From Planktothrix agardhii NIES-204 (GTDB taxonomy: Bacteria > Cyanobacteriota > Cyanobacteriia > Cyanobacteriales > Microcoleaceae): a DNA stretch of 64,000 nt. This document shows positions 1-64,000 of the stretch, piece after piece. The position numbers were made by a program, and so were the translations under genes. The stretch lies in the NCBI GenBank assembly GCA_003609755.1, contig AP017991.1, positions 1,319,501 through 1,383,500 of the forward strand, given 5' to 3'. The stretch's first letter is position 1. Each line of letters begins with the position of its first letter. A model generated the notes under the pieces. It made no database searches. It was not told the origin of the DNA and saw only the letters and a list, made by a program, of their open reading frames with translations.

Positions 1-1
1 C

Positions 2-145
2 CCTAGCACCCAAAGTTATAGGGGTTCCAACTCCCCAATTTCGTTTCAAATTGCTATTCCTAAACAGCAATCTGTGAGCACGGGATCTCATGCTGAAATT
101 GATCTTCCTTTGAAACATCGAGAGCTTGATCAAGTCATAGGCTAA
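2..145 (+). CDS. C-terminal end of an unidentified protein (partial)
   Basis: An open frame runs from the window edge for 47 codons to a TAA at 143-145; the beginning lies outside the window. The visible residues are polar (rich in Ser, Gln, Ile) and finish with ELDQVIG. I do not recognise a family, and with so little sequence the frame could be chance. Its end is 69 bases before the mutarotase gene on the same strand. Confidence 0.4.
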   Translation, partial: PSTQSYRGSNSPISFQIAIPKQQSVSTGSHAEIDLPLKHRELDQVIG

Positions 146-214
146 GATTCTAACGGTCACCCACTGAGTGAATTTGTTTACCTGTCCAAAGTTTATTTAT
201 TCCTAACTATTACT

Positions 215-1108
215 GTGTTTGCGATCGCACTGAAACCCCATCAACAATATAAAACCTACGTCCTATCTGACCCGGCTACCCAGTCGAGCCTAGAAGTTGT
301 ACCCGAACGGGGCGGAATCATTACCCGTTGGCAAGTCGAGGATCAGGATTTACTGTATTTAGATAGTGAACGGTTTGCTAATCCTGAGTTAACGGTACGG
401 GGCGGAATCCCGATTTTATTCCCCATTTGTGGGAATTTACCCGATGATACCTACACCTATCAGGGTCAAAAGTATACCCTCAAACAACATGGTTTTGCTC
501 GAAATTTGCCCTGGACAGTAGCACAACAGGCGACAAATCAGGGGGCTGCGATTACCTTGGTCTTGACAAGTAATCCCCAAACCCGTTCCGTTTATCCCTT
601 TGATTTTGAAGTGGAGTTTACCTATACCCTCAAAGGTAACTCTTTACAAATTTTCCAACGTTATACGAACCTCTGCGGGACAACCGATAGTCTACCCGCC
701 CAGACCATGCCCTTTTCCACGGGGTTACATCCTTATTTCCTAGCGGGAGATAAGGAGCAATTGGCTTTTGAAATTCCAGCGATGCAGTATCGAGATCAAC
801 GTAACCAGAAAAACCATTTGTTTACGGGGCGCTTTGATCCCTTGGAGGAGGAAATAGACGGGCTGTTTAATCCCTTAACTGGGTTAGCTACCACCACCAT
901 TGATCACAGTCGTCGCTCTAAAATTATTATGGGCTATAGTTATGCCTATTCTAGTGTGGTCTATTGGACAGTCAAGGGCAAAGATTACTATTGTTTGGAA
1001 CCTTGGACAGCCCCCCGCAATGCGATGAATACGGGAAAATTATTGACCTATCTCAAGCCCGGAGCCAGTTGTGAGATGCTCGTCCACCTGAGCGCAACAT
1101 TTTTTTAA
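215..1108 (+). CDS. Aldose 1-epimerase / galactose mutarotase-like protein
   Basis: Probable cytoplasmic sugar mutarotase (aldose-1-epimerase, hexose-6-phosphate mutarotase-like fold), which interconverts alpha and beta anomers of sugars or sugar phosphates. The 297 residues show RGGIITRW near 32-39, GGIPILFP near 62-69, QHGFAR near 92, the HPYF motif near 171 and a C-terminal EPWTAPRNA block near 262, the usual order for this fold. The start is GTG at 215, immediately followed by a HIP1 octamer; no ATG lies close upstream. The substrate cannot be told from sequence. It reads toward tRNA-Lys. Confidence 0.85.
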   Translation: MFAIALKPHQQYKTYVLSDPATQSSLEVVPERGGIITRWQVEDQDLLYLDSERFANPELTVRGGIPILFPICGNLPDDTYTYQGQKYTLKQHGFARNLPWTVAQQATNQGAAITLVLTSNPQTRSVYPFDFEVEFTYTLKGNSLQIFQRYTNLCGTTDSLPAQTMPFSTGLHPYFLAGDKEQLAFEIPAMQYRDQRNQKNHLFTGRFDPLEEEIDGLFNPLTGLATTTIDHSRRSKIIMGYSYAYSSVVYWTVKGKDYYCLEPWTAPRNAMNTGKLLTYLKPGASCEMLVHLSATFF

Positions 1109-1179
1109 GAAACCCCTTGCCAACCCGAAAGTGTTGTGTTACTATTAGAAACTGTGCGTGGGAAAAGTACAAAACGCGC

Positions 1180-1251
<72 letters not shown>

Positions 1252-1342
1252 TAAAAGATTTACCAGTCATGCCATTCATCAACCAACAGTGAATGACATG
1301 ACTGATAATGACTTATGTTCAGCATTCGCAGTATATGATTTT

Positions 1343-3082
1343 TTAATGTTCTCGTTGCAAATTGCATTGACGATGCACTAAACGAGCATTTTCTGGAATA
1401 GTTTTACCGCCTCGCCAGTAATGTTTTTCATGATCGAGAGCAGCATCATTAATTAAGGTAATGCGCTGATTACAAATTTTGCAAGTTGGGTCTTGTCGAT
1501 AAATTTCTTCTTTCAACTGGCGGGAAAATACTCGTTGCGAGTCATTAGGATATGTAACCTTCATCACTTCAGCTAATCGTTGTTTCCACGTTGAAAATGA
1601 GTAATCAATTCTTTGAATATCTCCCGTTGAAGTTTTAACGCAATCCACCCATTTTTCATCTGTACTAATTAAATCTAAATATTCCTCATAAATTAGATCA
1701 GAAGCACGGGTTAAAGCACCTAAATCATAATCGGCGAATGAAACAGTAAGAACTTGAAAAATAGAAGCATTAAGCTGTGTTGACCAACTTCCTCTTTCTG
1801 TTCTTAATCGAAAGGCTTGAATTCCGAAAATAGTATAAGCTGCTTTCATTGATTTTTTAAAAGTCTCTCTAAATTCGTTAAGTTTGTCTGCGCCTGGATT
1901 TCGATAAGCTTGTAGAAACTCATTTAAAAAATTCTTCATTCCTTTTCGAGCATTCCTATAATTCATTTGCAAGAAAGCCAAGTATCGTAAAACTAAACCT
2001 CGATCTTTCATACGTTTATCCAAATTTCTTTGATTAACACAAGCTAAAAATTCATCTGATTTGGCGAGTTCTCGAATTAAGTCATTTAATTGACCTCGAT
2101 AAAGACAATTCCTAATTTCCATATCATTCAGAACAATACCACCTGTATTCAAACGTTCAAAAATTAAAAATTTTAGGTTTTTGTCTGTATCCTTGGGCAG
2201 TTCAAAGGCTCTCATGGTACAATCTTCTAAATGATTTTGATATTCTGGAGGAAGTTGATTAAACTTACGCCCATTAAATTGCCGTAAGCTTTCTAATCCT
2301 TTAAGCTCGTATTTATTATCAAAAAAATTAAAAATAGATGTTAACCTTTGTAACCCATCAATAACTTCACGGGCTCCTTCTTCATTAAATGCTAAATAAA
2401 TAACGGGAACAGGTAAACCAATTAAAAATGATTCAATTAATCGAGACGCTTTTTTTAAGTCCCAAACATATTCCCGTTGCCATTCAGGATCAACAATTAA
2501 CCGTCCTTTTTTATACCATTTATGATATTCTGACAAACTGCGATCGCTTTTATCTAAAGATACACTTTGAGGTTCTACAACAATATCTCCTTCCTCATTG
2601 CCCTCAACATCAACTTCTTCAGATTGACGAGATGGTATTATAGATTCAATCCCATTAATTAATTGTTTCACTCTTTCCCATTGACCAAGCGTAACTGCAT
2701 AGTTTGTTGATTGAGGTTGTCGAATCACCATCAATTCTTTTAAAATATCGTCTTCTTTAACTTGGTTTCTGAGAATTGGATTATTAACCAATTTATTTGT
2801 AAACTGAATAATAGCAAAATTTAAGTTTTTATCTTTACTTCTTCTGTCCTGATCAAGCCAGTAATCTTCATCAGGAAAATTATTGATCGCTTGAGGGAGT
2901 TCAAGGATTTTTGCTATAGCATAAATTCCTGAATCTTGGCCCGATATCCAAATTAATACACCATCACCAACAGACATTTGATTAGCAAATCGATTGACTA
3001 ACCAAGGCATTTGTTCTAAATCTTGGATAGCATCAAGGATTCTGTAATATTTAGGGTTACTTTGAAATAGCCAATAAGCCAT
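1343..3082 (-). CDS. EVE-DUF262-HNH nuclease (probable modified-DNA restriction enzyme)
   Basis: A 579-residue fusion of three parts. The N-terminus (about 1-150, beginning MAYWLFQSNP, with GDGVLIWISG) looks like an EVE/PUA-fold domain, a family that includes readers of modified bases. About 180-430 is a DUF262 (ParB-like NTPase) domain with WQREYVW near 199 and the signature IDGLQRLTSI near 238. The C-terminus (about 525-579) is an HNH nuclease with CKICN near 531, a central DHEKH near 552 and a terminal HRQC...REH. DUF262 plus HNH is the core of GmrSD-type type IV restriction enzymes and of SspE/BrxU-like proteins. AGGAG precedes the ATG by 7 bases. No other defence gene is adjacent. Confidence 0.85.
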   Translation of the reverse strand: MAYWLFQSNPKYYRILDAIQDLEQMPWLVNRFANQMSVGDGVLIWISGQDSGIYAIAKILELPQAINNFPDEDYWLDQDRRSKDKNLNFAIIQFTNKLVNNPILRNQVKEDDILKELMVIRQPQSTNYAVTLGQWERVKQLINGIESIIPSRQSEEVDVEGNEEGDIVVEPQSVSLDKSDRSLSEYHKWYKKGRLIVDPEWQREYVWDLKKASRLIESFLIGLPVPVIYLAFNEEGAREVIDGLQRLTSIFNFFDNKYELKGLESLRQFNGRKFNQLPPEYQNHLEDCTMRAFELPKDTDKNLKFLIFERLNTGGIVLNDMEIRNCLYRGQLNDLIRELAKSDEFLACVNQRNLDKRMKDRGLVLRYLAFLQMNYRNARKGMKNFLNEFLQAYRNPGADKLNEFRETFKKSMKAAYTIFGIQAFRLRTERGSWSTQLNASIFQVLTVSFADYDLGALTRASDLIYEEYLDLISTDEKWVDCVKTSTGDIQRIDYSFSTWKQRLAEVMKVTYPNDSQRVFSRQLKEEIYRQDPTCKICNQRITLINDAALDHEKHYWRGGKTIPENARLVHRQCNLQREH

Positions 3083-3133
3083 TGACTGCTCCTCTTATTT
3101 TTTATATTTTTATATTTTATATTAATCAGAGTC

Positions 3134-3147
3134 AGCCCTTTAGGGCT
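3134..3147. repeat. Short REP-like palindrome (AGCCCTTTAGGGCT)
   Basis: This perfect 14-base palindrome belongs to a family that recurs in gaps of this window at 3334, 49066, 49165, 52553 and, with a different arm, at 52595. Several copies are followed or preceded by TACTAC or CTACGG. Confidence 0.7.
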
Positions 3148-3333
3148 TAATATTATGGTATGATGATGAGCGATCGCAGAATTCCCAAAAGCCAACAGCG
3201 ATACTTGACAAAATTAACATTATGTGATAAACGAAAGTTCAAAACCGATACGAGGCAACAAGATCAATTGTTGTGAGCTTTTCTGGGCTTAATTTAGAGT
3301 ATTTGAAGTTCCTTACCTCTAGCCTTGGGATTG

Positions 3334-3349
3334 AAGCCCTGAAGGGCTT
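3334..3349. repeat. Short REP-like palindrome (AAGCCCTGAAGGGCTT)
   Basis: This palindrome of the AAGCCC/GGGCTT family is followed by ACTACGG. A decayed second copy (GAAGCCCTGAAAAGCT) follows at about 3361. It lies about 160 bases upstream of the aldolase start. Confidence 0.7.
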
Positions 3350-3511
3350 ACTACGGTTTTGAAGCCCTGAAAAGCTGACTTCCATGCTGGCTCACCAAAT
3401 TTGACAAATTTCTGATCCGATCCACCGGAAATTACCAAATTGTCTTAATATTGTTTTAATTAGGACGATCTCGGAACCAATTTACAAAACAACAACTTAG
3501 GAGGCAATTTT

Positions 3512-4591
3512 ATGGCGCTCGTACCCATGCGGCTTTTGCTAGATCATGCGGCTGAAAACGATTATGGACTTCCTGCATACAATGTGAATAACATGGAGCA
3601 GATCCAAGCCATTATGCAGGCTGCGGAAGAAACTAATAGCCCTGTGATTTTGCAAGCTTCTCGCGGCGCTCGTCAATATGCGGGCGAAAGCTTCCTACGC
3701 CACCTGATTTTAGCGGCGGTGGAAACCTATCCCCACATCCCCATTGCCATGCACCAAGATCACGGCAACTCTCCCGCCACCTGCTATTCGGCGATGCGTC
3801 ATGGCTTTACTAGCGTGATGATGGATGGTTCCCTCAAAGCCGATGGTAAAACCCCCGCCAACCTTGAATATAACGTGGCCGTCACCTTGGAAGTGGTGAA
3901 AGTGGCTCACTCCATTGGTGTTAGCGTTGAAGGCGAACTAGGTTGTTTAGGTTCCCTGGAAACCATGCAAGGTGACAAAGAAGATGGTCACGGTGCAGAA
4001 GGGAAATTAACCATGGAACAGTTGTTAACTGACCCTGACGAAGCTGTTGAGTTCGTGGAACGTACCCAAGTAGACGCTTTAGCGATCGCCATTGGCACCA
4101 GTCACGGAGCTTACAAATTCACCCGGAAACCGACTGGTGAAATTTTGGCAATTAGTCGCATTGAAGAAATTCACCGTCGTTTACCGAATACTCACTTAGT
4201 GATGCACGGTTCTTCTTCTGTTCCTGAAAATTTGTTAGAAATCATCAACAAATACGGTGGTCAAATCCCTGAAACCTATGGGGTTCCTGTGGAAGAAATC
4301 CAAAAAGGAATTAAGAGCGGTGTTCGGAAAGTTAATATTGATACTGACAACCGTTTAGCGATTACCGCAGCCTTCCGAGAAGCGGCTTTCTCAGATCCTT
4401 CTAACTTTGATCCCCGTCACTTCCTGAAACCTTCTATCAAATATATGAAGCAAGTTTGTGCGGATCGTTATAATCAATTCGGTTCTGCGGGTAATGCAGA
4501 TAAGATCAAAGTTCAAACTTTAGATGAGTTTGCAGCTAAGTACGCTAAAGGTGAATTGAGTGCTACTACTAAAACGGCTGTGGCAGTTTAA
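3512..4591 (+). CDS. fba: Fructose-bisphosphate aldolase, class II (Calvin cycle type)
   Basis: A cytosolic zinc-dependent aldolase that condenses glyceraldehyde-3-phosphate and dihydroxyacetone phosphate to fructose-1,6-bisphosphate; it probably also makes sedoheptulose bisphosphate in carbon fixation. Its 359 residues match the Calvin-cycle subtype of class II enzymes. Visible landmarks are MHQDHGNS near 79 (active-site Asp and zinc His), HGAYKF near 199, VMHGSSS near 230 and NIDTDNR near 279. GGAGG sits about 7 bases before the ATG and a clear hairpin terminator follows, so the gene is probably monocistronic. Codon use looks like that of a highly expressed gene. Confidence 0.97.
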
Positions 4592-4641
4592 TTAATCGGC
4601 CCTGATTTTAGCTTTAAATCATCTAAGTTGATGAATTGAAA

Positions 4642-4675
4642 GCCTGGTTTCTTAAAAAAGAGGCCAGGTTTTTCC
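4642..4675 (+). terminator. Rho-independent terminator of the aldolase gene
   Basis: GCCTGGTTTCTT pairs with AAGAGGCCAGGT (allowing G-T pairs) around a short A loop and is followed directly by a T run. It begins about 50 bases after the aldolase stop codon. Confidence 0.85.
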
Positions 4676-4797
4676 TTGTAGTAAGCGCTTCAGGGCTTAA
4701 TTTTGATTTGAAACTCAGTGATTAAGATTTCCGTCCTGGCAAAAAAAGGGGGATTTCAAAATCAACTTTGCAAGATAGCATAGGAGGGGAAGTTTTA

Positions 4798-4926
4798 ATA
4801 TAGCAACCGCCAAGGCAGTTAAGACACCAGACGGATATTGGAACCCAGACGGTAAAGTGTTTTCCCCCTGGCCGTGCACGGGGGGTTTGGGGGGCTGTTC
4901 CGGTGTTCCGCTGTTCCCTGCTATAT
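4798..4926. repeat. MITE-like repeat, copy 1 (inverted relative to 41056-41182)
   Basis: The 129-base segment starts ATATAGC and ends GCTATAT, forming terminal inverted repeats. Most of it matches, in reverse orientation, the segment at 41056-41182, including CAACCGCCAAGGCAGTTA, ACACCAGACGGAT and GTGCACGGGGGG. The copies differ mainly by small indels in the GC-rich centre and an 8-base duplication near one end. It has no coding capacity. Confidence 0.8.
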
Positions 4927-4967
4927 CGCTAAAAATTAACCTTTGGAGCAACTGACGGGTGTAATAT

Positions 4968-6041
4968 ATGGGGCAAAAGCTCAGACAATCAATGGAGCTA
5001 AAGCGAGGAGTGCCAATTGCTATAATAGCTTTGATAGCATTGGGAGTTATTGCTTATCTTGCTCACAGTTTTTCGGTATCCAAAGTATTGATACCGATTG
5101 TTTCCGTATTAGTGGCTTTTTTCAGTTCTCTAATGGCGTTAATTTATTATCAAAATCTGCAACAGTTAAAACAAAAAAATGCTTCCTTAGAGGCACTATT
5201 ACAAACTACGAAAGAACGGTTTTTACTAGAAAAACATGATCTAGGAAAACAACTGAAAACAACGGTTGAAAAATATAGCAATCTTGAATCTAAAAATAAA
5301 GTTTTGCAGGAGATGAATCATCGAAAAGATGATTTTCTGAGGCAAACATCCCATGAGTTAAGAACTCCGATGAATGGGATTATTGGTTCCTTACAACTCC
5401 TATTGGATGATTTATGTGATGATCGAGATGAAGAACTGGAGCTTTTAAAACAAGCCCATGATTCTTCCCTGCATCTATTAACGTTAATTAATCAGGTTTT
5501 AGACTTAGCTCGAATTGAAGAAGGTAGAATTTCTTTTGATATTAAAACTATTGATTTACAGGCGTGTTTAACGGCCGCTCTTTACCTACAATTTTCTAAT
5601 ATTCGTCAAAAAGGATTACGACTCTATAAACAGGATTATTCCCACCGAATTAATGTCAAAGCTGACCCCACAAAACTTAAGCAAATTTTCATTAATATTA
5701 TTGGGAATGCCATTAAATTTACAGACCGAGGCAGTATTTCAATTAGTACAGAAATTCGTCATGGTAATCATCCTCAAACACAAGAGAGTGAAGAAATAGC
5801 TGTGATTACGATTAAGGATACGGGAATTGGGATTTCACCTCACATTCAAGAAAAACTATTTCAACCCTTTGTGGTGGAAGATGAATCTCGACTCCACACC
5901 CTAGGAAGTACCGGATTGGGATTAGCAATTTCAAAAAATTTAGTCGAAATGATGGGAGGTAGAATTCAATTAGTTAGTCCAGGGAAGAATCAAGGAACCA
6001 TCATTGAAATCTTTTTACCCTTAAGTGATGGAGAAACCTAA
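4968..6041 (+). CDS. Membrane-bound sensor histidine kinase
   Basis: A two-component sensor kinase of 357 residues. Two hydrophobic segments (about 14-34 and 38-60) anchor it in a membrane with almost no extracytoplasmic domain, followed by a coiled coil (about 62-110). The HisKA domain has the phosphoacceptor box SHELRTPMNG near 128. The ATPase domain shows the N box (INIIGNAIKFT near 241), the G1 box DTGIGIS near 284, an F-box FQPFV and the G2 box GLGLAIS near 317, so the catalytic set looks complete. No response regulator is adjacent. Translation may start at the ATG at 4992 instead, since the first codons abut a repeat and neither start has a strong Shine-Dalgarno site. Confidence 0.9.
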   Translation: MGQKLRQSMELKRGVPIAIIALIALGVIAYLAHSFSVSKVLIPIVSVLVAFFSSLMALIYYQNLQQLKQKNASLEALLQTTKERFLLEKHDLGKQLKTTVEKYSNLESKNKVLQEMNHRKDDFLRQTSHELRTPMNGIIGSLQLLLDDLCDDRDEELELLKQAHDSSLHLLTLINQVLDLARIEEGRISFDIKTIDLQACLTAALYLQFSNIRQKGLRLYKQDYSHRINVKADPTKLKQIFINIIGNAIKFTDRGSISISTEIRHGNHPQTQESEEIAVITIKDTGIGISPHIQEKLFQPFVVEDESRLHTLGSTGLGLAISKNLVEMMGGRIQLVSPGKNQGTIIEIFLPLSDGET

Positions 6042-6069
6042 AATTCATATTCAAACGAATAAACTAACC

Positions 6070-6852
6070 TCAAGGAGTCGGGAAAAAGAGAAAGGAAGAT
6101 GTTAATAATTGTTGGGGTTGAATATTTTCTAAAAAGCCAATAATTTGACCTGTGCCTTGAACTTCAATTAAAGTTCCACCGCCAAGGGTACGTTCAATAC
6201 TAGGAAATACCCCTCGCACAGCTTCTGGGGGAATGGAGGTTAAACGCAACTGAGCAAAAGAAGGAACTCCACTAACAATAATTAGATCTTCTCCGGGGGT
6301 AAAATCCGTAATTATATCTGCATTAGTGGGAATAAAATTGGATGAAGAACCTGTATTTTCGGGAGGAAAAGCACGAACCGAAAAGTTGTCAATCCCAAAT
6401 CCTCCGGTTAACTGATTTATCCCTTTATCTCCGGCCAGATAATCATTTCCTCCTCCGCCCAAAAGGGTATCATTTCCCTGTCCTCCATAAACAGAATCAT
6501 TCCCATCTCCGCTATTAATATAATCCGCACCTAAATTTCCTTGAATAATATCATTGCCATTTAAACCGATTAAAGAATCGTTTCCTTTCCCTCCAAATAA
6601 ACTATCATCTCCAGCACCTCCCGATAGGGTATCCTGCTCCTCTAAACCATAAATGGCAAAGTTAAACGGGGCAAGAAACGGAGAGACTTGAATATAATCT
6701 GGGCCACTTGTGCCAATATATTGACCCTTTCTATTGACATCTTTTTGGGTAATCGTAATAATATTAACCCCCACTAGGGAAGTTGTAGTCCCTGTGGACA
6801 TTGGCACAGGTTGTGAAACAGATAGAGATGAAAAATCTGGTTGCATTGTCAT
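6070..6852 (-). CDS. RTX (hemolysin-type calcium-binding) repeat protein
   Basis: A 260-residue protein whose middle (about 70-150) is a run of calcium-binding nonapeptides of the GGxGxDxL type, such as GGAGDDSLF, GGKGNDSLI and GGQGNDTLL; these form a parallel beta-roll that folds on binding Ca2+. There is no N-terminal signal peptide, consistent with type I secretion through a C-terminal signal, but no secretion genes are nearby. The flanks show no enzyme domain I recognise. GGAGAG precedes the ATG by about 8 bases. It converges on the histidine-kinase gene. Confidence 0.85.
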   Translation of the reverse strand: MTMQPDFSSLSVSQPVPMSTGTTTSLVGVNIITITQKDVNRKGQYIGTSGPDYIQVSPFLAPFNFAIYGLEEQDTLSGGAGDDSLFGGKGNDSLIGLNGNDIIQGNLGADYINSGDGNDSVYGGQGNDTLLGGGGNDYLAGDKGINQLTGGFGIDNFSVRAFPPENTGSSSNFIPTNADIITDFTPGEDLIIVSGVPSFAQLRLTSIPPEAVRGVFPSIERTLGGGTLIEVQGTGQIIGFLENIQPQQLLTSSFLFFPTP

Positions 6853-7044
6853 AAATCGACTCTCCCTAAAACATTAGGGCAAAGGAAATCACTGGGTTTC
6901 AAAAGCAATAACATCTTACGGTGATTGATCCTACCCTGGATTGGGGGCGATCTCGACGAGAAAATGAAAATTTTTCATGATTGACCCTGAAATTCTGCCC
7001 ATAACAGTTAAGATTTAAGGAATAGTCGGGACTCGCTTTTGCCA

Positions 7045-8460
7045 ATGAATCCAGAATCCACGCTCAATCAGCTTAAATCATCCCTTGGGGATGGTCAAAT
7101 GCCTTCTAGTTACGGTGTTTACTTCAAAAATACCCTAGTTGCCCTGTGTCATGCCCTCGAAGATCACATTTTACAAAATAGTGATGCCACACCGGATCAA
7201 CAACCTCTAGTATTAGTCACATTTCAGGAGGGAAAATGGTATCTTCAAGAAGCCGAACGGTATTTTGATATGGTTCAATCTTGTCGCCATGTTGTGATTA
7301 GTGCCGTTGCGGATAGTGGATTTTTGACCCATCGCACCGGGCAATTAGAGAATGTTTCTTTAATTAATTTAGACCCTTCTGATAGTTTAGTGATGGAGTG
7401 GAATTTAATTATTTTAGCTCCGAGCTATACCACTATGGTATTGTGCCATGAATTGATGTTGGAAGAATATCCGGCTCATAGTCAACCCACTATTGATACT
7501 GAACGAAAGTTTTATGGATTATGGACATTTGATCAGAAATTAGTTCGGAAAGCTGCTGAAATTTTAATTGAGCGTTTTCGACCATATAATCCCGAATTAG
7601 CAGATAATTTATTGGCAAAACATCAGCAAATTGTAGCTACACCTTATCATCAAGTTCCTGATTTAACTAGCGTAGTTTCTCGGATTGTTAGTTATTTACA
7701 ATCTTCTCAACAAGAATTAATTACCGTTAACCGCCAAACCCGGGAATTATGGGAATTAGAAGGGCAAGCCAAACGAGTCAGCCGGAATATTAGTGGCAAT
7801 AAATTACAGGCGTTTTTAAGAATGGCACAACGGGTGGATGAACGAGATCACGATAACCCCTGTGCTTCCTTACAAGTAGCAGCTTTATCAGAAACCATTG
7901 GTCAAATTTTAGATTTGCCTACGGTGACTTTAAGGCGGTTACGGTTAGCGGGATTATTATATAGAATTGGGTTAGCATCAGCACCGGATGAGGTGTTTAA
8001 TCAAACCCCGGAAGAAATGGATGATGCCACGAAAAGGTTTTGGTCAGAACGGACATTAATTGGGGCTAGATTATTGGAATCTATGCCAGAATTATCGGAA
8101 GTTCGGGATGTCGTGTATTATTATTTAGAACATTGGGACGGCACGGGCAAACCCAATGGTTTAAAAGGAGAAGAAATTGATATTAAATCCCGAATTTTAG
8201 CCGTTGTAGCTTATTTTCAAGCCTTTATTCAACGCCGTGGTAAACGTCCGGCTTTGGGTTTAAGTGAAGCGCTAGAAAAATGTCAGGAGTTGAGTGGAAC
8301 TCGGTTTGATCCAGCCATAATTGAATCTTTAAAAACCGTTGTAAAATTAACGGAAATAGGGTTGATGCAATTGCCAACTCAACCCTGTCAATTACCGAAT
8401 ATTTGGTTAGAGGAGGAGTTAACTTCTAAATCTAAACATCAAAAAGAATCTACAATTTAA
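7045..8460 (+). CDS. DICT sensory domain protein with degenerate HD-GYP domain
   Basis: The N-terminal half resembles the DICT domain found with cyanobacterial signalling proteins. The C-terminal half aligns with HD-GYP cyclic-di-GMP phosphodiesterases: HWDGTGKPNGLKGEEI and SRILAVVAYFQAF correspond to the GYP-region motif. Metal-binding positions appear lost: the HD of HDIGK reads YR (LLYRIG), the HH before DG reads YY, and FDA reads FQA. It is therefore likely a binding or regulatory protein, not an active esterase. An in-frame TTG at 7039 is a weaker start than the ATG at 7045. The pentapeptide gene follows 22 bases after the stop. Confidence 0.75.
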   Translation: MNPESTLNQLKSSLGDGQMPSSYGVYFKNTLVALCHALEDHILQNSDATPDQQPLVLVTFQEGKWYLQEAERYFDMVQSCRHVVISAVADSGFLTHRTGQLENVSLINLDPSDSLVMEWNLIILAPSYTTMVLCHELMLEEYPAHSQPTIDTERKFYGLWTFDQKLVRKAAEILIERFRPYNPELADNLLAKHQQIVATPYHQVPDLTSVVSRIVSYLQSSQQELITVNRQTRELWELEGQAKRVSRNISGNKLQAFLRMAQRVDERDHDNPCASLQVAALSETIGQILDLPTVTLRRLRLAGLLYRIGLASAPDEVFNQTPEEMDDATKRFWSERTLIGARLLESMPELSEVRDVVYYYLEHWDGTGKPNGLKGEEIDIKSRILAVVAYFQAFIQRRGKRPALGLSEALEKCQELSGTRFDPAIIESLKTVVKLTEIGLMQLPTQPCQLPNIWLEEELTSKSKHQKESTI

Positions 8461-8482
8461 GTTGTTTCAATCATCATTGATT

Positions 8483-9097
8483 ATGACTATGACTCGCACA
8501 TTATCGGTTGATTTTAATGCCATTAAACAAGGAAATATTAAAGACCTGACTAATATGAATTTATCCGGTATTGATTTGTCCGGTATTGATTTGTCCGGGG
8601 CTAATTTGTCCGGTGCTAATTTATCCGGGGCTAATTTATCCGGGGCTAATTTACAAGGAGCGCAACTCCGAGCTAATTTAAGAGGGGCTGATTTATCCGG
8701 GGCTAATTTATCTGGGGCTGACTTGAGAAATGCTGATTTAAGGGGGGCTATTCTATTCGATGTTGAGGTAAAAGAAGCGAGTTTTGCTGGAGCTTTTTTA
8801 ACCGGGGCCACCTGTGGAAATTTGGATTTAAGTGGTATTGATTTAAGGGGTGCAGATTTACGCGGTGTTAATTTATCCCAAGGAATTTTATATCAAGCGG
8901 ATTTAAGAAATACTAATTTATCCGGTGCAGATTTATCTCAAGCTGATTTAGAAGAAGCTAATTTATCCGGCGCGGTGTTGCGAGGAACAAATTTAGAACG
9001 GGCTAATTTACTATGTGCAATTCTGGAACAAACCTTATTTCTAGGTGTGGTTTTAGATGGCGCTTGTCTGGAAGGAACAGAGTTAGGGAATTGTTGA
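8483..9097 (+). CDS. Pentapeptide repeat protein
   Basis: Almost the whole 204-residue protein is tandem A(D/N)LSG-type pentapeptides, which fold into a right-handed quadrilateral beta-helix. The central stretch (about 90-115) departs from the pattern and may be a loop between two helical blocks. No enzyme domain or signal peptide is present. The function of such stand-alone proteins in cyanobacteria is mostly unknown. The ATG at 8483 is preferred over an in-frame TTG at 8462 because the upstream codons have no repeat character. It probably shares a transcript with the DICT gene. Confidence 0.85.
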   Translation: MTMTRTLSVDFNAIKQGNIKDLTNMNLSGIDLSGIDLSGANLSGANLSGANLSGANLQGAQLRANLRGADLSGANLSGADLRNADLRGAILFDVEVKEASFAGAFLTGATCGNLDLSGIDLRGADLRGVNLSQGILYQADLRNTNLSGADLSQADLEEANLSGAVLRGTNLERANLLCAILEQTLFLGVVLDGACLEGTELGNC

Positions 9098-9223
9098 TGG
9101 TTTCTAGTTTAAGTTGGTCTAAAATTTGTTATATCATGCTTTCACCTATGCACTTGTGGACACTGTTTCTGTTAACATATTAGCTGCAAGGAAGTTGGCC
9201 TAATATGTACAGGATTGAGTTTC

Positions 9224-10132
9224 ATGGTAGATAAACGTCGTGGGTTGATTAGTGTAGTTTTGGTTTTAGCGGTGATTGCCTTTGTGGGATTTTCTATGGG
9301 GCCACTGATTAGTGGGATTGTCCAGAACAATCAGTCGAAACAACAACCGACTCCCACTCCCACACAATCGGCTCAAACGGGTAAACAATCCGATTTACAA
9401 GCACAAGCCCGGGGTTATGAGTTAGTATTGCAGCGAGAACCCGATAACGAAACGGCTTTGAAGGGTTTATTACAAGCCAGGTTAGAACTAATTCGGTTTA
9501 AGCAAGCCGAAATGAAGGATGTGATTGAACCTTTAGAGAAACTGGCAAAAAAACACCCTGAAGATACACGCTACAGTGTTTTATTGGCACAGGCGAAAGC
9601 CTATACCGGAGATCAAGAAGGAGCGGCTCAAACCTATCGTACTGTTTTAGCCAGTCAACCCGGAGATATTCAAGCCTTACAAGGTTTAGCAAATTTATTC
9701 CTACAACAAAAACGTCCAGAAGCGGCAATTGGATTATTACAGGATACCCTGAAATCGGCTGCAAATGCGAATCAAACTGTACCCAATACGATTGATGAAA
9801 TGTCGGTGCAGTTAATTTTGGGACAGGTTTATGCAGAGGATAAACGCTATGATGAGGCGATCGCTATTTATGATGAAGCGATCAAAAATGATGAGAAAGA
9901 TTTTCGTCCAGTTTTTGCCAAAGCTCTAGTTTTAAAAGAACAGGGAAATGCGGGAGAAGCGGAACCTTTATTCGCTAAAGCGGTAGATTTAGCCCCAGCA
10001 GTTTATAAAGATCAAATTCAAAAACAAGCTGGTAGTAGTATAGCTCCAGCTAAGTCTGTTAAACCCGGTTCTCCTAATGCTTTGGAAACTAAACCGGAAC
10101 CTAATTCTGCACCCAAAAAATCGGCCGAGTAA
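9224..10132 (+). CDS. Membrane-anchored TPR protein
   Basis: One transmembrane helix near residues 9-28 is followed by a Gln/Thr/Pro linker and about four tetratricopeptide repeats (for example ALKGLLQARLELIRF, YAEDKRYDEAIAIYDEAI), then a Pro/Ser-rich disordered tail. TPR domains bind proteins, so it is likely an assembly or tethering factor at a membrane. The ATG at 9224 has AGGA 9 bases upstream; an in-frame TTG at 9215 is too close to that site. No specific partner is indicated by the neighbours. Confidence 0.85.
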   Translation: MVDKRRGLISVVLVLAVIAFVGFSMGPLISGIVQNNQSKQQPTPTPTQSAQTGKQSDLQAQARGYELVLQREPDNETALKGLLQARLELIRFKQAEMKDVIEPLEKLAKKHPEDTRYSVLLAQAKAYTGDQEGAAQTYRTVLASQPGDIQALQGLANLFLQQKRPEAAIGLLQDTLKSAANANQTVPNTIDEMSVQLILGQVYAEDKRYDEAIAIYDEAIKNDEKDFRPVFAKALVLKEQGNAGEAEPLFAKAVDLAPAVYKDQIQKQAGSSIAPAKSVKPGSPNALETKPEPNSAPKKSAE

Positions 10133-10212
10133 ACTGGTGGCTTTCTCCTGCAAAATCTAGTTATAATTCCCTAGAATATAGTTAGGGAAACGTTAATTTT
10201 TTCAATCTAATT

Positions 10213-10563
10213 ATGAACTTGAAACGTCTAGGCCATGTTGCTATTTGTGTGAATGATATCGACTCATCCGCAGCGTTTTATCAAAACTTAGGGATGGATT
10301 TGGTTTGGAAGGATACGGACTGGGCTTATTTAAAAGCGGGTGAGGATGGATTAGCTTTACTGAGTCCGGGTTATGATCAAGCTGGCCCTCACTTTGGTTT
10401 TGTATTTAGCGATCGCACCGAGATGGAAAGTGCCTATCATAGCTTAAAGGCTCAAGGGATTCCGGTGACAACAATTCATGAACATCGGGATGGTACGGCT
10501 TCCTTTTATGGGCGAGATCTTGACGGAAATGGCTTTGAATACCTGTATGAACCCATTAAATGA
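10213..10563 (+). CDS. VOC (glyoxalase/bleomycin resistance fold) family protein
   Basis: A 116-residue single-domain vicinal-oxygen-chelate protein. It begins LGHVAICVNDID, carries GPHFGFVF in the middle and ends GRDLDGNGFEYLYEP, giving candidate metal ligands His8, a central His and the Glu in FEYLYE. The substrate is not predictable; members include glyoxalases, dioxygenases and resistance proteins. The gene lies 80 bases after the TPR gene and 25 bases before rodA, so cotranscription is plausible. Confidence 0.85.
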   Translation: MNLKRLGHVAICVNDIDSSAAFYQNLGMDLVWKDTDWAYLKAGEDGLALLSPGYDQAGPHFGFVFSDRTEMESAYHSLKAQGIPVTTIHEHRDGTASFYGRDLDGNGFEYLYEPIK

Positions 10564-10588
10564 GTTAAGGGCGTTTTAACTAAAAACT

Positions 10589-11842
10589 ATGTTTCAAAAA
10601 ATTCGATGGGGAAGTCGCCGGAGTTCAATGTTTTATACTTGGGTTGAGGTAGATTTGTGGCTGATGGGAGCCTGTCTTCTTCTCACCGTATTTGCAGGAA
10701 TTATGATCCGCAGTGTGGAGTTAAATCAAGGTTTAACTGATTGGTGGCAACATTGGGTGACGGGAGCGATTGGTTTAACTTTAGCTTTGATTTTTTCCCG
10801 TTGTCGTTATGAACGTCTGATTCAGTGGAAATGGGTGATTTATGGAATCACAAATTTATCGTTGGTTGCGGTACAAATTATTGGGACAACGGCATTAGGG
10901 GCGCAACGATGGATTAATATTGCGGGTTTTCATGTCCAACCCTCGGAGTTTGCTAAGGTCGGAATTATTATTACTTTAGCAGCCCTACTCCAAGAGTTAA
11001 AAAATCCAAATTTGAGGGATATGATTCGGATTTTAGCGATCGCTGCTGTTCCTTGGGGGCTGGTTTTTATTGAACCTAACTTGGGAACTTCTTTAGTGTT
11101 TGGTGCGATTACTTTAGGGATGATGTATTGGGGTAATATTCATCCTGGTTGGTTGATTTTGCTCCTTTCTCCAGTGATCACTGCAATTATTTTTAATGTC
11201 TATCTTCCGGCGGGAATTGTTTGGGTTGTATTAATGGGTTTTGTCGGTTGGTGGAGTCTCCCTTGGCGATGGCTGACTGGCCCTTTAGCTCTATTAGTGA
11301 ATTTAGGAGCCGGAGAGTTAAGCCATATTCTCTGGAATGTGTTGCAAGACTATCAAAAAATGCGACTGATTGGGTTTTTGAATCCTGAACAAGATCCCTT
11401 GGGGAGTGGTTATCATTTAATTCAGTCTCGAATTGCCATTGGTGCGGGACAATTATATGGACGGGGACTTAATCATGGGACTCAAACTCAATTGAATTTT
11501 ATTCCTGAACAACATACGGATTTTATCTTTTCCGCCATCGGTGAGGAGTTGGGTTTGATCGGTTGCATTGCAGTATTAGCTATTTTTTGGTTTATCTGTT
11601 TACGTCTAGTGATTATTGCCCAAACTGCTAAGGATTCTTTTGGATCTTTAATTGCTATTGGAGTCCTTTGTATGTTATTGTTTCAGGTGTTTGTTAACAT
11701 TGGGATGAATATTGGCATAGCACCAGTTACCGGAATTCCTCTACCTTTCTTAAGCTATGGTCGATCTTCATTACTGAGTAATTGGATAGCCATTGGGATT
11801 GTACAATCGGTGGCTAACTACCGGCAAAAGCTTAATCTTTAA
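10589..11842 (+). CDS. rodA: RodA, SEDS-family peptidoglycan glycosyltransferase
   Basis: A polytopic inner-membrane protein of the RodA/FtsW/SpoVE family that polymerises lipid II into glycan strands for cell elongation, normally with a class B penicillin-binding protein. Landmarks include GAQRWINIAGFHVQPSE, EPNLGTSL, LGSGYHLIQSRIAIGAG, FIPEQHTDFIFSAIGEELG and the C-terminal GIPLPFLSYGRSS, in family order. The 417 residues and about ten membrane segments are usual for RodA. FtsW is a possible alternative name but the sequence reads closer to RodA. Confidence 0.92.
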   Translation: MFQKIRWGSRRSSMFYTWVEVDLWLMGACLLLTVFAGIMIRSVELNQGLTDWWQHWVTGAIGLTLALIFSRCRYERLIQWKWVIYGITNLSLVAVQIIGTTALGAQRWINIAGFHVQPSEFAKVGIIITLAALLQELKNPNLRDMIRILAIAAVPWGLVFIEPNLGTSLVFGAITLGMMYWGNIHPGWLILLLSPVITAIIFNVYLPAGIVWVVLMGFVGWWSLPWRWLTGPLALLVNLGAGELSHILWNVLQDYQKMRLIGFLNPEQDPLGSGYHLIQSRIAIGAGQLYGRGLNHGTQTQLNFIPEQHTDFIFSAIGEELGLIGCIAVLAIFWFICLRLVIIAQTAKDSFGSLIAIGVLCMLLFQVFVNIGMNIGIAPVTGIPLPFLSYGRSSLLSNWIAIGIVQSVANYRQKLNL

Positions 11843-11924
11843 GCAATTTTACCTTTAATACCTATAGGAAATATTGCCTTAACTTAACACTTTTTTTCTT
11901 AAAAAATCCATTCTTTCTTACTCT

Positions 11925-12335
11925 ATGCGAAAAACATTACAAGTTTGTTTTCTGGTATTTATAATTGCCAACTTTACGGCTTTTGTAAATCCGAGTTTAG
12001 CCACACCTGAAACATTGATTGCCCAAAATGTTCAGTGTAAGCCCGATGGCAATACTTTAGAAATGCGAAAATGTGCCTCTGATCAATATCAAATCGCGGA
12101 TCAAAAGCTGAATCAAACTTACCAAAAACTCATCGGTCAATTATCTCCCGAACGCAAAAAACGGTTAATTGAAGCCCAAAGAGCTTGGATTTCCTTTCGA
12201 GACAAAACCTGTAGTTTTGAATCGAGTCAAGTTTTAGGGGGTACAGCCGAACCTTTATTTTTAACCCAATGTTTAGCAAAAGTAACTCAGCAAAGGGTTC
12301 AAGATTTGCAAGACTATTTAGCTGAAATTAAGTAA
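11925..12335 (+). CDS. LprI-like (DUF1311) secreted protein
   Basis: A 136-residue protein with an N-terminal signal peptide (hydrophobic residues about 5-25, cleavage likely after the SLATPE region). The rest matches the LprI/DUF1311 family: conserved Cys pairs (CKPDGN, MRKCASDQY, DKTCSFE, TQCLAK) and RAWISFRD. Some family members inhibit lysozyme; the role here is unknown. Its TAA overlaps the ATG of the next gene by one base, indicating translational coupling. Confidence 0.8.
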   Translation: MRKTLQVCFLVFIIANFTAFVNPSLATPETLIAQNVQCKPDGNTLEMRKCASDQYQIADQKLNQTYQKLIGQLSPERKKRLIEAQRAWISFRDKTCSFESSQVLGGTAEPLFLTQCLAKVTQQRVQDLQDYLAEIK

Positions 12336-13288
12336 TGTCCAACAGTTTAGGGTTAAATTCCGAGATGAATCGAATGCGTAAGATTGTGCCTTCTCTTCTC
12401 GGCTTTTTTCTATTTTGTCTCTCGATTTGGGCCATTAGCCAAAAGCTGGAAAAATATTCTATAGATGATGTTTTGATTAGTCTATCTAATATTCCTCAAA
12501 TTAATAGGCTGGGTGCAATTGCCCTAATGACAACCAGTTATTTAATGACCACAGCTTATGATATTTTAGCGTTTATTTATATCGGGTTTCCCCTGAATTA
12601 TGTTAAAGTCGCCCTCGGTGCATTTACCAGTTATGCAATTAGTAATAATGTTGGTTTGTCCCTATTGACAGGGAGTGCCGTTCGTTATCGGTTATATTCA
12701 AAATGGCGTGTTCCTCCAGGTATAATTGCCCAGGTAATTGCCTTTACTAACTTAACATTTTGGTTAGGATTATTGGGAGTCTGTGGATTAGTTTTTCTGT
12801 TGACCCCCTTAAAGGTTCCCAGTATTTTAGATTTACCCTTTGTTTCAGTTCGTCCGGTGGGAATCATCTTTCTTCTCATCATTGGAGTCTATCTATTATG
12901 GGCAAGTTTTAATCATAAACCTGTCAAACTTGGAGAATTAGAATTAAACTTTCCTACCGTCAGTGTTTCACTGGCTTTAATTGCTTTTGCCTCCGTAGAT
13001 TGGGGAGCCGCCGCTGGGGTTTTATATGTATTATTACCTGAAGGTAGCACCGCTTCTTATCTCAGTTGTTTTAGCATTTATTTATTAGCAATGACGGCTA
13101 GTATGGTTAGTAATATTCCAGGAGGTTTAGGGGTCTTTGAAACTGTGGTTTTAACCTTGGTTTCTTCTCAAGTAAATCCAGCTAATGTTTTAGGATCTTT
13201 ATTAGCCTATCGTGCCATTTATTATCTACTTCCAATGATTGTCGCAACTATATTACTGGGAATTAATGAACTAAAAAAGCATCACTAA
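12335..13288 (+). CDS. UPF0104 / lysylphosphatidylglycerol synthase-type membrane protein
   Basis: An integral membrane protein of 317 residues with about eight hydrophobic segments and the family signature SNIPGGLGVFETVVL near residue 258. It resembles the flippase-like transmembrane half of MprF without its soluble aminoacyl-transfer domain, so it may move lipids or another polyisoprenoid-linked substrate. The start ATG overlaps the preceding stop (TAATG); an ATG at 12365 is an alternative. It is part of the envelope-gene run that begins with rodA. Confidence 0.8.
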   Translation: MSNSLGLNSEMNRMRKIVPSLLGFFLFCLSIWAISQKLEKYSIDDVLISLSNIPQINRLGAIALMTTSYLMTTAYDILAFIYIGFPLNYVKVALGAFTSYAISNNVGLSLLTGSAVRYRLYSKWRVPPGIIAQVIAFTNLTFWLGLLGVCGLVFLLTPLKVPSILDLPFVSVRPVGIIFLLIIGVYLLWASFNHKPVKLGELELNFPTVSVSLALIAFASVDWGAAAGVLYVLLPEGSTASYLSCFSIYLLAMTASMVSNIPGGLGVFETVVLTLVSSQVNPANVLGSLLAYRAIYYLLPMIVATILLGINELKKHH

Positions 13289-13319
13289 GCTGTTTAAAAG
13301 TTATCCGCTATAGGTGATT

Positions 13320-15224
13320 ATGACGACGAAATTTGAACCCCCAATTTCTACTCAACGTACAGGTTTATCTCTCCTCGTCGCTAGAATTTTAGCTCTGATT
13401 GTTACGGCTAATTTTTGTTTAGTCGTTTTTGATTTAAGTTATATTAAACTTCGTCGATTTTATTTACAATGGAGTCAACATCAAGCCCAATCTGAAAATA
13501 CACCTAAAAATCAATATTTGCAGCAAGTTGATCAACTTGAAAAAACAATTAATCAATTTGGAATTGAGTCTAAAGAAGTTAAGTTAGCATTAAAAAATAT
13601 TCGTGAATCGAGTTTACAAATATTTATAGAAAATCCCCCATTTCGGGTTTTAAATTCCTATGGAACTTTAGTAGAAATTCAAAAACGCTTTCAGAACCAT
13701 GTCAAAATTAATAATTTTCAGCAAGCCTTGGAAACCTTCTGGAGTCCTGATTTTTTCAATCAAAAACAATGGCAAAAAGAGTTAATTTTTTTCAATCAAA
13801 ATATTAGATTTTTAATTTTATTTAATGAACCCAGTTTAACCTATGATATTATTAAAGGGATTGAACCCGATCGTATGACTCAAAGTTATTTAGTTAAAGT
13901 TTCCGAATTAAAAGTTTATTTAAAATACAATGAGTTAAATACCCCGAAAGCCGAAACTTTACTCAAAGATCTACGAGAATCAAGTGCTAAGATTATTGAT
14001 CGGACTTATTTTTTACAATTAGAACATAATTTAGGGCCATTAACAGAAGCGAAATATCGCATGATTAATCATATCTATAGTCGAGATCCCAGGGTGACAA
14101 CTCGGCTAACTCCTACCTTAAAATTTTTATATAAAATTAACCTATTAAATTTTTTAGCCCCGGAGTTAATTTGGGCTGATCGCTCCTCCAGACAGGCTTT
14201 TTATGTCTTTTGGAGTGTGGAAAATTTAGAAAAACAAGGATGGGAAAAAGAACTCAAATTTTTTGAAAATGATATTCAAAGTTTAATGGAGTCATTCTAT
14301 TTTCGACAATTGAGTTTAAATGGTCAATTTGTGAATCGATTTTGGTTGATTGATTTACCTTGGATCAGCCTGTTTTTCTTAATCTTCTTAATGGAAATCT
14401 ATGTTCTTCGTTCTCGTCAACCCCAACTAACACTAAGGGAGGCAATTTTAAAATTATGGTATTATGTATTCTTGTTAATTCCTAAATTATTATTTTTACG
14501 TTTTATTTCAGCCATTTATCACTTAAATCGAGCCAATTTTCCGAGTTTACAACCAACTATTGATTACCTAAAATTAAAAATAATCTATAGTTTTGCTCAG
14601 GAATTAGTTCAAGTTTTGGTGAATCAAGGGGTTGATAAAATTAAAGATTTTGTTAAACAAGGAAGCCTGAAAAAGTTAGTTAATCCTCCTTCTTCCTATC
14701 AATCTATTTCCTTAGAAGATATTGAACTCGAATCCCAGTCTCCCCCCGGAATTTCTAACCAAATTGTTGAAATTACAATTGCTAAAGTGTTACCCACAAT
14801 TCGTCCTGAATTAGAAGCTTACCTACACTATCAAGTCACTAACTCGATTCAACAGTCTGCGATTTATAAAGGATTAAATAAAATTCCTTTGATCGGAAAT
14901 TTTCCTCAACAAGTTGCTGATAGTTTTGTTAAAAAAATTGCAATTACCATTTCAGAAAGTCCTAAAAAATCCCTGGAAGCAGGAAAAAACAAACCTCCAG
15001 ATTTTATCGCCATACAGTTACAAAAACGCTTGACACGACAGTTCGTAGATACATTAAGAATAGAATTACAAAAAGAACAAATTTTTGATGATGCCGAACT
15101 AATTTTAGTCAAGTGGTTAGAAGGGTTAAAATCCAATCAAGTTAAAGATTTAGAAGCTAAACAAATCATTAAAACAGTTAACATCGAAGACAATAAACAA
15201 ATTTCTCCGAGTCCAGATTCATAA
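13320..15224 (+). CDS. Large membrane protein of unknown function
   Basis: I do not recognise this 635-residue protein. It has a hydrophobic helix near 16-40, a soluble region rich in Lys, Asn and Gln, and a second cluster of hydrophobic helices near 340-400 (WISLFFLIFLMEIYVL, YYVFLLIPKLLFL). The C-terminal third is mostly helical and charged. It follows the UPF0104 gene by 31 bases on the same strand and may be cotranscribed. The ATG at 13320 is preferred to an in-frame GTG two codons earlier. Confidence 0.7.
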   Translation: MTTKFEPPISTQRTGLSLLVARILALIVTANFCLVVFDLSYIKLRRFYLQWSQHQAQSENTPKNQYLQQVDQLEKTINQFGIESKEVKLALKNIRESSLQIFIENPPFRVLNSYGTLVEIQKRFQNHVKINNFQQALETFWSPDFFNQKQWQKELIFFNQNIRFLILFNEPSLTYDIIKGIEPDRMTQSYLVKVSELKVYLKYNELNTPKAETLLKDLRESSAKIIDRTYFLQLEHNLGPLTEAKYRMINHIYSRDPRVTTRLTPTLKFLYKINLLNFLAPELIWADRSSRQAFYVFWSVENLEKQGWEKELKFFENDIQSLMESFYFRQLSLNGQFVNRFWLIDLPWISLFFLIFLMEIYVLRSRQPQLTLREAILKLWYYVFLLIPKLLFLRFISAIYHLNRANFPSLQPTIDYLKLKIIYSFAQELVQVLVNQGVDKIKDFVKQGSLKKLVNPPSSYQSISLEDIELESQSPPGISNQIVEITIAKVLPTIRPELEAYLHYQVTNSIQQSAIYKGLNKIPLIGNFPQQVADSFVKKIAITISESPKKSLEAGKNKPPDFIAIQLQKRLTRQFVDTLRIELQKEQIFDDAELILVKWLEGLKSNQVKDLEAKQIIKTVNIEDNKQISPSPDS

Positions 15225-15254
15225 AATCAAGCGATGGCTTTTCCCCTGGAGAGG

Positions 15255-15303
15255 GACAAGTTTGACGGCCTGTCTTTTGACAAGGGGGAACCCATTTTGC
15301 ACC
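15255..15303 (+). promoter_or_regulatory. Direct-repeat region upstream of petJ
   Basis: GACAAG occurs at 15255-15260 and 15279-15284, and TTTGAC at 15261-15266 and 15276-15281, around the imperfect palindrome GACGGCCTGTC. TTGACA at 15277-15282 could be a -35 element, but no good -10 lies at ideal spacing. It could be a binding site for the regulator encoded downstream; this is inference. Confidence 0.3.
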
Positions 15304-15342
15304 ATAGAATAATTGATTCAATTTCCTAACAGGAGAACACCG

Positions 15343-15678
15343 ATGAAAAAAATAATTTCAGTTTTGTTAGTCATGACCGTCGCTATTTTAACTTTTGTTC
15401 CCAGTGCCTTCGCCGCAGATTTAGCAAGTGGAGCTAAAATATTTGCGTCAAATTGTGCATCTTGTCACGCCGGGGGGAGAAACTTAATTAATGCGAGCAA
15501 AACTTTGAAAAAATCGGATCTGGAAAAATATGGGATGTATGATCTCCAGGCAATTATAACCCAAGTAACAAATGGGAAAGCAGCCATGCCTAGCTTCAAA
15601 GGTCGTTTAAAAGACGATCAAATTGCTGATGTTGCTGCTTATGTATTAGCTCAAGCGGATAAAGACTGGAAAAAGTAA
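15343..15678 (+). CDS. petJ: Cytochrome c6
   Basis: A soluble thylakoid-lumen electron carrier moving electrons from cytochrome b6f to photosystem I (or to oxidase), the iron alternative to plastocyanin. The 111-residue precursor has a signal peptide ending FAADLAS, then the heme-binding CASCH and the axial-ligand region [11 protein letters not shown]; the mature part (about 86 residues) has the normal size. The ATG at 15343 has AGGAGA 7 bases upstream, so an earlier in-frame start at 15313 is not needed. The next two genes encode a BlaI-type repressor and BlaR-type protease, matching the PetR/PetP copper switch known in Synechocystis. Confidence 0.95.
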
Positions 15679-15708
15679 TCTAAATTAACCTGGGATTTTA
15701 ATACAGTT

Positions 15709-15755
15709 AAACCTCTTAAGCTCTCTAATTAATTATAGTTTTGGGAGGTTTTCTG
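15709..15755 (+). terminator. Possible terminator after petJ
   Basis: AAACCTC (15709-15715) pairs with GAGGTTT (15745-15751) and is followed by a T-rich stretch (TTCTGTTTTT). The 29-base loop is unusually long, so this is only a weak call. Confidence 0.4.
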
Positions 15756-15849
15756 TTTTTTGGCATTGAGTTAAGAAATTAGGAAAACTTGATTTTGGTT
15801 CAAATAATCTGTTACAGTAAATAATTAGTCTTATTTTTATGTATTTCCT

Positions 15850-16272
15850 ATGGCTCCTTTGCCTAATTATCGTCCTCGGCAACTTTCCCTCGGCCCGTTA
15901 GAAACGGAAATCCTAGAAATAGTCTGGGAATTGGGTATAACCACGGTTAAAGATGTCCATGAACGGATTTTATCTGACCCAAATCGAGAATTAGCTTATA
16001 CTTCAGTAACAACAGTATTGCGTCGTTTAACAGATAAGGGTTGGTTAGCTTGTAATAAACAGGAGCGGGCTTTTTATTGGCAAGCTTTACTCACCCGTGA
16101 ACAAGCCCAGGCTATTTTAGCTTATGATCGTTTAAATAGATTTTTAGCCATAGGTAATCCCGATATAGTTGCTTCTTTTGCTGATAGTTTAGATACTGCA
16201 AGTTTAGATCAAATTGATGCCATTGCCTCACGCCTTGATGCTATTCGTCGCCAACGGGAGGGACAACAATAA
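15850..16272 (+). CDS. petR: BlaI/CopY-family transcription regulator (PetR-like)
   Basis: A 140-residue regulator with an N-terminal winged helix (about 15-80; LETEILEIVWELG, TSVTTVLRRLTDKGWL) and a C-terminal dimerisation region, the normal BlaI/MecI/CopY build. In Synechocystis the BlaI-type factor PetR represses plastocyanin and activates cytochrome c6 genes and is degraded through PetP in the presence of copper. Placement directly after petJ and overlap with a BlaR-type protease gene make the same role likely here. The symbol rests on that context and is inferred, not shown by alignment. Confidence 0.8.
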   Translation: MAPLPNYRPRQLSLGPLETEILEIVWELGITTVKDVHERILSDPNRELAYTSVTTVLRRLTDKGWLACNKQERAFYWQALLTREQAQAILAYDRLNRFLAIGNPDIVASFADSLDTASLDQIDAIASRLDAIRRQREGQQ

Positions 16273-17117
16273 TGCACTTAATGATTATTTTATTCGCCCT
16301 AGGATGCGCGGTCGGTTTGCGACTTATCCCATTGTCTCAAGGGGAAAATTGGCATCAACGCTGGCAAAAATCTCTATTTTTGTTTGTCTGTCCACCTTTG
16401 GTTTTATTGATGACCGCTTTGGCGGTATTATCGATGGGAACAAAGGGGGAAATGTTGGGACTTCAAGCCAGTTGGTTTAGTTATTTTCTGGCTTTGGGAT
16501 TTATCGGTTGGGGAATATTAACGGTTATTAAGTTAATCGGTCAATTGTGGCAATCTCAATACCGAATTCATCGCCTATCTCAACAGCTTGTGATGGGAAA
16601 AACAGCACGAATTTTAGAGGATGATTTTCCCTATAGCGCTCAAATTGGATTTTGGCAGCCGAAATTGGTAGTTAGTAGAGGATTATTAAACCTCTTAGAT
16701 GAGACCCATTTAGAAGCAGTGATTGCCCATGAACAAGCCCATTTAAACTATCGAGATACTTTCTGGTTTTTTGCATTAGGCTGGCTACAAACTTTAACCA
16801 TTTGGCTTCCTAATACCAACCAACTCTGGCAAGAATTACTATTATTAAGGGAAATGCGGGCTGATCGTTACGCCACCCAACAAGTTGACGCTTTAGTATT
16901 AGCAGAATCCCTATTATATCTTGCTAAAGCTCCTTTTGAATCTCCCGATTATGGCAATTTATCCTTTAGTTGTTCCATTCGTAGTAGTCGTTTAGAAGAA
17001 AGAATAGATGCAATTCTAATGGAAGATTCTGCTCCTTTAACCTGGGGATGGTGGGTGTGGATATTACTATTTTGGGTCTGTTTACCTTGGATTACAGTCC
17101 CCTTCCATTATTCCTAA
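16272..17117 (+). CDS. petP: M56/BlaR1-type membrane metalloprotease (PetP-like)
   Basis: A 281-residue membrane protease. Hydrophobic helices occur at the N-terminus (1-20), about 30-55 and 65-90, and at the C-terminus. The zinc motif HEQAH is near 153 (VIAHEQAHLNYRD) and the third ligand is probably the Glu in REMRAD near 194. It lacks the penicillin-binding sensor domain of BlaR1, as expected for PetP-type proteins, which trigger loss of PetR when copper is present. Its ATG overlaps the stop of the regulator gene by one base. No copper-binding Cys/His cluster stands out. Confidence 0.8.
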   Translation: MHLMIILFALGCAVGLRLIPLSQGENWHQRWQKSLFLFVCPPLVLLMTALAVLSMGTKGEMLGLQASWFSYFLALGFIGWGILTVIKLIGQLWQSQYRIHRLSQQLVMGKTARILEDDFPYSAQIGFWQPKLVVSRGLLNLLDETHLEAVIAHEQAHLNYRDTFWFFALGWLQTLTIWLPNTNQLWQELLLLREMRADRYATQQVDALVLAESLLYLAKAPFESPDYGNLSFSCSIRSSRLEERIDAILMEDSAPLTWGWWVWILLFWVCLPWITVPFHYS

Positions 17118-17183
17118 TCATACTAATTCTTTGAATAGCCTTAACCTTAAAGGACGGGATTTTATAGCAGTCTCGCCTGGAAA

Positions 17184-18326
17184 TTAGGACATCAACTGAT
17201 GCTCTAAACTCTTTTCTTCCCTGTTGCCTGTTATAGTCTGTTGACGATAGCGATAATAGGCAGCACAAGCTCCTTCAGAAGAAACCATTGGCGCCCCTAA
17301 CGGATGTTCGGGAGTGCAACGGGTTCCAAAAACCGGACATTCCTGGGGTTTTTTAATCCCCTGGAGAATTTCACCACTAATACAATCTTGGCAGGGGGAA
17401 GAAGCGGGAATTAACTGTTGAGAATTAAACCGTTTTTGAGCATCAAAATTAATATATTTTTGTTTAATTCCTAACCCACTTTGGGGAATTTTTCCCAGTC
17501 CTCGCCATTCACGCGGTACAATTTCAAAAACTTCTTGAATGATAGTTTTAGCGGTTTCATTTCCCTCTGGACGCACGGAACGATTATATTGATTTTCTAA
17601 TTTATATTCTCCCTTTTCCAGTTGTTGAATACATAAATAAATTCCTTGTAAAATATCAATGGGTTCAAACCCAGTTACAACAATTGGAATATTATATTTA
17701 TCAACAATAGGTTCATATTCCGTATATCCCATCACGGTGCAAACATGACCCGCGGCTAAAAACCCTTGCACCTGACAATTAGGACTTGATAAGAGGGCTT
17801 CCATCGCCGGAGGCACCAGAACATGGGATACTAAAAGGGAGAAGTTATTAATATTTTGTTGGTGGGCTTGATAGACTGCCATGGCGGTAATTGGAGCAGT
17901 AGTTTCAAAGCCAACGGCAAAGAAAATCACCTGTTTTGTTGGGTTTTGTTGGGCAATTTTTAAACAATCTAAGGGATTATAAATAATTCGGATATCTCCC
18001 CCGGTAGCTTTAACACTTAATAGGTCTTTTTCACTCCCCGGAACCCTTAACATATCTCCAAAGGAACAAAAAATAATATTAGGTAAGGAAGCGAGGGCAA
18101 TAGCTTGATCAATAATATTAATATCAGTAACACAAACGGGACAGCCAGGGCCATGAATTAAGGTAATTTCTGAGGGGAGAAGTTCATCAATTCCATATTT
18201 AACAATAGAATGGGTTTGTCCTCCACAAATCTCCATAATTTTCCAGGGTTTTGTGGTGATTGATGCGATCGCTTTTGCATAATCTTGAGCGAGTTTTCCG
18301 TCCCGGTATTCGTCAACAAATTTCAT
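17184..18326 (-). CDS. hypD: HypD, [NiFe] hydrogenase maturation protein
   Basis: HypD is the iron-sulfur scaffold that, with HypC, assembles the Fe(CN)2CO group of [NiFe] hydrogenase in the cytoplasm. The 380 residues carry all family cysteine motifs: CGGQTHS near 33, GPGCPVCV near 61, and a C-terminal 4Fe-4S set ([21 protein letters not shown]) near 313-360. The length is normal. No other hyp or hox gene is in the window, so it is an isolated maturation gene here. It converges on the protease gene. Confidence 0.96.
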
Positions 18327-18391
18327 AATATTTTCTACCTAGAAATACTTTTGGGGTGATTCTAACACCCTAATGTTAAGGCAGAAATCAT

Positions 18392-18423
18392 AAAAAAGCA
18401 TTCCCCGGCCGAAACCAGGGAAT
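18392..18423 (-). terminator. Rho-independent terminator of purA
   Basis: Read on the minus strand, ATTCCCTGG pairs with CCGGGGAAT (one mismatch) and is followed by GC and a run of six T. It begins about 14 bases after the purA stop. Confidence 0.85.
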
Positions 18424-18436
18424 CATAAAAAAGATA

Positions 18437-19798
<1,362 letters not shown>

Positions 19799-19907
19799 TT
19801 ACACAAATCCTGATTATCTGTTATTCCGGGAACTCTGTCAAATTAAGTTTTGTGAAATCTTTTGTGGAGACGCGGCATAGCACCTCTCCACTGAAGATGC
19901 TGATCTT

Positions 19908-20015
19908 GATAAGCTGTACTGCATTTAAACTGTATATTCCAGCGAGCGAGGACGCTCGCACTGCATAGGATTCAAGATTTCTGCATGACTAATTTAGATG
20001 CAGCAACAGCTTATC
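19908..20015. repeat. MITE-like element, copy A
   Basis: Ten-base perfect terminal inverted repeats, GATAAGCTGT (19908-19917) and ACAGCTTATC (20006-20015), bound 108 bases. The interior contains GCGAGCGAGGACGCTCGC and nearly matches the element at 27665-27767, including ATTCAAGATTTCTGCATGA. Confidence 0.8.
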
Positions 20016-20076
20016 GGTTTTTTCAGCAAAAAAACAGTAATCTGTAGTGCGAGCGTCCTCGCTCGCTAAAATATAT
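19933..20076. repeat. Long interrupted palindrome with GAGCGAGGACGCTC arms
   Basis: AGCGAGCGAGGACGCTCGCACT (in two parts: AGCGAGCGAGG and ACGCTCGCACT, from about 19942) is mirrored exactly at 20046-20067, about 80 bases away. The outer flanks GTATATT and AAAATATA also roughly mirror each other. A related element with both arms lies at 50399-50510. Confidence 0.75.
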
Positions 20077-20289
20077 GGTTGAAATATATGGTTGAAATAT
20101 ATGGTTGAAATATATGGTTGAAATATATGGTTGAAATATATGGTTGAAATATATGGTTGAAATATATGGTTGAAATATATGGTTGAAATATATGGTTGAA
20201 ATATATGGTTGAAATATATGGTTGAAATATATGGTTGAAATATATGGTTGAAATATATGGTTGAAATATATGGTTGAAATATATGGTTG
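20069..20289. repeat. Seventeen perfect tandem copies of a 13-bp unit
   Basis: The unit AAATATATGGTTG is repeated 17 times with no mismatch over 221 bases, followed by a partial AAAT. Because 13 is not a multiple of three, both strands are open in some frames and give a 13-residue peptide period, which I regard as spurious. The array starts exactly at the right end of the palindromic element. Confidence 0.97.
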
Positions 20290-20447
20290 AAATTCTCAAA
20301 GGATTACAACCTGTTTAGAAGACTTGCTACATTTTTATACAGCTTTTCATTATAACAAAAAAAAATAGGTTTTGGTTGATTATCCTAAAAAACAATAATC
20401 TTCATAAAAATACTAGGTTTGACCCCATATTTTTTTAGGGCTGTGCT

Positions 20448-21515
20448 ATGGTGAATAGTCAATATCATCATCAGTTTATTATGCCGTTACACGCCGAGTT
20501 ACATCGCCATTTAGGGGGTTCAGTTGTACCGCGCATTCTGTGGCGGTATTTCCAACGTCATAACCCTCAGTTTACCCAAGGTTTCGCAGAATATGAAGGG
20601 TTTGAAGATTTTTATACCAAGCCCCGCAATACCTTAGATGAATATTTAGAACTGCATACTATGGTTGAAAGTGTGCAGACCGTTGAAACCCTTCCCTATT
20701 TTATTTATCGGTTGATGCGCGGGGCTTATACTTTTGAAAATTTAGCCTATTTAGAATTACGTTATACACCCTATTTACGCACCCCAGAACATCTCAGTCA
20801 GTCCGAAAGAATTGACTGTATGGCTGAAATTGTGGAAGTCGTCGGAAAAGCCAGTCAACTTAGTAATACTCCAATTATCACCAGCCAAATTTTATGTATG
20901 CACACCCGACTTCCCTTTGAGGTCAACCGAGCTATTATTGATTTAGCTGCCCAAATGCCCCAATATGTTTGTGCTGTTGATATCGCCGGAGGGGATAATT
21001 ATTATGGTCAACGGTTGGATGAATTTATCAATTTGTATAAATATGCCCTATCCTTGGGCTTGAAAACTACCGGACATTTATATGAAACTCCAGAAGGTTG
21101 TTATCCTGAATTATTGCCCTATTTAATGAGAATTGGTCACGGTATCCAAATTCCGTTATTACATCCAGAATTATTACCGGAATTAGCCAAAAATAATCAA
21201 TGTTTAGAGGTTTGTCCCACGACCTATATTAAAACTGGAACCCTCAAGGATATTCAGCAGTTAAAAATAGTTTTTGAACGCTGTTTTGATGCTGGGGTTG
21301 ATATTGCTATTTGTACCGATAATGCGGGTTTACATAATGTTCGTTTACCCTTTGAATACGAAAATTTATTAACCCTGGATATTATAGAATTTGAACAATT
21401 AGAAGCCTGTCAACAAGCCGCCTTTCGTCATGCCTTTGCCTGGCCCCATCAAAACCCACCCACACAAATTCTTCATGGTTTATTAAAACCAGAACTCATC
21501 ATCAGTTATCAGTAA
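20448..21515 (+). CDS. Adenosine deaminase family protein
   Basis: An amidohydrolase of the adenosine/AMP deaminase group, 355 residues, TIM-barrel, probably zinc-dependent and cytosolic. Motifs in order: HAELHRHLGGS near 15 (metal His pair), TGHLYE near 219 (matching the HxxE of HAGE), RIGHGI near 232, and CTDNAG near 287. Most family members read TDD at the last site; here the second Asp is Asn, so the substrate may differ from adenosine. The start could also be the ATG at 20481. A long AT-rich leader precedes it. Confidence 0.75.
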   Translation: MVNSQYHHQFIMPLHAELHRHLGGSVVPRILWRYFQRHNPQFTQGFAEYEGFEDFYTKPRNTLDEYLELHTMVESVQTVETLPYFIYRLMRGAYTFENLAYLELRYTPYLRTPEHLSQSERIDCMAEIVEVVGKASQLSNTPIITSQILCMHTRLPFEVNRAIIDLAAQMPQYVCAVDIAGGDNYYGQRLDEFINLYKYALSLGLKTTGHLYETPEGCYPELLPYLMRIGHGIQIPLLHPELLPELAKNNQCLEVCPTTYIKTGTLKDIQQLKIVFERCFDAGVDIAICTDNAGLHNVRLPFEYENLLTLDIIEFEQLEACQQAAFRHAFAWPHQNPPTQILHGLLKPELIISYQ

Positions 21516-21569
21516 AGACGTGCCCGATCACAGCCATGCAGTAGGCTATTGGCGCGTCTATACCAGTTA

Positions 21570-22001
21570 TCAGTAATCAGTTGAAAATTGCTTAACAATT
21601 AATAAACAATTTCGTCCATCTTCTTCTTGTTCATAACTTAAATAATCAGCAATATCTCGCATTAATTTTAAACCCCTTCCCCCTCCTGAATGGTGATCAA
21701 TATCCGTGGGAAGATCCTTAATTTGTTTCATTAAATCAAAAGGACTTCCAAAATCCCAGATCCGAATTTCAACTTGTTGCTCTAAAACTGTGACTTCTAA
21801 ATCAATCTGTAAATCAGAAGAAAGTCCTTTGTGAGCGTGACGAACAGCATTGGTAAATCCCTCCGCTAAAGCTAACTGACAGCGTAGCCAAACGGATTTA
21901 GGAATAAAGGACTGATACAGTTGATCAAACCAAGACAAAACCTTAGCTAGACTATCTAGGCTAGAGGGAACTTGAAGTGGAGTAATTTGGGGTAATGGCA
22001 A
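21570..22001 (-). CDS. RsbW-like anti-sigma factor serine kinase
   Basis: A 143-residue GHKL-fold kinase of the RsbW/SpoIIAB type, which binds a sigma factor or other target and phosphorylates an STAS antagonist. The N box reads EGFTNAVRHAH near 46, the DFG-like G1 region is WDFGSPFD, and the lid is GGGRGLKLM near 112. The start is TTG at 22001 with GAGGG 10 bases upstream. Its likely partners, a PP2C phosphatase and an STAS protein, are encoded at 23501-25083; a dead transposon lies between. Confidence 0.85.
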   Translation of the reverse strand: MPLPQITPLQVPSSLDSLAKVLSWFDQLYQSFIPKSVWLRCQLALAEGFTNAVRHAHKGLSSDLQIDLEVTVLEQQVEIRIWDFGSPFDLMKQIKDLPTDIDHHSGGGRGLKLMRDIADYLSYEQEEDGRNCLLIVKQFSTDY

Positions 22002-22029
22002 TGGTTTTAAACCCTCTTATTCAATCACA

Positions 22030-23139
22030 TTGACACTCCCTGTGCCTAAAGGCATGGGGATTCTTTGTTCGCAGAGCCAACTTGCTCGAACAGGATTTCT
22101 CCAGCCTGAGTAGAGGTCAATTCTCCCAAAGCGTTGCTTGCGTGCTTCGCAAAAGTTTCCGTATGTCCTACGGTACTTAATCCTCGACTAAGGATATTTC
22201 TAGCTGCGTTTTCATCTCTATCCATTATACAACCGCACCTACAAAGATGGGTTCTAGTGGATAGTGTTGTCTTAACAATTTGACCACAGCTAGAGCAATA
22301 TGAGCTGGTATATTGCGGATTTACCGCCACCGTGACTCTTTCAAATACTTTACCAAAATATTCAAGCCAGATCCGAAACTGATACCAAGATGCGTCATTA
22401 ATAGACTTAGCTAAACAATGATTTTTTACCAGATTTTTAACTCTCAAATCTTCGTAGGCTATCAAGTCGTTAGACTGAACTACGCACCGTGCTAATTTTA
22501 CAGCATGGTCTTTACGTTGCCTACTTATTTTGAGGTGGTGTTTACCTAAAATCTGTCTAGCTTTGCCTCGATTTTTTGAACCTTTTACTTTTCTGGAAAT
22601 CCGACGTTGTGAACGTTTAAGAACTTTTTCCCCTTGACGGAGAAATTTAGGATTCTCAACCATTATACCATTAGAGTCGGTGTAGTATTCCTTCAAACCC
22701 ACATCTAAAGTTTTTCTGGAATTGGGGATATCCTTTTTTACCAGGAATTGACTTTTTGCAGTTCTCGTAAAAATGGGAAATAGCAGACCAGGCTCGTTCG
22801 GCACTAGATTGTCTAGCTTGAGAGTTGAGTTCATTAGCAAACGGAAAATTCTTAGCCAGCACGGCGCAATATTTGTTTAGATCATACTTATCTATTTTTT
22901 TATGATCCATCCAATAGCGTAAACAGCTATTGCGGACAAATTGTGCTGTACGAATCGCTTGATTTACTGCCTCAATCTGACTTGCTTTTCCGTAAGATTT
23001 GAACTCAAACACTAACATCGCCTTACCTTTCTTCGTATGTGTTATGCTATATCTTTGGGTACAAGATTGGTTGATATTGCAACAAAAGTTTATAATTAAA
23101 GCCTAACTAGAAGTTAGGGGTTTTAAACCCAATTTTCTG
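22030..23139 (-). mobile_element. IS200/IS605-type tnpB-only element, decayed (element 1)
   Basis: The left end is the hairpin CCTAACTTCTAGTTAGG with GGGTTTAAAACCC (minus strand, about 23101-23135). The right end is a hairpin around TGCCTTTAGGCA finishing GGGAGTGTCAA at 22030. There is no tnpA. The left end matches that of element 2 and the right end matches that of element 3, which supports the boundaries. Confidence 0.75.
22046..23018 (-). pseudogene. tnpB: TnpB (RNA-guided nuclease) pseudogene, internal deletion and frameshift
   Basis: The N-terminal part (MLVFEFKSYGK onward, from 23018) reads normally to about PQFQKN, then the frame shifts near 22725. The C-terminal part resumes just before TLDVGLKEYYTDSNG. 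The stretch normally between these points (some 60-70 residues) is missing, so this is a deletion that also breaks the frame. All three RuvC acidic sites remain in the second part (DVGLKE, YEDL, DRDENAARN), as does the CxxC...CxC zinc ribbon. The protein is presumably inactive. The distal end overlaps the predicted guide-RNA region. Confidence 0.85.
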
Positions 23140-23181
23140 ATAAACATCGGTATAATCCGATCTGTATATACGGAGCTACCA

Positions 23182-23478
23182 ATGGAAACGGCAAAGCTGT
23201 TTATGAGTGGCAATAGTCAGGCGGTATATTTGCCGCAGAGTTATCGATTTTCTGGGGATGAAGTCGTAATTAAACGATTGGGCAATGCAGTGGTCTTGCT
23301 GCCGAAGGAAGACCCCTGGCAGGTGATATTTGATGCGATTCAGGAATTCCCAGAGTCGCTGCAAATCGAGCACGATCAATTTAGTCATCCCATTTTACAA
23401 TTGATTGTTCACATATTCTTTAATCGCTGGTGGGAGGGTGAAGCGCGATCGACCCTTTTCCTTTACTTTTTCAATTAA
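23182..23478 (+). pseudogene. Orphan VapB-type antitoxin, C-terminus altered
   Basis: The first 60 residues match the SpoVT/AbrB-fold VapB antitoxins: METAKLFMSGNSQAV, a Leu-Pro turn, GDEVVIKRLGNAVVLLPK and PWQVIFDAI. After about residue 62 the sequence becomes hydrophobic and unlike the family, and no VapC toxin gene follows; the next gene is a phosphatase. This looks like an antitoxin whose 3' end and toxin partner were deleted. GGAG lies before the ATG. It might still bind DNA, since the swapped-hairpin domain is whole. Confidence 0.65.
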
Positions 23479-23500
23479 ACACCGACGTACCTCAACACTC

Positions 23501-24637
23501 ATGTTTAAAATTCTGGTTATCGATGATGATGTTGCCATTTTAGAACTTCTTAAAAGAACGCTGAAGAAACAGGGTTATGATGTCAGCGTGGCGACCAATG
23601 GTGAAGAAGGCGTACAACAGGCTAAAGAACTATGTCCAGCATTAATTATTTGTGATTGGATCATGCCCAGACTAACGGGAATTGAGGTCTGTCGTCAAAT
23701 TAAAGCCACCCCAGAATTATCAACAACACAGTTTTTTTTATTAACTTCTTTGGGTTCGGTTTCTGACCGAGTTACGGGGTTAGATGCGGGGGCTGATGAT
23801 TTTATTTCTAAACCAATTGAAATGAATGAACTCTATGCTAGAGTTCGGGCTGGGTTGAGATTACATCAATTGAGTCAGGATTTACAAACTCAAAAACAAC
23901 GCATTGAGGCTGAACTCGCCGAAGCTGCTGAGTATGTGCGATCGCTCCTTCCTGAACCTTTAACGGAACCGATTAGAATTGATACCAAATTCATTCCTTC
24001 TCGTCAATTAGGCGGTGACTCCTTTGACTATTATTGGCTGGATTCTGACCATTTATCAATTTATTTATTAGATACATCAGGACATGGTTTAAAAGCGGCA
24101 CTCCCTTCGGTTTCCGTGCTGAATTTACTCCGATCTAGGGCAATTCCTAATATTAATTACTATCAACCCAGTAACGTTTTAAAAGCATTAAATACCACCT
24201 TTCAAATGACCTACCAAAACGATAAATATTTTACGATTTGGTATGGGGTTTATGATTTTTCAACTCGAAAATTATTGTATTCTAGTGCTGGTCATCCCCC
24301 AGCTATTTTGTTAACTGGCAAAGATCCCAAAAATCTCAAAATTGAAATGTTAAAAACCCGGGGAATGCCAGTTGGAATGTTTTTAGAGGCTGAATATATA
24401 GATGCAACCCACGATATTCCAGAATTCAGTAATCTTTATATTTTTAGTGACGGAGTTTATGAAATCCAACAACCGGAGAATACAATGTTGGGTTTAGATG
24501 GATTTATCTCTATTTTAACAGAATATAATCATTTACAATCGAACACTTTAGAATCGGTCTTAAATACAGTTAAAAAATACAACGCTGATAATCCTTTTGA
24601 TGATGATTTCTCCTTACTAAAATTAACTTTTGATTAA
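23501..24637 (+). CDS. Response regulator with PP2C (RsbU/SpoIIE) phosphatase domain
   Basis: A 378-residue protein with a receiver domain (1-120; acidic IDDD, phosphoacceptor Asp in ICDWIMP, Lys in SKP) joined by a helical linker to a SpoIIE/RsbU-type PP2C phosphatase domain (GGDSFDYYWLD near 170, DTSGHGLKAAL, AGHPPAIL, FSDGVYE, DDDFSLL). Such proteins dephosphorylate STAS antagonists when their receiver is phosphorylated. The STAS gene is convergent 116 bases away and an RsbW-like kinase gene is nearby. The ATG at 23501 starts the receiver fold; longer frames upstream read into the antitoxin remnant. Confidence 0.93.
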   Translation: MFKILVIDDDVAILELLKRTLKKQGYDVSVATNGEEGVQQAKELCPALIICDWIMPRLTGIEVCRQIKATPELSTTQFFLLTSLGSVSDRVTGLDAGADDFISKPIEMNELYARVRAGLRLHQLSQDLQTQKQRIEAELAEAAEYVRSLLPEPLTEPIRIDTKFIPSRQLGGDSFDYYWLDSDHLSIYLLDTSGHGLKAALPSVSVLNLLRSRAIPNINYYQPSNVLKALNTTFQMTYQNDKYFTIWYGVYDFSTRKLLYSSAGHPPAILLTGKDPKNLKIEMLKTRGMPVGMFLEAEYIDATHDIPEFSNLYIFSDGVYEIQQPENTMLGLDGFISILTEYNHLQSNTLESVLNTVKKYNADNPFDDDFSLLKLTFD

Positions 24638-24693
24638 CCTTTTGCCCAGAATTACTGTCCAGACTTGCGACAGAAACGTAAAACTTAACCGAT

Positions 24694-24748
24694 GGTGAAA
24701 TTGGGAAACACCAATCTGTTTGAATTCAGATTACCCCCCGTTTTCACC
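24694..24748. terminator. Nested inverted repeats between convergent genes
   Basis: GGTGAAA (24694) pairs with TTTCACC (24742) and, inside, AATCTG pairs with CAGATT (24713-24732). The site separates the convergent phosphatase and STAS genes and may end both transcripts; there is no strong T run. Confidence 0.35.
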
Positions 24749-24753
24749 CTAAC

Positions 24754-25083
24754 TTATTGACCCAATTGAATAATCACTTCCAAAAATTTTTCTTGGTTTT
24801 CAAAAATCTCGAATACCCGATCCATGCTGGTAAGTTCAAATAAAATCTTAATTTGCTCATTAATAGAGCAAACAAATAATTTACTTCCAGCCGCTCTCAC
24901 TCCTTTCAAAGCTAAGACCAATGCACCCAAACCAGAACTATCCATAAACGTGACATCTTGGAAGTCAATTAATATGATCTTGGCTCCTTTTTCAACTAAA
25001 GCAACAATATCCTGCCGAAATTGACTTGCTTTAGTGCCATCCAAAATCCCGTTAGGTTTAAGAATTTTAACATCAGAACTCAT
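24754..25083 (-). CDS. STAS-domain anti-sigma factor antagonist
   Basis: A 109-residue SpoIIAA/RsbV-like protein. The phosphorylatable serine lies in FMDSSGLGALV near residue 51, the standard site. Unphosphorylated, it would bind the RsbW-like kinase and release that kinase's target. With the kinase at 21570 and the phosphatase at 23501 it makes a full partner-switching set. The strand is opposite to the phosphatase. Confidence 0.93.
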   Translation of the reverse strand: MSSDVKILKPNGILDGTKASQFRQDIVALVEKGAKIILIDFQDVTFMDSSGLGALVLALKGVRAAGSKLFVCSINEQIKILFELTSMDRVFEIFENQEKFLEVIIQLGQ

Positions 25084-25184
25084 AGTTTTCTAAGGGTTGA
25101 ACCCTCCATAAGACTCGCTCGACTCCGTTAGTATAGCTTTGAGTTGAACTCCATGCCAAATACATCCGTTTAACTCAAACACGC

Positions 25185-25823
25185 CTATACCGGACTGACC
25201 TTAGCGCGATAGAGCAGTTTACTTCCATATCGGTATCCAGTATATCGCACAATCACTGGTTCTCCGGGTTTAGCCGTTCCCTCCAAAAGCTGATGGAGAT
25301 GGGGTTCATAGGGAACTTCTGCCCCAACAGGTGCGATCGCTTCTACCCCCCATTCTCCCATAAGCTGCTCTACCGGACTTACAAAACGTAATAATTTGAC
25401 CGCCGGGAGTTGGGGATTTTCTTGAACCCGATACACCACCGTCGGCCATTGCAAGAGCCAGGACTCCAGGGTGTGCAGACTTTCCTGTTTCCATTCCTCG
25501 CGCAACACAGAGCGTTGTTGTTCTATCTGGGTTTGTAAACGTTGATATTCCTGTTCTAAATTCCCTTCAGAGGCTTTTTCTTCATCTGGGACAGAACCTG
25601 GAGCAAACACGGATAAGAGTTCCGTCAGGGAAATCTTTAAACCCTGGCTAATTTTCAGCAAAACACCCACAGGGGTTTGCAGTGCAAGTCCCCGTCGCAG
25701 TCGAATAATCTGTAATGGGGAAACCCCAGCATTTTGACTCAGTTCTTCTAGGCTAGAAACCCCCGCCCGTTGCATTAATTCCTGCAATTGGGAAGTATAA
25801 TCGGGCAACACAGATTCACTCAT
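25185..25823 (-). CDS. HTH protein with GrpE-like C-terminus
   Basis: The first 75 residues form an XRE-type helix-turn-helix (LEELSQNAGVSPLQIIRLRRG). Residues about 85-120 are predicted coiled coil. The end resembles the beta domain of the nucleotide exchange factor GrpE: PYEPHLHQLLEG followed by GYRYGSKLLYRAKV parallels the GrpE pattern of Pro, LHEAV and GYxxGxRxLRPAxV. This may link DNA binding to a DnaK-type chaperone, or the GrpE fold may be reused for another purpose. It is upstream of the STAS gene on the same strand, 101 bases away. Confidence 0.65.
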   Translation of the reverse strand: MSESVLPDYTSQLQELMQRAGVSSLEELSQNAGVSPLQIIRLRRGLALQTPVGVLLKISQGLKISLTELLSVFAPGSVPDEEKASEGNLEQEYQRLQTQIEQQRSVLREEWKQESLHTLESWLLQWPTVVYRVQENPQLPAVKLLRFVSPVEQLMGEWGVEAIAPVGAEVPYEPHLHQLLEGTAKPGEPVIVRYTGYRYGSKLLYRAKVSPV

Positions 25824-25849
25824 TGTAAGTTTTAGTTCACGAGTTATCG

Positions 25850-27024
25850 AAAATTCTGGGTTTAAAACCCCTAAGTTCCACTTAGGCTTTTTATTCTATT
25901 TTAGTGTATACTAAAGAAGAAGATTTTAACCAGAAATAATGAAGTTAAGGTATCGTTACCGAATCTATCCAACAGACCAACAAAAGAGGCTGATGTCTCA
26001 ACTATTTGGGTGCTGTCGAGTAGTTTTTAACGATGCCTTGGCTTACTGCCAAGACCAATATCATGCAGGTAATAAAAAACCTTCTAGTAGTGAACTTTCT
26101 AAAAGACTTACAGAGCTCAAGAAAACCGAGGAAAAGCAATGGTTAACAGAAGTTTCTGCTATTCCCTTGCAGCAATCTTTAATGGATTTATAACAGGCTT
26201 ATGCTAACTTTTTCAAATCCTGTAAAGGACAAAGAAAAGGAAAGAAAGTCAAACCGCCTAGATTTAAAAAACGTAAGTCTAAACAGTCTGCTAAGTTCAC
26301 CGATAATGGTTTTAAACTCTATTCCAATTCAGATTACATTTACCTAGCTAAAATTGGTGATATTAAAGTAGTCTGGAGTAGAGAATTACCCACCGTTCCT
26401 TCTAGTGCTACCCTGATTAAAGACAGTGCTGACAGATATTTTGTTAGCTTTGTAGTTGAGTTTAATCCTCAACAGTTACCTCAAAACGGACAAAGTGTAG
26501 GAATTGATTTAGGAATCACTGACTTTGCTACATTAAGCAACGGTGAAAAAGTTAAATCTCCTAAACCTTTAAACAAACAGTTAAAGCGTTTAAGCAGATT
26601 ACAACGTAATTTGTCAAGAAAACAGAAAGGTAGCAAAAGAAGGGAGGTTGCTAGAAAGAAGTTAGCTAGACTTCACGCTAAAATTTCTGATACCAGAAAT
26701 GATTTTTTGCAGAAACTGTCAACTAAGATTATTCGTGAAAACCAAACAATAGTCTTACAAGATTTGAATGTGTCGGGGATGGTTAAAAACCGGAAATTAG
26801 CCCGTGCCATTAGTGACTTAGGTTGGCAGTATTTTAGAACTATGTTAGAGGCTAAATCAGTCATGTACGGGCGTGATTTTCGAGTGATTGATAGATGGAC
26901 TCCAACTTCTCAAACTTGCTCTTGCTGTAGTTTTCGCGGTGGCAAAAAAGAGTTAAATGTTAGAGAGTGGATTTGTTGGAATTGTGGCATTTTTCACGAT
27001 CGAGATGTTAACTGCCATCATTGA
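25850..27024 (+). mobile_element. IS200/IS605-type tnpB-only element, truncated (element 2)
   Basis: The left end (about 25850-25890) has GGGTTTAAAACCCC and the hairpin CCTAAGTTCCACTTAGG, matching the left end of element 1. The tnpB reading frame follows. The right-end hairpin seen in elements 1 and 3 is missing, because the sequence breaks off into the dps region after 27024. No tnpA is present. Confidence 0.75.
25939..27024 (+). pseudogene. tnpB: TnpB pseudogene with one nonsense codon and a cut C-terminus
   Basis: The reading frame starts MKLRYRYRIYPTDQQ and runs in one frame to 27024, interrupted only by TAA at 26191-26193 (codon 85) where relatives have Gln (a C-to-T change). RuvC motifs GIDLGITDFA and LQDLNVSGMVKN and the zinc ribbon (CSCC...CWNC) are present. 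It ends HDRDVNCHH, whereas intact relatives continue DRDxNAAxNI, so the last motif and tail are lost. This is a different TnpB lineage from element 1. The damage looks fairly recent because only one internal stop exists. Confidence 0.88.
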
Positions 27025-27031
27025 CAGCTCT

Positions 27032-27538
27032 TTAATTGCCTTGTAAATGGGATTCTAAGAACCACAAGCGCTGATCAATGGCGCGGGAAATTCCAGTATA
27101 CAAATCGGCTGTATCTGCGTCGCCTAGTGCGCCTGTTTTGTCAATGGCTTCTCGAACCATTTTGCCATAAGCAGCATAGCGATCGGCTAAAGCCACCACA
27201 TAATCTTGATCATTAGCCAGATCTAAGGGAAATTCAGGTAAAATTGTATCGGCAACCGCCATCCGAGCCGTTCCCATGGCTGTTCCTCCCAAGGTCGTTG
27301 CCCGTTCTGCAATTAAATCCACATATCCTTCTAATTCCGTTGCCATTTCATCAAACAGCAAATGCAACTGATAGAAATTAATCCCTTTGACATTCCAGTG
27401 GGCTTGTTTAACTTGGGTTTTTAAGTCTAAGGTTGTGGCTAAACTGTGATTGAGAATATTGATAACTTCGGCGCGAGTTGTTTCAGGTAAATCAATCCGA
27501 GTTGCATAAAGACGTTGTTTGCGGTTGGTTGTCACCAT
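27032..27538 (-). CDS. dps: Dps-family DNA-protection ferritin
   Basis: A 168-residue dodecameric mini-ferritin that oxidises iron with peroxide and protects DNA during starvation and oxidative stress. The ferroxidase site is recognisable in KQAHWNVKG (near 43) and HLLFDEMATELEGYVDLIAER (two parts, His near 58 and the Asp/Glu pairs after it). AGGAGA lies 10 bases before the ATG. It ends 7 bases from the truncated transposon, so its 3' flank was probably replaced by that insertion. Confidence 0.94.
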   Translation of the reverse strand: MVTTNRKQRLYATRIDLPETTRAEVINILNHSLATTLDLKTQVKQAHWNVKGINFYQLHLLFDEMATELEGYVDLIAERATTLGGTAMGTARMAVADTILPEFPLDLANDQDYVVALADRYAAYGKMVREAIDKTGALGDADTADLYTGISRAIDQRLWFLESHLQGN

Positions 27539-27664
27539 TATTGAAAATTCTCCTTTAAGGGTTTTATCAGATTATAGCAACCGACATGACTATTAAGACA
27601 AAATATAGGTGGCAATTCCCGCCCACCCACCGAATCTATATCCTAAGCGTTATAGTAAATGCTA

Positions 27665-27767
27665 TAAGCTGTTGTGCATTTAAACTGTATATTCCAGCGA
27701 GCGAGGACGCTCGCACTGCATAAGATTCAAGATTTCTGCATGACCAATTTAGATGCTGAACAGCTTA
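27665..27767. repeat. MITE-like element, copy B
   Basis: Terminal repeats TAAGCTGTT (27665) and AACAGCTTA (27759) enclose a 103-base segment that nearly matches 19908-20015, including GCGAGCGAGGACGCTCGC. It lacks the extra right arm found next to copy A. Confidence 0.8.
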
Positions 27768-27850
27768 CAACTAATTTAAAATTGCTATATAATATAGGAA
27801 TCCTAAATAAATTCTAAGGATTTCAGACCTTGATAAAATAACTAAAAGTT

Positions 27851-27886
27851 CATTACCCATTACCCATTATCCATTACCCATTACCC
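27851..27886. repeat. STRR: 7-bp CATTACC tandem repeat
   Basis: About five copies of CATTACC (one variant CATTATC) end 7 bases before the ftsH start codon, so they form the 5' leader. The same unit forms the array at 46418-46464. Confidence 0.85.
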
Positions 27887-27893
27887 AAATACA

Positions 27894-29792
27894 ATGAGTG
27901 TAAAAGACAAACCTAAATTTCCCCGTAATCTTCCCATCGGAAGTATCCTATTTTGGTTAGGAATTATATTTTTAATTGCTAACCTCACCTTACCCGGATT
28001 ATTCGGGCCACAAGTTCCCCAGGTTCCCTATAGTTTATTCATTAAACAAGTCGAAGATGGACAAGTATCCCAAGTTTATCTCAGCCAAGATCAAATCCGC
28101 TATTTAGTCAAAAGCGAACAAGAAGAAACCGGACAAATCCTATCAACTACCCCAATTTTTGATATGGATTTACCCAAACGTTTAGAAGCCAAAGGGGTCG
28201 AATTTGCCGCTGCCGCACCCCCTAAAAATACATGGTTTTCTAGTTTACTCGGTTGGGTGATTCCCCCCTTAATTTTTGTCGGAATTTGGGTAGCTGTCGG
28301 ACAATTTATGCAAAGTCGCGGCGGAGGTTTTGGCGGGCCCCAGGGGGCACTTTCTATTAGTAAGAGTAAAGCCAAGGTTTATGTCGAAAATGATGCTACT
28401 AAAGTCACCTTTCAAGATGTAGCCGGGGTAGAAGAAGCCAAAACCGAATTAGAAGAAGTGGTGGAATTCTTAAAGACTCCTGAACGATTTTTAAAGATAG
28501 GAGCTAGAATTCCTAAAGGGGTGTTATTAGTTGGCCCCCCAGGAACAGGAAAAACTCTATTAGCCAAAGCCGTAGCCGGAGAAGCAGGTGTTCCATTCTT
28601 TAGCATTTCTGGTTCAGAATTCGTAGAATTGTTCGTCGGTGCAGGCGCGGCGCGAGTTCGAGATTTATTTGAACAAGCCAAAAAGAAAGCCCCCTGTATC
28701 ATCTTTATTGACGAATTAGATGCCATTGGAAAATCCCGTTCCAGTGGCGGAATATATGGGGGAAATGATGAACGAGAACAAACCCTAAACCAGTTATTAA
28801 CCGAGATGGATGGGTTTGCCGCCGGACAAGCGACGGTGATAGTTTTAGCTGCTACCAACCGCCCCGAAACCTTAGACCCGGCCTTACTGCGTCCCGGTCG
28901 ATTTGATCGCCAAGTTTTAGTTGATCGTCCTGATTTATCCGGTCGTTTAATGATCCTAGAAATCTATGCTAAAAAAGTTAAAATCGGGCCCGATGTGGAG
29001 TTAAAAGCGATCGCTACTCGTACCCCTGGTTTTGCTGGCGCAGATTTAGCTAATATAGTTAATGAAGCTGCCTTATTAGCTGCTAGAAATAAACGGGAAA
29101 CCGTGAGTCAAGCCGACTTTGCTGAAGCCATTGAAAGGGTGATTGCTGGGTTAGAAAAAAAATCCAGGGTTCTTAACGAAAAAGAGAAGAAAATTGTCGC
29201 CTATCATGAAGTTGGTCATGCCATTGTTGGGTCAGTAGTATCCGGTCAAAATAAAGTTGCTAAAATCTCAATTGTGCCACGGGGAATGGCGGCTTTAGGA
29301 TATACTTTACAACTGCCCACCGAAGACCGTTTCTTACTCAGTGAAGAAGAAATTAAAGCCGAAATTGCTACTTTATTAGGGGGACGTTCGGCCGAAGAAG
29401 TTGTGTTTGGAAGTATTACCACAGGCGCAACAAATGACCTGCAACGGGCAACGGATTTAGCCGAACGGATGGTCACCAGTTATGGGATGAGTAAGGTATT
29501 GGGGCCATTGGCCTATGAAAAGGGTCAACAAAATACCTTCCTCGGTGATAATATGATGACGAATCCTCGCCGTTATGTCAGTGATGAAACCGCAAAAGCC
29601 ATTGATGATGAGGTGAAACAATTAGTTGAAAACGCCCATGAAATTGCCCTAGATATCCTGAATCAAAATAAAGATTTAATGGAGCAAATTGCCCAACAAA
29701 TCTTAGAAACAGAAGTGATTGAAGGGGAGAATTTACAACACTTGTTAAATCAAGTTAAATATCAGACTAAAGTTGTCACTGCGATCGCATAA
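27894..29792 (+). CDS. ftsH: FtsH AAA+ zinc metalloprotease (paralogue 1)
   Basis: A membrane-bound ATP-dependent protease that degrades damaged or short-lived membrane proteins; cyanobacterial FtsH complexes repair photosystem II. The 632 residues have a membrane helix near 18-37 and a second near 115-140, Walker A GPPGTGKT near 214, Walker [13 protein letters not shown] near 266, the second region of homology ([21 protein letters not shown]) and the zinc site HEVGH near 439. It lacks a normal Shine-Dalgarno; the leader is a CATTACC repeat. A second paralogue follows on the same strand 174 bases later. Confidence 0.96.
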
Positions 29793-29818
29793 TTAATCTA
29801 TCCCCCTCTTGTTTTTCG

Positions 29819-29932
29819 TTCCCTGGTTCCACCAGGGAATGCCGATCAGAGGCTCTGCCTCTAAAAATACTATCCTATTGGGAGAAGGGTGGCAGAGCCA
29901 CCCTAGGAGCATTTCTAGGTAGAACCTAGAAA
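29819..29932. repeat. Cluster of four hairpins between the ftsH genes
   Basis: Four consecutive palindromes lie here: TTCCCTGG/CCAGGGAA (29819-29839), AGAGGC/GCCTCT (29848-29862), GGGTGGC/GCCACCC (29887-29903) and TTTCTAGGT/ACCTAGAAA (29912-29932). They resemble cyanobacterial intergenic repeats and could end or weaken transcription from the first ftsH or stabilise its mRNA. Confidence 0.7.
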
Positions 29933-29966
29933 CGAGGTTAATGAGAGTAAACTAGAACCAAATTTT

Positions 29967-31820
29967 ATGAGTATTAAAAAAAGACCTAAATTACCCAGTT
30001 ATCAAAAAATTACCCAATTTTTATTAATCTCAGCCGGGGTAATATTAATCGGAAATTGGTTGTTTCCCCAACTGACTCGTCCTCGGTTTCCTAAAGTTCC
30101 CTATAGTTTTTTTATCCAACAAATAGAAGATGGTAAAGTCTCAAAAGTTTTAGTCGGAGAAAACGAAATTCTTTACCAAATTAAAGGAAAAGATAATCAA
30201 CCGGAAAGTGTTTTATCCACAACCCCAATTTTTGATTTAGAACTTCCCAAACGCTTAGAAGCCAAAGGGATCGAATTCGCCGCCGCTCCTCCTCCTAAAC
30301 AAAGTTGGGTTAATGTTGTCTTAAATTGGGTAATTCCGCCTTTAATTTTAGTAGTGGCGTTTCAATATTTTATGAAACGAGATCCCCAAGGAGCATTATC
30401 AATTAATAAAAGTAAAGCCAAGGTTTTTGTTAAAGGTCAAACCGATAATATTACCTTTGCCGATGTGGCGGGAGTTGATGAAGCCACAACCGAATTAGCC
30501 GAAATAGTTGATTTCCTGAAAAGTCCCCAAAGATTCACCGAAATTGGGGCGAAAATTCCCAAAGGTGTGCTATTAGTTGGCCCCCCAGGAACCGGAAAAA
30601 CCCTATTAGGAAAAGCCGTAGCTGGAGAAGCCGGAGTTCCATTTTTTAGTATATCCGGTTCTGAATTTATTGAATTATTTGTAGGAACCGGAGCCGCCCG
30701 GGTGCGAGATTTATTTGAACAGGCGAAAAAGAAAGCTCCCTGTATTATTTTTATTGATGAATTAGATGCTATTGGTAAGTCCAGAAGTAGTGGAAGTTTC
30801 CAGAGTGGCAGTAATGATGAACGGGAACAAACCCTAAATCAATTATTAACAGAAATGGATGGTTTTGGGGTAGGAGATGCCACGGTAATTGTATTAGCAG
30901 CCACCAACCGCCCCGAAGCCTTGGACGCGGCATTATTACGCCCCGGACGCTTTGATAGACAGGTATTAGTCGATAGACCCGACTTAGCCGGACGCAAAGC
31001 CGTATTAGAAATTTATGCTAAAAAAGTTAAATTAGAAGACGATGTTGATTTACACACAATTGCCACCAGAACTCCGGGTTTTGGCGGGGCAGAGTTAGCT
31101 AATTTAGTCAATGAAGCTGCCCTATTAGCGGCTAGAAATCAACGCAAATTGGTCAAACAAGAGGATTTTTATGAAGCCATTGAAAGGGTGGTTGCCGGGT
31201 TAGAAAAACGCAGTCGTGTGTTAAATGAAAAAGAGAAGAAAATTGTCGCCTATCATGAAGTTGGTCATGCCATTGTCGGGGCGTTAATGCCGGGAGGGGG
31301 AAAAGTGACTAAAATTTCTATTGTACCGAGGGGAATGTCCGCGTTAGGGTATACCTTAAGAATGCCAACGGAAGACCGTTTTTTAATGGATGAAATCGAA
31401 TTTCGGGAACAAATTGCCATGCTATTAGGAGGACGATCTGCCGAAGAATTAGTCTTTGGAAATGTTACCAATGGTGCCTCCGATGACCTACAACGGGCAA
31501 CGGAATTAGCCGAAAGAATGGTACTTAATTATGGCATGAGTAAAGCCCTGGGGCCCTTAGCTTATGAAAAAGCCAAACAGAATAATTTTCTAGGCAATTC
31601 GGAGGCAAATTTGCGCCGTCCCATGAGTGAAAAAACCGCAGAAGCTATTGATGATGAGGTCAAGGATATTGTTAATAATGCTCATCAAAAAGCCTTAGCT
31701 ATTTTGAATTATAACCGAGAATTATTAACAGAAATTGCTCAAAAAGTATTGGAAACAGAAGTAATTGAAGGGGATGAATTACAACAGTTATTAGATCAGG
31801 TTAAACCTGTATCTCGATAA
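29967..31820 (+). CDS. ftsH: FtsH AAA+ zinc metalloprotease (paralogue 2)
   Basis: The second FtsH, 617 residues, has the same architecture as its neighbour: membrane helices near 20-37 and 105-125, Walker A near 206, Walker [12 protein letters not shown] near 259, HEVGH near 430. The two proteins are alike along their length but differ at the N-terminus and C-terminal tail, so this is an old tandem duplication. FtsH forms homo- or hetero-hexamers in cyanobacteria; whether these two pair cannot be told. No terminator is obvious after it. Confidence 0.96.
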
Positions 31821-31880
31821 TTGATATTTTCCATCTCAGATTAGATCAGGGTCGTCTTCAATTCAAGAAAGATGAGGACA

Positions 31881-32327
31881 TTAACTTTCTTCAGTGGGCA
31901 AACTAGCTTTCCAAGATTTACAAATTTCTTCAGAACCTGCTTTGGCAATTTTTTTAACAACTAACGTAGCAATTAAAGTGGCAATCGCAGGAGCTAGTCC
32001 CAATCCCGATACAAGCAGAGGAGCCAACATTCCCGCCGCTTTTACATAATTCTGGTTAATGACTTCATCTAACACTTTCTCCGTTTCTGAATCTGAACCC
32101 AAAGGATTACACATCAGATCATAAAGTCCTGAATTGAGTCGTTTCAGTAACTGTTGACCTGCGGCTAATACTTCAGGACTGATCGGTGCTCTAGCCGCCG
32201 CATCAAGATCAATCGAATCAAGGGTTAGTCCTTTGGCTGTACCTTGAACTTGAAGACCTAATTGTGCTTCTAGGGATTCTTCATCCAGTTCTAACAACTG
32301 TGGGATTAATTCATTGTAATCTTGCAT
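31881..32327 (-). CDS. Small protein with hydrophobic C-terminal half, downstream of the caspase gene
   Basis: I do not recognise a family. The 148-residue protein has an acidic N-terminus (ELIPQLLELDEESLEAQL), a mid-region with an Ala-rich stretch (LDAAARAPISPEVLAAGQQLL) and a Cys, and a hydrophobic stretch near 97-128 (AAGMLAPLLVSGLGLAPA then IATLIATLVVKK), ending in a basic/acidic tail. The hydrophobic stretch could insert in a membrane or form an amphipathic helix bundle. TGGAG lies 8 bases before the ATG. It is the last of four same-strand genes with DUF29, CHAT-WD40 and caspase, but is separated from the caspase gene by 320 bases. Confidence 0.7.
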   Translation of the reverse strand: MQDYNELIPQLLELDEESLEAQLGLQVQGTAKGLTLDSIDLDAAARAPISPEVLAAGQQLLKRLNSGLYDLMCNPLGSDSETEKVLDEVINQNYVKAAGMLAPLLVSGLGLAPAIATLIATLVVKKIAKAGSEEICKSWKASLPTEES

Positions 32328-32647
32328 TGAAAAACTCCAGCTAAAGTCAGTTTATTATTTGGGGATTAACCGATTTAAAATAGGGTTTTATTCCTATCTA
32401 TTTAATGGAATTAACTTTAGCTAAATTTTACTAAAAAACTTGGTTAAAGTCAACTTTATTTAAACTTATTGCTAGGGAAAACGGTTCTCGCGTCCTTCTG
32501 GTGATAACGCCAACTTATAATCTAGTCCCAGGTTGTGCGATTAATAAAATCAGGGCAAATATAGCAGGGAACAGCTTAATTGGAAGGAAAAAAATTCACC
32601 ATCTAGGTTTCAGCATCCTCTCCCCTGTCTCCTGCTATCAAACAAAA
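32328..32647. other. Intergenic region between caspase gene and small protein gene
   Basis: The 320-base gap contains a MITE-like element (32561-32638) and an AT-rich segment toward the small gene that probably holds its promoter and leader. I found no coding sequence. Confidence 0.6.
32561..32638. repeat. Short inverted-repeat element (ATAGCAGG ends)
   Basis: ATAGCAGG (32561-32568) and CCTGCTAT (32631-32638) bound 78 bases. The left part ATATAGCAGGGAACA equals one end of the elements at 4798 and 41056, so it is a diverged or internally replaced member of that family. Confidence 0.65.
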
Positions 32648-34771
32648 CTAGCTTTTTTTTAACACAAATTCTACCTTTTCCGTTGTCCATTCCTCACTGG
32701 CATCTACCGCCATTGTAACCTTTCGCGTTGGGTTATTTTCATCCACAACAGCCGCTAATAATTTCTCCAAGGAATTAGTCGGTGGCTGAGTTCCAAATCC
32801 TCTTCGTTCTTGGTCTAAGGCGGGTAATTCTAAGAATTCAAAATTTGTTGTATTCACCGTTGCAAACACTTTCATCACATTTAGTGCTTCCTCATAATTT
32901 TGGGGTAATTCAAGTGTGAGGCTTTTTATTGAGTTTTTCTCTTGTCCAGGTTCTATCACCTCAGCAGCTACACCATCAAGATAGAATGTAGAAATACTTA
33001 AATCCGCATCTAGGATCAAGACAGTAATATTTAAGATTCGATTAGATTCATTCCGAACTTTTAGATAAATATTTTCTTCACCTTCTATTATTAGAGGAAT
33101 ATTGTTCCCCGTATTCAACACTTTTAATTGTTTTTTCTCTGATTTAACTAATTCAACCTTCAGTTTACCAATTAAGGGAGAAAAAGCATCCTCATTATCC
33201 AAATCTAAAACAGTATAATATCGAGCAACATGAATGAGGCGGTTAATTAACCTTTCCTCGGCTTCCGGTTCATTGACTTTTATCGGAAATAGAATATTTT
33301 TAACCCGTTGTTTGTTGGTATCTAAAATCCAATATTCCCCTTCTGAATTCAGGGAAACAAAATAATCTACATTCTCATCGGGTTCTTCTTCTGAACAGAA
33401 TTCTATCCAGCGATGACCTTCCACTCTTTCTTTAATTTGTTTAATTTTTGTTGGAATTGATAACAGATTAATACCGGGAAATTGCACTGATGCGTCAGGT
33501 AAAAGCAGCCGAACTTTGCGAATTTGTTTCACCCCTGGCCCTATATAATAAGCAGGAAAACCGATATCAATCATTCCTTCCTGTAATTGATTATTAATGG
33601 TTCTGAGGTTGTATAATTGCGTTATTTCTACCCAACAGTCAGAGGCTCCCAACTCGACAACTTTAGCACTTAAAATTCGCTGATCGGTATCCTTAAAATC
33701 CCTGGTTCTGAATTTAAAAATATCGAATTCTGCACCTTTTTTTATCCCACTGGCTTGACCCATTCGTAACTGGACTCGATTTTTGGCAACATCTACTTTC
33801 ATCACTGGAGCAGTCCGGCTCACCTTGACCGTTTGAGTGCCAAAAAAAGTACGTTCTGTCTCTCCAATTAACAATGGAGTTTGTTGTTTAAATTCATTAT
33901 TAACGAAATTAGAAATGCGATCATATAGCTCTTGGGCGGAGATTTCTGTACCGAATTGCCGTAGAGCTTTTAACAAGAAATACGTTAAAGCACCGTTCCG
34001 TTCTGTGCCTTCAAATACCTTTTCATAGGCTAATTCATGATCCCGACAAGCTGCAATTAAGCTGTAACCATTTGGGGTGGGAAATAAACTATCAGCAACC
34101 GTAATACTGCGACTATTAGTAACAATATTTCGTGAGATTTGGGCAAATTCATCAGGAGGAGCAACTAAACTATCTTTCGGTCGGTCTGTCATATCAATAA
34201 AATGGGAACCCCGCGCAGCAATATTTTCTTCCTCTTTGGTTTCGTCTCTCGTTGCGCCACCCGAATGACAACTATCAAAAACCACCGTTACGGCTAACTG
34301 TTTTTGCACCATATCATCGAGAAGTTTAGCTAATTCCAAATCTCGTAAATAGCGGGAATTGGGTTGACCAATATCGGTGGGAACTAACGCTTCATCGAAG
34401 GCTCCAAACCCCTTAATATCTTCATAAATTGTTTTAGCCCGTCCCCCGTGACCGGAATAGTGAATATAAATGAGATCTTGAGGTTGGGCTTTGGCGGTTA
34501 CTTCTTTAAATTTGTTAACAATATTTTCATAAGTCGGTAACAATTCCGGGGGTTCTTGGGGTTGTTCAGGATTATCGGAAGCTGTCGCCGTGAGTTTAAT
34601 AATTTGGTCAGGGGTGAGGTTAAAGGTATTTTTTAAATAGGTTTCGACGTGGTTAATATCTTGGACACAGCCCTTTAAGTTCTTGTAGCAGTTCCCTTCG
34701 GGTAAGCGATGGGGGAAATAGAAATTAATACCAATGAGTAGGGCGTGGAAGTTAGGGGTTGAATTAGTCAT
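32648..34771 (-). CDS. Caspase-family (C14) protease with C-terminal DUF4384-like region
   Basis: A 707-residue bacterial caspase homologue (orthocaspase/metacaspase group). The N-terminal p20-like domain (about 8-320) begins FHALLIGINFY and has the catalytic His in IHYSGHGGR near 106 and Cys in FDSCHSGG near 167; both catalytic residues are intact. A basic-residue specificity is typical of metacaspases but not shown here. Residues 330-420 form a linker beta-domain, and about 500-650 resembles DUF4384-type surface or sensor domains. No signal peptide is seen. It starts 53 bases after the CHAT-WD40 gene on the same strand. Confidence 0.9.
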   Translation of the reverse strand: MTNSTPNFHALLIGINFYFPHRLPEGNCYKNLKGCVQDINHVETYLKNTFNLTPDQIIKLTATASDNPEQPQEPPELLPTYENIVNKFKEVTAKAQPQDLIYIHYSGHGGRAKTIYEDIKGFGAFDEALVPTDIGQPNSRYLRDLELAKLLDDMVQKQLAVTVVFDSCHSGGATRDETKEEENIAARGSHFIDMTDRPKDSLVAPPDEFAQISRNIVTNSRSITVADSLFPTPNGYSLIAACRDHELAYEKVFEGTERNGALTYFLLKALRQFGTEISAQELYDRISNFVNNEFKQQTPLLIGETERTFFGTQTVKVSRTAPVMKVDVAKNRVQLRMGQASGIKKGAEFDIFKFRTRDFKDTDQRILSAKVVELGASDCWVEITQLYNLRTINNQLQEGMIDIGFPAYYIGPGVKQIRKVRLLLPDASVQFPGINLLSIPTKIKQIKERVEGHRWIEFCSEEEPDENVDYFVSLNSEGEYWILDTNKQRVKNILFPIKVNEPEAEERLINRLIHVARYYTVLDLDNEDAFSPLIGKLKVELVKSEKKQLKVLNTGNNIPLIIEGEENIYLKVRNESNRILNITVLILDADLSISTFYLDGVAAEVIEPGQEKNSIKSLTLELPQNYEEALNVMKVFATVNTTNFEFLELPALDQERRGFGTQPPTNSLEKLLAAVVDENNPTRKVTMAVDASEEWTTEKVEFVLKKS

Positions 34772-34824
34772 CTGTTTAAGGGGATAATGTTTGCAAAGGC
34801 TTGAGTTTATTGAGAAGGGGATAC

Positions 34825-37800
34825 CTATCTTTTAGATAGTTTACTACACAACTCCCATTCAATTTCTTGGGCTTCGACATCATCAGGATTAGGCTTGAGA
34901 TAATTGTCAATAAACTTGCATCCCTCCTGAACTAAATAATCAAAATCTAACCGCCACAGTTTCACCTTGTTGTCACCACTGACCGTCGCCAGCTTTTTGC
35001 CATCGGGGCTGAAACTCACCCCATAAACCCAGTCCGTATGCCCACTGAGGGTTTTTATTTCTTCCCCGGTGCTGGCATCCCACAGTTTCACCCTGCTGTC
35101 AGCACTCCCGGTCGCCAGCAGCTTACTATCGGGGCTGAAACTCACTGCAATAACCCAGTGGGTATGCCCACTGAGGGGTTTGATTTCTTCCCCGGTGCTG
35201 GCATCCCACAGTTTCACCGTGTTGTCAGCACTCCCGGTCGCCAGCAGCTTGCCATCGGGGCTGAAACTCACCGCATGAACCGAGTGGGTATGCCCACTGA
35301 GGGTTTTGATTTCTTTGCCGGTGCTGGCATCCCACAGTTTCACCGTGTTGTCATAACTCCCGGTCGCCAGCAGCTTGCCATCGGGGCTGAAACTCACCGC
35401 ATGAACCGAGTTGATATGCCCAGTCAGGGTTTTGATTTCTTTGCCAGTGCTGACATCCCACAGTTTCACAGTTGTGTCACCACTCCCGGTCGCCAGGCGG
35501 TTGCCATCGGCGCTGAAACTCACCGCATTAACCGAGTTGATATGCCCACTGAGGGTTTTGATTTCTTTGCCGGTGCTGACATTCCACAGTTTCACGGTTG
35601 TGTCACTACTCCCGGTCGCCAGCAACTTGCTATCGGGGCTGAAACTCACCGCATGAACCACGTGGGTATGCCCACTGAGGGGTTTGATTTCTTCCCCGGT
35701 GCTGGCATCCCACAGTTTCACCGTCTTGTCATAACTCCCGGTCGCCAGCAGCTTGCTATCGGGGCTGAAACTCACCGCTTTAACCCAGTAGGTATGCCCA
35801 CTGAGGGTTTTGATTTCTTTGCCGGTGCTAGCATCCCAGAGTTTCACCGTGTTGTCATAACTCCCGGTCGCCAGCGTTTTGCCATCGGGGCTGAAACTCA
35901 CCCCATAAACCCAGTCGGTATGCCCACTGAGGGTTTTGATTTCTTTGCCGGTGCTGGCATCCCAGAGTTTCACCGTGTTGTCAGCACTCCCGGTCGCCAG
36001 GAACTTGCCATCGGGGCTGAAACTCACTGCATTAACCGAGTGGGTATGCCCAGTGAGGGTTTTGATTTCTTTGCCAGTGCTGACATCCCAGAGTTTCACC
36101 GTGTTGTCAGCACTCCCGGTCGCCAGGAACTTGCCATCGGGGCTGAAACTCACCCCATAAACCAAGTGAGTATGCCCAGTCAGGGTTTTGATTTCTTTGC
36201 CAGTGCTGACATCCCACAGTTTCACCATGCTGTCAGCACTCCCGGTCGCCAGCAGCTTGCCATCGGGGCTGAAACTCACCCCATAAACCCCGTCGGTAGG
36301 CCTAGTCAGGGTTTTGATTTCTTTGCCAGTGCTGACATCCCACAGTTTCACCATGCTGTCAGCACTCCCGGTCGCCAGCAGCTTGCTATCGGGGCTGAAA
36401 CTCACCGCATGAACCGAGCTCCGCCCAGTCAGGGTTTTGATTTCTTCCCAAGTAGTGGTATTCCACAGTTTCACCGTCTTGTCTTCACTGCCAGTGGCCA
36501 GCAGCTTGCCATCGGGGCTGAAACTCACCGCTTTAACCGAGTTGATATGCCCACTGAGGGTTTTGATTTCTTTGCCAGTGCTGGCATCCCACAGTTTCAC
36601 TGTCCTGTCAGCACTCCCGGTCGCCAGGAACTTGCCATCGGGGCTGAAACTCACCCCATAAACCCCCTGTGCGTGTCCCCCCAAAGTGTTTGGTGCTGCT
36701 ACATTGGAAACGATATTCAATAATGCGAGTTCCACTTGGGTGCGGGTATCAGCATCAACCAGGGGTGTTTGTTGCATTTGCATCGCTGCTTTTAAACTGG
36801 CTTTGACTGCTTTTGACCCGTCTAAATTCAAAAGGGCATCGGAATATTGAGCCAAACCATTAATTTCTTTAATCCTCGCGTTCCATAAACCAAAACCTGC
36901 CACCCCAGCTAAACTTAAGGCAATCACGGAAAAGCCACTTAACCCCATTAAAGTTAACCGTCGCCTGCGTTCAATTTCTCGTTTTTCCCTATCTCTGTCT
37001 TTAATGCTAACTTGAATAAAATCCCGTTCCTCGGAGGTTATTTCATCGGCGCGTTTTTGTAACCAATCTTCCGCCACCGTCAAGAGTGTCCCCCACAATA
37101 ACCATTCAACATCCTGTTTATTATTTTTCCATTCTCGCAGTGCCAGCTTTAGCCGTTCTTGCCATGTCCGAAACTCACGGTTATCATTAATCCACTGTCG
37201 CAGCGTTTCCCATTCTCGAATTAACGCTTCATGGATGACTTCTACTGTATCTTCTGCAAAAGTGACCTCTCCCCAAACCCCTCTCCTGCGAGGCGAGGGG
37301 CTTTCATACTCCCCATTCCCAGGCAGGGAAGGGGGTCGGGGGGTTAGGTCTTTCTGATGTCGTCCCGTCACCACTAACCGGGCTTGATATCCTGCTAAAT
37401 AACTGACCAAATTCCAATTATCTTCCCCCACTTCTGCACGGGTCGCCACTCGTCGGGTATCTTCTGTTCCTTCCCCTGGACGCACTAACTGTACAAAAAT
37501 TCGCTGCGCCTGTTGTTTCTCCGGTTCACTCAATTTTTGATAAACTTGTTCGGCATGATTGGCGATCGCTTTTTTAACCCCCCCAATTTCTTGATATGCT
37601 GCATGAGTTAACGTTCGGTTTTTCTGTTTTTCCCATAACCGAGTTAAGGCAAATTCTAATAACGGTAAATTCCCCGGTTCTTGCCCCACATCATCAAGGA
37701 TTCTTTGGGTTAATTGTTCTTCTAATTCTACTTCTAATTTTTGGGCGGGGAGTTCAATGGCTTGTTGTAATTCCTCCCGTTTCATCGAACTTAGGAATTG

Positions 37801-39015
37801 TGGTGTATGGGCTTGTAACGCATCCCGAAACGGACGATAGGACAGGACATAATTCAGAAAATCCGCCCGTAAGGTAAAAACTAATCTAACATTTTCTTGA
37901 GCAATAGCCGCTAGTAATTCATCAGCAAAGCGTTCCTGTTCTTCCTTCACCGGACACAGGGTATATAGTTCCTCTAATTGGTCTGCAACTAATAATAACC
38001 GTTTCCCAGGATTGCGTTCTAAAATTCGAGAAATCACCTGTTGTACTGTGATTCTCCCTTGTTGAAAATCACTGGCGAGTCCCACAGATTCCCGCAAGAA
38101 TTGAGTTTCTCCCGCTTCCGGTTCCAGTTGTCGCACTAAGGCAGAAGCTAAAGGTAAAAACGGTTCTTTCCCTGGACGGAAAACCTCTATTAACCAGTTC
38201 CCCTGTTGTCGCAATTTGGGAATTAAACCTGCAAATACTACCGAGGATTTCCCACTACCACTCGGCCCAATAATTCCTACTAATGGTTGGTTTTGCGTAA
38301 CTTCTACTAATTTATTAATAAAGTTTTCTTGCCCAAAAAAGAAGTCGGCATCTTCTTCTCCAAAAGCCGCTAATCCTTGATACGGGTTCGGAGGAATAAC
38401 GTCGTCAAAAACATGAATATCTATATTAATCAGAGTCGGAATTAAGGGTTTTTTCTTAAAAACCGGAGTTTCCTGTTCTAAAAAACTCATCATCTGCGAA
38501 CAGCCTAACTCGTAGGCTTCTTCGACTTCATATCCGGCGGCTAGAGCATCATAAAAAGCAACGGAAAAAGCAACGGCGGCTTTATCCCCCACCGCTTTCT
38601 TCATTCCTAATACATAATCAACATATTGACTAATTGCCTCGGCTTGTACTTCTGAATAACAAGCATTTAAAATCACACATTCAACACTTTTTTTGGCAAA
38701 TAATTTAAACATACTGGCGAGGGTTTTTGTCTCCAGTAAGACCATTTTTCCCGTATCATCTTCGAGGACAATTCCATCCTGTCCTGCCCCATGTCCGCAG
38801 AAATGAACAATTTGCGGTTGATAATCTAATATTGCCCGATAAAAATCACGAGAACGGACTGCTAATTTCTGTTCTAATTTATACTGATGTCGTTGATTTG
38901 CCCGTCGTAATCCTTCATCAATTTCCCGAATTTCTTCTTCTAATCGCAACCGAGACGTATTAGTTGGGTTAGCAGCTAGAATCAGAATTGTCTTAACAGC
39001 ATCATTGTTATTCAT
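34825..39015 (-). CDS. CHAT protease - nSTAND ATPase - WD40 protein (14 repeats)
   Basis: A 1396-residue signalling protein. Residues 1-200 are a CHAT caspase-like protease domain with His in FCGHG near 74 and Cys in LNACYS near 117. From about 210 an nSTAND1-type NTPase begins NPYQGLAAFGEEDADFFFGQE with Walker A GPSGSGKSS near 248. About 556-584 is an in-frame repeat insertion. A transmembrane helix lies near 685-707, then 14 WD40 repeats of about 42 residues (about 770-1355), enough for two seven-bladed propellers. The repeats are almost identical. Translation is taken from the ATG at 39015. It heads a probable operon with the caspase gene. Confidence 0.93.
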   Translation of the reverse strand: MNNNDAVKTILILAANPTNTSRLRLEEEIREIDEGLRRANQRHQYKLEQKLAVRSRDFYRAILDYQPQIVHFCGHGAGQDGIVLEDDTGKMVLLETKTLASMFKLFAKKSVECVILNACYSEVQAEAISQYVDYVLGMKKAVGDKAAVAFSVAFYDALAAGYEVEEAYELGCSQMMSFLEQETPVFKKKPLIPTLINIDIHVFDDVIPPNPYQGLAAFGEEDADFFFGQENFINKLVEVTQNQPLVGIIGPSGSGKSSVVFAGLIPKLRQQGNWLIEVFRPGKEPFLPLASALVRQLEPEAGETQFLRESVGLASDFQQGRITVQQVISRILERNPGKRLLLVADQLEELYTLCPVKEEQERFADELLAAIAQENVRLVFTLRADFLNYVLSYRPFRDALQAHTPQFLSSMKREELQQAIELPAQKLEVELEEQLTQRILDDVGQEPGNLPLLEFALTRLWEKQKNRTLTHAAYQEIGGVKKAIANHAEQVYQKLSEPEKQQAQRIFVQLVRPGEGTEDTRRVATRAEVGEDNWNLVSYLAGYQARLVVTGRHQKDLTPRPPSLPGNGEYESPSPRRRGVWGEVTFAEDTVEVIHEALIREWETLRQWINDNREFRTWQERLKLALREWKNNKQDVEWLLWGTLLTVAEDWLQKRADEITSEERDFIQVSIKDRDREKREIERRRRLTLMGLSGFSVIALSLAGVAGFGLWNARIKEINGLAQYSDALLNLDGSKAVKASLKAAMQMQQTPLVDADTRTQVELALLNIVSNVAAPNTLGGHAQGVYGVSFSPDGKFLATGSADRTVKLWDASTGKEIKTLSGHINSVKAVSFSPDGKLLATGSEDKTVKLWNTTTWEEIKTLTGRSSVHAVSFSPDSKLLATGSADSMVKLWDVSTGKEIKTLTRPTDGVYGVSFSPDGKLLATGSADSMVKLWDVSTGKEIKTLTGHTHLVYGVSFSPDGKFLATGSADNTVKLWDVSTGKEIKTLTGHTHSVNAVSFSPDGKFLATGSADNTVKLWDASTGKEIKTLSGHTDWVYGVSFSPDGKTLATGSYDNTVKLWDASTGKEIKTLSGHTYWVKAVSFSPDSKLLATGSYDKTVKLWDASTGEEIKPLSGHTHVVHAVSFSPDSKLLATGSSDTTVKLWNVSTGKEIKTLSGHINSVNAVSFSADGNRLATGSGDTTVKLWDVSTGKEIKTLTGHINSVHAVSFSPDGKLLATGSYDNTVKLWDASTGKEIKTLSGHTHSVHAVSFSPDGKLLATGSADNTVKLWDASTGEEIKPLSGHTHWVIAVSFSPDSKLLATGSADSRVKLWDASTGEEIKTLSGHTDWVYGVSFSPDGKKLATVSGDNKVKLWRLDFDYLVQEGCKFIDNYLKPNPDDVEAQEIEWELCSKLSKR
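34954..36684 (-). repeat. Near-identical 126-bp WD40 repeat array
   Basis: Fourteen consecutive units of about 126 bases encode blades such as VSFSPDGKLLATGS. The framework codons are almost unchanged, while codons after the leading His (THS, INS, TDW, TYW, THL, THV, THW) and around GS-x-D-x (AD, ED, YD, SD, GD) vary. The regularity opens a long frame on the opposite strand. Confidence 0.93.
37264..37350 (-). repeat. In-frame GC-rich palindromic insertion inside the CHAT-WD40 gene
   Basis: An 87-base (29-codon) segment starts GACCT and ends AGGTC (inverted), contains CCCCTCTCC/GGAGAGGGG type arms, and codes for a Pro/Arg-rich peptide (TPRPPSLPGNGEYESP). It resembles intergenic repeats of filamentous cyanobacteria and interrupts otherwise ordinary nSTAND sequence without breaking the frame. 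Confidence 0.75.
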
Positions 39016-39217
39016 CAATTAATAAAAATTATTTATGTCCATTTTTTATATCTGGCTAGTAACGGTTTAACACATCAATTAATGATTGTCAATGTATTTT
39101 TTAATTCAGATCACAATCAGGATAGGGAATAAACTAAACTTTTGGCTAGGTGCAAAATAAAACAAGAGATGCTATAGATAATTTTTTATAATTCTAAAAT
39201 TAAGAGGGTGCGATCGC

Positions 39218-39688
39218 TTAACTTTCAGGCAAAAAATCACGATCAAGTACCTGTTCAGAAGTCAAGGGACAAGTTAACGAAAAAACATCTAATGATAAAC
39301 CCGTTTCCACAGATGCTAATATTCTAGCATCTTGATAGGTTTCATCAAAAATTTGTTCAAAATATCCCTTTAAACTAGGACTGGCTTTCAACTCTTTACT
39401 AATTCTAATTCGATGTTCTATTATCGTAGACAGCCAACTATTAGAACGGCGTTCAGGTTGATATTGATATTTGAGTAAGTGCATTAACAAAACTCGTAAA
39501 TTACTCTCGATCGCTCGTTTATCACTCCTCCCCATACTCTCTAATTCTTCAATTAAATTATCTCGATCCAGTTCTAAAAAATTTTCTGTCCTTAATAAAT
39601 TAACTGTTTTTTCAAGCCATAAATAAAAATCTTGATCATACAAACTAGACAGTGGAAGTGTTTCTGATGGGGGTTGAAAGATTGTCAT
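39218..39688 (-). CDS. DUF29 family protein
   Basis: A 156-residue protein of the DUF29 family, common in cyanobacteria and of unknown function. The family pattern is visible: YDQDFYLWLEKT near 17, LDRDNLIEELESMG near 40, LRVLLMHLLKYQYQPERRS near 65, and SPSLKGYFEQIFDETYQDAR (in two halves) near 103. It is highly charged with no membrane segment. It ends 202 bases upstream of the CHAT-WD40 gene on the same strand, so it might belong to that cluster or be a chance neighbour. Confidence 0.88.
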   Translation of the reverse strand: MTIFQPPSETLPLSSLYDQDFYLWLEKTVNLLRTENFLELDRDNLIEELESMGRSDKRAIESNLRVLLMHLLKYQYQPERRSNSWLSTIIEHRIRISKELKASPSLKGYFEQIFDETYQDARILASVETGLSLDVFSLTCPLTSEQVLDRDFLPES

Positions 39689-39857
39689 TTTGTTCTCTCG
39701 CTGTTACTGATTATAGAATAGCTTAGAATTTATTTATATATTTGGAGTGGGGAAGCAATCTATAATCAAAAACGGTCTACAAAATTGGTAACTCTCTAGT
39801 CAAATCTGGGAACAATACGCTACAATCAGGGATTTAGCACCACTGACTAAACTTGCC

Positions 39858-41045
39858 ATGCCTCAAACCGCCTCAACCCAGAATCTAATATCCACTTCGG
39901 TTGTGAGTTTAAATATTGCCCCAGCCCAAGTTTTACGCGGCAATAACGCCTTAACACAAGCAGGAGAGGCGATCGCAGGCTTTGGTCAACGGCCCTTAAT
40001 CATTGGTGGCGATCGCTCCTTACCCCTGACTGTTCAAGCCCTACAACCCATTTTAGAACGTCATCAACTCCAATATTCTCAAATCTACTATGGGGCTGAC
40101 TGTAGCGAAACCAGCTTAACCGCCCTACGTCAAGCCGTTAGCAACCATAAGGCCGATTTTATCATCGGGACGGGGGGCGGAAAAGCCCTGGATGCGGCCA
40201 AACTGATCGCCCATCAATGTCATCTCCCGATCGTTACCATTCCCACTTCTGGGGCGACCTGCGCCGCTTGGACAGCCCTCTCTAACGTTTATTCCGAGGA
40301 TGGGGCTTTTTTATATGATGTTAGTTTAGCCCGGTGTCCTGATTTATTGATTTTGGACTATAACTTAATTCAAACCGCCCCCCAACGGATGTTAGTGGCG
40401 GGTATTGGGGATGCGATCGCTAAATGGTATGAAGCCAGTGTCAGTAGTGGACATTCCGATCAAACCTTCATGATTGCTGCGGTACAACAGGCGCGAGTCT
40501 TGCGAGATATATTATTACAAAAATCCTTAACCGCCTTACAAGACAACGGTGGCGAAACTTGGCGGGAAGTTGTCGATGCGACGGTATTACTAGCCGGAGT
40601 GATTGGCGGTATTGGTGGCGCCCAATGTCGCACCGTTGCGGCCCATGCGGTTCATAATGGTTTAACCCATGTTGCGGCTAGTCACGGGACTTTACACGGG
40701 GAAAAAGTCGCCTTTGGAATTTTAGTACAACTGCGTTTAGAAGAAATGGTACAGGGCAATCAACTCGCGGCCACTGCTAGACAACAATTATTAAAGTTTT
40801 ACACCGATTTAGGTTTACCCCAAACCCTGAATGATTTGGGAATGGGTAAAATCACCTTAGCCGAACTGCGACAAGCCGCCGACGTTGCTTGTAATGAACG
40901 TTCTGATATTCACCGTTTACCGTTTAAAGTAGTTCCAGAACAGTTAATGGCGGCAATGGTATCAACTACAGCCCCAGGGGAATTACGAATTACGAATTAT
41001 GAATTACGAGTGGGGAAGACCAAAGACTCTTACCCAGAATCCTAG
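39858..41045 (+). CDS. GldA-like iron-containing alcohol dehydrogenase
   Basis: A 395-residue NAD-dependent dehydrogenase of the iron-containing/glycerol dehydrogenase family. The NAD-binding part has GTGGGKALDAAK near 104 and TIPTSGATCAAWT; metal ligands are the Asp in GIGDAIAKW near 186 and His residues in AVHNGLTH and TLHGEKV. The substrate is uncertain (glycerol, a polyol phosphate or an aldehyde). The last about 22 residues (RITNYELRV and following) are encoded by an AATTACG repeat that replaced the native end. A HIP1-rich coding sequence is evident. Confidence 0.88.
   Translation: MPQTASTQNLISTSVVSLNIAPAQVLRGNNALTQAGEAIAGFGQRPLIIGGDRSLPLTVQALQPILERHQLQYSQIYYGADCSETSLTALRQAVSNHKADFIIGTGGGKALDAAKLIAHQCHLPIVTIPTSGATCAAWTALSNVYSEDGAFLYDVSLARCPDLLILDYNLIQTAPQRMLVAGIGDAIAKWYEASVSSGHSDQTFMIAAVQQARVLRDILLQKSLTALQDNGGETWREVVDATVLLAGVIGGIGGAQCRTVAAHAVHNGLTHVAASHGTLHGEKVAFGILVQLRLEEMVQGNQLAATARQQLLKFYTDLGLPQTLNDLGMGKITLAELRQAADVACNERSDIHRLPFKVVPEQLMAAMVSTTAPGELRITNYELRVGKTKDSYPES
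40982..41011. repeat. AATTACG-type STRR inside the dehydrogenase 3' end
   Basis: About four copies of AATTACG/AATTATG lie in the last codons of the dehydrogenase gene and encode its odd C-terminal tail. Two copies of the same unit lie at 47705-47722, before ureF. Confidence 0.75.
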
Positions 41046-41055
41046 ACAAATGGCG

Positions 41056-41182
41056 ATATAGCAGGGAACACCGGAACAGCCCCCCCAAACCCCCCGTGCA
41101 CGGGGGGCTTGGGGGGAAAATACTTCACTGTCTGGGTTACAAGATCCGTCTGGTGTCCTAACTGCCTTGGCGGTTGCGATAT
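41056..41182. repeat. MITE-like repeat, copy 2 (inverted relative to 4798-4926)
   Basis: This 127-base copy is bounded by ATATAGC and GCGATAT. It contains CCCCCCGTGCACGGGGGG and, in reverse, the same core sequences as the copy at 4798-4926. It begins 10 bases after the dehydrogenase stop. Confidence 0.8.
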
Positions 41183-41294
41183 CAGAATTAAGAATTGAGA
41201 AGGGAAGGAAAAAAGCAGACCTGATCGGGGGAAAATAAAGAATCACTTTTTTCTTCTACTGAAGACATTAATTTTAACCTCACATAATCGACCA

Positions 41295-42482
41295 ATGACA
41301 TTAGATTGGATTAGCCCTGCTGACCGGATACAAGCCTTACCTCCTTATGTTTTTGCCCGTTTAGATGAATTGAAAGCCAACGCCCGTCAACAGGGCTTAG
41401 ATTTAATTGATTTAGGTATGGGAAATCCTGACGGGGCCACACCTGAACCGATTGTTGAAGCGGCAATTGAAGCATTAAAAAATCCGGCAAATCATGGCTA
41501 TCCACCCTTTGAAGGAACGGCTAATTTTAGACGAGCAATTACTAATTGGTATCACCGACGTTATGGTGTTTCCCTCGATCCCAATGGCGAAGCTTTACCC
41601 CTATTAGGGTCAAAAGAAGGATTAGGTCATTTGGCTTTAGCTTATATTAATCCGGGGGATCTGGTGTTAGTTCCTAGTCCTTCCTATCCCGTGCATTTTC
41701 GGGGGCCAATAATTGCCGGGGGAAAGGTTCATTCTATTATTTTGAAACCGGAAAATAACTGGCTAATTGATTTAGGATCTATTCCTGATTCTGTTGCTGA
41801 ACAAGCTAAAATTCTCTATTTTAATTATCCCAGTAACCCCACGGGTGCAACCGCTCCCAGGGAATTTTTTGAGGAAATTGTTGCCTTTGCCCATAAATAT
41901 CAAATTCTGCTAGTTCATGATTTATGTTATGCCGAATTAGCTTTTGACGGTTATCAACCTACGAGTTTATTAGAAATTCCTGGGGGAAAAGAAATCGGGG
42001 TAGAATTCCATACTATGTCTAAAACCTATAATATGGCAGGTTGGCGAGTTGGTTTTGCGGTGGGCAATTCCAAGGTTTTACAAGGGTTAAGAACCTTAAA
42101 AACTAATTTAGATTACGGGGTATTTTCGGCACTACAAACGGCGGCGGAAACCGCTTTAAATTTGCCCGATTCCTATTTAAAAGAAGTTCAAGAACGCTAT
42201 TGCACCCGGCGAGATTTCCTGATTAAAGGGTTAGCAGAATTGGGCTGGAATGTGCCTAAAACCTTAGCTACAATGTATTTATGGGTTCCCTGTCCAGAGG
42301 GGATGAATTCCACGGATTTTGCTCTCACAGTCTTACAACAAACAGGTGTGGTTTTTACCCCTGGAAATGCCTTTGGTATCGGTGGAGAAGGCTATTTTAG
42401 AATTAGTTTAGTGGCAGATTGCGATCGCTTGGGAGAAGCATTAAACCGCTTAAAAGATGCTAATATTCGGTATCAACCCTAA
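41295..42482 (+). CDS. Class I/II aminotransferase (AspC/AlaC-like)
   Basis: A PLP-dependent aminotransferase of 395 residues. The Schiff-base lysine is in HTMSKTYNMAGWRVGF near 243; the substrate/PLP-binding NYPSNPTGA is near 178, and the carboxylate-binding Arg is in FRISL near the C-terminus. It groups by eye with the cyanobacterial enzymes variously annotated as aspartate, alanine or LL-diaminopimelate aminotransferases; the exact substrate needs biochemical or phylogenetic evidence. It is followed by a repeat and is probably a single transcription unit. Confidence 0.9.
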   Translation: MTLDWISPADRIQALPPYVFARLDELKANARQQGLDLIDLGMGNPDGATPEPIVEAAIEALKNPANHGYPPFEGTANFRRAITNWYHRRYGVSLDPNGEALPLLGSKEGLGHLALAYINPGDLVLVPSPSYPVHFRGPIIAGGKVHSIILKPENNWLIDLGSIPDSVAEQAKILYFNYPSNPTGATAPREFFEEIVAFAHKYQILLVHDLCYAELAFDGYQPTSLLEIPGGKEIGVEFHTMSKTYNMAGWRVGFAVGNSKVLQGLRTLKTNLDYGVFSALQTAAETALNLPDSYLKEVQERYCTRRDFLIKGLAELGWNVPKTLATMYLWVPCPEGMNSTDFALTVLQQTGVVFTPGNAFGIGGEGYFRISLVADCDRLGEALNRLKDANIRYQP

Positions 42483-42495
42483 TCCGTTGTTAAGC

Positions 42496-42573
42496 TGTTG
42501 TTGTGCTTCAGCACTCATTGAAGAAGGGCTAAAGCCCAACAACGGTAAAACAACGAGGAATTTATTAATATTA
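42496..42573. repeat. Palindromic repeat (TTGTTGTGCTT / AAGCCCAACAAC)
   Basis: The segment holds TTGTTGTGCTTCAGCACTC, then GGGCTAAAGCCCAACAAC, and ends CAACGAGGAATTTATTAAT. A copy with the two arms exchanged lies at 47161-47223 and shares the same end. Confidence 0.7.
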
Positions 42574-42589
42574 TGAATAATTGTTTGTT

Positions 42590-43774
42590 ATGGAATATGA
42601 AAACAATCGGAATTTATGTAATTTTATTGCTCAAAAAATCAAGGAAAATTCCCAAAATAGAATTACTTTTGCTGATTATATGAACTGGGTTTTATATCAC
42701 CCAGAATATGGATATTATAGCATTAATAAACCCAAATTAGGCGCGGAAGGAGATTTTGTTACCTCTCCATATTTAGGGTCAGACTTTGGGGAAATGTTAG
42801 CAGAACAGTTTTTCCAAATCTGGGAAATTATGGATTGTCCTAACGCCTTTACTTTAGTAGAAATGGGTGCAGGACAAGGAATATTAGCCAGTGATATTCT
42901 ATTATATTTACAAAAAAAATATCCTGACTTTTTTCAATGTTTAAATTATATTATTATCGAAAAATCTAATTTTCTCAAAGCTCAACAACAACACCAACTC
43001 AAAAAAACTCTCTCCGATTCAATATCAATTCAATGGTGTGACCTTGAGGATATTCCAAATAATAATATTATCGGTTGTTTTTTCTCCAATGAATTAGTAG
43101 ATGCTTTTCCCGTTCATCAAATTATAGTTCAGGATCAACAGCTTCAAGAAATTTATATTACCTTAGATTCAGAAGTAAAATTTAAGGAAATCATCGCCGA
43201 ACTTTCTACCGAAAAAATCACAGATTATTTTAAATTAATTGATATTGATTTATGTTCTAATTCTTACCCAGAAAGATATCGAACAGAAGTTAATTTAGCT
43301 GCCCTAGACTGGATCAAAACCCTAGTGACCAAACTGAATCAAGGCTTTATTTTAACAATTGATTATGGTTACACCGCCCAACGATATTACCTTCCCAGTC
43401 GCAAAGAAGGAACCCTACAATGTTATTATCAACATAGTCATCATAACGATCCCTATCTGAATATTGGTCGCCAGGATATCACCGCCCATGTTAACTTTAC
43501 CGCCTTACAACTTTATGGGAAAGACTGGGGAATTGATGCGGTTGGGTTTACACAACAGGCTTTATTTTTAATGGCTTTAGGATTAGGCGATCGCATTTCC
43601 GCCCTATCCCAACCCTCAAACTATTCTATTTCAGAAATATTACAAAGACGAGAATGCTTACACTCTTTAATTGATCCTATGGGTTTAGGCAATTTTGGCG
43701 TCCTTCTACAATCTAAAGGCTTAAGTCCATCTCAACAACAAATTCCCCTCAAGGGTTTCAGTTTCCCCATTTAA
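42590..43774 (+). CDS. MidA/NDUFAF7-like SAM-dependent methyltransferase
   Basis: A 394-residue class I methyltransferase of the MidA (DUF185) family, whose mitochondrial member NDUFAF7 methylates a complex I subunit arginine. Landmarks are ITFADYMNWVLYHPEYGYY near 27, GDFVTSPYLGSDFGEMLAEQ near 57, the SAM-binding VEMGAGQGILA near 87, and FFSNELVDAFPVH near 165. A role in NDH-1 assembly is a reasonable inference. The ATG at 42590 starts the family sequence; TTG at 42581 is an alternative. Confidence 0.88.
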   Translation: MEYENNRNLCNFIAQKIKENSQNRITFADYMNWVLYHPEYGYYSINKPKLGAEGDFVTSPYLGSDFGEMLAEQFFQIWEIMDCPNAFTLVEMGAGQGILASDILLYLQKKYPDFFQCLNYIIIEKSNFLKAQQQHQLKKTLSDSISIQWCDLEDIPNNNIIGCFFSNELVDAFPVHQIIVQDQQLQEIYITLDSEVKFKEIIAELSTEKITDYFKLIDIDLCSNSYPERYRTEVNLAALDWIKTLVTKLNQGFILTIDYGYTAQRYYLPSRKEGTLQCYYQHSHHNDPYLNIGRQDITAHVNFTALQLYGKDWGIDAVGFTQQALFLMALGLGDRISALSQPSNYSISEILQRRECLHSLIDPMGLGNFGVLLQSKGLSPSQQQIPLKGFSFPI

Positions 43775-44180
43775 GGCCCAAAAAAGCCCCGACGGTCAAA
43801 AACTTGATGCTGATCTTCGTTTTCTGCGGATATTGCAGAAGATTAAGTGTAATTTGCTACCTACATACGGATATATTTGTACGGAATCTTGTGATCAAAA
43901 TCACGGCTTTTATCCTCAAAAATCCATTTTTATTTTAGGTAGATATAAAGTCCACACATCCGATAGAAAGGTTTTTTTAGCTAATTTCATCATCCCTTTA
44001 TATTTGTACCGACCCACTGTAAACCTTCGGTAAAAATAACCAATATTTACAAAAACCTATAGACAACCCCAAACTAATTGCGTAATATTGGTAACAGGGT
44101 AGGACAAAGAGACCGAGAACGCCTAAGTTCAATCCCCTTGTTTCTACCCCAGGCTATAAAATATAAAGGATGAGGCTGAG
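43775..44180. other. Long leader region of the PEP-CTERM gene
   Basis: The 406-base gap contains a CRP-like palindrome (43890-43905) and AT-rich sequence toward the PEP-CTERM gene. A frame of 66 codons at 43833 overlaps the palindrome and has no coding character. No RNA family was recognised. Confidence 0.55.
43890..43905. promoter_or_regulatory. CRP-like binding site
   Basis: TGTGATCAAAATCACG is a near-perfect CRP/FNR-family palindrome, with TGTGA and TCACG half-sites and a 6-base centre, close to the consensus of cyanobacterial cAMP receptor protein (SYCRP1-type) sites. It lies about 275 bases upstream of the PEP-CTERM gene. Confidence 0.55.
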
Positions 44181-45026
44181 ATGAAAAACACACTATCTAA
44201 AATTATTGGTTCTACTATATTAGCTACTGGAGTTGCAGTTTCCTTGGTTGCAGCACCTGCACAAGCAGGAAATGGAAATGGAAATGGAAATGGAAATGGA
44301 AATGGAAATGGAAATAATCAACAGACAACTCCAACAACTCCAACAAATTCCACAACAACAACTTCCAGTACAGGTTCCACAACTTTAAGTACAGGTTCCA
44401 CAACTTCTAGTGCAGGTTCCAACATTTTCACGTTTGGATTTGGCAATGTCTTAGGTGGCGACACAGTTGGAGATAATCTTGTTGGCCAATTTAATTTTGA
44501 TGTCAGCAAAACCAGTAACAACAAAGTTCTGTTCCAGTTTAAAAATACAGGTACAGTATCAAGTTCATTTATTAGCCAGATTAAATTTTCTGATGCTAGT
44601 AATTTACTGAACTTCAGTGCTTTGGCACCTAGTTTCAATATTTTGAATCCTGATGCTGGAAATTCTGTTAGTTTTGCCCTAGATACTGCTAATAAAGATT
44701 TAGCTCAATCTAATCTTATTACAAATTGGGTGGACAGCTTTGGTTTTGCATCAACCCAACAAGGTGCTAACCAAGCCGGAGTTGATCAAAAAGAAGCATT
44801 AGGCTTACTGTTTGATGGTAACTTTGACTCAGTGATCAGTAGCTTAAAGTCTAATCAGTTAAAAATCGGAATGCACGTTCAAGGAATTTATAATGGTAAA
44901 AGCGATGTTTTTGTTAGCTCTGTAGAAATCATCAAACCCGTTGAAGTTCCCGAACCCGCCACATTAGTTGGTTTAGGTTTAGCTTTTGGTGGAATGTTGG
45001 CTTCCCGTCGTCGTCAATCTAACTAA
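44181..45026 (+). CDS. PEP-CTERM exported protein
   Basis: A 281-residue exported protein. It has a signal peptide (hydrophobic residues 8-27, cleaved near APAQAG), a Gly-Asn repeat (about 30-44), a Thr/Ser-rich linker (about 47-80), a beta-rich domain and a PEP-CTERM sorting tail: VPEPATLVGLGLAFGG and basic SRRRQSN. Such proteins are processed by exosortase and are often part of extracellular matrix; no exosortase gene is in the window. The domain between is unknown to me. A terminator hairpin follows about 100 bases later. Confidence 0.9.
   Translation: MKNTLSKIIGSTILATGVAVSLVAAPAQAGNGNGNGNGNGNGNGNNQQTTPTTPTNSTTTTSSTGSTTLSTGSTTSSAGSNIFTFGFGNVLGGDTVGDNLVGQFNFDVSKTSNNKVLFQFKNTGTVSSSFISQIKFSDASNLLNFSALAPSFNILNPDAGNSVSFALDTANKDLAQSNLITNWVDSFGFASTQQGANQAGVDQKEALGLLFDGNFDSVISSLKSNQLKIGMHVQGIYNGKSDVFVSSVEIIKPVEVPEPATLVGLGLAFGGMLASRRRQSN
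44268..44315 (+). repeat. (GGAAAT)8 hexanucleotide repeat
   Basis: Eight uninterrupted copies of GGAAAT encode the Gly-Asn run directly after the signal peptide. Copy changes would lengthen or shorten the linker without a frameshift. Confidence 0.95.
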
Positions 45027-45353
45027 GAAAACGATGATTAAATTAGTCATCCCAAACCACTCAAAAATTGCATTAATATCTGTCTCACACTGTTGAGACC
45101 CTCAACCTTCATCTTATCCAAATAGTAGCGGTACTCATCATGCCGCTACTTTATTTAAGAAATAGATAACTCCAATTCAGGCTGTAGTTACAAGATTTAA
45201 TCAATTGTATATCCAAACAATAAAATTACTATCAAAATCAGAGTACCGGGTGCATTTATCTATTAATAAACATCAAAAAATACAGTTTTAACTCAGGTAG
45301 AATTTTAATCTCCCTGAGTTTTTTTAAAGTTAGCGATCGCTTTTTATTGAATA
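45027..45353. other. Intergenic region between convergent genes
   Basis: This 327-base gap contains a clear terminator (45124-45157) and AT-rich DNA with no repeat or coding signal. A HIP1 octamer lies near 45333. Confidence 0.6.
45124..45157 (+). terminator. Rho-independent terminator of the PEP-CTERM gene
   Basis: AGTAGCGG (45124-45131) pairs exactly with CCGCTACT (45143-45150) around an 11-base loop and is followed by TTATTT. Confidence 0.8.
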
Positions 45354-46367
45354 TTAACTAACAAATTGAGGCATAATTTCCGCCGCCGTAAATAAACCGT
45401 GAATCCCTCGACGATGAAGCTGAATTCCTGCCTTTAAATAGCCAAAAGCTGGCCCACAAACATTAGCTGCCATACTGGTTTCATCCCCTAAAGTAAAGGT
45501 ATGGGTTGAAACTTTCCCTTCAAAAGTTCGGCCTGTAATTTGAACATTTGTACTTAAAGGTTTTTTGGGGTTGCGAGTATCCACAATTCCACCCACGGTA
45601 ACGCGATCGCGTGAACAAATACCCGCCAACTCTAACATAATATCATCGGCGTGTTCCATATTTTCCAAGGTCAGTAACCCGCCCGTTTCTGCTAATAAAG
45701 CTTCTACCTCTGCATCAGTCATCGCTCTAGCTTGTTCAACCGTATATCCGGGTAAATGACCAATATCTTCTCGAATAGTAGCGCGATAGGCTTCCCAATT
45801 AGCAATCCCGACTCCAAAAGTAATTTTAATGTTGTGAATTTCTGTATAACTTTGGGCGGCGAGGGCGGCTGCTGCTGTTAATAACCCAGGTGTCGCTCCA
45901 CATCCGGTCATATAGGTAATTCCGGCGGTTTGTAACTCATCTTTGAGTTCTAATAATAATTCCACGGCACTCGTCCGTTTAATCGCATCGACTAATACCC
46001 CTCGCCATCCCAACCGAATAAAGGTTTTAGCCACACTAGCCATAAAATCATTAGGTAAATTCGGCAAAGCCAGAAAATATCCTTCAACCCCTGGGGCGGT
46101 TTTAACTAAATCTTCAATACTGTTACTACTCAAAACTCCATGGGTTTCTAAATATCCCACCGACCCTTGAGCTTGATATATCTCAATACAGCGATTCGGG
46201 TTCAGTCCCTCCCCATCATAAGCATAGCCCTTCTGATCGGCCACAGCCACCCACTGCATTTGCTGTTTTGGGGCTAAAACCCTTGTTGCTGCCTGTCCTA
46301 GCCCGCCAAATCCTAAAATTCCTACCCGAATCGGAGACAAACCTGCATTAACCATTACTGGACTCAT
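45354..46367 (-). CDS. Saccharopine dehydrogenase-like NAD(P)-binding oxidoreductase
   Basis: A 337-residue protein with an N-terminal Rossmann fold ([17 protein letters not shown] near 15) and a C-terminal domain typical of homoserine/saccharopine dehydrogenase-like proteins. [12 protein letters not shown] near 153 may bind the substrate. It is conserved in cyanobacteria as a saccharopine dehydrogenase-like oxidoreductase, but its substrate is unknown. No pathway gene is adjacent. A CATTACC tandem repeat lies just upstream. Confidence 0.75.
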
Positions 46368-46417
46368 TGAATCTGATTGAATTTAGACAATTCTCCATTA
46401 TAATCCTTTCTTTACTA

Positions 46418-46464
46418 TTACCCATTACCCATTACCCATTACCCATTACCCATTACCCATTACT
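46418..46464. repeat. STRR: 7-bp TTACCCA tandem repeat
   Basis: Between six and seven perfect copies of TTACCCA lie between two same-strand genes and reach to the stop codon of the membrane protein gene. It is the same unit as at 27851. Confidence 0.9.
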
Positions 46465-47033
46465 TAATTTCCAGACCCATTGGTGTCTCCAGACGCTGGG
46501 GGAGAAGGCTCAGAAGTGGGACTAGAATTGGTTTCTGGTAATACTTCGTCCTTCTTGGGTTCAGCTTGAGGAGCCGCCGGAGGAACTGTTACATTAACAT
46601 TGGGAGCAGCTTGAGGAGCCGCCGGAGGAACTGTTACATTAACATTAGGAGCAGCTTGAGGAGCCGCCGGAGGAACTGTTACGTTAACATTGGGCTTAGG
46701 TTGGGGGACTTGCACGGGAACAGGAACAACTTGAGTTCGATTTTTCTCAATAATTACCGTATCTCGCCCTGGGGTTTGAGTTTTGGGAGTATTAAGTTCC
46801 GATTGTCCTGGCCCTACGGTTGGAGCTTTGGAGTCATCGGGTTTAAATAAACTAGGCCAAACTAGAAAACCAATTCCCAGTGATAATAATACAGCAATTC
46901 CTATGCCAATTATGGTACTCCAAGCTATGTCATTATTAACTTTAGTTCTTTCATTTTGACGAATAGATTCATCCCTTACTGGGTCAGGATTATCCCGATT
47001 AGAATGGGGCTGATTTAAAGGTCGATTATTCAT
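46464..47033 (-). CDS. Single-pass membrane protein with Pro/Val/Asn repeats
   Basis: I do not recognise a family. The 189 residues comprise a charged, disordered N-terminus, one membrane helix near 38-62 (STIIGIGIAVLLSLGIGF), a linker, three tandem copies of the 15-residue unit PNVNVTVPPAAPQAA and a Ser/Pro/Thr tail. A cytoplasmic N-terminus and an exported, extended C-terminal region is a likely arrangement, perhaps a periplasmic spacer. The last codons abut a TTACCCA repeat. Confidence 0.75.
   Translation of the reverse strand: MNNRPLNQPHSNRDNPDPVRDESIRQNERTKVNNDIAWSTIIGIGIAVLLSLGIGFLVWPSLFKPDDSKAPTVGPGQSELNTPKTQTPGRDTVIIEKNRTQVVPVPVQVPQPKPNVNVTVPPAAPQAAPNVNVTVPPAAPQAAPNVNVTVPPAAPQAEPKKDEVLPETNSSPTSEPSPPASGDTNGSGN
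46565..46699 (-). repeat. Three tandem 45-bp units within the membrane protein gene
   Basis: Three adjacent 45-base units encode PNVNVTVPPAAPQAA (last copy ending QAE). They differ by only one or two bases, which suggests recent duplication. Confidence 0.9.
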
Positions 47034-47160
47034 AAATTTTTACCAAAGTTTATCCCAATTAAAAACGAATTGATTTAGATGAGATGATTAAATTAAATGT
47101 ACCTAAAATTCTGGCCTAAATTCATCTATCTGAAGGCATAACCTATTGTGATATAAAAGT

Positions 47161-47223
47161 TGTTGGGCTTTAGCCCTTCTTGAAATCGGTGCTCAAGCAC
47201 AACAATGAGGAATTTATTAATAG
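47161..47223. repeat. Palindromic repeat, arm-swapped copy of 42496-42573
   Basis: TTGTTGGGCTTTAGCCC, then GGTGCTCAAGCACAACAA and CAATGAGGAATTTATTAATA. It shares the conserved end with the copy before the MidA gene and precedes ureE by about 40 bases. Confidence 0.7.
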
Positions 47224-47266
47224 ATTGATTTAAACTTTATTCTATTAGTTCTAATCACCTACAATT

Positions 47267-47704
47267 ATGATTATTTTTACGCAATTAATTCCAGAGAAAG
47301 AGCATCAACAGGTTACAGTTAATCTGGCTCTAACCGCAGAAGAACGCACAAAAACCCGTCAATATATTGAAACTTTAGAGGGTAAAACCTATTATCTTCG
47401 TCTTCCTAGGGGAATAGTTTTAAAAGCGGGGGATTTATTAACCTCTGATGCTCAAGATATTTGGGCAAAAGTGATTGCTAAACCTGAACCTATTATTACA
47501 GTCAGGGCTAACCATTCCCTCGATTTATTAAAAGCGGCTTATCATTTAGGAAATCGTCATGTTCGGTTAGAAATTACCTCCGACTATTTACGATTTTCCC
47601 CCGATCCTGTATTATCTTCAATGTTAGTGCATCAAGGATTAACAATTCAAGAAGAAATTGCTCCTTTTTATCCTGAACGGGGAGCTTATGGACACGAGCA
47701 TTAA
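47267..47704 (+). CDS. ureE: Urease accessory protein UreE
   Basis: UreE is the nickel metallochaperone that delivers Ni2+ to the urease apoprotein complex in the cytoplasm. The 145 residues fit the family: an N-terminal beta-barrel ([15 protein letters not shown]), a Ni-binding domain with HLGNRHV near 93 and a short His-containing C-terminus ending GHEH. The long poly-His tail of some homologues is absent. It is the first gene of the urease cluster and its end is close to or overlaps ureF. Confidence 0.93.
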
Positions 47705-47723
47705 TAATTACGAATTACGAATA

Positions 47724-48413
47724 ATGATTTTAAATTTATTACAACTTTCAAGTCCGGCTTTACCTTTGGGTGCTTATAGTTATTCTGAAGGTTTAGAAAC
47801 CTTAGTGGAAACTCAAGTTATTACTGATCATTCTAGTTTATTACAGTGGTTAATTCAAGACTTGAATTATGGCGCAATTCGGTTAGAAGCTGCCTTAATG
47901 GTTCGGGCTTATCGCTGTGTGATTAATCAAGATTATCACCAATTTAGTTATTGGAATCAATGGTCAACGGCGGCGAAAGAAACATCGGAATTTCGACAAC
48001 AAAGTTGGCAGATGGGAAATACTTTAATCCAGCTTTTAGTTAATTTGGAAAAGGTAAAACAAACAGATTTAGAATTACCTGATCTGAAAGATTGGACGGA
48101 AAAAGTGGGCAAACCTTGTAATTATGCGATCGCATTTGGACTAGGTGCAGTATATTGGGATCTTGATCTCAAAAATGCTTTACTGGGATATCTCTATAGT
48201 TGGGCGACTAATTTAATTAATGCTGGGGTAAAACTAATTCCTTTAGGTCAAACTATGGGTCAAACTTTACTCTTACAATTACACCCGGAAATAGAATCAA
48301 CAGCTACAGCTATTTTACAATTAGAAGATGAGGATTTAGTGAGTTGTAATTGGGGGTTAGCATTAGCAAGCATGGCCCATGAAACCCAATATAGTCGATT
48401 ATTTAGAAGTTGA
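47724..48413 (+). CDS. ureF: Urease accessory protein UreF
   Basis: UreF joins UreD and UreG in the complex that carboxylates and loads the urease active site; it acts as a GTPase regulator for UreG. The protein is all-helical with the family start [21 protein letters not shown], and later [23 protein letters not shown] start at the ATG at 47724, which gives the usual N-terminus and 229 residues. An ATG at 47688, with GGGGAG only 3 bases upstream, would add 12 residues encoded largely by an AATTACG repeat and would overlap ureE. Confidence 0.9.
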
Positions 48414-48428
48414 TTTTATTAAATTTAT

Positions 48429-48434
48429 GCTATA
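48429..48434 (+). promoter_or_regulatory. Possible -10 element before ureG
   Basis: TATAAT occurs with a TG just upstream (TGCTATAAT), about 30 bases before the preferred ureG start. No good -35 accompanies it. It suggests an internal promoter but is weak evidence. Confidence 0.25.
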
Positions 48435-48464
48435 ATTAATATGGGTAGTTTTAGTTTTAATTTT

Positions 48465-49064
48465 ATGTCTGGTTTACGAGTTGGAATTGCTGGGCCAGTA
48501 GGTTCGGGAAAAACAGCCTTAGTTGATGTTTTGTGTAAGCAAATGCGAACCTCCTATCAATTAGCGGTAGTTACAAACGATATTTATACTCAAGAAGATG
48601 CTCAATTTTTAGTTAATTCCCAAGCCTTAGAAAGCGATCGCATTTTAGGGGTAGAAACCGGAGGTTGTCCCCATACAGCTATTCGGGAAGATGCTTCATT
48701 AAATTTAGCAGCTATTGAACAATTAGAAACCAAATTTAATCATTTAGATTTGTTATTTGTAGAAAGTGGTGGGGATAATTTAGCCGCTACCTTTAGCCCA
48801 GAATTAGTGGATATTACTATTTACGTTATTGATGTAGCCGCCGGAGATAAAATTCCCCGTAAAGGTGGCCCAGGAATTACCAAATCCGATCTATTAGTAA
48901 TTAATAAAATTGATCTCGCGCCCTTAGTCGGTGCAGATTTAGGCATCATGGAAAGAGACGCGAAAAAAATGCGAGGAAACAAACCCTTTGTATTTACAAA
49001 CCTAAAAACCCAACAAGGATTAGATGCTATCATCAAATTTATTAAATCCCACTTAATCCCGTAG
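48465..49064 (+). CDS. ureG: Urease accessory GTPase UreG
   Basis: A SIMIBI-class GTPase that powers nickel insertion into urease. The P-loop [12 protein letters not shown] is near residue 11, the metal-binding Cys-Pro-His is in GGCPHTA near 64, and the switch/Asp regions are [17 protein letters not shown] and the guanine-recognition NKID. From the ATG at 48465 the protein begins [10 protein letters not shown] as homologues do (199 residues); an in-frame ATG at 48441 would add eight residues. It is followed by two AAGCCC palindromes before ureD. Confidence 0.95.
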
Positions 49065-49065
49065 T

Positions 49066-49081
49066 AAGCCCTTCAGGGCTT
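49066..49081. repeat. REP-like palindrome (AAGCCCTTCAGGGCTT)
   Basis: A perfect palindrome directly after the ureG stop codon, preceded by GTAGT. It pairs as a hairpin and may separate ureG and ureD transcripts. Confidence 0.75.
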
Positions 49082-49164
49082 TCTTTGTTCCCTAGATTTA
49101 ATAGTAAAAACTAATATTAATAACGATGTATAATTATTGGTTTGGTAACGATAAAAACTTGAAG

Positions 49165-49180
49165 AAGCCCTAAAGGGCTT
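49165..49180. repeat. REP-like palindrome (AAGCCCTAAAGGGCTT)
   Basis: A perfect palindrome 10 bases before the ureD start codon, followed by ACTACT. Together with 49066 it is in inverted arrangement of its flanks (GTAGT and ACTAC), so the pair could fold across the gap. Confidence 0.75.
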
Positions 49181-49189
49181 ACTACTTTT

Positions 49190-50038
49190 ATGAAAAATTT
49201 AGAAATTAATCCCTCGCAATGGCAAGGAATATTAGAGTTAGATTATCAAAAAATCAATAATTCTACTCAGTTAGTTAAAGCCTATAGTCAAGCTCCATTA
49301 AAGATTCAGCGTTCTTTTTATCCTGAAGGTCAGGAGATTTGCCATAGTATAATATTACATACTGCCGGAGGAATGGTAGGCGGCGATCGCCTATCCCAAA
49401 CCATTAATTTACAGCCGGAAACCCAGGTTTTATTAACTACTCCCGCAGCCAGTAAAATTTATCGAAGTTCGGGAGAGACCGTCCAAAATACTATTAATAT
49501 TGAAATCCAAGAACAAGCCTATTTAGAGTTTATTCCCAGGGAAATGATTATCTTTAATGGAGCTATTTTTAGTCAAAATCTTCGAGTGAATTTAGCCCCG
49601 AATGCTTGTTATTTGGGATGGGAAATTACCCGGTTTGGACGTACAGCTAGGGGAGAAATATTCAACCAAGGACAATGGAAATCCTGTACGGAAATTTGGC
49701 AGAATGGCTGTCCAGTTTGGGTTGATCGACAGGGGTTTATTGCGAATGAAGAAATATTGAATAGTCCCCATGGTTTGGGGGGAAAACCTGTAATTGCCAC
49801 CTTAACTTGGGTGGGACAACCTGTTTCTGAAGATATTGTGAAAAATATCAGACAATTGTGGTCGCAGCGAGAAACTTCTAGTCAAGCTGGAGTGACGCAA
49901 TTAATATCAGGATTACTCTGTCGCTATCGGGGAAATTCTACCCAAGAGGTGATAAACTGGTTTACGGATGTTTGGCAGTTGCTCCGTCAAAATTATACGG
50001 GAAAATCAATTGTCAAACCCCGCGTCTGGCAACTTTAA
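49190..50038 (+). CDS. ureD: Urease accessory protein UreD
   Basis: UreD (UreH) binds apourease directly and forms the tunnel for nickel in the UreDFG complex. The 282 residues include LHTAGGMVGGDRL near 56, TTPAASKIYRS near 82, EFIPREMIIFNGA near 110 and GWEITRFGRTARGE near 144, all standard blocks. It lies 125 bases after ureG, separated by palindromes, and 27 bases before ureA. Confidence 0.94.
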   Translation: MKNLEINPSQWQGILELDYQKINNSTQLVKAYSQAPLKIQRSFYPEGQEICHSIILHTAGGMVGGDRLSQTINLQPETQVLLTTPAASKIYRSSGETVQNTINIEIQEQAYLEFIPREMIIFNGAIFSQNLRVNLAPNACYLGWEITRFGRTARGEIFNQGQWKSCTEIWQNGCPVWVDRQGFIANEEILNSPHGLGGKPVIATLTWVGQPVSEDIVKNIRQLWSQRETSSQAGVTQLISGLLCRYRGNSTQEVINWFTDVWQLLRQNYTGKSIVKPRVWQL

Positions 50039-50065
50039 TCCTTGAAAAATTATTAACATAAATCT

Positions 50066-50371
50066 ATGCAATTATCCCCGCAAGAAAAAGATAAGTTGTT
50101 GATTTTTACGGCTGCTTTATTAGCAGAAAGACGCAAAGAAAAAGGACTAAAATTAAACTATCCAGAAGCTGTTGCTTATATTACGGCTGCTATTTTGGAA
50201 GGAGCAAGGGAAGGACAAACGGTTTCGGAATTAATGAGTTATGGAAAAACAATTTTAAGGCGAGAAGATGTTATGGAGGGGATTCCTGAAATGATTCATG
50301 ACGTACAGGTTGAAGCCACTTTTCCCGATGGAACAAAATTAGTTACGGTTCATGATCCTATCAGCAATTAG
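50066..50371 (+). CDS. ureA: Urease gamma subunit
   Basis: The small structural subunit of urease, which hydrolyses urea to ammonia and carbamate. The 101 residues begin [23 protein letters not shown] and include [12 protein letters not shown] and [27 protein letters not shown] (in two parts), the full-length family pattern. The beta and catalytic alpha subunit genes, which normally follow, are not in this window; an inverted-repeat element and an opposite-strand protease gene come next. Confidence 0.95.
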
Positions 50372-50398
50372 TAAATATCTAAAAGTATTCCTGCCAAA

Positions 50399-50510
50399 GT
50401 ATATTAGTGAGCGAGGACGCTCACACTACAAGGATTTAAGCTACTAAGACTAATTCATGAATAATCGTACAATCCTTGTAGTGCCAGTGTCCTCACTGGC
50501 TAGAATATAC
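50399..50510. repeat. Inverted-repeat element after ureA
   Basis: GTATATT...GAGCGAGGACGCTC...CACTACAAGGATT is mirrored by AATCCTTGTAGTG...GTGTCCTCAC...AATATAC with imperfect pairing over about 35 bases per arm. It is related to the elements at 19908-20076 and 27665-27767 and may also act as a bidirectional terminator between ureA and the protease gene. Confidence 0.75.
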
Positions 50511-50520
50511 AGTTTACTGA

Positions 50521-51801
50521 TTACTGATTAATGGGGATAGCTCCGGTTTTTACGTCTAAATTTAGGGGTTGACCTTGACGTTTGATTTGCATTTTTAACT
50601 GACTTCCTACGGTTACATTTTCAACAATTTGTTGGATTTCATCGGCTTTAGTAACTGCGATATTATCCACTTGAATAATCACGTCTCCAGCGCGTAATCC
50701 TGATTGATGGGCGGGAGAATTGGGCATAACTCTGGCAATCAAAACTCCTTGATCTTCATTCACACTAATCGGACTATTGGGATCTTGATTTAAACTTTCT
50801 TTGACTTCAGGAGAAAGCGTGACCATTTGAATTCCCAAATAGGGATGTTCAACTTTTCCAGTGGTAGAAATTTGATCCGCAATGCGTTGAACTTGATTAA
50901 TCGGAATCGCAAATCCTAAGCCCTGGGCACCTTGAATAATGGCGGTATTCATCCCAATTACCTCACCCTTTTGATTCAGTAACGGCCCACCAGAATTACC
51001 CGGATTAATAGCGGCATCGGTTTGAATAAAACTAACTCGTTTATCGGGAATGCCAACTTCACTTCCCGAACGACCTGTAGCACTAATAATACCAACAGTT
51101 ACAGTATTATCTAATCCTAATGGGTTGCCAATAGCGATCGCTAATTCCCCCGGTTGTAAAGTTTCAGAATTACCAATAGTTAAAGTCGGTAAATTATCCG
51201 CTTGAATTTCAATCACAGCAACATCCGTTACCGGGTCAGTACCAACTACTTTTCCTTCAAATTGACGACCATCTTTTAATACAACCGATACCTTTGTTGC
51301 CCCATCCACAACGTGAGCATTAGTAATAATTCTACCATTGGAATTAACAATAAATCCTGACCCGGAACCCCGAACAATTTCCTGTTTAGGAGCATTGGGC
51401 ATTTGAGAACCAAAGAAACGTTCAAACGAGGGATCATTAAACTGTTGTGGCATCTGATTTTCAACGGTTTTGGTCGCATTAATTCGGACAACAGCCGGCC
51501 CGAAATGCTGTACCACGGAAGCCACCAGGTCAGGAGTAGCAATTGTCCCCTGCTTGGCACTGACCGGGGCGGGGAGGGCGGTCGGGGGTACGGGGGATGT
51601 CACCGTCGGGGGGCTGGGTTGAGGGCGTTGGAGTTGAGGCAGAATAGACATCCCAGCGATTCCTGCCCCTACCCCTAATAAAACTAAAGATAAAGATGTT
51701 AAAGATTGAGTTCTCGGGCGTTGAGTCGGACGGGGTGTTTCCGTCCATTCCAACCGAGAGGACTCTAGGGGAGAATTTAAAGCATCAAAATCAGATTTCA
51801 T
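50521..51801 (-). CDS. HtrA/Deg-type serine protease with PDZ domain
   Basis: A 426-residue envelope protease for misfolded proteins, of the HhoA/HhoB/HtrA group. A membrane anchor or uncleaved signal is near 34-53, then a Pro-rich linker, a trypsin-like domain with the catalytic His in ITNAHVVDG near 164, Asp in TDPVTDVAVI near 196 and Ser in NPGNSGGPL near 274, and one PDZ domain (about 320-420, beginning YLGIQM). The triad is complete. The choice among the three cyanobacterial Deg types cannot be made by eye. Confidence 0.93.
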   Translation of the reverse strand: MKSDFDALNSPLESSRLEWTETPRPTQRPRTQSLTSLSLVLLGVGAGIAGMSILPQLQRPQPSPPTVTSPVPPTALPAPVSAKQGTIATPDLVASVVQHFGPAVVRINATKTVENQMPQQFNDPSFERFFGSQMPNAPKQEIVRGSGSGFIVNSNGRIITNAHVVDGATKVSVVLKDGRQFEGKVVGTDPVTDVAVIEIQADNLPTLTIGNSETLQPGELAIAIGNPLGLDNTVTVGIISATGRSGSEVGIPDKRVSFIQTDAAINPGNSGGPLLNQKGEVIGMNTAIIQGAQGLGFAIPINQVQRIADQISTTGKVEHPYLGIQMVTLSPEVKESLNQDPNSPISVNEDQGVLIARVMPNSPAHQSGLRAGDVIIQVDNIAVTKADEIQQIVENVTVGSQLKMQIKRQGQPLNLDVKTGAIPINQ

Positions 51802-51942
51802 TGTAATACCTCTATCTATAAGGATTTATGGGAGTAGAACTGTTTAGTGCTTTACCCCGATATTCTTTAAGTTACAGGGTGAATATGACGTTACTGTGGC
51901 AAAGATATGACACGGAGATGAAGATTTAATCCGTATCCCGTA

Positions 51943-52430
51943 TTGACACTCCCATGCCTAAAGGCGATGGGATTCTTGAATCAATGACCGCACTTAACCA
52001 ATTCTGATTGCTCAGAACTAGCCAGAGGTTCAGTCTCCTCAAGCGTAGAAATTTCGGTGTGCCCCACCGTATTTTTTAATCCTAATCCTCTGGCTAAAAT
52101 ATTTTTTGCCGCGTTTAAATCCCGATGTTCAACTAATCCACAATTAGGACATTTGGGTTTCTGTTTTTGACAGTTTTGATAAAACCGAGAAATTCCCATC
52201 CAAGCTCGATCAGCAGCAGCTTGTCTAGCTTGAGAATTAAGTTTTTTAGCCCATTCAAATTCCTTAGCTAAAGTGGCACAAAGTTTTTGCAGGTCGTTTT
52301 TGCTAACACCGCGATTGTCCATCCATTACCTTAAAGCCTTATTACGAACAAAATTAGTAGTACGAATAGCTTCATCCAGTGCCTCATACTGCCAATTTTT
52401 TCCGCTCAACTTTACTTCTAGTACCAGCAT
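51943..52430 (-). mobile_element. IS200/IS605-type tnpB-only element, internally deleted (element 3)
   Basis: The right end, read on the minus strand, is a hairpin ATGCCTTTAGGCAT within CCCATCGCC...GGGAGTGTCAA, ending at 51943, equivalent to element 1. The left-end hairpin of elements 1 and 2 is not seen upstream of the start codon. No tnpA. Confidence 0.7.
51981..52430 (-). pseudogene. tnpB: TnpB remnant with a nonsense codon and large internal deletion
   Basis: From ATG at 52430 the frame reads MLVLEVKLSGKNW, meets TAA at 52326-52328 (codon 35, where element 1 has Tyr in LRYWMD), and continues ...RAWMGISRFYQNCQKQKP. It then jumps directly to the zinc ribbon and last RuvC motif (CPNCGLVEHRDLNAAKNILARG). 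The central part, including the first two RuvC acidic sites, is gone. It belongs to the same lineage as element 1. The preserved parts are exactly the two ends of the gene. Confidence 0.85.
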
Positions 52431-52552
52431 TTATTTCTTGGTGTTAGTATTAATAGTATAACATACAATTAATTAATCTTGACTGCCCCGCGCATAGACA
52501 GTCCGATTCATCCCAACGCCTTAAGTCGTGTGCTTTCTCGGTCGTTACCTGT

Positions 52553-52568
52553 AAGCCCTTCAGGGCTT
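52553..52568. repeat. REP-like palindrome (AAGCCCTTCAGGGCTT)
   Basis: A perfect copy of the AAGCCC palindrome lies between the TnpB relic and the SpoIID gene, downstream of the latter. Confidence 0.75.
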
Positions 52569-52594
52569 ATTCCCCATCTTTAAATATCATAAGA

Positions 52595-52610
52595 GAGTCC
52601 TGAAGGACTC
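52595..52610. repeat. Variant palindrome (GAGTCCTGAAGGACTC)
   Basis: This has the same central CCTGAAGG as the AAGCCC family but with GAGT/ACTC arms. It is followed by ACTACGG and lies 8 bases past the stop codon of the SpoIID-like gene, where it may serve as a terminator hairpin. Confidence 0.7.
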
Positions 52611-52617
52611 ACTACGG

Positions 52618-53769
52618 TTAGCGAACATCAATTTTTGCTAAGGTCGTATTGCGGTAATAGTGGGCTAGAATTTGTTGATAATTGTATCCACCCCGAGCCA
52701 AATTATAGGCCCCCCATTGACTTAAACCCACCCCATGACCAAAGCCACGACCCGTGACTTGAAAACTGGTCGTCCCACTTTTTCGATTCACTTGAAACCG
52801 GGTGCTACGAAGTCCCAGGGCTGAGGCAATATCATCCCCACTCATCACTCGCGCCCCTTTGTCCCCAACTACTTTCATCGCCAGAATACTACCATAGGCC
52901 GAAGTCCGTTGCGGAGTCATCGTCGTAATATTCCCGACACCAGAAATCCGTTTACTTAAATCTGTTTGTGAGAAGGTTTTTGTCCATTCAAATACCGGAG
53001 TTCCTTGGTCAAAGTCTGGGACTCCCCGTAAATAGGGTAAGGGTTCATTCCAGACATCCTCAACGTTCTCGGTATGTCCCCCAGAAGCCGAATGAAAAGC
53101 CGCCAAAATGGCTTGACCGTTATAGGTCAAAACCTGTCCCCTGGTCGCATTCACCGCCGCCAGAGTTCCCGTGGATTCAGTAATTAAACCTTTATAGACC
53201 TGGGAATTTTGATCATCTCCAACATCAAAAACCCCATTGCTGCGTTGACGTCTGTAGAGAGCGTAGGTTCGCGCCGCCACCGCCTGAGCTTTCAGGGCTT
53301 CCTGGGGCCATCCGCCATCCATTTCCGCCCCCAGAACACTATAGAGATATTCTTCTAAATCAACATAATTAATCGCCGTTAAACCGCCATTCCGAGGCAC
53401 TAATAACACCCGTCCTCGATACCAACCATTACCTATCCACACATTCCCCCCATTGCTGGGGTCAATCCAGAGTTGGGAACCTTGCCAGTTGCCCAGGGCG
53501 ACCTGTCCGGCTTTGGCTTGGGCGACACCGCCTCCCATCGCTGCCAACTCCCCTAGGACTTTACCATTGCCATCTCGGACAACAGCCTGGGTGGTGCTAC
53601 CGACTTTAACCTGATTCGCACCGTCTTTAATAGCGACCCGCAATAATAATTGGGCTTGGGCCGGGGCAACCAGACAGAACCAAATCAGCAACGTCGCCCA
53701 CCCATAGCGTTTGAAACGTTGCACGGAGTTAGTAAAAGTATTCTGAGGTTGGGTCAGGGAACAAACCAT
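52618..53769 (-). CDS. SpoIID/LytB-domain exported protein
   Basis: A SpoIID-type protein, related to the sporulation lytic transglycosylase that trims peptidoglycan stem-stripped glycans; in cyanobacteria it is presumably a cell-wall enzyme. It has a signal peptide (hydrophobic run ending APAQAQ), then a beta domain, and the SpoIID core with LEEYLYSVLGAEMDGGWPQEALKAQAVAARTYAL (in two parts) and GRGFGHGVGLSQWGA near the C-terminus. The catalytic Glu of SpoIID corresponds to E in GAEM. I prefer the ATG at 53769, with GAG just upstream, over a GTG at 53790. Confidence 0.9.
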   Translation of the reverse strand: MVCSLTQPQNTFTNSVQRFKRYGWATLLIWFCLVAPAQAQLLLRVAIKDGANQVKVGSTTQAVVRDGNGKVLGELAAMGGGVAQAKAGQVALGNWQGSQLWIDPSNGGNVWIGNGWYRGRVLLVPRNGGLTAINYVDLEEYLYSVLGAEMDGGWPQEALKAQAVAARTYALYRRQRSNGVFDVGDDQNSQVYKGLITESTGTLAAVNATRGQVLTYNGQAILAAFHSASGGHTENVEDVWNEPLPYLRGVPDFDQGTPVFEWTKTFSQTDLSKRISGVGNITTMTPQRTSAYGSILAMKVVGDKGARVMSGDDIASALGLRSTRFQVNRKSGTTSFQVTGRGFGHGVGLSQWGAYNLARGGYNYQQILAHYYRNTTLAKIDVR

Positions 53770-54035
53770 AATCTCGATCAGATCCAGCACCGACTAATCT
53801 ATCACAACTTCCCAAACCAAAACACCCTCCCCTAGAGATTTTAACTTTAGGGGAGGGCTAATTCAAAAAATACTGGCAACTTTTTTAGAGATAGGATAGT
53901 TTAAAGTAATATTGCTGACGGTTTACAAGGGGGCTAAAAGGTATAGGAGTTCTGGAAAAGGCTTAAAAATTAAGCAATTGGGGTAACAAAAATATATTAA
54001 TAGCTGACAAGAATTAAGCCGTGTCTCTAATTCAG

Positions 54036-54953
54036 TTAGGGTTTTGCTAAGGGAATCGAACATTGAGTCCGATTAAAATTAGAATCTTCTCCCTCAGAAG
54101 GAATCGCTAAAATTTCTAAACGACCCTTCATTAAACTCAATAAAGTTTGATTCATCAACAGCCGCATTCCTGGGGATAAAGTTCCTTGCTCAAACGGAGG
54201 TTGATCAATATCTAATGTGGATTTTAATAAATCCCAAGACTCACTCCAAGCACTAACCGGACGTTGATCATCAACCCAAATATGCACAAATCCCGTTTCG
54301 GGAGAAGGATGTGCAGAAACATTCACACTTCCCTCGGTCATTTGAGCGATCGCAGTATCCACTAAACTGACTAAAACTTGTCGCAGTCGAGGTAAATCTG
54401 CCATCACATAAATATCACTATCAGGAGGATCAATTTTTAATCTAATACTACGATTTTCCGCCTGCATACAGGTTAAATCTTCTACCTCATCCATGAGTTT
54501 TGCTAACCCAATGGCATGAATATCCATAGTATCTGTGCCATATTCTGTTTTAGCCACAGAAATCACTTCATCTAATAATCTCACCATTTTCAACGCTGAT
54601 GTGTGGGTGAGATTGATAAATTCTCGCTCCTCCTCTGGGTTCTCGCAGAGATCGGAAATAATTATTTGTAACGTACCAATCATGCTACTAAGGGGCGATC
54701 GCAACTCATGGGACGTCCGCGCCAAAAACCCCGCTTTAAATAAACTCAATTCCGTCGCCGAATGATAGGCAAGTTGAGTTTGTTTCAATTGATAAGATAG
54801 GGTTTGCACCTGCTGTTGATAATCGACATTTTTCAAGGGGTCATCCGTCCCAACTGGGTCGGGCGATTTTTTGCCTTTTCCCAGCCATAGCTGATTTAGG
54901 GCGACCCCTAACCCCAACCCAAAACCTAAATATAAAAATTCATTCCAACCCAT
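54036..54953 (-). CDS. Histidine kinase-like protein with degenerate ATPase domain
   Basis: A 305-residue protein with one N-terminal membrane helix (about 4-22), a coiled coil, and a HisKA domain with intact phosphoacceptor box TSHELRSPLSS near 80. The following ATPase-like region has no recognisable N box (VSLVDTAIAQM instead of NLxxNAxKFT), no G1 DxGxG (WVDDQRPVS instead) and no G2 GLGL. It may be a pseudokinase: phosphorylated by another kinase, or purely structural. By layout it resembles the complete kinase at 4968. A TCAGTTA repeat lies directly upstream. Confidence 0.8.
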   Translation of the reverse strand: MGWNEFLYLGFGLGLGVALNQLWLGKGKKSPDPVGTDDPLKNVDYQQQVQTLSYQLKQTQLAYHSATELSLFKAGFLARTSHELRSPLSSMIGTLQIIISDLCENPEEEREFINLTHTSALKMVRLLDEVISVAKTEYGTDTMDIHAIGLAKLMDEVEDLTCMQAENRSIRLKIDPPDSDIYVMADLPRLRQVLVSLVDTAIAQMTEGSVNVSAHPSPETGFVHIWVDDQRPVSAWSESWDLLKSTLDIDQPPFEQGTLSPGMRLLMNQTLLSLMKGRLEILAIPSEGEDSNFNRTQCSIPLAKP

Positions 54954-54955
54954 TT

Positions 54956-54987
54956 CAGTTATCAGTAATCAGTTATCAGTTATCAGT
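54956..54987. repeat. STRR: 7-bp CAGTTAT/CAGTAAT repeat
   Basis: Between four and five copies of CAGTTAT/CAGTAAT immediately precede the kinase-like gene start; further scattered copies follow to about 55045, and the end of the tsaC gene also reads through related sequence. Confidence 0.8.
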
Positions 54988-55128
54988 GTAGGAGTTGATC
55001 AGTTATTGGTCAACTTCAGTAATCAGTAATTAGTTTCCCCCTTTTCCAAGCAGGGCTAGGGGGTAAGAGTTAAGAGTTGATCAACCGTTTGAAATCTCGA
55101 AGTTAATCAACAGATTAGTATTTATTCT

Positions 55129-55728
55129 TTACTGATTACTGATTACTAAATTACCCTGTCTTAGAATTTTCCATTGACCATTGCTTTGCCATTTTACCAC
55201 CGTTGAAGGAATAGTTGATGGGATGATAGTTGGATCAAATTCCGAGGAAAATAACGTGAAAACATCGGGAAATTGAGTATTAATTTCAGCCATTGTTAAC
55301 AGGGGCGGTTGTCCTGATAAATTAGCGCTAGTGGTTGCCATCGGGCCAGTGCGGGCTAAAATAGATTCAGCGATCACACAATTCGGAACCCTTACCCCAA
55401 TTGTAGACGGATCAGCCGGATTCATTGCCGGAGAAACTTTTTCAGAAGCAGGTAATACCAAAGTTAAGGCTCCGGGCCAATACTGTTGGGCGATACTTTT
55501 CCAAACTAATAATTCTTCAACTGTCCCATTCACATAAGGCCATAATGTTTCCGGTGTGGCGGCCATTAATATTAATGGTTTATCTTGACTCCTTTGTTTC
55601 GTCTGAAAAATCAATTCCGCCCGATCGGGACGGGTGGCTAAAGCGGGTACAGTGTCCGTTGGGAAACTAACCACACCCTCACCAGCAATTGCCATATCAA
55701 TTAGAGCATCAACAGAGACTTGAACCAT
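55129..55728 (-). CDS. tsaC: L-threonylcarbamoyladenylate synthase (TsaC/YrdC family)
   Basis: Makes threonylcarbamoyl-AMP from threonine, bicarbonate and ATP, the first step of the t6A37 tRNA modification. The 199 residues have SFPTDTVPALA near 21, KPLILMA near 49, WPGALTLVLP near 84, IGVRVPNC near 110 and MATTSANLSGQPP near 130, the full YrdC set. The last few codons (VISNQ) are encoded by TTACTGATTACTGAT repeat. The start overlaps the end of prmC by 28 bases, so the two are translationally linked. Substrate range is inferred from the family. Confidence 0.93.
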   Translation of the reverse strand: MVQVSVDALIDMAIAGEGVVSFPTDTVPALATRPDRAELIFQTKQRSQDKPLILMAATPETLWPYVNGTVEELLVWKSIAQQYWPGALTLVLPASEKVSPAMNPADPSTIGVRVPNCVIAESILARTGPMATTSANLSGQPPLLTMAEINTQFPDVFTLFSSEFDPTIIPSTIPSTVVKWQSNGQWKILRQGNLVISNQ

Positions 55729-56642
55729 AGATTTGAATCATAATGAAGAGATCTGTTTTTCTTATAAGCTATAACAAAACGATCAAATCCCGCTAAGTCA
55801 GGAATAATTTTAATCCCAGAGTAACTTCCTTGAGCCTCTAACAACCTGGCAACCCCTTCTCCTTGTCCTGCCATCATTTCGACAATCCAAACCCCTCCAG
55901 GGCGCAAATAATGGGGTGCAGTTTCTACTAAATAGCGAATACAATCAAAACCATCGTCACCACCATCTAAGGCTAAAGTTGGCTCATGTTGGGCAACTTC
56001 CGGTTGCAAAGTCGGAATAATATCAGAGGGAATATAGGGAGGGTTAGATACCATTCCCGTTAGTTGTCCTTTTAAGAATTGTAGCGGTTCCCACCAAGAC
56101 CCGTGATGGAATTGGATACGGCTACTTAAACCTGTGGTTTCAGCGTTAGATTCAGCGATCGCCAAAGCCTCTAAACTGGTATCTACACCATGAATTTCAG
56201 CCGTTGGAAAACTATCAGCCAAACCCAGAGCGATCGCACCACTTCCCGTCCCCAAATCCACCCAAATCCCACTATTATCAATATTTTCAATAGCAGATAC
56301 AGCTAAATCAATAATTAACTCCGTTTCAGGACGAGGAATCAGAACCTGCGGAGACACCTTTAACGTAAAATGACGCCAGTAAGTTCTCCCCGCAAGATAT
56401 TGCAAAGGTATACGCTCAGTCAAGCGTCGTTGCCACAGTTGAGTTAATTCCGACCAAGGAACTAGAAGGGGAATCGCAGGTTGTTGTTTGAAGGCTTGTA
56501 AACGTAGAGTTAACCGATCCAAACCCCCTAACTCTTGGAGAAACCAGTGAATTTCATTAGGGGAAACCCCAAAGGCGGCACATTCAGCATGAGCCTGTTC
56601 AATCCACCCTTGCAGTTGCCAACCCGATATCGTTTCCCCCAT
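55701..56642 (-). CDS. prmC: Release factor glutamine methyltransferase PrmC
   Basis: Methylates the Gln of the GGQ motif of peptide-chain release factors RF1 and RF2. The signature NPPYIPSDI near 203 and the SAM-binding VDLGTGSGAIAL near 131 are present, as is PRPETELIIDLAV near 105. The ATG at 56642 has GAGGAA 6 bases upstream, which decides the start over an in-frame TTG at 56666. The C-terminal 15-25 residues look non-native and overlap tsaC. It lies 24 bases after the Tic22 gene on the same strand. Confidence 0.93.
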   Translation of the reverse strand: MGETISGWQLQGWIEQAHAECAAFGVSPNEIHWFLQELGGLDRLTLRLQAFKQQPAIPLLVPWSELTQLWQRRLTERIPLQYLAGRTYWRHFTLKVSPQVLIPRPETELIIDLAVSAIENIDNSGIWVDLGTGSGAIALGLADSFPTAEIHGVDTSLEALAIAESNAETTGLSSRIQFHHGSWWEPLQFLKGQLTGMVSNPPYIPSDIIPTLQPEVAQHEPTLALDGGDDGFDCIRYLVETAPHYLRPGGVWIVEMMAGQGEGVARLLEAQGSYSGIKIIPDLAGFDRFVIAYKKNRSLHYDSNLWFKSLLML

Positions 56643-56666
56643 GATAGTTTCCTCGGATTGATTCAA

Positions 56667-57461
56667 TTAACGAGGGGCGGGGGCGGGGGCGGGTTGATTT
56701 TTTTGTAAATACTCCAAAGTTTCACGAGGCGGAATCAAGACAACCCGATTTAAGAATTGGTCATTATCTTTTTTCAAAGCATCCAACAACCCTTCCAGGT
56801 TAACCACATCAATTTTTACGTTAGAGATTAAATCAGGCTGTTGAGTTTTAAATTGAGTCAACATATTTTGCAGATCCTCTTTGTAGAAGAACATTGGGAT
56901 CACCTGTTCATTACCATTTTGAATCGTCAGATAGCCATTATCCGGCCCACCCTTAGCAATAAACAACGGAACACCGTTAAACTCGCTTACACCTTGTCCA
57001 TTTTCTTGTAAAACAGTCTTGGCTAAATCCACTTGTTTTTGTACCGGGACGTAGGCAAACTGAACTTCATCCGCCGAACCCTGACCTTGTTGGCTCATCC
57101 GGTATACTTCCCCCAGGGAAACCGTGGTGACTTGAATAGTCGAAGCCAATTTGGGGTCACGACTTTTTAAGCGATCGATAAAGGCCACAGCATCCGTGCG
57201 ACTAATAAACACACCCGCGACCGCAGCTTTTTTATCTCCCTGGGGTACAGTCGCAACTAAAGGGGCTCCCTGGGTATCAGTAATCGTAAAAACTGGAATC
57301 GAACGAAGTTTTTCTAGAATTTGGTTTTCTGGAATTGCATAAGCTGGCTCAGTTCCCACCGGAATCAAGCTAAATAAACGTAATCCCGAATCAGGACTTA
57401 GTAAAAACGTACCGCCCACAGCTCCCAATACCGCGCCCAAACGAACAATTGATCTGATCAT
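56667..57461 (-). CDS. tic22: Tic22-like protein
   Basis: A 264-residue periplasmic protein of the Tic22 family, related to the chloroplast import factor and thought to be a chaperone for outer-membrane biogenesis in cyanobacteria. It has a signal peptide (hydrophobic residues 5-21), then two Tic22-like halves beginning IPVFTITDTQGAPLVA and VPLFIAKGGPDNGYL, each with FISRTDA/FFYKEDL-like helices. The C-terminus is Pro/Ala-rich (PAPAPAPR). It is the first of three close genes with prmC and tsaC. Confidence 0.88.
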   Translation of the reverse strand: MIRSIVRLGAVLGAVGGTFLLSPDSGLRLFSLIPVGTEPAYAIPENQILEKLRSIPVFTITDTQGAPLVATVPQGDKKAAVAGVFISRTDAVAFIDRLKSRDPKLASTIQVTTVSLGEVYRMSQQGQGSADEVQFAYVPVQKQVDLAKTVLQENGQGVSEFNGVPLFIAKGGPDNGYLTIQNGNEQVIPMFFYKEDLQNMLTQFKTQQPDLISNVKIDVVNLEGLLDALKKDNDQFLNRVVLIPPRETLEYLQKNQPAPAPAPR

Positions 57462-57754
57462 GTTTCCAAATTTTGAATTAAATATTTTTTAGATTGCAGA
57501 TGCAGTGTGTACCACTGAACCCAGGGGGATGCAGTAGGAGTAACGCTAAACACAGAACCCGGGTCATGTTGACCACCGATAAGTTGCACTGACGATAAAG
57601 GAGTTGTTTTTCTCCCCAAAATCTCAAGAAATATCAACCAGAGAAAATTTTAATCCAAGTCAGCCTGCCCCTTAAACATGACCCATCCTAACACACCGAT
57701 CACGGGATGGACAAAAAGAATCAAGACTAATCAAAACCAAGTTAAAATTTAGAA

Positions 57755-57828
57755 TCGGGATGACAGGATTCGAACCTGCGGCATCCTGCTCCCAAAGCAG
57801 GCGCGCTACCAAGCTGCGCTACATCCCG
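57755..57828 (-). tRNA. tRNA-Pro (anticodon TGG)
   Basis: Minus-strand cloverleaf: acceptor CGGGATG/CATCCCG, discriminator A at 57755, T loop GTTCGAATC, anticodon stem CCTGC/GCAGG with loop TTTGGGA, so the anticodon is TGG. CCA is not encoded. The preceding 293 bases (57462-57754) contain no gene or repeat I can identify. Confidence 0.97.
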
Positions 57829-57980
57829 TTTAATCTTTTCTGAGTATAACCTAGATTTACACAAATTGGATTAAAAATTGCAAAATTGATTCAGAAGAAG
57901 CTAGGGTCGGTTGTCTGTTGTCGGTTATCAGTTATTTGTTCACACCTCCATACCTCAACACCTCAACCGCCAACCCAGGC

Positions 57981-58532
57981 TTAATCTGGATACCAGAACA
58001 TTCCTTTGATCCCCTCTGGATCGGATATAAAACCCAAATTTCGGTAAAAATCCACAACATGAGGGTCAGCAAATAGAGTAATGTTGCTGATATCATCGCT
58101 ACGGAGTTTTTTGATGATAAATTTCATCAGGGCTTTACCCATACCCTTATTCTGGAAATCTGGGTGAACAACCACATCCCAGAGCGTAGCATTAAAAGCA
58201 TGATCGGATGTAGCCCTAGCAAAACCAATCAGCCGTCGCTGATTCCCTCGAATTTGCCACATAGAAACTACAAGGAAACTATACTGAATGGCTTTTTTAA
58301 CTTTACGCAGGGGCCGCCGAGACCAACCGACTGCATTGCAAAGTTCTTCCAATTCATATAAATCAATGTCCCGATCGGTACTAAAAAAAATGCGACCATT
58401 ATTACTTGATGACGGGCGAGAGTTTAGGGATACGGACTCCTCGCCTCCACCCTCATACCCCTCATACTCCACCTGGCAGGAGGACGAGGAGGAGGACTCT
58501 GAACTGCTAAACAAGTTTTTCCAAAAACCCAT
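57981..58532 (-). CDS. GNAT family N-acetyltransferase
   Basis: A 183-residue acetyltransferase. The N-terminus [11 protein letters not shown] is followed by a very Ser-rich stretch (about 8-20), an acidic linker and a GNAT fold (about 60-183) with the acetyl-CoA loop QNKGMGKAL near 138, a WDVVVHPDF strand before it and DFYRNLGF near 170. It resembles cyanobacterial proteins related to plant chloroplast GNATs; lysine or N-terminal acetylation of proteins is possible. Starts farther upstream would run into the divergent gene at 58606, so the ATG at 58532 is used. Confidence 0.85.
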
Positions 58533-58605
58533 GCAGGCGTAGTTAAGGTAATAGATTTTCAATGAACGTATTAGATAGTATATCTCCCGTACCTTCACCT
58601 CAATT

Positions 58606-59331
58606 ATGGCTCCGGGCTTAAAATCCTCAACTTTAGAACTCCTAAAACGCTTCAATCGGGCGTTTCCACAGTTTTATGAGCAATTTGTCAGTAGTGAAAT
58701 TCAATTGCAAAATCTTAAACTAGCCTATCAAGTTTACCAAACCAAGCAGGCTGTTATTGAAATTCAGCCGGACAGTAACAAAAGTGTCCTCCATTTTTCC
58801 TATCGGAATCAATCATTTTTACTCAGCGATATTTTTGGGGTTTTGGCGGCCTATGGCTTGACAATTCATAGTCTGAGTTTGTATGGCCAAATTTATCCGC
58901 CGATGTTGGTGTTTATTAAGTTAGTGGTTTCTCGTGGAGGAAAAGCTCTCACGGATAAAACCTCGGAAAATGTTTGTCGGGCCGTGCGAGAAGCCTTGGC
59001 GGGACATTTTGAGGTGGAAGAAATGTTGGCGGTGGAATTTAACCTGGATGCTGGGTTAGAGGATGTGGCCACAGAATTTTATGTTGACCCGGTATTTCAT
59101 CTCCCGGCGTTATTAATTGAAGCGGATAACCAACCGGGATTATTTTATAAAGTTATGTATGCGATTTGGCAGGAGGATTTATTGGTGGTGAATGCTAATT
59201 TGTTAGTTTGGCGGGGACGCACCCGGTTAATTTTATATTTATTGGGGCCAAATGAAAGTTTGATTCCTGAATATCTTGGTCAAAAAATTGCCGAGGGAAT
59301 GCGACAACGGTTAATGGGAGAACGATTTTAA
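58606..59331 (+). CDS. ACT-like domain protein
   Basis: A 241-residue protein with two ACT-like regions: about 45-120 ([27 protein letters not shown], shown in parts, with the I/L-x-D-x-x-G start) and 155-235 ([26 protein letters not shown]). These resemble the tandem ACT domains of GlnD and bind small ligands such as amino acids. No catalytic domain is present. It is conserved in cyanobacteria to my knowledge but not named. The methyltransferase gene starts 12 bases after its stop. Confidence 0.7.
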
Positions 59332-59343
59332 ACAGTTATTTTC

Positions 59344-60258
59344 ATGATTACTGCTGTCGATTTATTTAGTGGTTGTGGTGGTCTATCTCTGGGTTTTCAG
59401 CAAGCAGGAATTGAGATATTAGCAGCCATTGACAATAATCGTGTTTTCTTAGAGGTCTATCAAGCAAATTTTGATCATTTAGCTATTTTACAAGACCTCA
59501 CAGATGAAGTTGCAGCCATCAAAATTATCCAACAACTTGCTCCTGAAATGATCATTGGTGGCCCCCCATGTCAAGATTTTTCTAGTGCTGGCAAACTTAA
59601 TATAAATGGTAGTAGAGCTAATTTAACTTATAACTTTGCTAATATTGTTTGTGCCATTAAACCTAAATGGTTTGTTATGGAAAATGTGCCAAGAATAACT
59701 AAAAGTCCGATTCTGACACAAATATCTGAGCAGTTTTTGAACAATGGTTATGGTTTATCTGCCATTGTTTTAAATGCGTCTTTTTGTAATACACCCCAAT
59801 CGCGATCGCGTTTTTTTTTAATAGGTGAACTTGCAGGTAAAAATAATGCTTTGGTAGATTTATTAAAATTGGGTTTATCCAAAAAACCAATGACAATTAG
59901 AGATTATCTTGGGGATAGATTAAATCTTCAATATTATTATAGACATCCCAGAAGCTATGCTCGACGAGGGATATTTTCTATTGATGAACCCAGTCCCACC
60001 ATTAGAGGAGTTAATCGTCCGATACCACCCAACTATAAACTCCATAGTGGTGATCCGCAAGATATTGATCTACATACTATCAGACCTTTATCTACTATAG
60101 AACGGAGTTATATTCAAACCTTCCCCGATTCTTTTAAATTTTTGGGAACTAAAACCAATTTAGAACAAATGATCGGAAATTCCGTTCCTGTGAATTTGGC
60201 TTTTTTTGTCGCTTCTACCCTTTTGAAATATATATGTCAAGGTATTGATCCGGGTTGA
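59344..60258 (+). CDS. DNA (cytosine-5-)-methyltransferase
   Basis: A compact C5 methyltransferase of 304 residues with motifs I (VDLFSGCGGLSLGF), IV (GGPPCQDFSSAGK near 74, catalytic Cys), VI (MENVPR near 113), VIII (QSRSRFFLIGE near 153) and X (GNSVPVNLAFF near 277). The target-recognition region is short. Recognition sequence is unknown. No restriction endonuclease or Vsr repair gene is adjacent, so it is an orphan here; it could be a housekeeping methylase. tRNA-Leu follows on the opposite strand 9 bases after its end. Confidence 0.93.
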   Translation: MITAVDLFSGCGGLSLGFQQAGIEILAAIDNNRVFLEVYQANFDHLAILQDLTDEVAAIKIIQQLAPEMIIGGPPCQDFSSAGKLNINGSRANLTYNFANIVCAIKPKWFVMENVPRITKSPILTQISEQFLNNGYGLSAIVLNASFCNTPQSRSRFFLIGELAGKNNALVDLLKLGLSKKPMTIRDYLGDRLNLQYYYRHPRSYARRGIFSIDEPSPTIRGVNRPIPPNYKLHSGDPQDIDLHTIRPLSTIERSYIQTFPDSFKFLGTKTNLEQMIGNSVPVNLAFFVASTLLKYICQGIDPG

Positions 60259-60267
60259 AAATAATAA

Positions 60268-60349
60268 TGCGGATGGCGAGACTCGAACTCGCAAGGACAA
60301 AGCCACACGCCCCTCAAACGTGCGCGTATACCAATTCCGCCACATCCGC
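60268..60349 (-). tRNA. tRNA-Leu (anticodon GAG)
   Basis: Minus-strand class II tRNA: acceptor GCGGATG/CATCCGC with A at 60268, T loop GTTCGAGTC, a variable arm after the anticodon stem, and anticodon loop TTGAGGG closed by CACGT/GCGTG, giving GAG (leucine CUC/CUU). CCA is not encoded. Confidence 0.93.
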
Positions 60350-60523
60350 TTATGAACACTGCGTTTAATCTTGCAGTCAACTTACTAATATAGCACAGCT
60401 TCCTCAACCTGTCACCCCTTTTCTAAAATTTTTTTCAGATCCGGCAAATTTGGGGTTGGTAGTGGTACTGAAAGTCTATTCCCATAGCAAGATAGGCTTG
60501 AAAGGAAGATTTCTTCAGCAATC

Positions 60524-62347
60524 TTACCGTTTTAATAATACCTTTACTTTAATTCTAATTAATTGATAATCTCCCTGATCCTGCAACAATTGATAATCAG
60601 AATATTGTAATCCTAGTTTAGCTATATCTTTGGGTCTGGTGATAATTAAAATCGTGTCAACGGGAGTATTTACAGGAAATAATTTTAATAATCTTTGCTG
60701 AATATTATAGGTCATAAACTCTATGTTTTGTTGGGTATAATAGACCAAACTAGGTCTAAAGACCCCAATCACTAATAGGGGTTCATTCGGTTGATGAACT
60801 TGACGAACTGTGGTTGATAATTGTCTGAGGGGTAAGTGTCGTTGAGTATCTAATAATTGACCTACAGGTAAAGCTACTAAAGCCATAAATGCAAAGAATC
60901 CTAGGGCATTTCCCGCCCAAACTGCCCGTCGCCATTGAGGTTTAATCAGACAATAGAGAGTAATTCCACTAGCAATCAACCAGATAATTCCTGATACCGT
61001 TGTTAAATGACTGCTTTCTAATAATTGGGAAAAATTGGGGGTATCATCTCCGACTAATTTAGGACTAATAAAACTAGCGATCGCTAATATCAACAACACC
61101 AGAATATTTACAAAACCTGTGATTAAAAATGGTAGAGAAATTTTAGGATGTTCAGACTCAATATTATTTTGTTGATTTCCCCATAAACTAATTAAAATCA
61201 CGCCCGCAGGAATCGAGGGTAAGATATAACTAGGTAATTTCGTCGCTGAAAGACTAAAAAATACAAAGATAATTACCAACCAAAATAGAGCAAATAAGCC
61301 CAAATGTTGAGACCGATCTTGCGATCGCCAATCTTGGATTTGCCAAAATTTAACCTGATAAATTGCTATAGGTAAATACACCGACCAAGGTAATAAAGCC
61401 ACTAAAATTACTGGAAAATAATAAAACCAAGGGCCAGGATGATTACTGACAACACTGGTAAAGCGTGCAAAATTATGATGTCCAAAAAATGTGTTTAAAT
61501 AGGCTTGACCATTAGCCATAGTCACTAAAACAAACCAAGGGACAGCAATAATTAAAAATACCAAACTTCCCTTAATTAACTGCATTTCCCAGATAACTTT
61601 TTGCCATTGTTTTGTATAAATCAGAAACCCCCCAATAATCAAAATCGGTAAGACAATTCCAATCGGCCCTTTAGCTAAAACTGCTAAAGCTGCAAAACTA
61701 TAAAATATAAAATACCAGCCTTTTTGTTGGCGAGTTTTAGGTTGAGCATAAGCTAAGAAAAATGCTAATAATGAAATCGTCATACAGGAGGCTAGAAGCA
61801 TATCAGAAACCCCCGCCCGTCCCCAAGCAATCCAAGCCGGATTTAAGGTCATCATTGCCATTCCCCACCACGCTCCCCCCCCTATATCCCCCCGTAGACG
61901 GGTGGAATTGAAGGGGGAGCAGGTGCGAGCAGATTCCGTTTCTAAAGATATCAACCCACCGAAATAACGCAGGGTATAAAATACTAAAAAGGTAGATAAT
62001 ATTGCGGCTATGGCTGAAGGTAATCGTGCCCCCCATTCATTTACTCCAACGGTTTGAAAAGCGATTACTATTAACCAATAAATTAAGGGCGGTTTATCAA
62101 AGCGAGTTTCCCCATTCCAATAGGGGGTAATCCAATCTCCTGTTAGGTGCATTTGTCGGGCGGCTTCGACAAACATCGGTTCAGTTTTATCAATTAAACC
62201 AATATCGCCTAAATGACTTAAAAATGCGATCGCACTTAACAAAAATAATCCTAAAATAGAAATGCCCCAAGTCAGCTTAGGGTAGTTTTCCCAGGATTCC
62301 CAAATTGTTTTAAAGTATGAATTAAATTCTGATTTTTTACTATTCAT
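60524..62347 (-). CDS. GT39-family (ArnT/PMT-like) glycosyltransferase
   Basis: A polytopic membrane glycosyltransferase of 607 residues using a polyprenyl-phosphate sugar donor. The N-terminal loop has the family motif LIDKTEPMFVEAARQM near 50 and WNGETRFDKPPLIYWLI near 78, followed by about ten membrane helices and a soluble C-terminus. About 140-155 is an in-frame repeat insertion. The acceptor (lipid, polysaccharide or protein) is unknown. It overlaps the upstream PAP2 gene by four bases (ATGA), which fits a shared pathway: the phosphatase could recycle polyprenyl pyrophosphate. Confidence 0.88.
   Translation of the reverse strand: MNSKKSEFNSYFKTIWESWENYPKLTWGISILGLFLLSAIAFLSHLGDIGLIDKTEPMFVEAARQMHLTGDWITPYWNGETRFDKPPLIYWLIVIAFQTVGVNEWGARLPSAIAAILSTFLVFYTLRYFGGLISLETESARTCSPFNSTRLRGDIGGGAWWGMAMMTLNPAWIAWGRAGVSDMLLASCMTISLLAFFLAYAQPKTRQQKGWYFIFYSFAALAVLAKGPIGIVLPILIIGGFLIYTKQWQKVIWEMQLIKGSLVFLIIAVPWFVLVTMANGQAYLNTFFGHHNFARFTSVVSNHPGPWFYYFPVILVALLPWSVYLPIAIYQVKFWQIQDWRSQDRSQHLGLFALFWLVIIFVFFSLSATKLPSYILPSIPAGVILISLWGNQQNNIESEHPKISLPFLITGFVNILVLLILAIASFISPKLVGDDTPNFSQLLESSHLTTVSGIIWLIASGITLYCLIKPQWRRAVWAGNALGFFAFMALVALPVGQLLDTQRHLPLRQLSTTVRQVHQPNEPLLVIGVFRPSLVYYTQQNIEFMTYNIQQRLLKLFPVNTPVDTILIITRPKDIAKLGLQYSDYQLLQDQGDYQLIRIKVKVLLKR
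61872..61920 (-). repeat. In-frame GC-rich palindromic insertion in the GT39 gene
   Basis: GCTCCCCC and GGGGGAGC bound this segment, with an inner CCCCCCGT...ACGGG hairpin. It encodes an out-of-character SPFNSTRLRGDIGGG peptide between a membrane helix and the next conserved block. It resembles cyanobacterial intergenic repeats and keeps the frame open. Confidence 0.65.
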
Positions 62348-63015
62348 GATTCTCTCAATTTTTGATTTTCACGGGAAACTTTTAACCAAGCTAAACTAAT
62401 CGTTAAACAGATATAGCCTAAACCATAACCTGCCAGAATATCGCTAGGCCAATGACATCTTAAATAAACGCTACTAAACCCAATAATTATTAACCAGATT
62501 GTAGCGAATCCATAAATATAGGGAGTCGATTTTGGATAACGTTCTGCGAGAAGATAAGCTATAAGAAAATAAAACAAAATATTCCCCGTCGCATGACCAC
62601 TAGGAAAACTTCTACCCACAGATTTTACGAGTCGATCCAAAGGGCGACTACGCTCAATCATTGGCTTGAGAATTCTATCGACTAAAATTAAAATTCCCAA
62701 GGTGGAAAAAGCTAACACTTTGGCTTCAATCCAATACCGTTTCCAGGCTAAAAAGACCAAGGTTAAAGCCACAATTACCGCCGTTCCTTTTACCCCAGTT
62801 AATAAATAGAAAAATCTAAAAAAATCATCCCAACTATCAGGAAAAATTTGATGGGGAACTTGAATTAAAATTTGGTCTAAAGCTAAATTCTCATTAACCG
62901 AGACTCGAATCGACAGTAAAATAAATGCACATAAAATAGCTAAACAAATCCAGAGTTGCCGTTGAGGAATTGCTTTTTTAAACGCAATTAATTGATGAGT
63001 TAAGGTTAAACGCAT
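62344..63015 (-). CDS. PAP2-type membrane phosphatase
   Basis: A 223-residue membrane phosphatase of the PAP2 family (lipid phosphate or undecaprenyl-pyrophosphate phosphatase). The three-part active site is complete: KPMIERSRP near 114, SFPSGHATG near 135 and SSVYLRCHWPSDILAGY near 179, on about six membrane helices. Its ATGA stop/start overlaps the GT39 gene, so the two are coupled. It starts 172 bases from the divergent PPK2 gene. Confidence 0.92.
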   Translation of the reverse strand: MRLTLTHQLIAFKKAIPQRQLWICLAILCAFILLSIRVSVNENLALDQILIQVPHQIFPDSWDDFFRFFYLLTGVKGTAVIVALTLVFLAWKRYWIEAKVLAFSTLGILILVDRILKPMIERSRPLDRLVKSVGRSFPSGHATGNILFYFLIAYLLAERYPKSTPYIYGFATIWLIIIGFSSVYLRCHWPSDILAGYGLGYICLTISLAWLKVSRENQKLRES

Positions 63016-63187
63016 TATTTTTTACGTTTACAGATCAGCAGTTAAGCAACTTTTGATTATACAATAAGTTGAAATACTGGGTCAATGCGAAAAAAAACAG
63101 AAGTTAAAAAAGTTGTTTAGGTTTTCAAGGTATCGGAGAAAAAGAACTAGAATATCTAATTAGAACTTCATTAGGATGGGAGAGTCT

Positions 63188-64000
63188 ATGCTAGATACAC
63201 TAGATATAACCTTATCACTGGACAAAGAAAGCTACAAAAGCCAAATAGAGGCTTTAATGAAGGAGTTGCGATCGCTTCAGCATACCTGTCGAGAAAAAAA
63301 ATTACCAATTATTATTGTTTTAGAAGGTTGGGCCTCCGCCGGAAAAGGGGGACTGGTGAAGAAAATGGTCGGATATATGGACCCGAGAGGATTTGCCGTC
63401 CATCCCATTTGGCCATCAACCAATGAAGAATCCCGCTATCCTTTTCTCTGGAGGTTTTGGCAGAAATTACCCCCCCAGGGCAGTATTGGTATTTTTTACC
63501 ATAGTTGGTATACCTATGTTTTAGAGGATCGTTTATTTGGACGCCTGGAAAAACAGGAAGTCCCAATGGCGATGCGACAAATTAACGCCTTTGAACGTCA
63601 ACTGGCGGACGATGGGGCGGTGATGGTGAAATTTTGGATACATTTGAGCAAAAAAGAAATTAAACAACGCCTGAAAAAAGCCTCAGAAGACGAGTTAGAA
63701 GCTTGGCGGGTGCGTCCTGAAGATTGGCAACAGGCCAAAAATTATGATACCTATAGAAGTCTAGCGGAAGAAATGGTAATTCATACCGGGACAGGTTCCG
63801 CCCCCTGGACATTAGTAGAGGGAGATTGTAAACGCTGGGCCAGGGTGAAGGTATTATCAACGGTAGTGGCATCAATTAAAGAAGCCTTAGACCGTTTAAA
63901 TATTCAGTTACCCCCCGTATTTACACCCTCCCAAACCCATTTAGAACCCACGGAACCCCACCCCCTAGCGGCGGTAAATCTGAAAGTTACTTTATCTCCA
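63188..64000 (+). CDS. PPK2-family polyphosphate kinase/phosphotransferase (5' part)
   Basis: Phosphotransfer between polyphosphate and nucleotides (polyP:AMP or polyP:NDP). The frame is open for 271 codons and runs off the window. It shows the PPK2 Walker A EGWASAGKGGLVKK near 45, DPRGFAVHPIWPS, FWQKLPPQGSIGIFYHSWY (in parts) and the WI/lid region ending DYDTYRS-like NYDTYRSLAEEMV. GGGAG lies before the ATG. At 271 codons without a stop it may be the two-domain (PAP-type) form; only the first domain is certain. Confidence 0.92.
   Translation, partial: MLDTLDITLSLDKESYKSQIEALMKELRSLQHTCREKKLPIIIVLEGWASAGKGGLVKKMVGYMDPRGFAVHPIWPSTNEESRYPFLWRFWQKLPPQGSIGIFYHSWYTYVLEDRLFGRLEKQEVPMAMRQINAFERQLADDGAVMVKFWIHLSKKEIKQRLKKASEDELEAWRVRPEDWQQAKNYDTYRSLAEEMVIHTGTGSAPWTLVEGDCKRWARVKVLSTVVASIKEALDRLNIQLPPVFTPSQTHLEPTEPHPLAAVNLKVTLSP

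Follow-up and report, generated by a model that had tools for sequence, protein, structure and literature searches.

Which proteins of its own cell would a cyanobacterial caspase cut, and to what effect? Caspase homologues of cyanobacteria have been linked to programmed cell death for years. The question is raised anew by a locus of Planktothrix agardhii NIES-204, in an analyzed stretch of 64,000 nucleotides (here called the window), where a caspase gene lies between the gene of a CHAT-nSTAND1-WD40 protein and that of a small protein with a hydrophobic hairpin, named SMALL in this work. We lean towards reading the locus as a self-lysis cassette of filamentous cyanobacteria under protease control, in a reduced form from which the wall hydrolases are absent.

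Gene content of the window locus

A preliminary description had proposed a cluster of four genes on one strand, and all four open reading frames (ORFs) were recovered on the minus strand at the same positions. SMALL (31881..32327, 148 aa), a candidate membrane-disrupting effector, is separated by a gap of 320 bp (32328..32647) from the stop codon of the orthocaspase gene (32648..34771, 707 aa). Upstream are the gene of the CHAT-nSTAND1-WD40 protein (34825..39018, 1397 aa, TTG start), a candidate sensor and initiator protease, and a DUF29 gene (39218..39688, 156 aa; Pfam DUF29 E value of 3.7e-54). The gap holds a promoter-like TTGACT-17-TAAAAT at 32453-32425, of a kind that the scan found 15 times versus 15.3 times in shuffles. 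A plus-strand ORF at 35038-36723 overlaps the WD40 array and was taken as the shadow of the array. The DUF29 gene, counted as a cluster member in the preliminary description, was judged a bystander and left out of the set because DUF29 has 25 matches within this genome and is present at 2 of 21 named SMALL loci (L064 and L072).

The caspase matches PF00656 (E value of 2.5e-22), the PADLOC caspase (1.2e-41), and yeast metacaspase (3e-14) and has a C-terminal region of about 390 aa. It has the p20 fold and the His-Cys dyad that define C14 orthocaspases and metacaspases. The dyad (His108/Cys168) is intact, as had been claimed, and is present in all 15 aligned family members, as are the acidic residues D38 and D166. 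Judging from motif spacing and an alignment with yeast Mca1, these two residues may correspond to D95 and D211 of TbMC2, the Arg/Lys pocket at P1. Cleavage C-terminal to basic residues is described for orthocaspases in sections of two earlier papers (PMC5756287, PMC8283722). Only eight caspase domains were found in the 5.08-Mb genome, and its two SMALL loci account for three of these.

The CHAT-nSTAND1-WD40 protein matches nSTAND1 at 1.7e-118 and WD40 in 14 stretches in Pfam. Its protease part was recognized as PADLOC chat (4.8e-14) and has the His-Cys motifs VHFCGHG and LNACYS of a CHAT protease; Pfam CHAT is not among the 25 matches listed for this protein.

SMALL consists of an acidic helical N-terminal segment (residues 1 to 28), a linker with R46-A47, a helical part, and one hydrophobic hairpin at about residues 94 to 129, which is conserved across the aligned members and bears out the hydrophobic C-terminal half noted earlier. 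The best 19-residue hydropathy of the window protein is 2.07 (19-residue means of 1.88 to 2.36 across full-length members), and a flat sum on the biological scale comes out slightly positive for every full-length member. The AlphaFold model is all-helical, with helices at 94-109 and 113-129, a pTM of 0.72, and a middling pLDDT of 72.6 (the five models span 39.2 to 72.6); fold comparison of the model gave no significant match. Profile searches found no Pfam or NCBIfam match, and hence no match to a known housekeeping family, and 50,697 phage records gave no match at an E value of 0.1.

SMALL and caspases are accompanied by wall hydrolases at other loci

Genes for a lysozyme of the phage type and an endopeptidase resembling VanY lie with those of SMALL and caspases in relatives, as well as at a second locus of P. 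agardhii NIES-204 itself. The second locus (G000:C1:14083-23347) encodes lysozyme, VanY, a caspase, a caspase-nSTAND-WD40 protein, and SMALL consecutively on one strand. The lysozyme-VanY-caspase neighborhood recurs at L063, L017, L022, L071, L073, L057, L058, and L059, while the CHAT type is accompanied by SMALL, VanY, and lysozyme at L065, L070, and L072. In Lyngbya (L077) and Okeania (L082), a C39 peptidase takes the place of VanY beside the lysozyme. The GH24 lysozyme is a relative of phage endolysins, with 2611 phage records matching, and also has an N-terminal domain and PG_binding_1; the Okeania lysozymes are without the N-terminal domain and its linker site. The E/D/T residues of GH24 and the H/D/D/H residues of VanY are invariant in the alignments of relatives, and both hydrolases are without a signal-peptide-like N terminus.

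Co-occurrence was counted at 28 SMALL loci, excluding second copies of named loci (L015, L016, L018, L019, L023, and L061) and the loci fetched for lysozyme (L056-L060); four genomes contribute two loci each (window and L003, L072 and L024, L067 and L078, and L068 and L070). The preliminary description had set the recurrence of SMALL with the caspase as a check, and a caspase was found within 10 kb of SMALL at every one of the 11 loci where 9 kb or more is available on each side, and at 17 of all 28 loci, many of them truncated by contig ends. Lysozyme is nearby at 7 of these 11. Within 10 kb of the 28 SMALL genes, STAND genes occur at 20 loci, lysozyme at 12, VanY at 10, and C39 at 3; at least one cassette gene is present at 23 loci and none at 5 (L021, L076, L079, L080, and L083). 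Among 195 genomes of the order, SMALL was found in 10 and full-length lysozyme also in 10, with both in 8, SMALL alone in 2, and lysozyme alone in 2 (G163 and G022), an association with a Fisher value of 4.4e-11 in a test that ignores relatedness. In G004 and G152 the two genes lie on separate contigs, and both the full-length and the Okeania-type lysozymes are absent from 4 of the 12 named SMALL genomes checked. The proposed four-gene set stands as to the association of SMALL with a caspase and is incomplete in that a larger cassette with lysozyme and endopeptidase exists.

Candidate cleavage sites in linkers

Arg or Lys before a small residue in the linkers of all three putative effectors is compatible with orthocaspase cleavage. 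The candidate cut site of SMALL is R46/A47 (codons at 32187..32192, minus strand), in a linker of low confidence in the model. Of 27 family members, 24 have [RK][AGST] at this alignment position; in L076 and L079, Arg-Gly/Arg-Ser lies two residues downstream, and L083 shows neither. The linker site (residue 33 in L003 numbering) is present in 12 of 12 VanY proteins and the Arg in 13 of 14 lysozymes, where Arg63 (L063 numbering) falls within residues 60 to 65, one of two stretches with a pLDDT below 50. These counts exclude the L024 VanY remnant, the two short Okeania lysozymes, and, from L072, two pieces of its broken second SMALL. The motif alone is not rare, as it reaches at least 90% in 4 of 299 VanY columns, and the K96-A97 column of SMALL outscores R46-A47 (25 of 27).

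Proposed mechanism and alternatives

We propose that a STAND-WD40 sensor, whose N-terminal protease domain is of the caspase or CHAT type, would be triggered, perhaps by infection, that its ATPase would then oligomerize, and that this protease domain would activate the adjoining orthocaspase. The preliminary description had suggested a similar order, from sensor through ATPase and proteases to a membrane-acting protein, and we judge it a sensible reading. The orthocaspase would cut after Arg or Lys in the linkers of SMALL, the GH24 lysozyme, and the VanY-like endopeptidase. Once freed, SMALL may insert its hairpin and permeabilize the inner membrane like a holin, after which the signal-less lysozyme and VanY could gain access to the wall and cleave it, leading to lysis of the cell. 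Because a larger cassette with lysozyme and endopeptidase exists, of which the cluster appears to be a reduced form, the likely outcome would go beyond membrane damage to lysis of the wall. Within this genome, the CHAT sensor, the caspase, and SMALL would come from the window, and the second locus might help in trans with its own SMALL and caspase, its caspase-STAND-WD40 protein, and the two hydrolases.

The window locus could instead be a separate two-protease system, in which the lysis module was replaced by a different caspase/CHAT module and SMALL was left behind, so that the link would be historical only. Between the same flanks (an FtsH pair and the gene at 39858-41045), G140 has the full lysis cassette, and the window and P. 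rubescens (G126, locus L064) have the CHAT form, in both cases without hydrolases; G126 has no lysozyme match at 1e-10 and a shortened WD40 part, and the window caspase is only 34% identical to the caspases of L003 and L063. This would fit a replacement, but in Argonema (L019/L072) a caspase of the window type (66% identity) has SMALL, CHAT, VanY, and lysozyme nearby, and CHAT proteins resembling that of the window at 82% (L065) and 81% (L070) in the CHAT part accompany SMALL, VanY, and lysozyme. We hold such a history to be rather doubtful.

We consider it unlikely that SMALL stays in the cytoplasm and serves as an adaptor or inhibitor, partnering the hydrolases or the caspase in the manner of an immunity protein, with its hairpin as the core of a soluble helical bundle. 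The all-helical model, the only moderate hydropathy with its slightly positive biological-scale sum, and the occurrence of solitary SMALL genes would suit such a role, but the hairpin is conserved and hydrolases without signal-peptide-like N termini require an exit route; PADLOC PDC-M35, moreover, couples a trypsin to a small hydrophobic-tail protein, though homology of SMALL to it is unsupported. Less probable still is a cassette for development or trichome fragmentation, as in necridium formation and hormogonium release, in place of antiviral defense. Most of the named SMALL hosts belong to genera that we take to be filamentous, and wall hydrolases would fit the task. Necridia are described as dead cells preceding hormogonium release (PMC9415839). 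Against this, a core developmental function would be expected to be steadier than the very patchy SMALL, and one of four Planktothrix genomes holds unrelated ORFs at the same site.

Comparison with known systems

In bacterial gasdermin systems, a protease, often with a CARD or an NLR-like ATPase, cuts gasdermin, and gasdermins are pore-forming and largely beta. SMALL, in contrast, is small and modelled as all-helical, and it matched neither a Pfam family nor a PADLOC gasdermin; the cassette adds a caspase and wall hydrolases. The likeness would be a protease-activated membrane effector beside its protease and cell death, as is generally recognized and in part covered by PMC13236601. According to sections of the same paper, LypABC of Caulobacter, a CARD-NLR-like control of lysis, needs an NLR-like ATPase and peptidase domains for host cell lysis, but the LypA peptidase is trypsin-like, the system serves gene transfer agent release, and canonical holin-endolysin homologues are reported absent from the host genome (PMC13236601). 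The EAD1-linked NucA/trypsin systems tie proteases and STAND proteins to peptidoglycan-attacking effectors, including a lysozyme and a papain-like peptidoglycan peptidase (Kaur et al. 2020, PMC7159879, section 32, which does not mention SMALL); as described there, they differ in being mostly alphaproteobacterial, coupled by EAD1, and centered on a NucA nuclease and trypsin rather than caspases.

PDC-M35 resembles the cassette in having a protease gene directly before that of a small hydrophobic-hairpin protein, with a trypsin where the cassette has caspase/CHAT; M35A is trypsin-like in L103, and none was found among the scanned neighbors of the window SMALL (caspase, CHAT-STAND-WD40, and DUF29). 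SMALL matches PDC-M35B weakly (1.3e-4 for the window protein; best 2.8e-6, L022), and the hhalign probability is 0.3%, with only four M35B rows. Phage holin-endolysin cassettes share with the loci of relatives a signal-less GH24 lysozyme and a small hydrophobic protein, a likeness seen here at the level of sequence. Phage endolysins differ from the lysozyme of relatives, which has an added N-terminal domain and PG_binding_1 and protease genes alongside, and SMALL was not found in the phage records searched. Csx29/Craspase and SAVED-CHAT of CRISPR, as outlined in parts of their literature, also use CHAT as a switched protease, whereas the window CHAT is fused to nSTAND1-WD40. SAVED-CHAT acts in caspase cascades.

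Implications for cyanobacterial cell death

Three papers on such caspases, in the sections consulted, report artificial peptide substrates and basic specificity and do not name a native death substrate (PMC5756287, PMC8283722, PMC9415839). The cassette supplies three candidate native caspase substrates, each with a predicted cut site, and the native-substrate question therefore becomes directly testable. A more tentative generalization, possible though on the doubtful side, is that cyanobacterial orthocaspases have native death substrates, with an apoptosome-like STAND-WD40 sensor leading the caspase to unlock, by proteolysis, a holin-like pore former and paired zymogen endolysins, so that the cell would burst itself. 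If true, this would bring together the hitherto unconnected ideas of membrane killing set off by proteases and wall lysis of the endolysin type, in a bacterial program uniting an apoptosis-type protease cascade with a phage-type lysis machine. As Planktothrix is a bloom former, such a self-lysis program could, speculatively, bear on bloom collapse.

Results

The preliminary description had proposed a four-gene cluster in the window, and an open reading frame (ORF) listing recovered all four genes at their proposed positions. Domain profile searches confirmed DUF29 (39218 to 39688, minus strand), a CHAT-nSTAND1-WD40 protein (34825 to 39018, minus strand, 1,397 amino acids [aa]), and a C14 caspase (32648 to 34771, minus strand, 707 aa) whose His-Cys dyad is intact as claimed (His108 and Cys168). 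The CHAT domain also retains its His and Cys motifs. DUF29 did not hold up as a cluster member, with 25 DUF29 matches in the 5.08-Mb genome, and we treat it as a chance neighbor. The WD40 array of the sensor gene contains many near-identical repeats (14 Pfam stretches), pointing to a recent expansion or exchange of repeats in this part of the sensor. A 561-aa ORF antisense to the array (35038 to 36723, plus strand) was rejected as a gene, because it looks like a by-product of the repeats on the opposite strand.

The fourth gene (31881 to 32327, minus strand) encodes a 148-aa protein, here called SMALL. Searches of Pfam and NCBIfam gave no match, in keeping with the expectation that it is not of a known housekeeping family; PADLOC PDC-M35B matched weakly (E value of 1.3e-4). 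Aligned family members have an acidic segment at the N terminus, then a linker whose length varies, and a conserved C-terminal part that contains a hydrophobic hairpin; full-length members have a 19-residue hydropathy of 1.88 to 2.36. The structure model is helical (helices 94 to 109 and 113 to 129) with middling confidence (pLDDT of 72.6; five models, 39.2 to 72.6), and a fold search with it gave no significant match. The Okeania members (L081/L082:10001-10702) carry an Arg-rich linker insertion of about 75 residues.

The same genome encodes a SMALL paralogue (84%, C1:14083-14502) at a second locus, where a Phage_lysozyme plus PG_binding_1 protein, a VanY plus PG_binding_1 protein, a caspase, a caspase-nSTAND-WD40 protein, and SMALL lie on a single strand. 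This set occurs with variations in other genomes, as full sets (loci L063, L017, L022, L071, and L073), as CHAT-type sets with SMALL, VanY, and lysozyme (L065, L070, and L072), and as lysozyme-VanY-caspase sets without SMALL nearby (L057, L058, and L059). In the genomes of L058 and L059 (G004 and G152), SMALL is present on another contig. L056 has the lysozyme alone, without the remaining cassette genes. In Argonema antarcticum, a second SMALL is broken into two ORF pieces (L072:18798-19214), and at another locus (L024:9145-10630), SMALL is shortened, VanY survives as a remnant, and a caspase as a 207-aa piece. In Microcoleus vaginatus, a trypsin-like domain occurs in a 638-aa protein encoded among CHAT genes near SMALL (L069:12752-14668).

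Among 195 genomes of the order, SMALL was found in 10, full-length lysozyme (the version with the N-terminal domain) in 10, and both in 8 (Fisher test, 4.4e-11, uncorrected for relatedness); G126 and G178 have SMALL without this lysozyme, and G163 and G022 have the reverse. In a sample of the phylum, 6 of 386 genomes contained SMALL, one of them as a marginal match (E value of 0.008). Twelve named SMALL genomes were checked: six have full-length lysozyme (in one, a stop codon interrupts the match), two the short Okeania type, and four neither. A cassette gene lies within 10 kb of SMALL in 23/28 loci (STAND in 20, any caspase in 17, lysozyme in 12, VanY in 10, and C39 in 3); none was found within that distance at L021, L076, L079, L080, and L083. 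Where at least 9 kb is available on both sides, a caspase is present in all 11 loci and lysozyme in 7, so that the proposed co-occurrence of SMALL and caspase extends beyond the window. Three of the eight caspase domains in the window's genome are inside its two SMALL loci.

Between FtsH-FtsH on one side and the gene at 39858 to 41045 on the other, the window and Planktothrix rubescens PCC7821 (G126) carry the CHAT-type set, G140 carries the full lysis cassette, and Planktothrix G075 carries two unrelated ORFs. SMALL is common to the window, G126, and G140 at this site, which indicates that the adjoining module was swapped at a single site. The window caspase shares 34% identity with the caspases of L063 and the second locus and 66% with the Argonema caspase, which is encoded at a locus that also carries CHAT, SMALL, VanY, and lysozyme. 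The G075 ORFs (476 and 211 aa; L113:5320-7357) had no match to the window genes, and the FtsH-to-dehydrogenase interval seems to host variable genes. The P. rubescens sensor looks shortened, with a CHAT-STAND protein of 819 aa and only a short WD40 match (L064:4957-7416); a 547-aa ORF separates it from DUF29.

Lysozyme residues Glu82, Asp101, and Thr107 (second-locus numbering), which we take to be the GH24 catalytic residues, are invariant in an alignment of 10, as are VanY His140, Asp147, Asp169, and His172 in an alignment of 9. By hydropathy, neither N terminus has a signal-peptide-like hydrophobic stretch (the L017 N terminus is truncated at the edge of the locus). Among solved structures, the best matches to the lysozyme are lysozymes and endolysins, and 2,611 phage records match it, just one covering at least 80% of its length. 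Judged by sequence, the hydrolases look like phage endolysins retained in the cytoplasm.

The exchange of one enzyme for a non-homologous one points to function. In Lyngbya (L077), VanY is replaced in its position by a C39 peptidase with PG_binding_1 (PF13529, E value of 1.5e-19), and the stand-alone lysozyme of Okeania (L082) lies alongside a C39 peptidase (6.4e-10), so glycan-cutting and peptide-cutting enzymes stay paired. The genome of L057 had no match to SMALL; at this locus, the caspases are followed by a protein of the LCAT family (5303 to 6751; PF02450, E value of 3.4e-15), which in this single case would be an alternative membrane-attack route.

Discussion

Orthocaspases and metacaspases cleave after Arg or Lys (PMC5756287 and PMC8283722). 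The pattern [RK][AGST] is found at the R46-A47 column of SMALL in 24/27 sequences and at VanY residue 33 in 12/12, and the lysozyme linker column has Arg in 13/14, followed by a small residue in 11/14; the lysozyme without this Arg is the solitary one of L056. In the L063 lysozyme model, Arg63 falls within residues 60 to 65, which lie between a folded N-terminal domain and the catalytic one and form one of two stretches with pLDDT below 50. These linker sites are candidate orthocaspase cleavage sites. The pattern is common by itself (4 of 299 VanY columns reach 90%), the SMALL K96-A97 column is better conserved than R46-A47 (25/27), and the short Okeania lysozymes are without such a linker; the sites are therefore a prediction, not proof.

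Known relatives of the proposed protease-triggered killing are bacterial gasdermins and Caulobacter LypABC (PMC13236601), and, for lysozyme effectors, the NucA/trypsin systems to which lysozyme and papain-like effectors are tied via EAD1 (Kaur et al. 2020, PMC7159879). PDC-M35 pairs trypsin with a small hydrophobic-tail protein. At a Microcoleus locus (L103:6465-7303), a C-terminal stretch of PDC-M35B resembles Phd/YefM (PF02604, E value of 1.6e-5, below the cutoff), and the adjoining small ORF looks by eye like a RelE-type toxin, which places trypsin, small protein, and toxin-antitoxin pair adjacent to each other. Searches of open-license papers yielded no description of caspases alongside SMALL and a lysozyme-endopeptidase pair.

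The likeliest reading, which we favor slightly, unites the sensor, an initiator (CHAT or caspase), the caspase, SMALL, and the hydrolases in a single self-lysis program. The sequences show the gene content, the association, the intact residues, and the hairpin; a trigger would be followed by oligomerization, cleavage, a pore, and lysis, presumably with a benefit. The window would then hold a reduced set, which may draw on the second locus.
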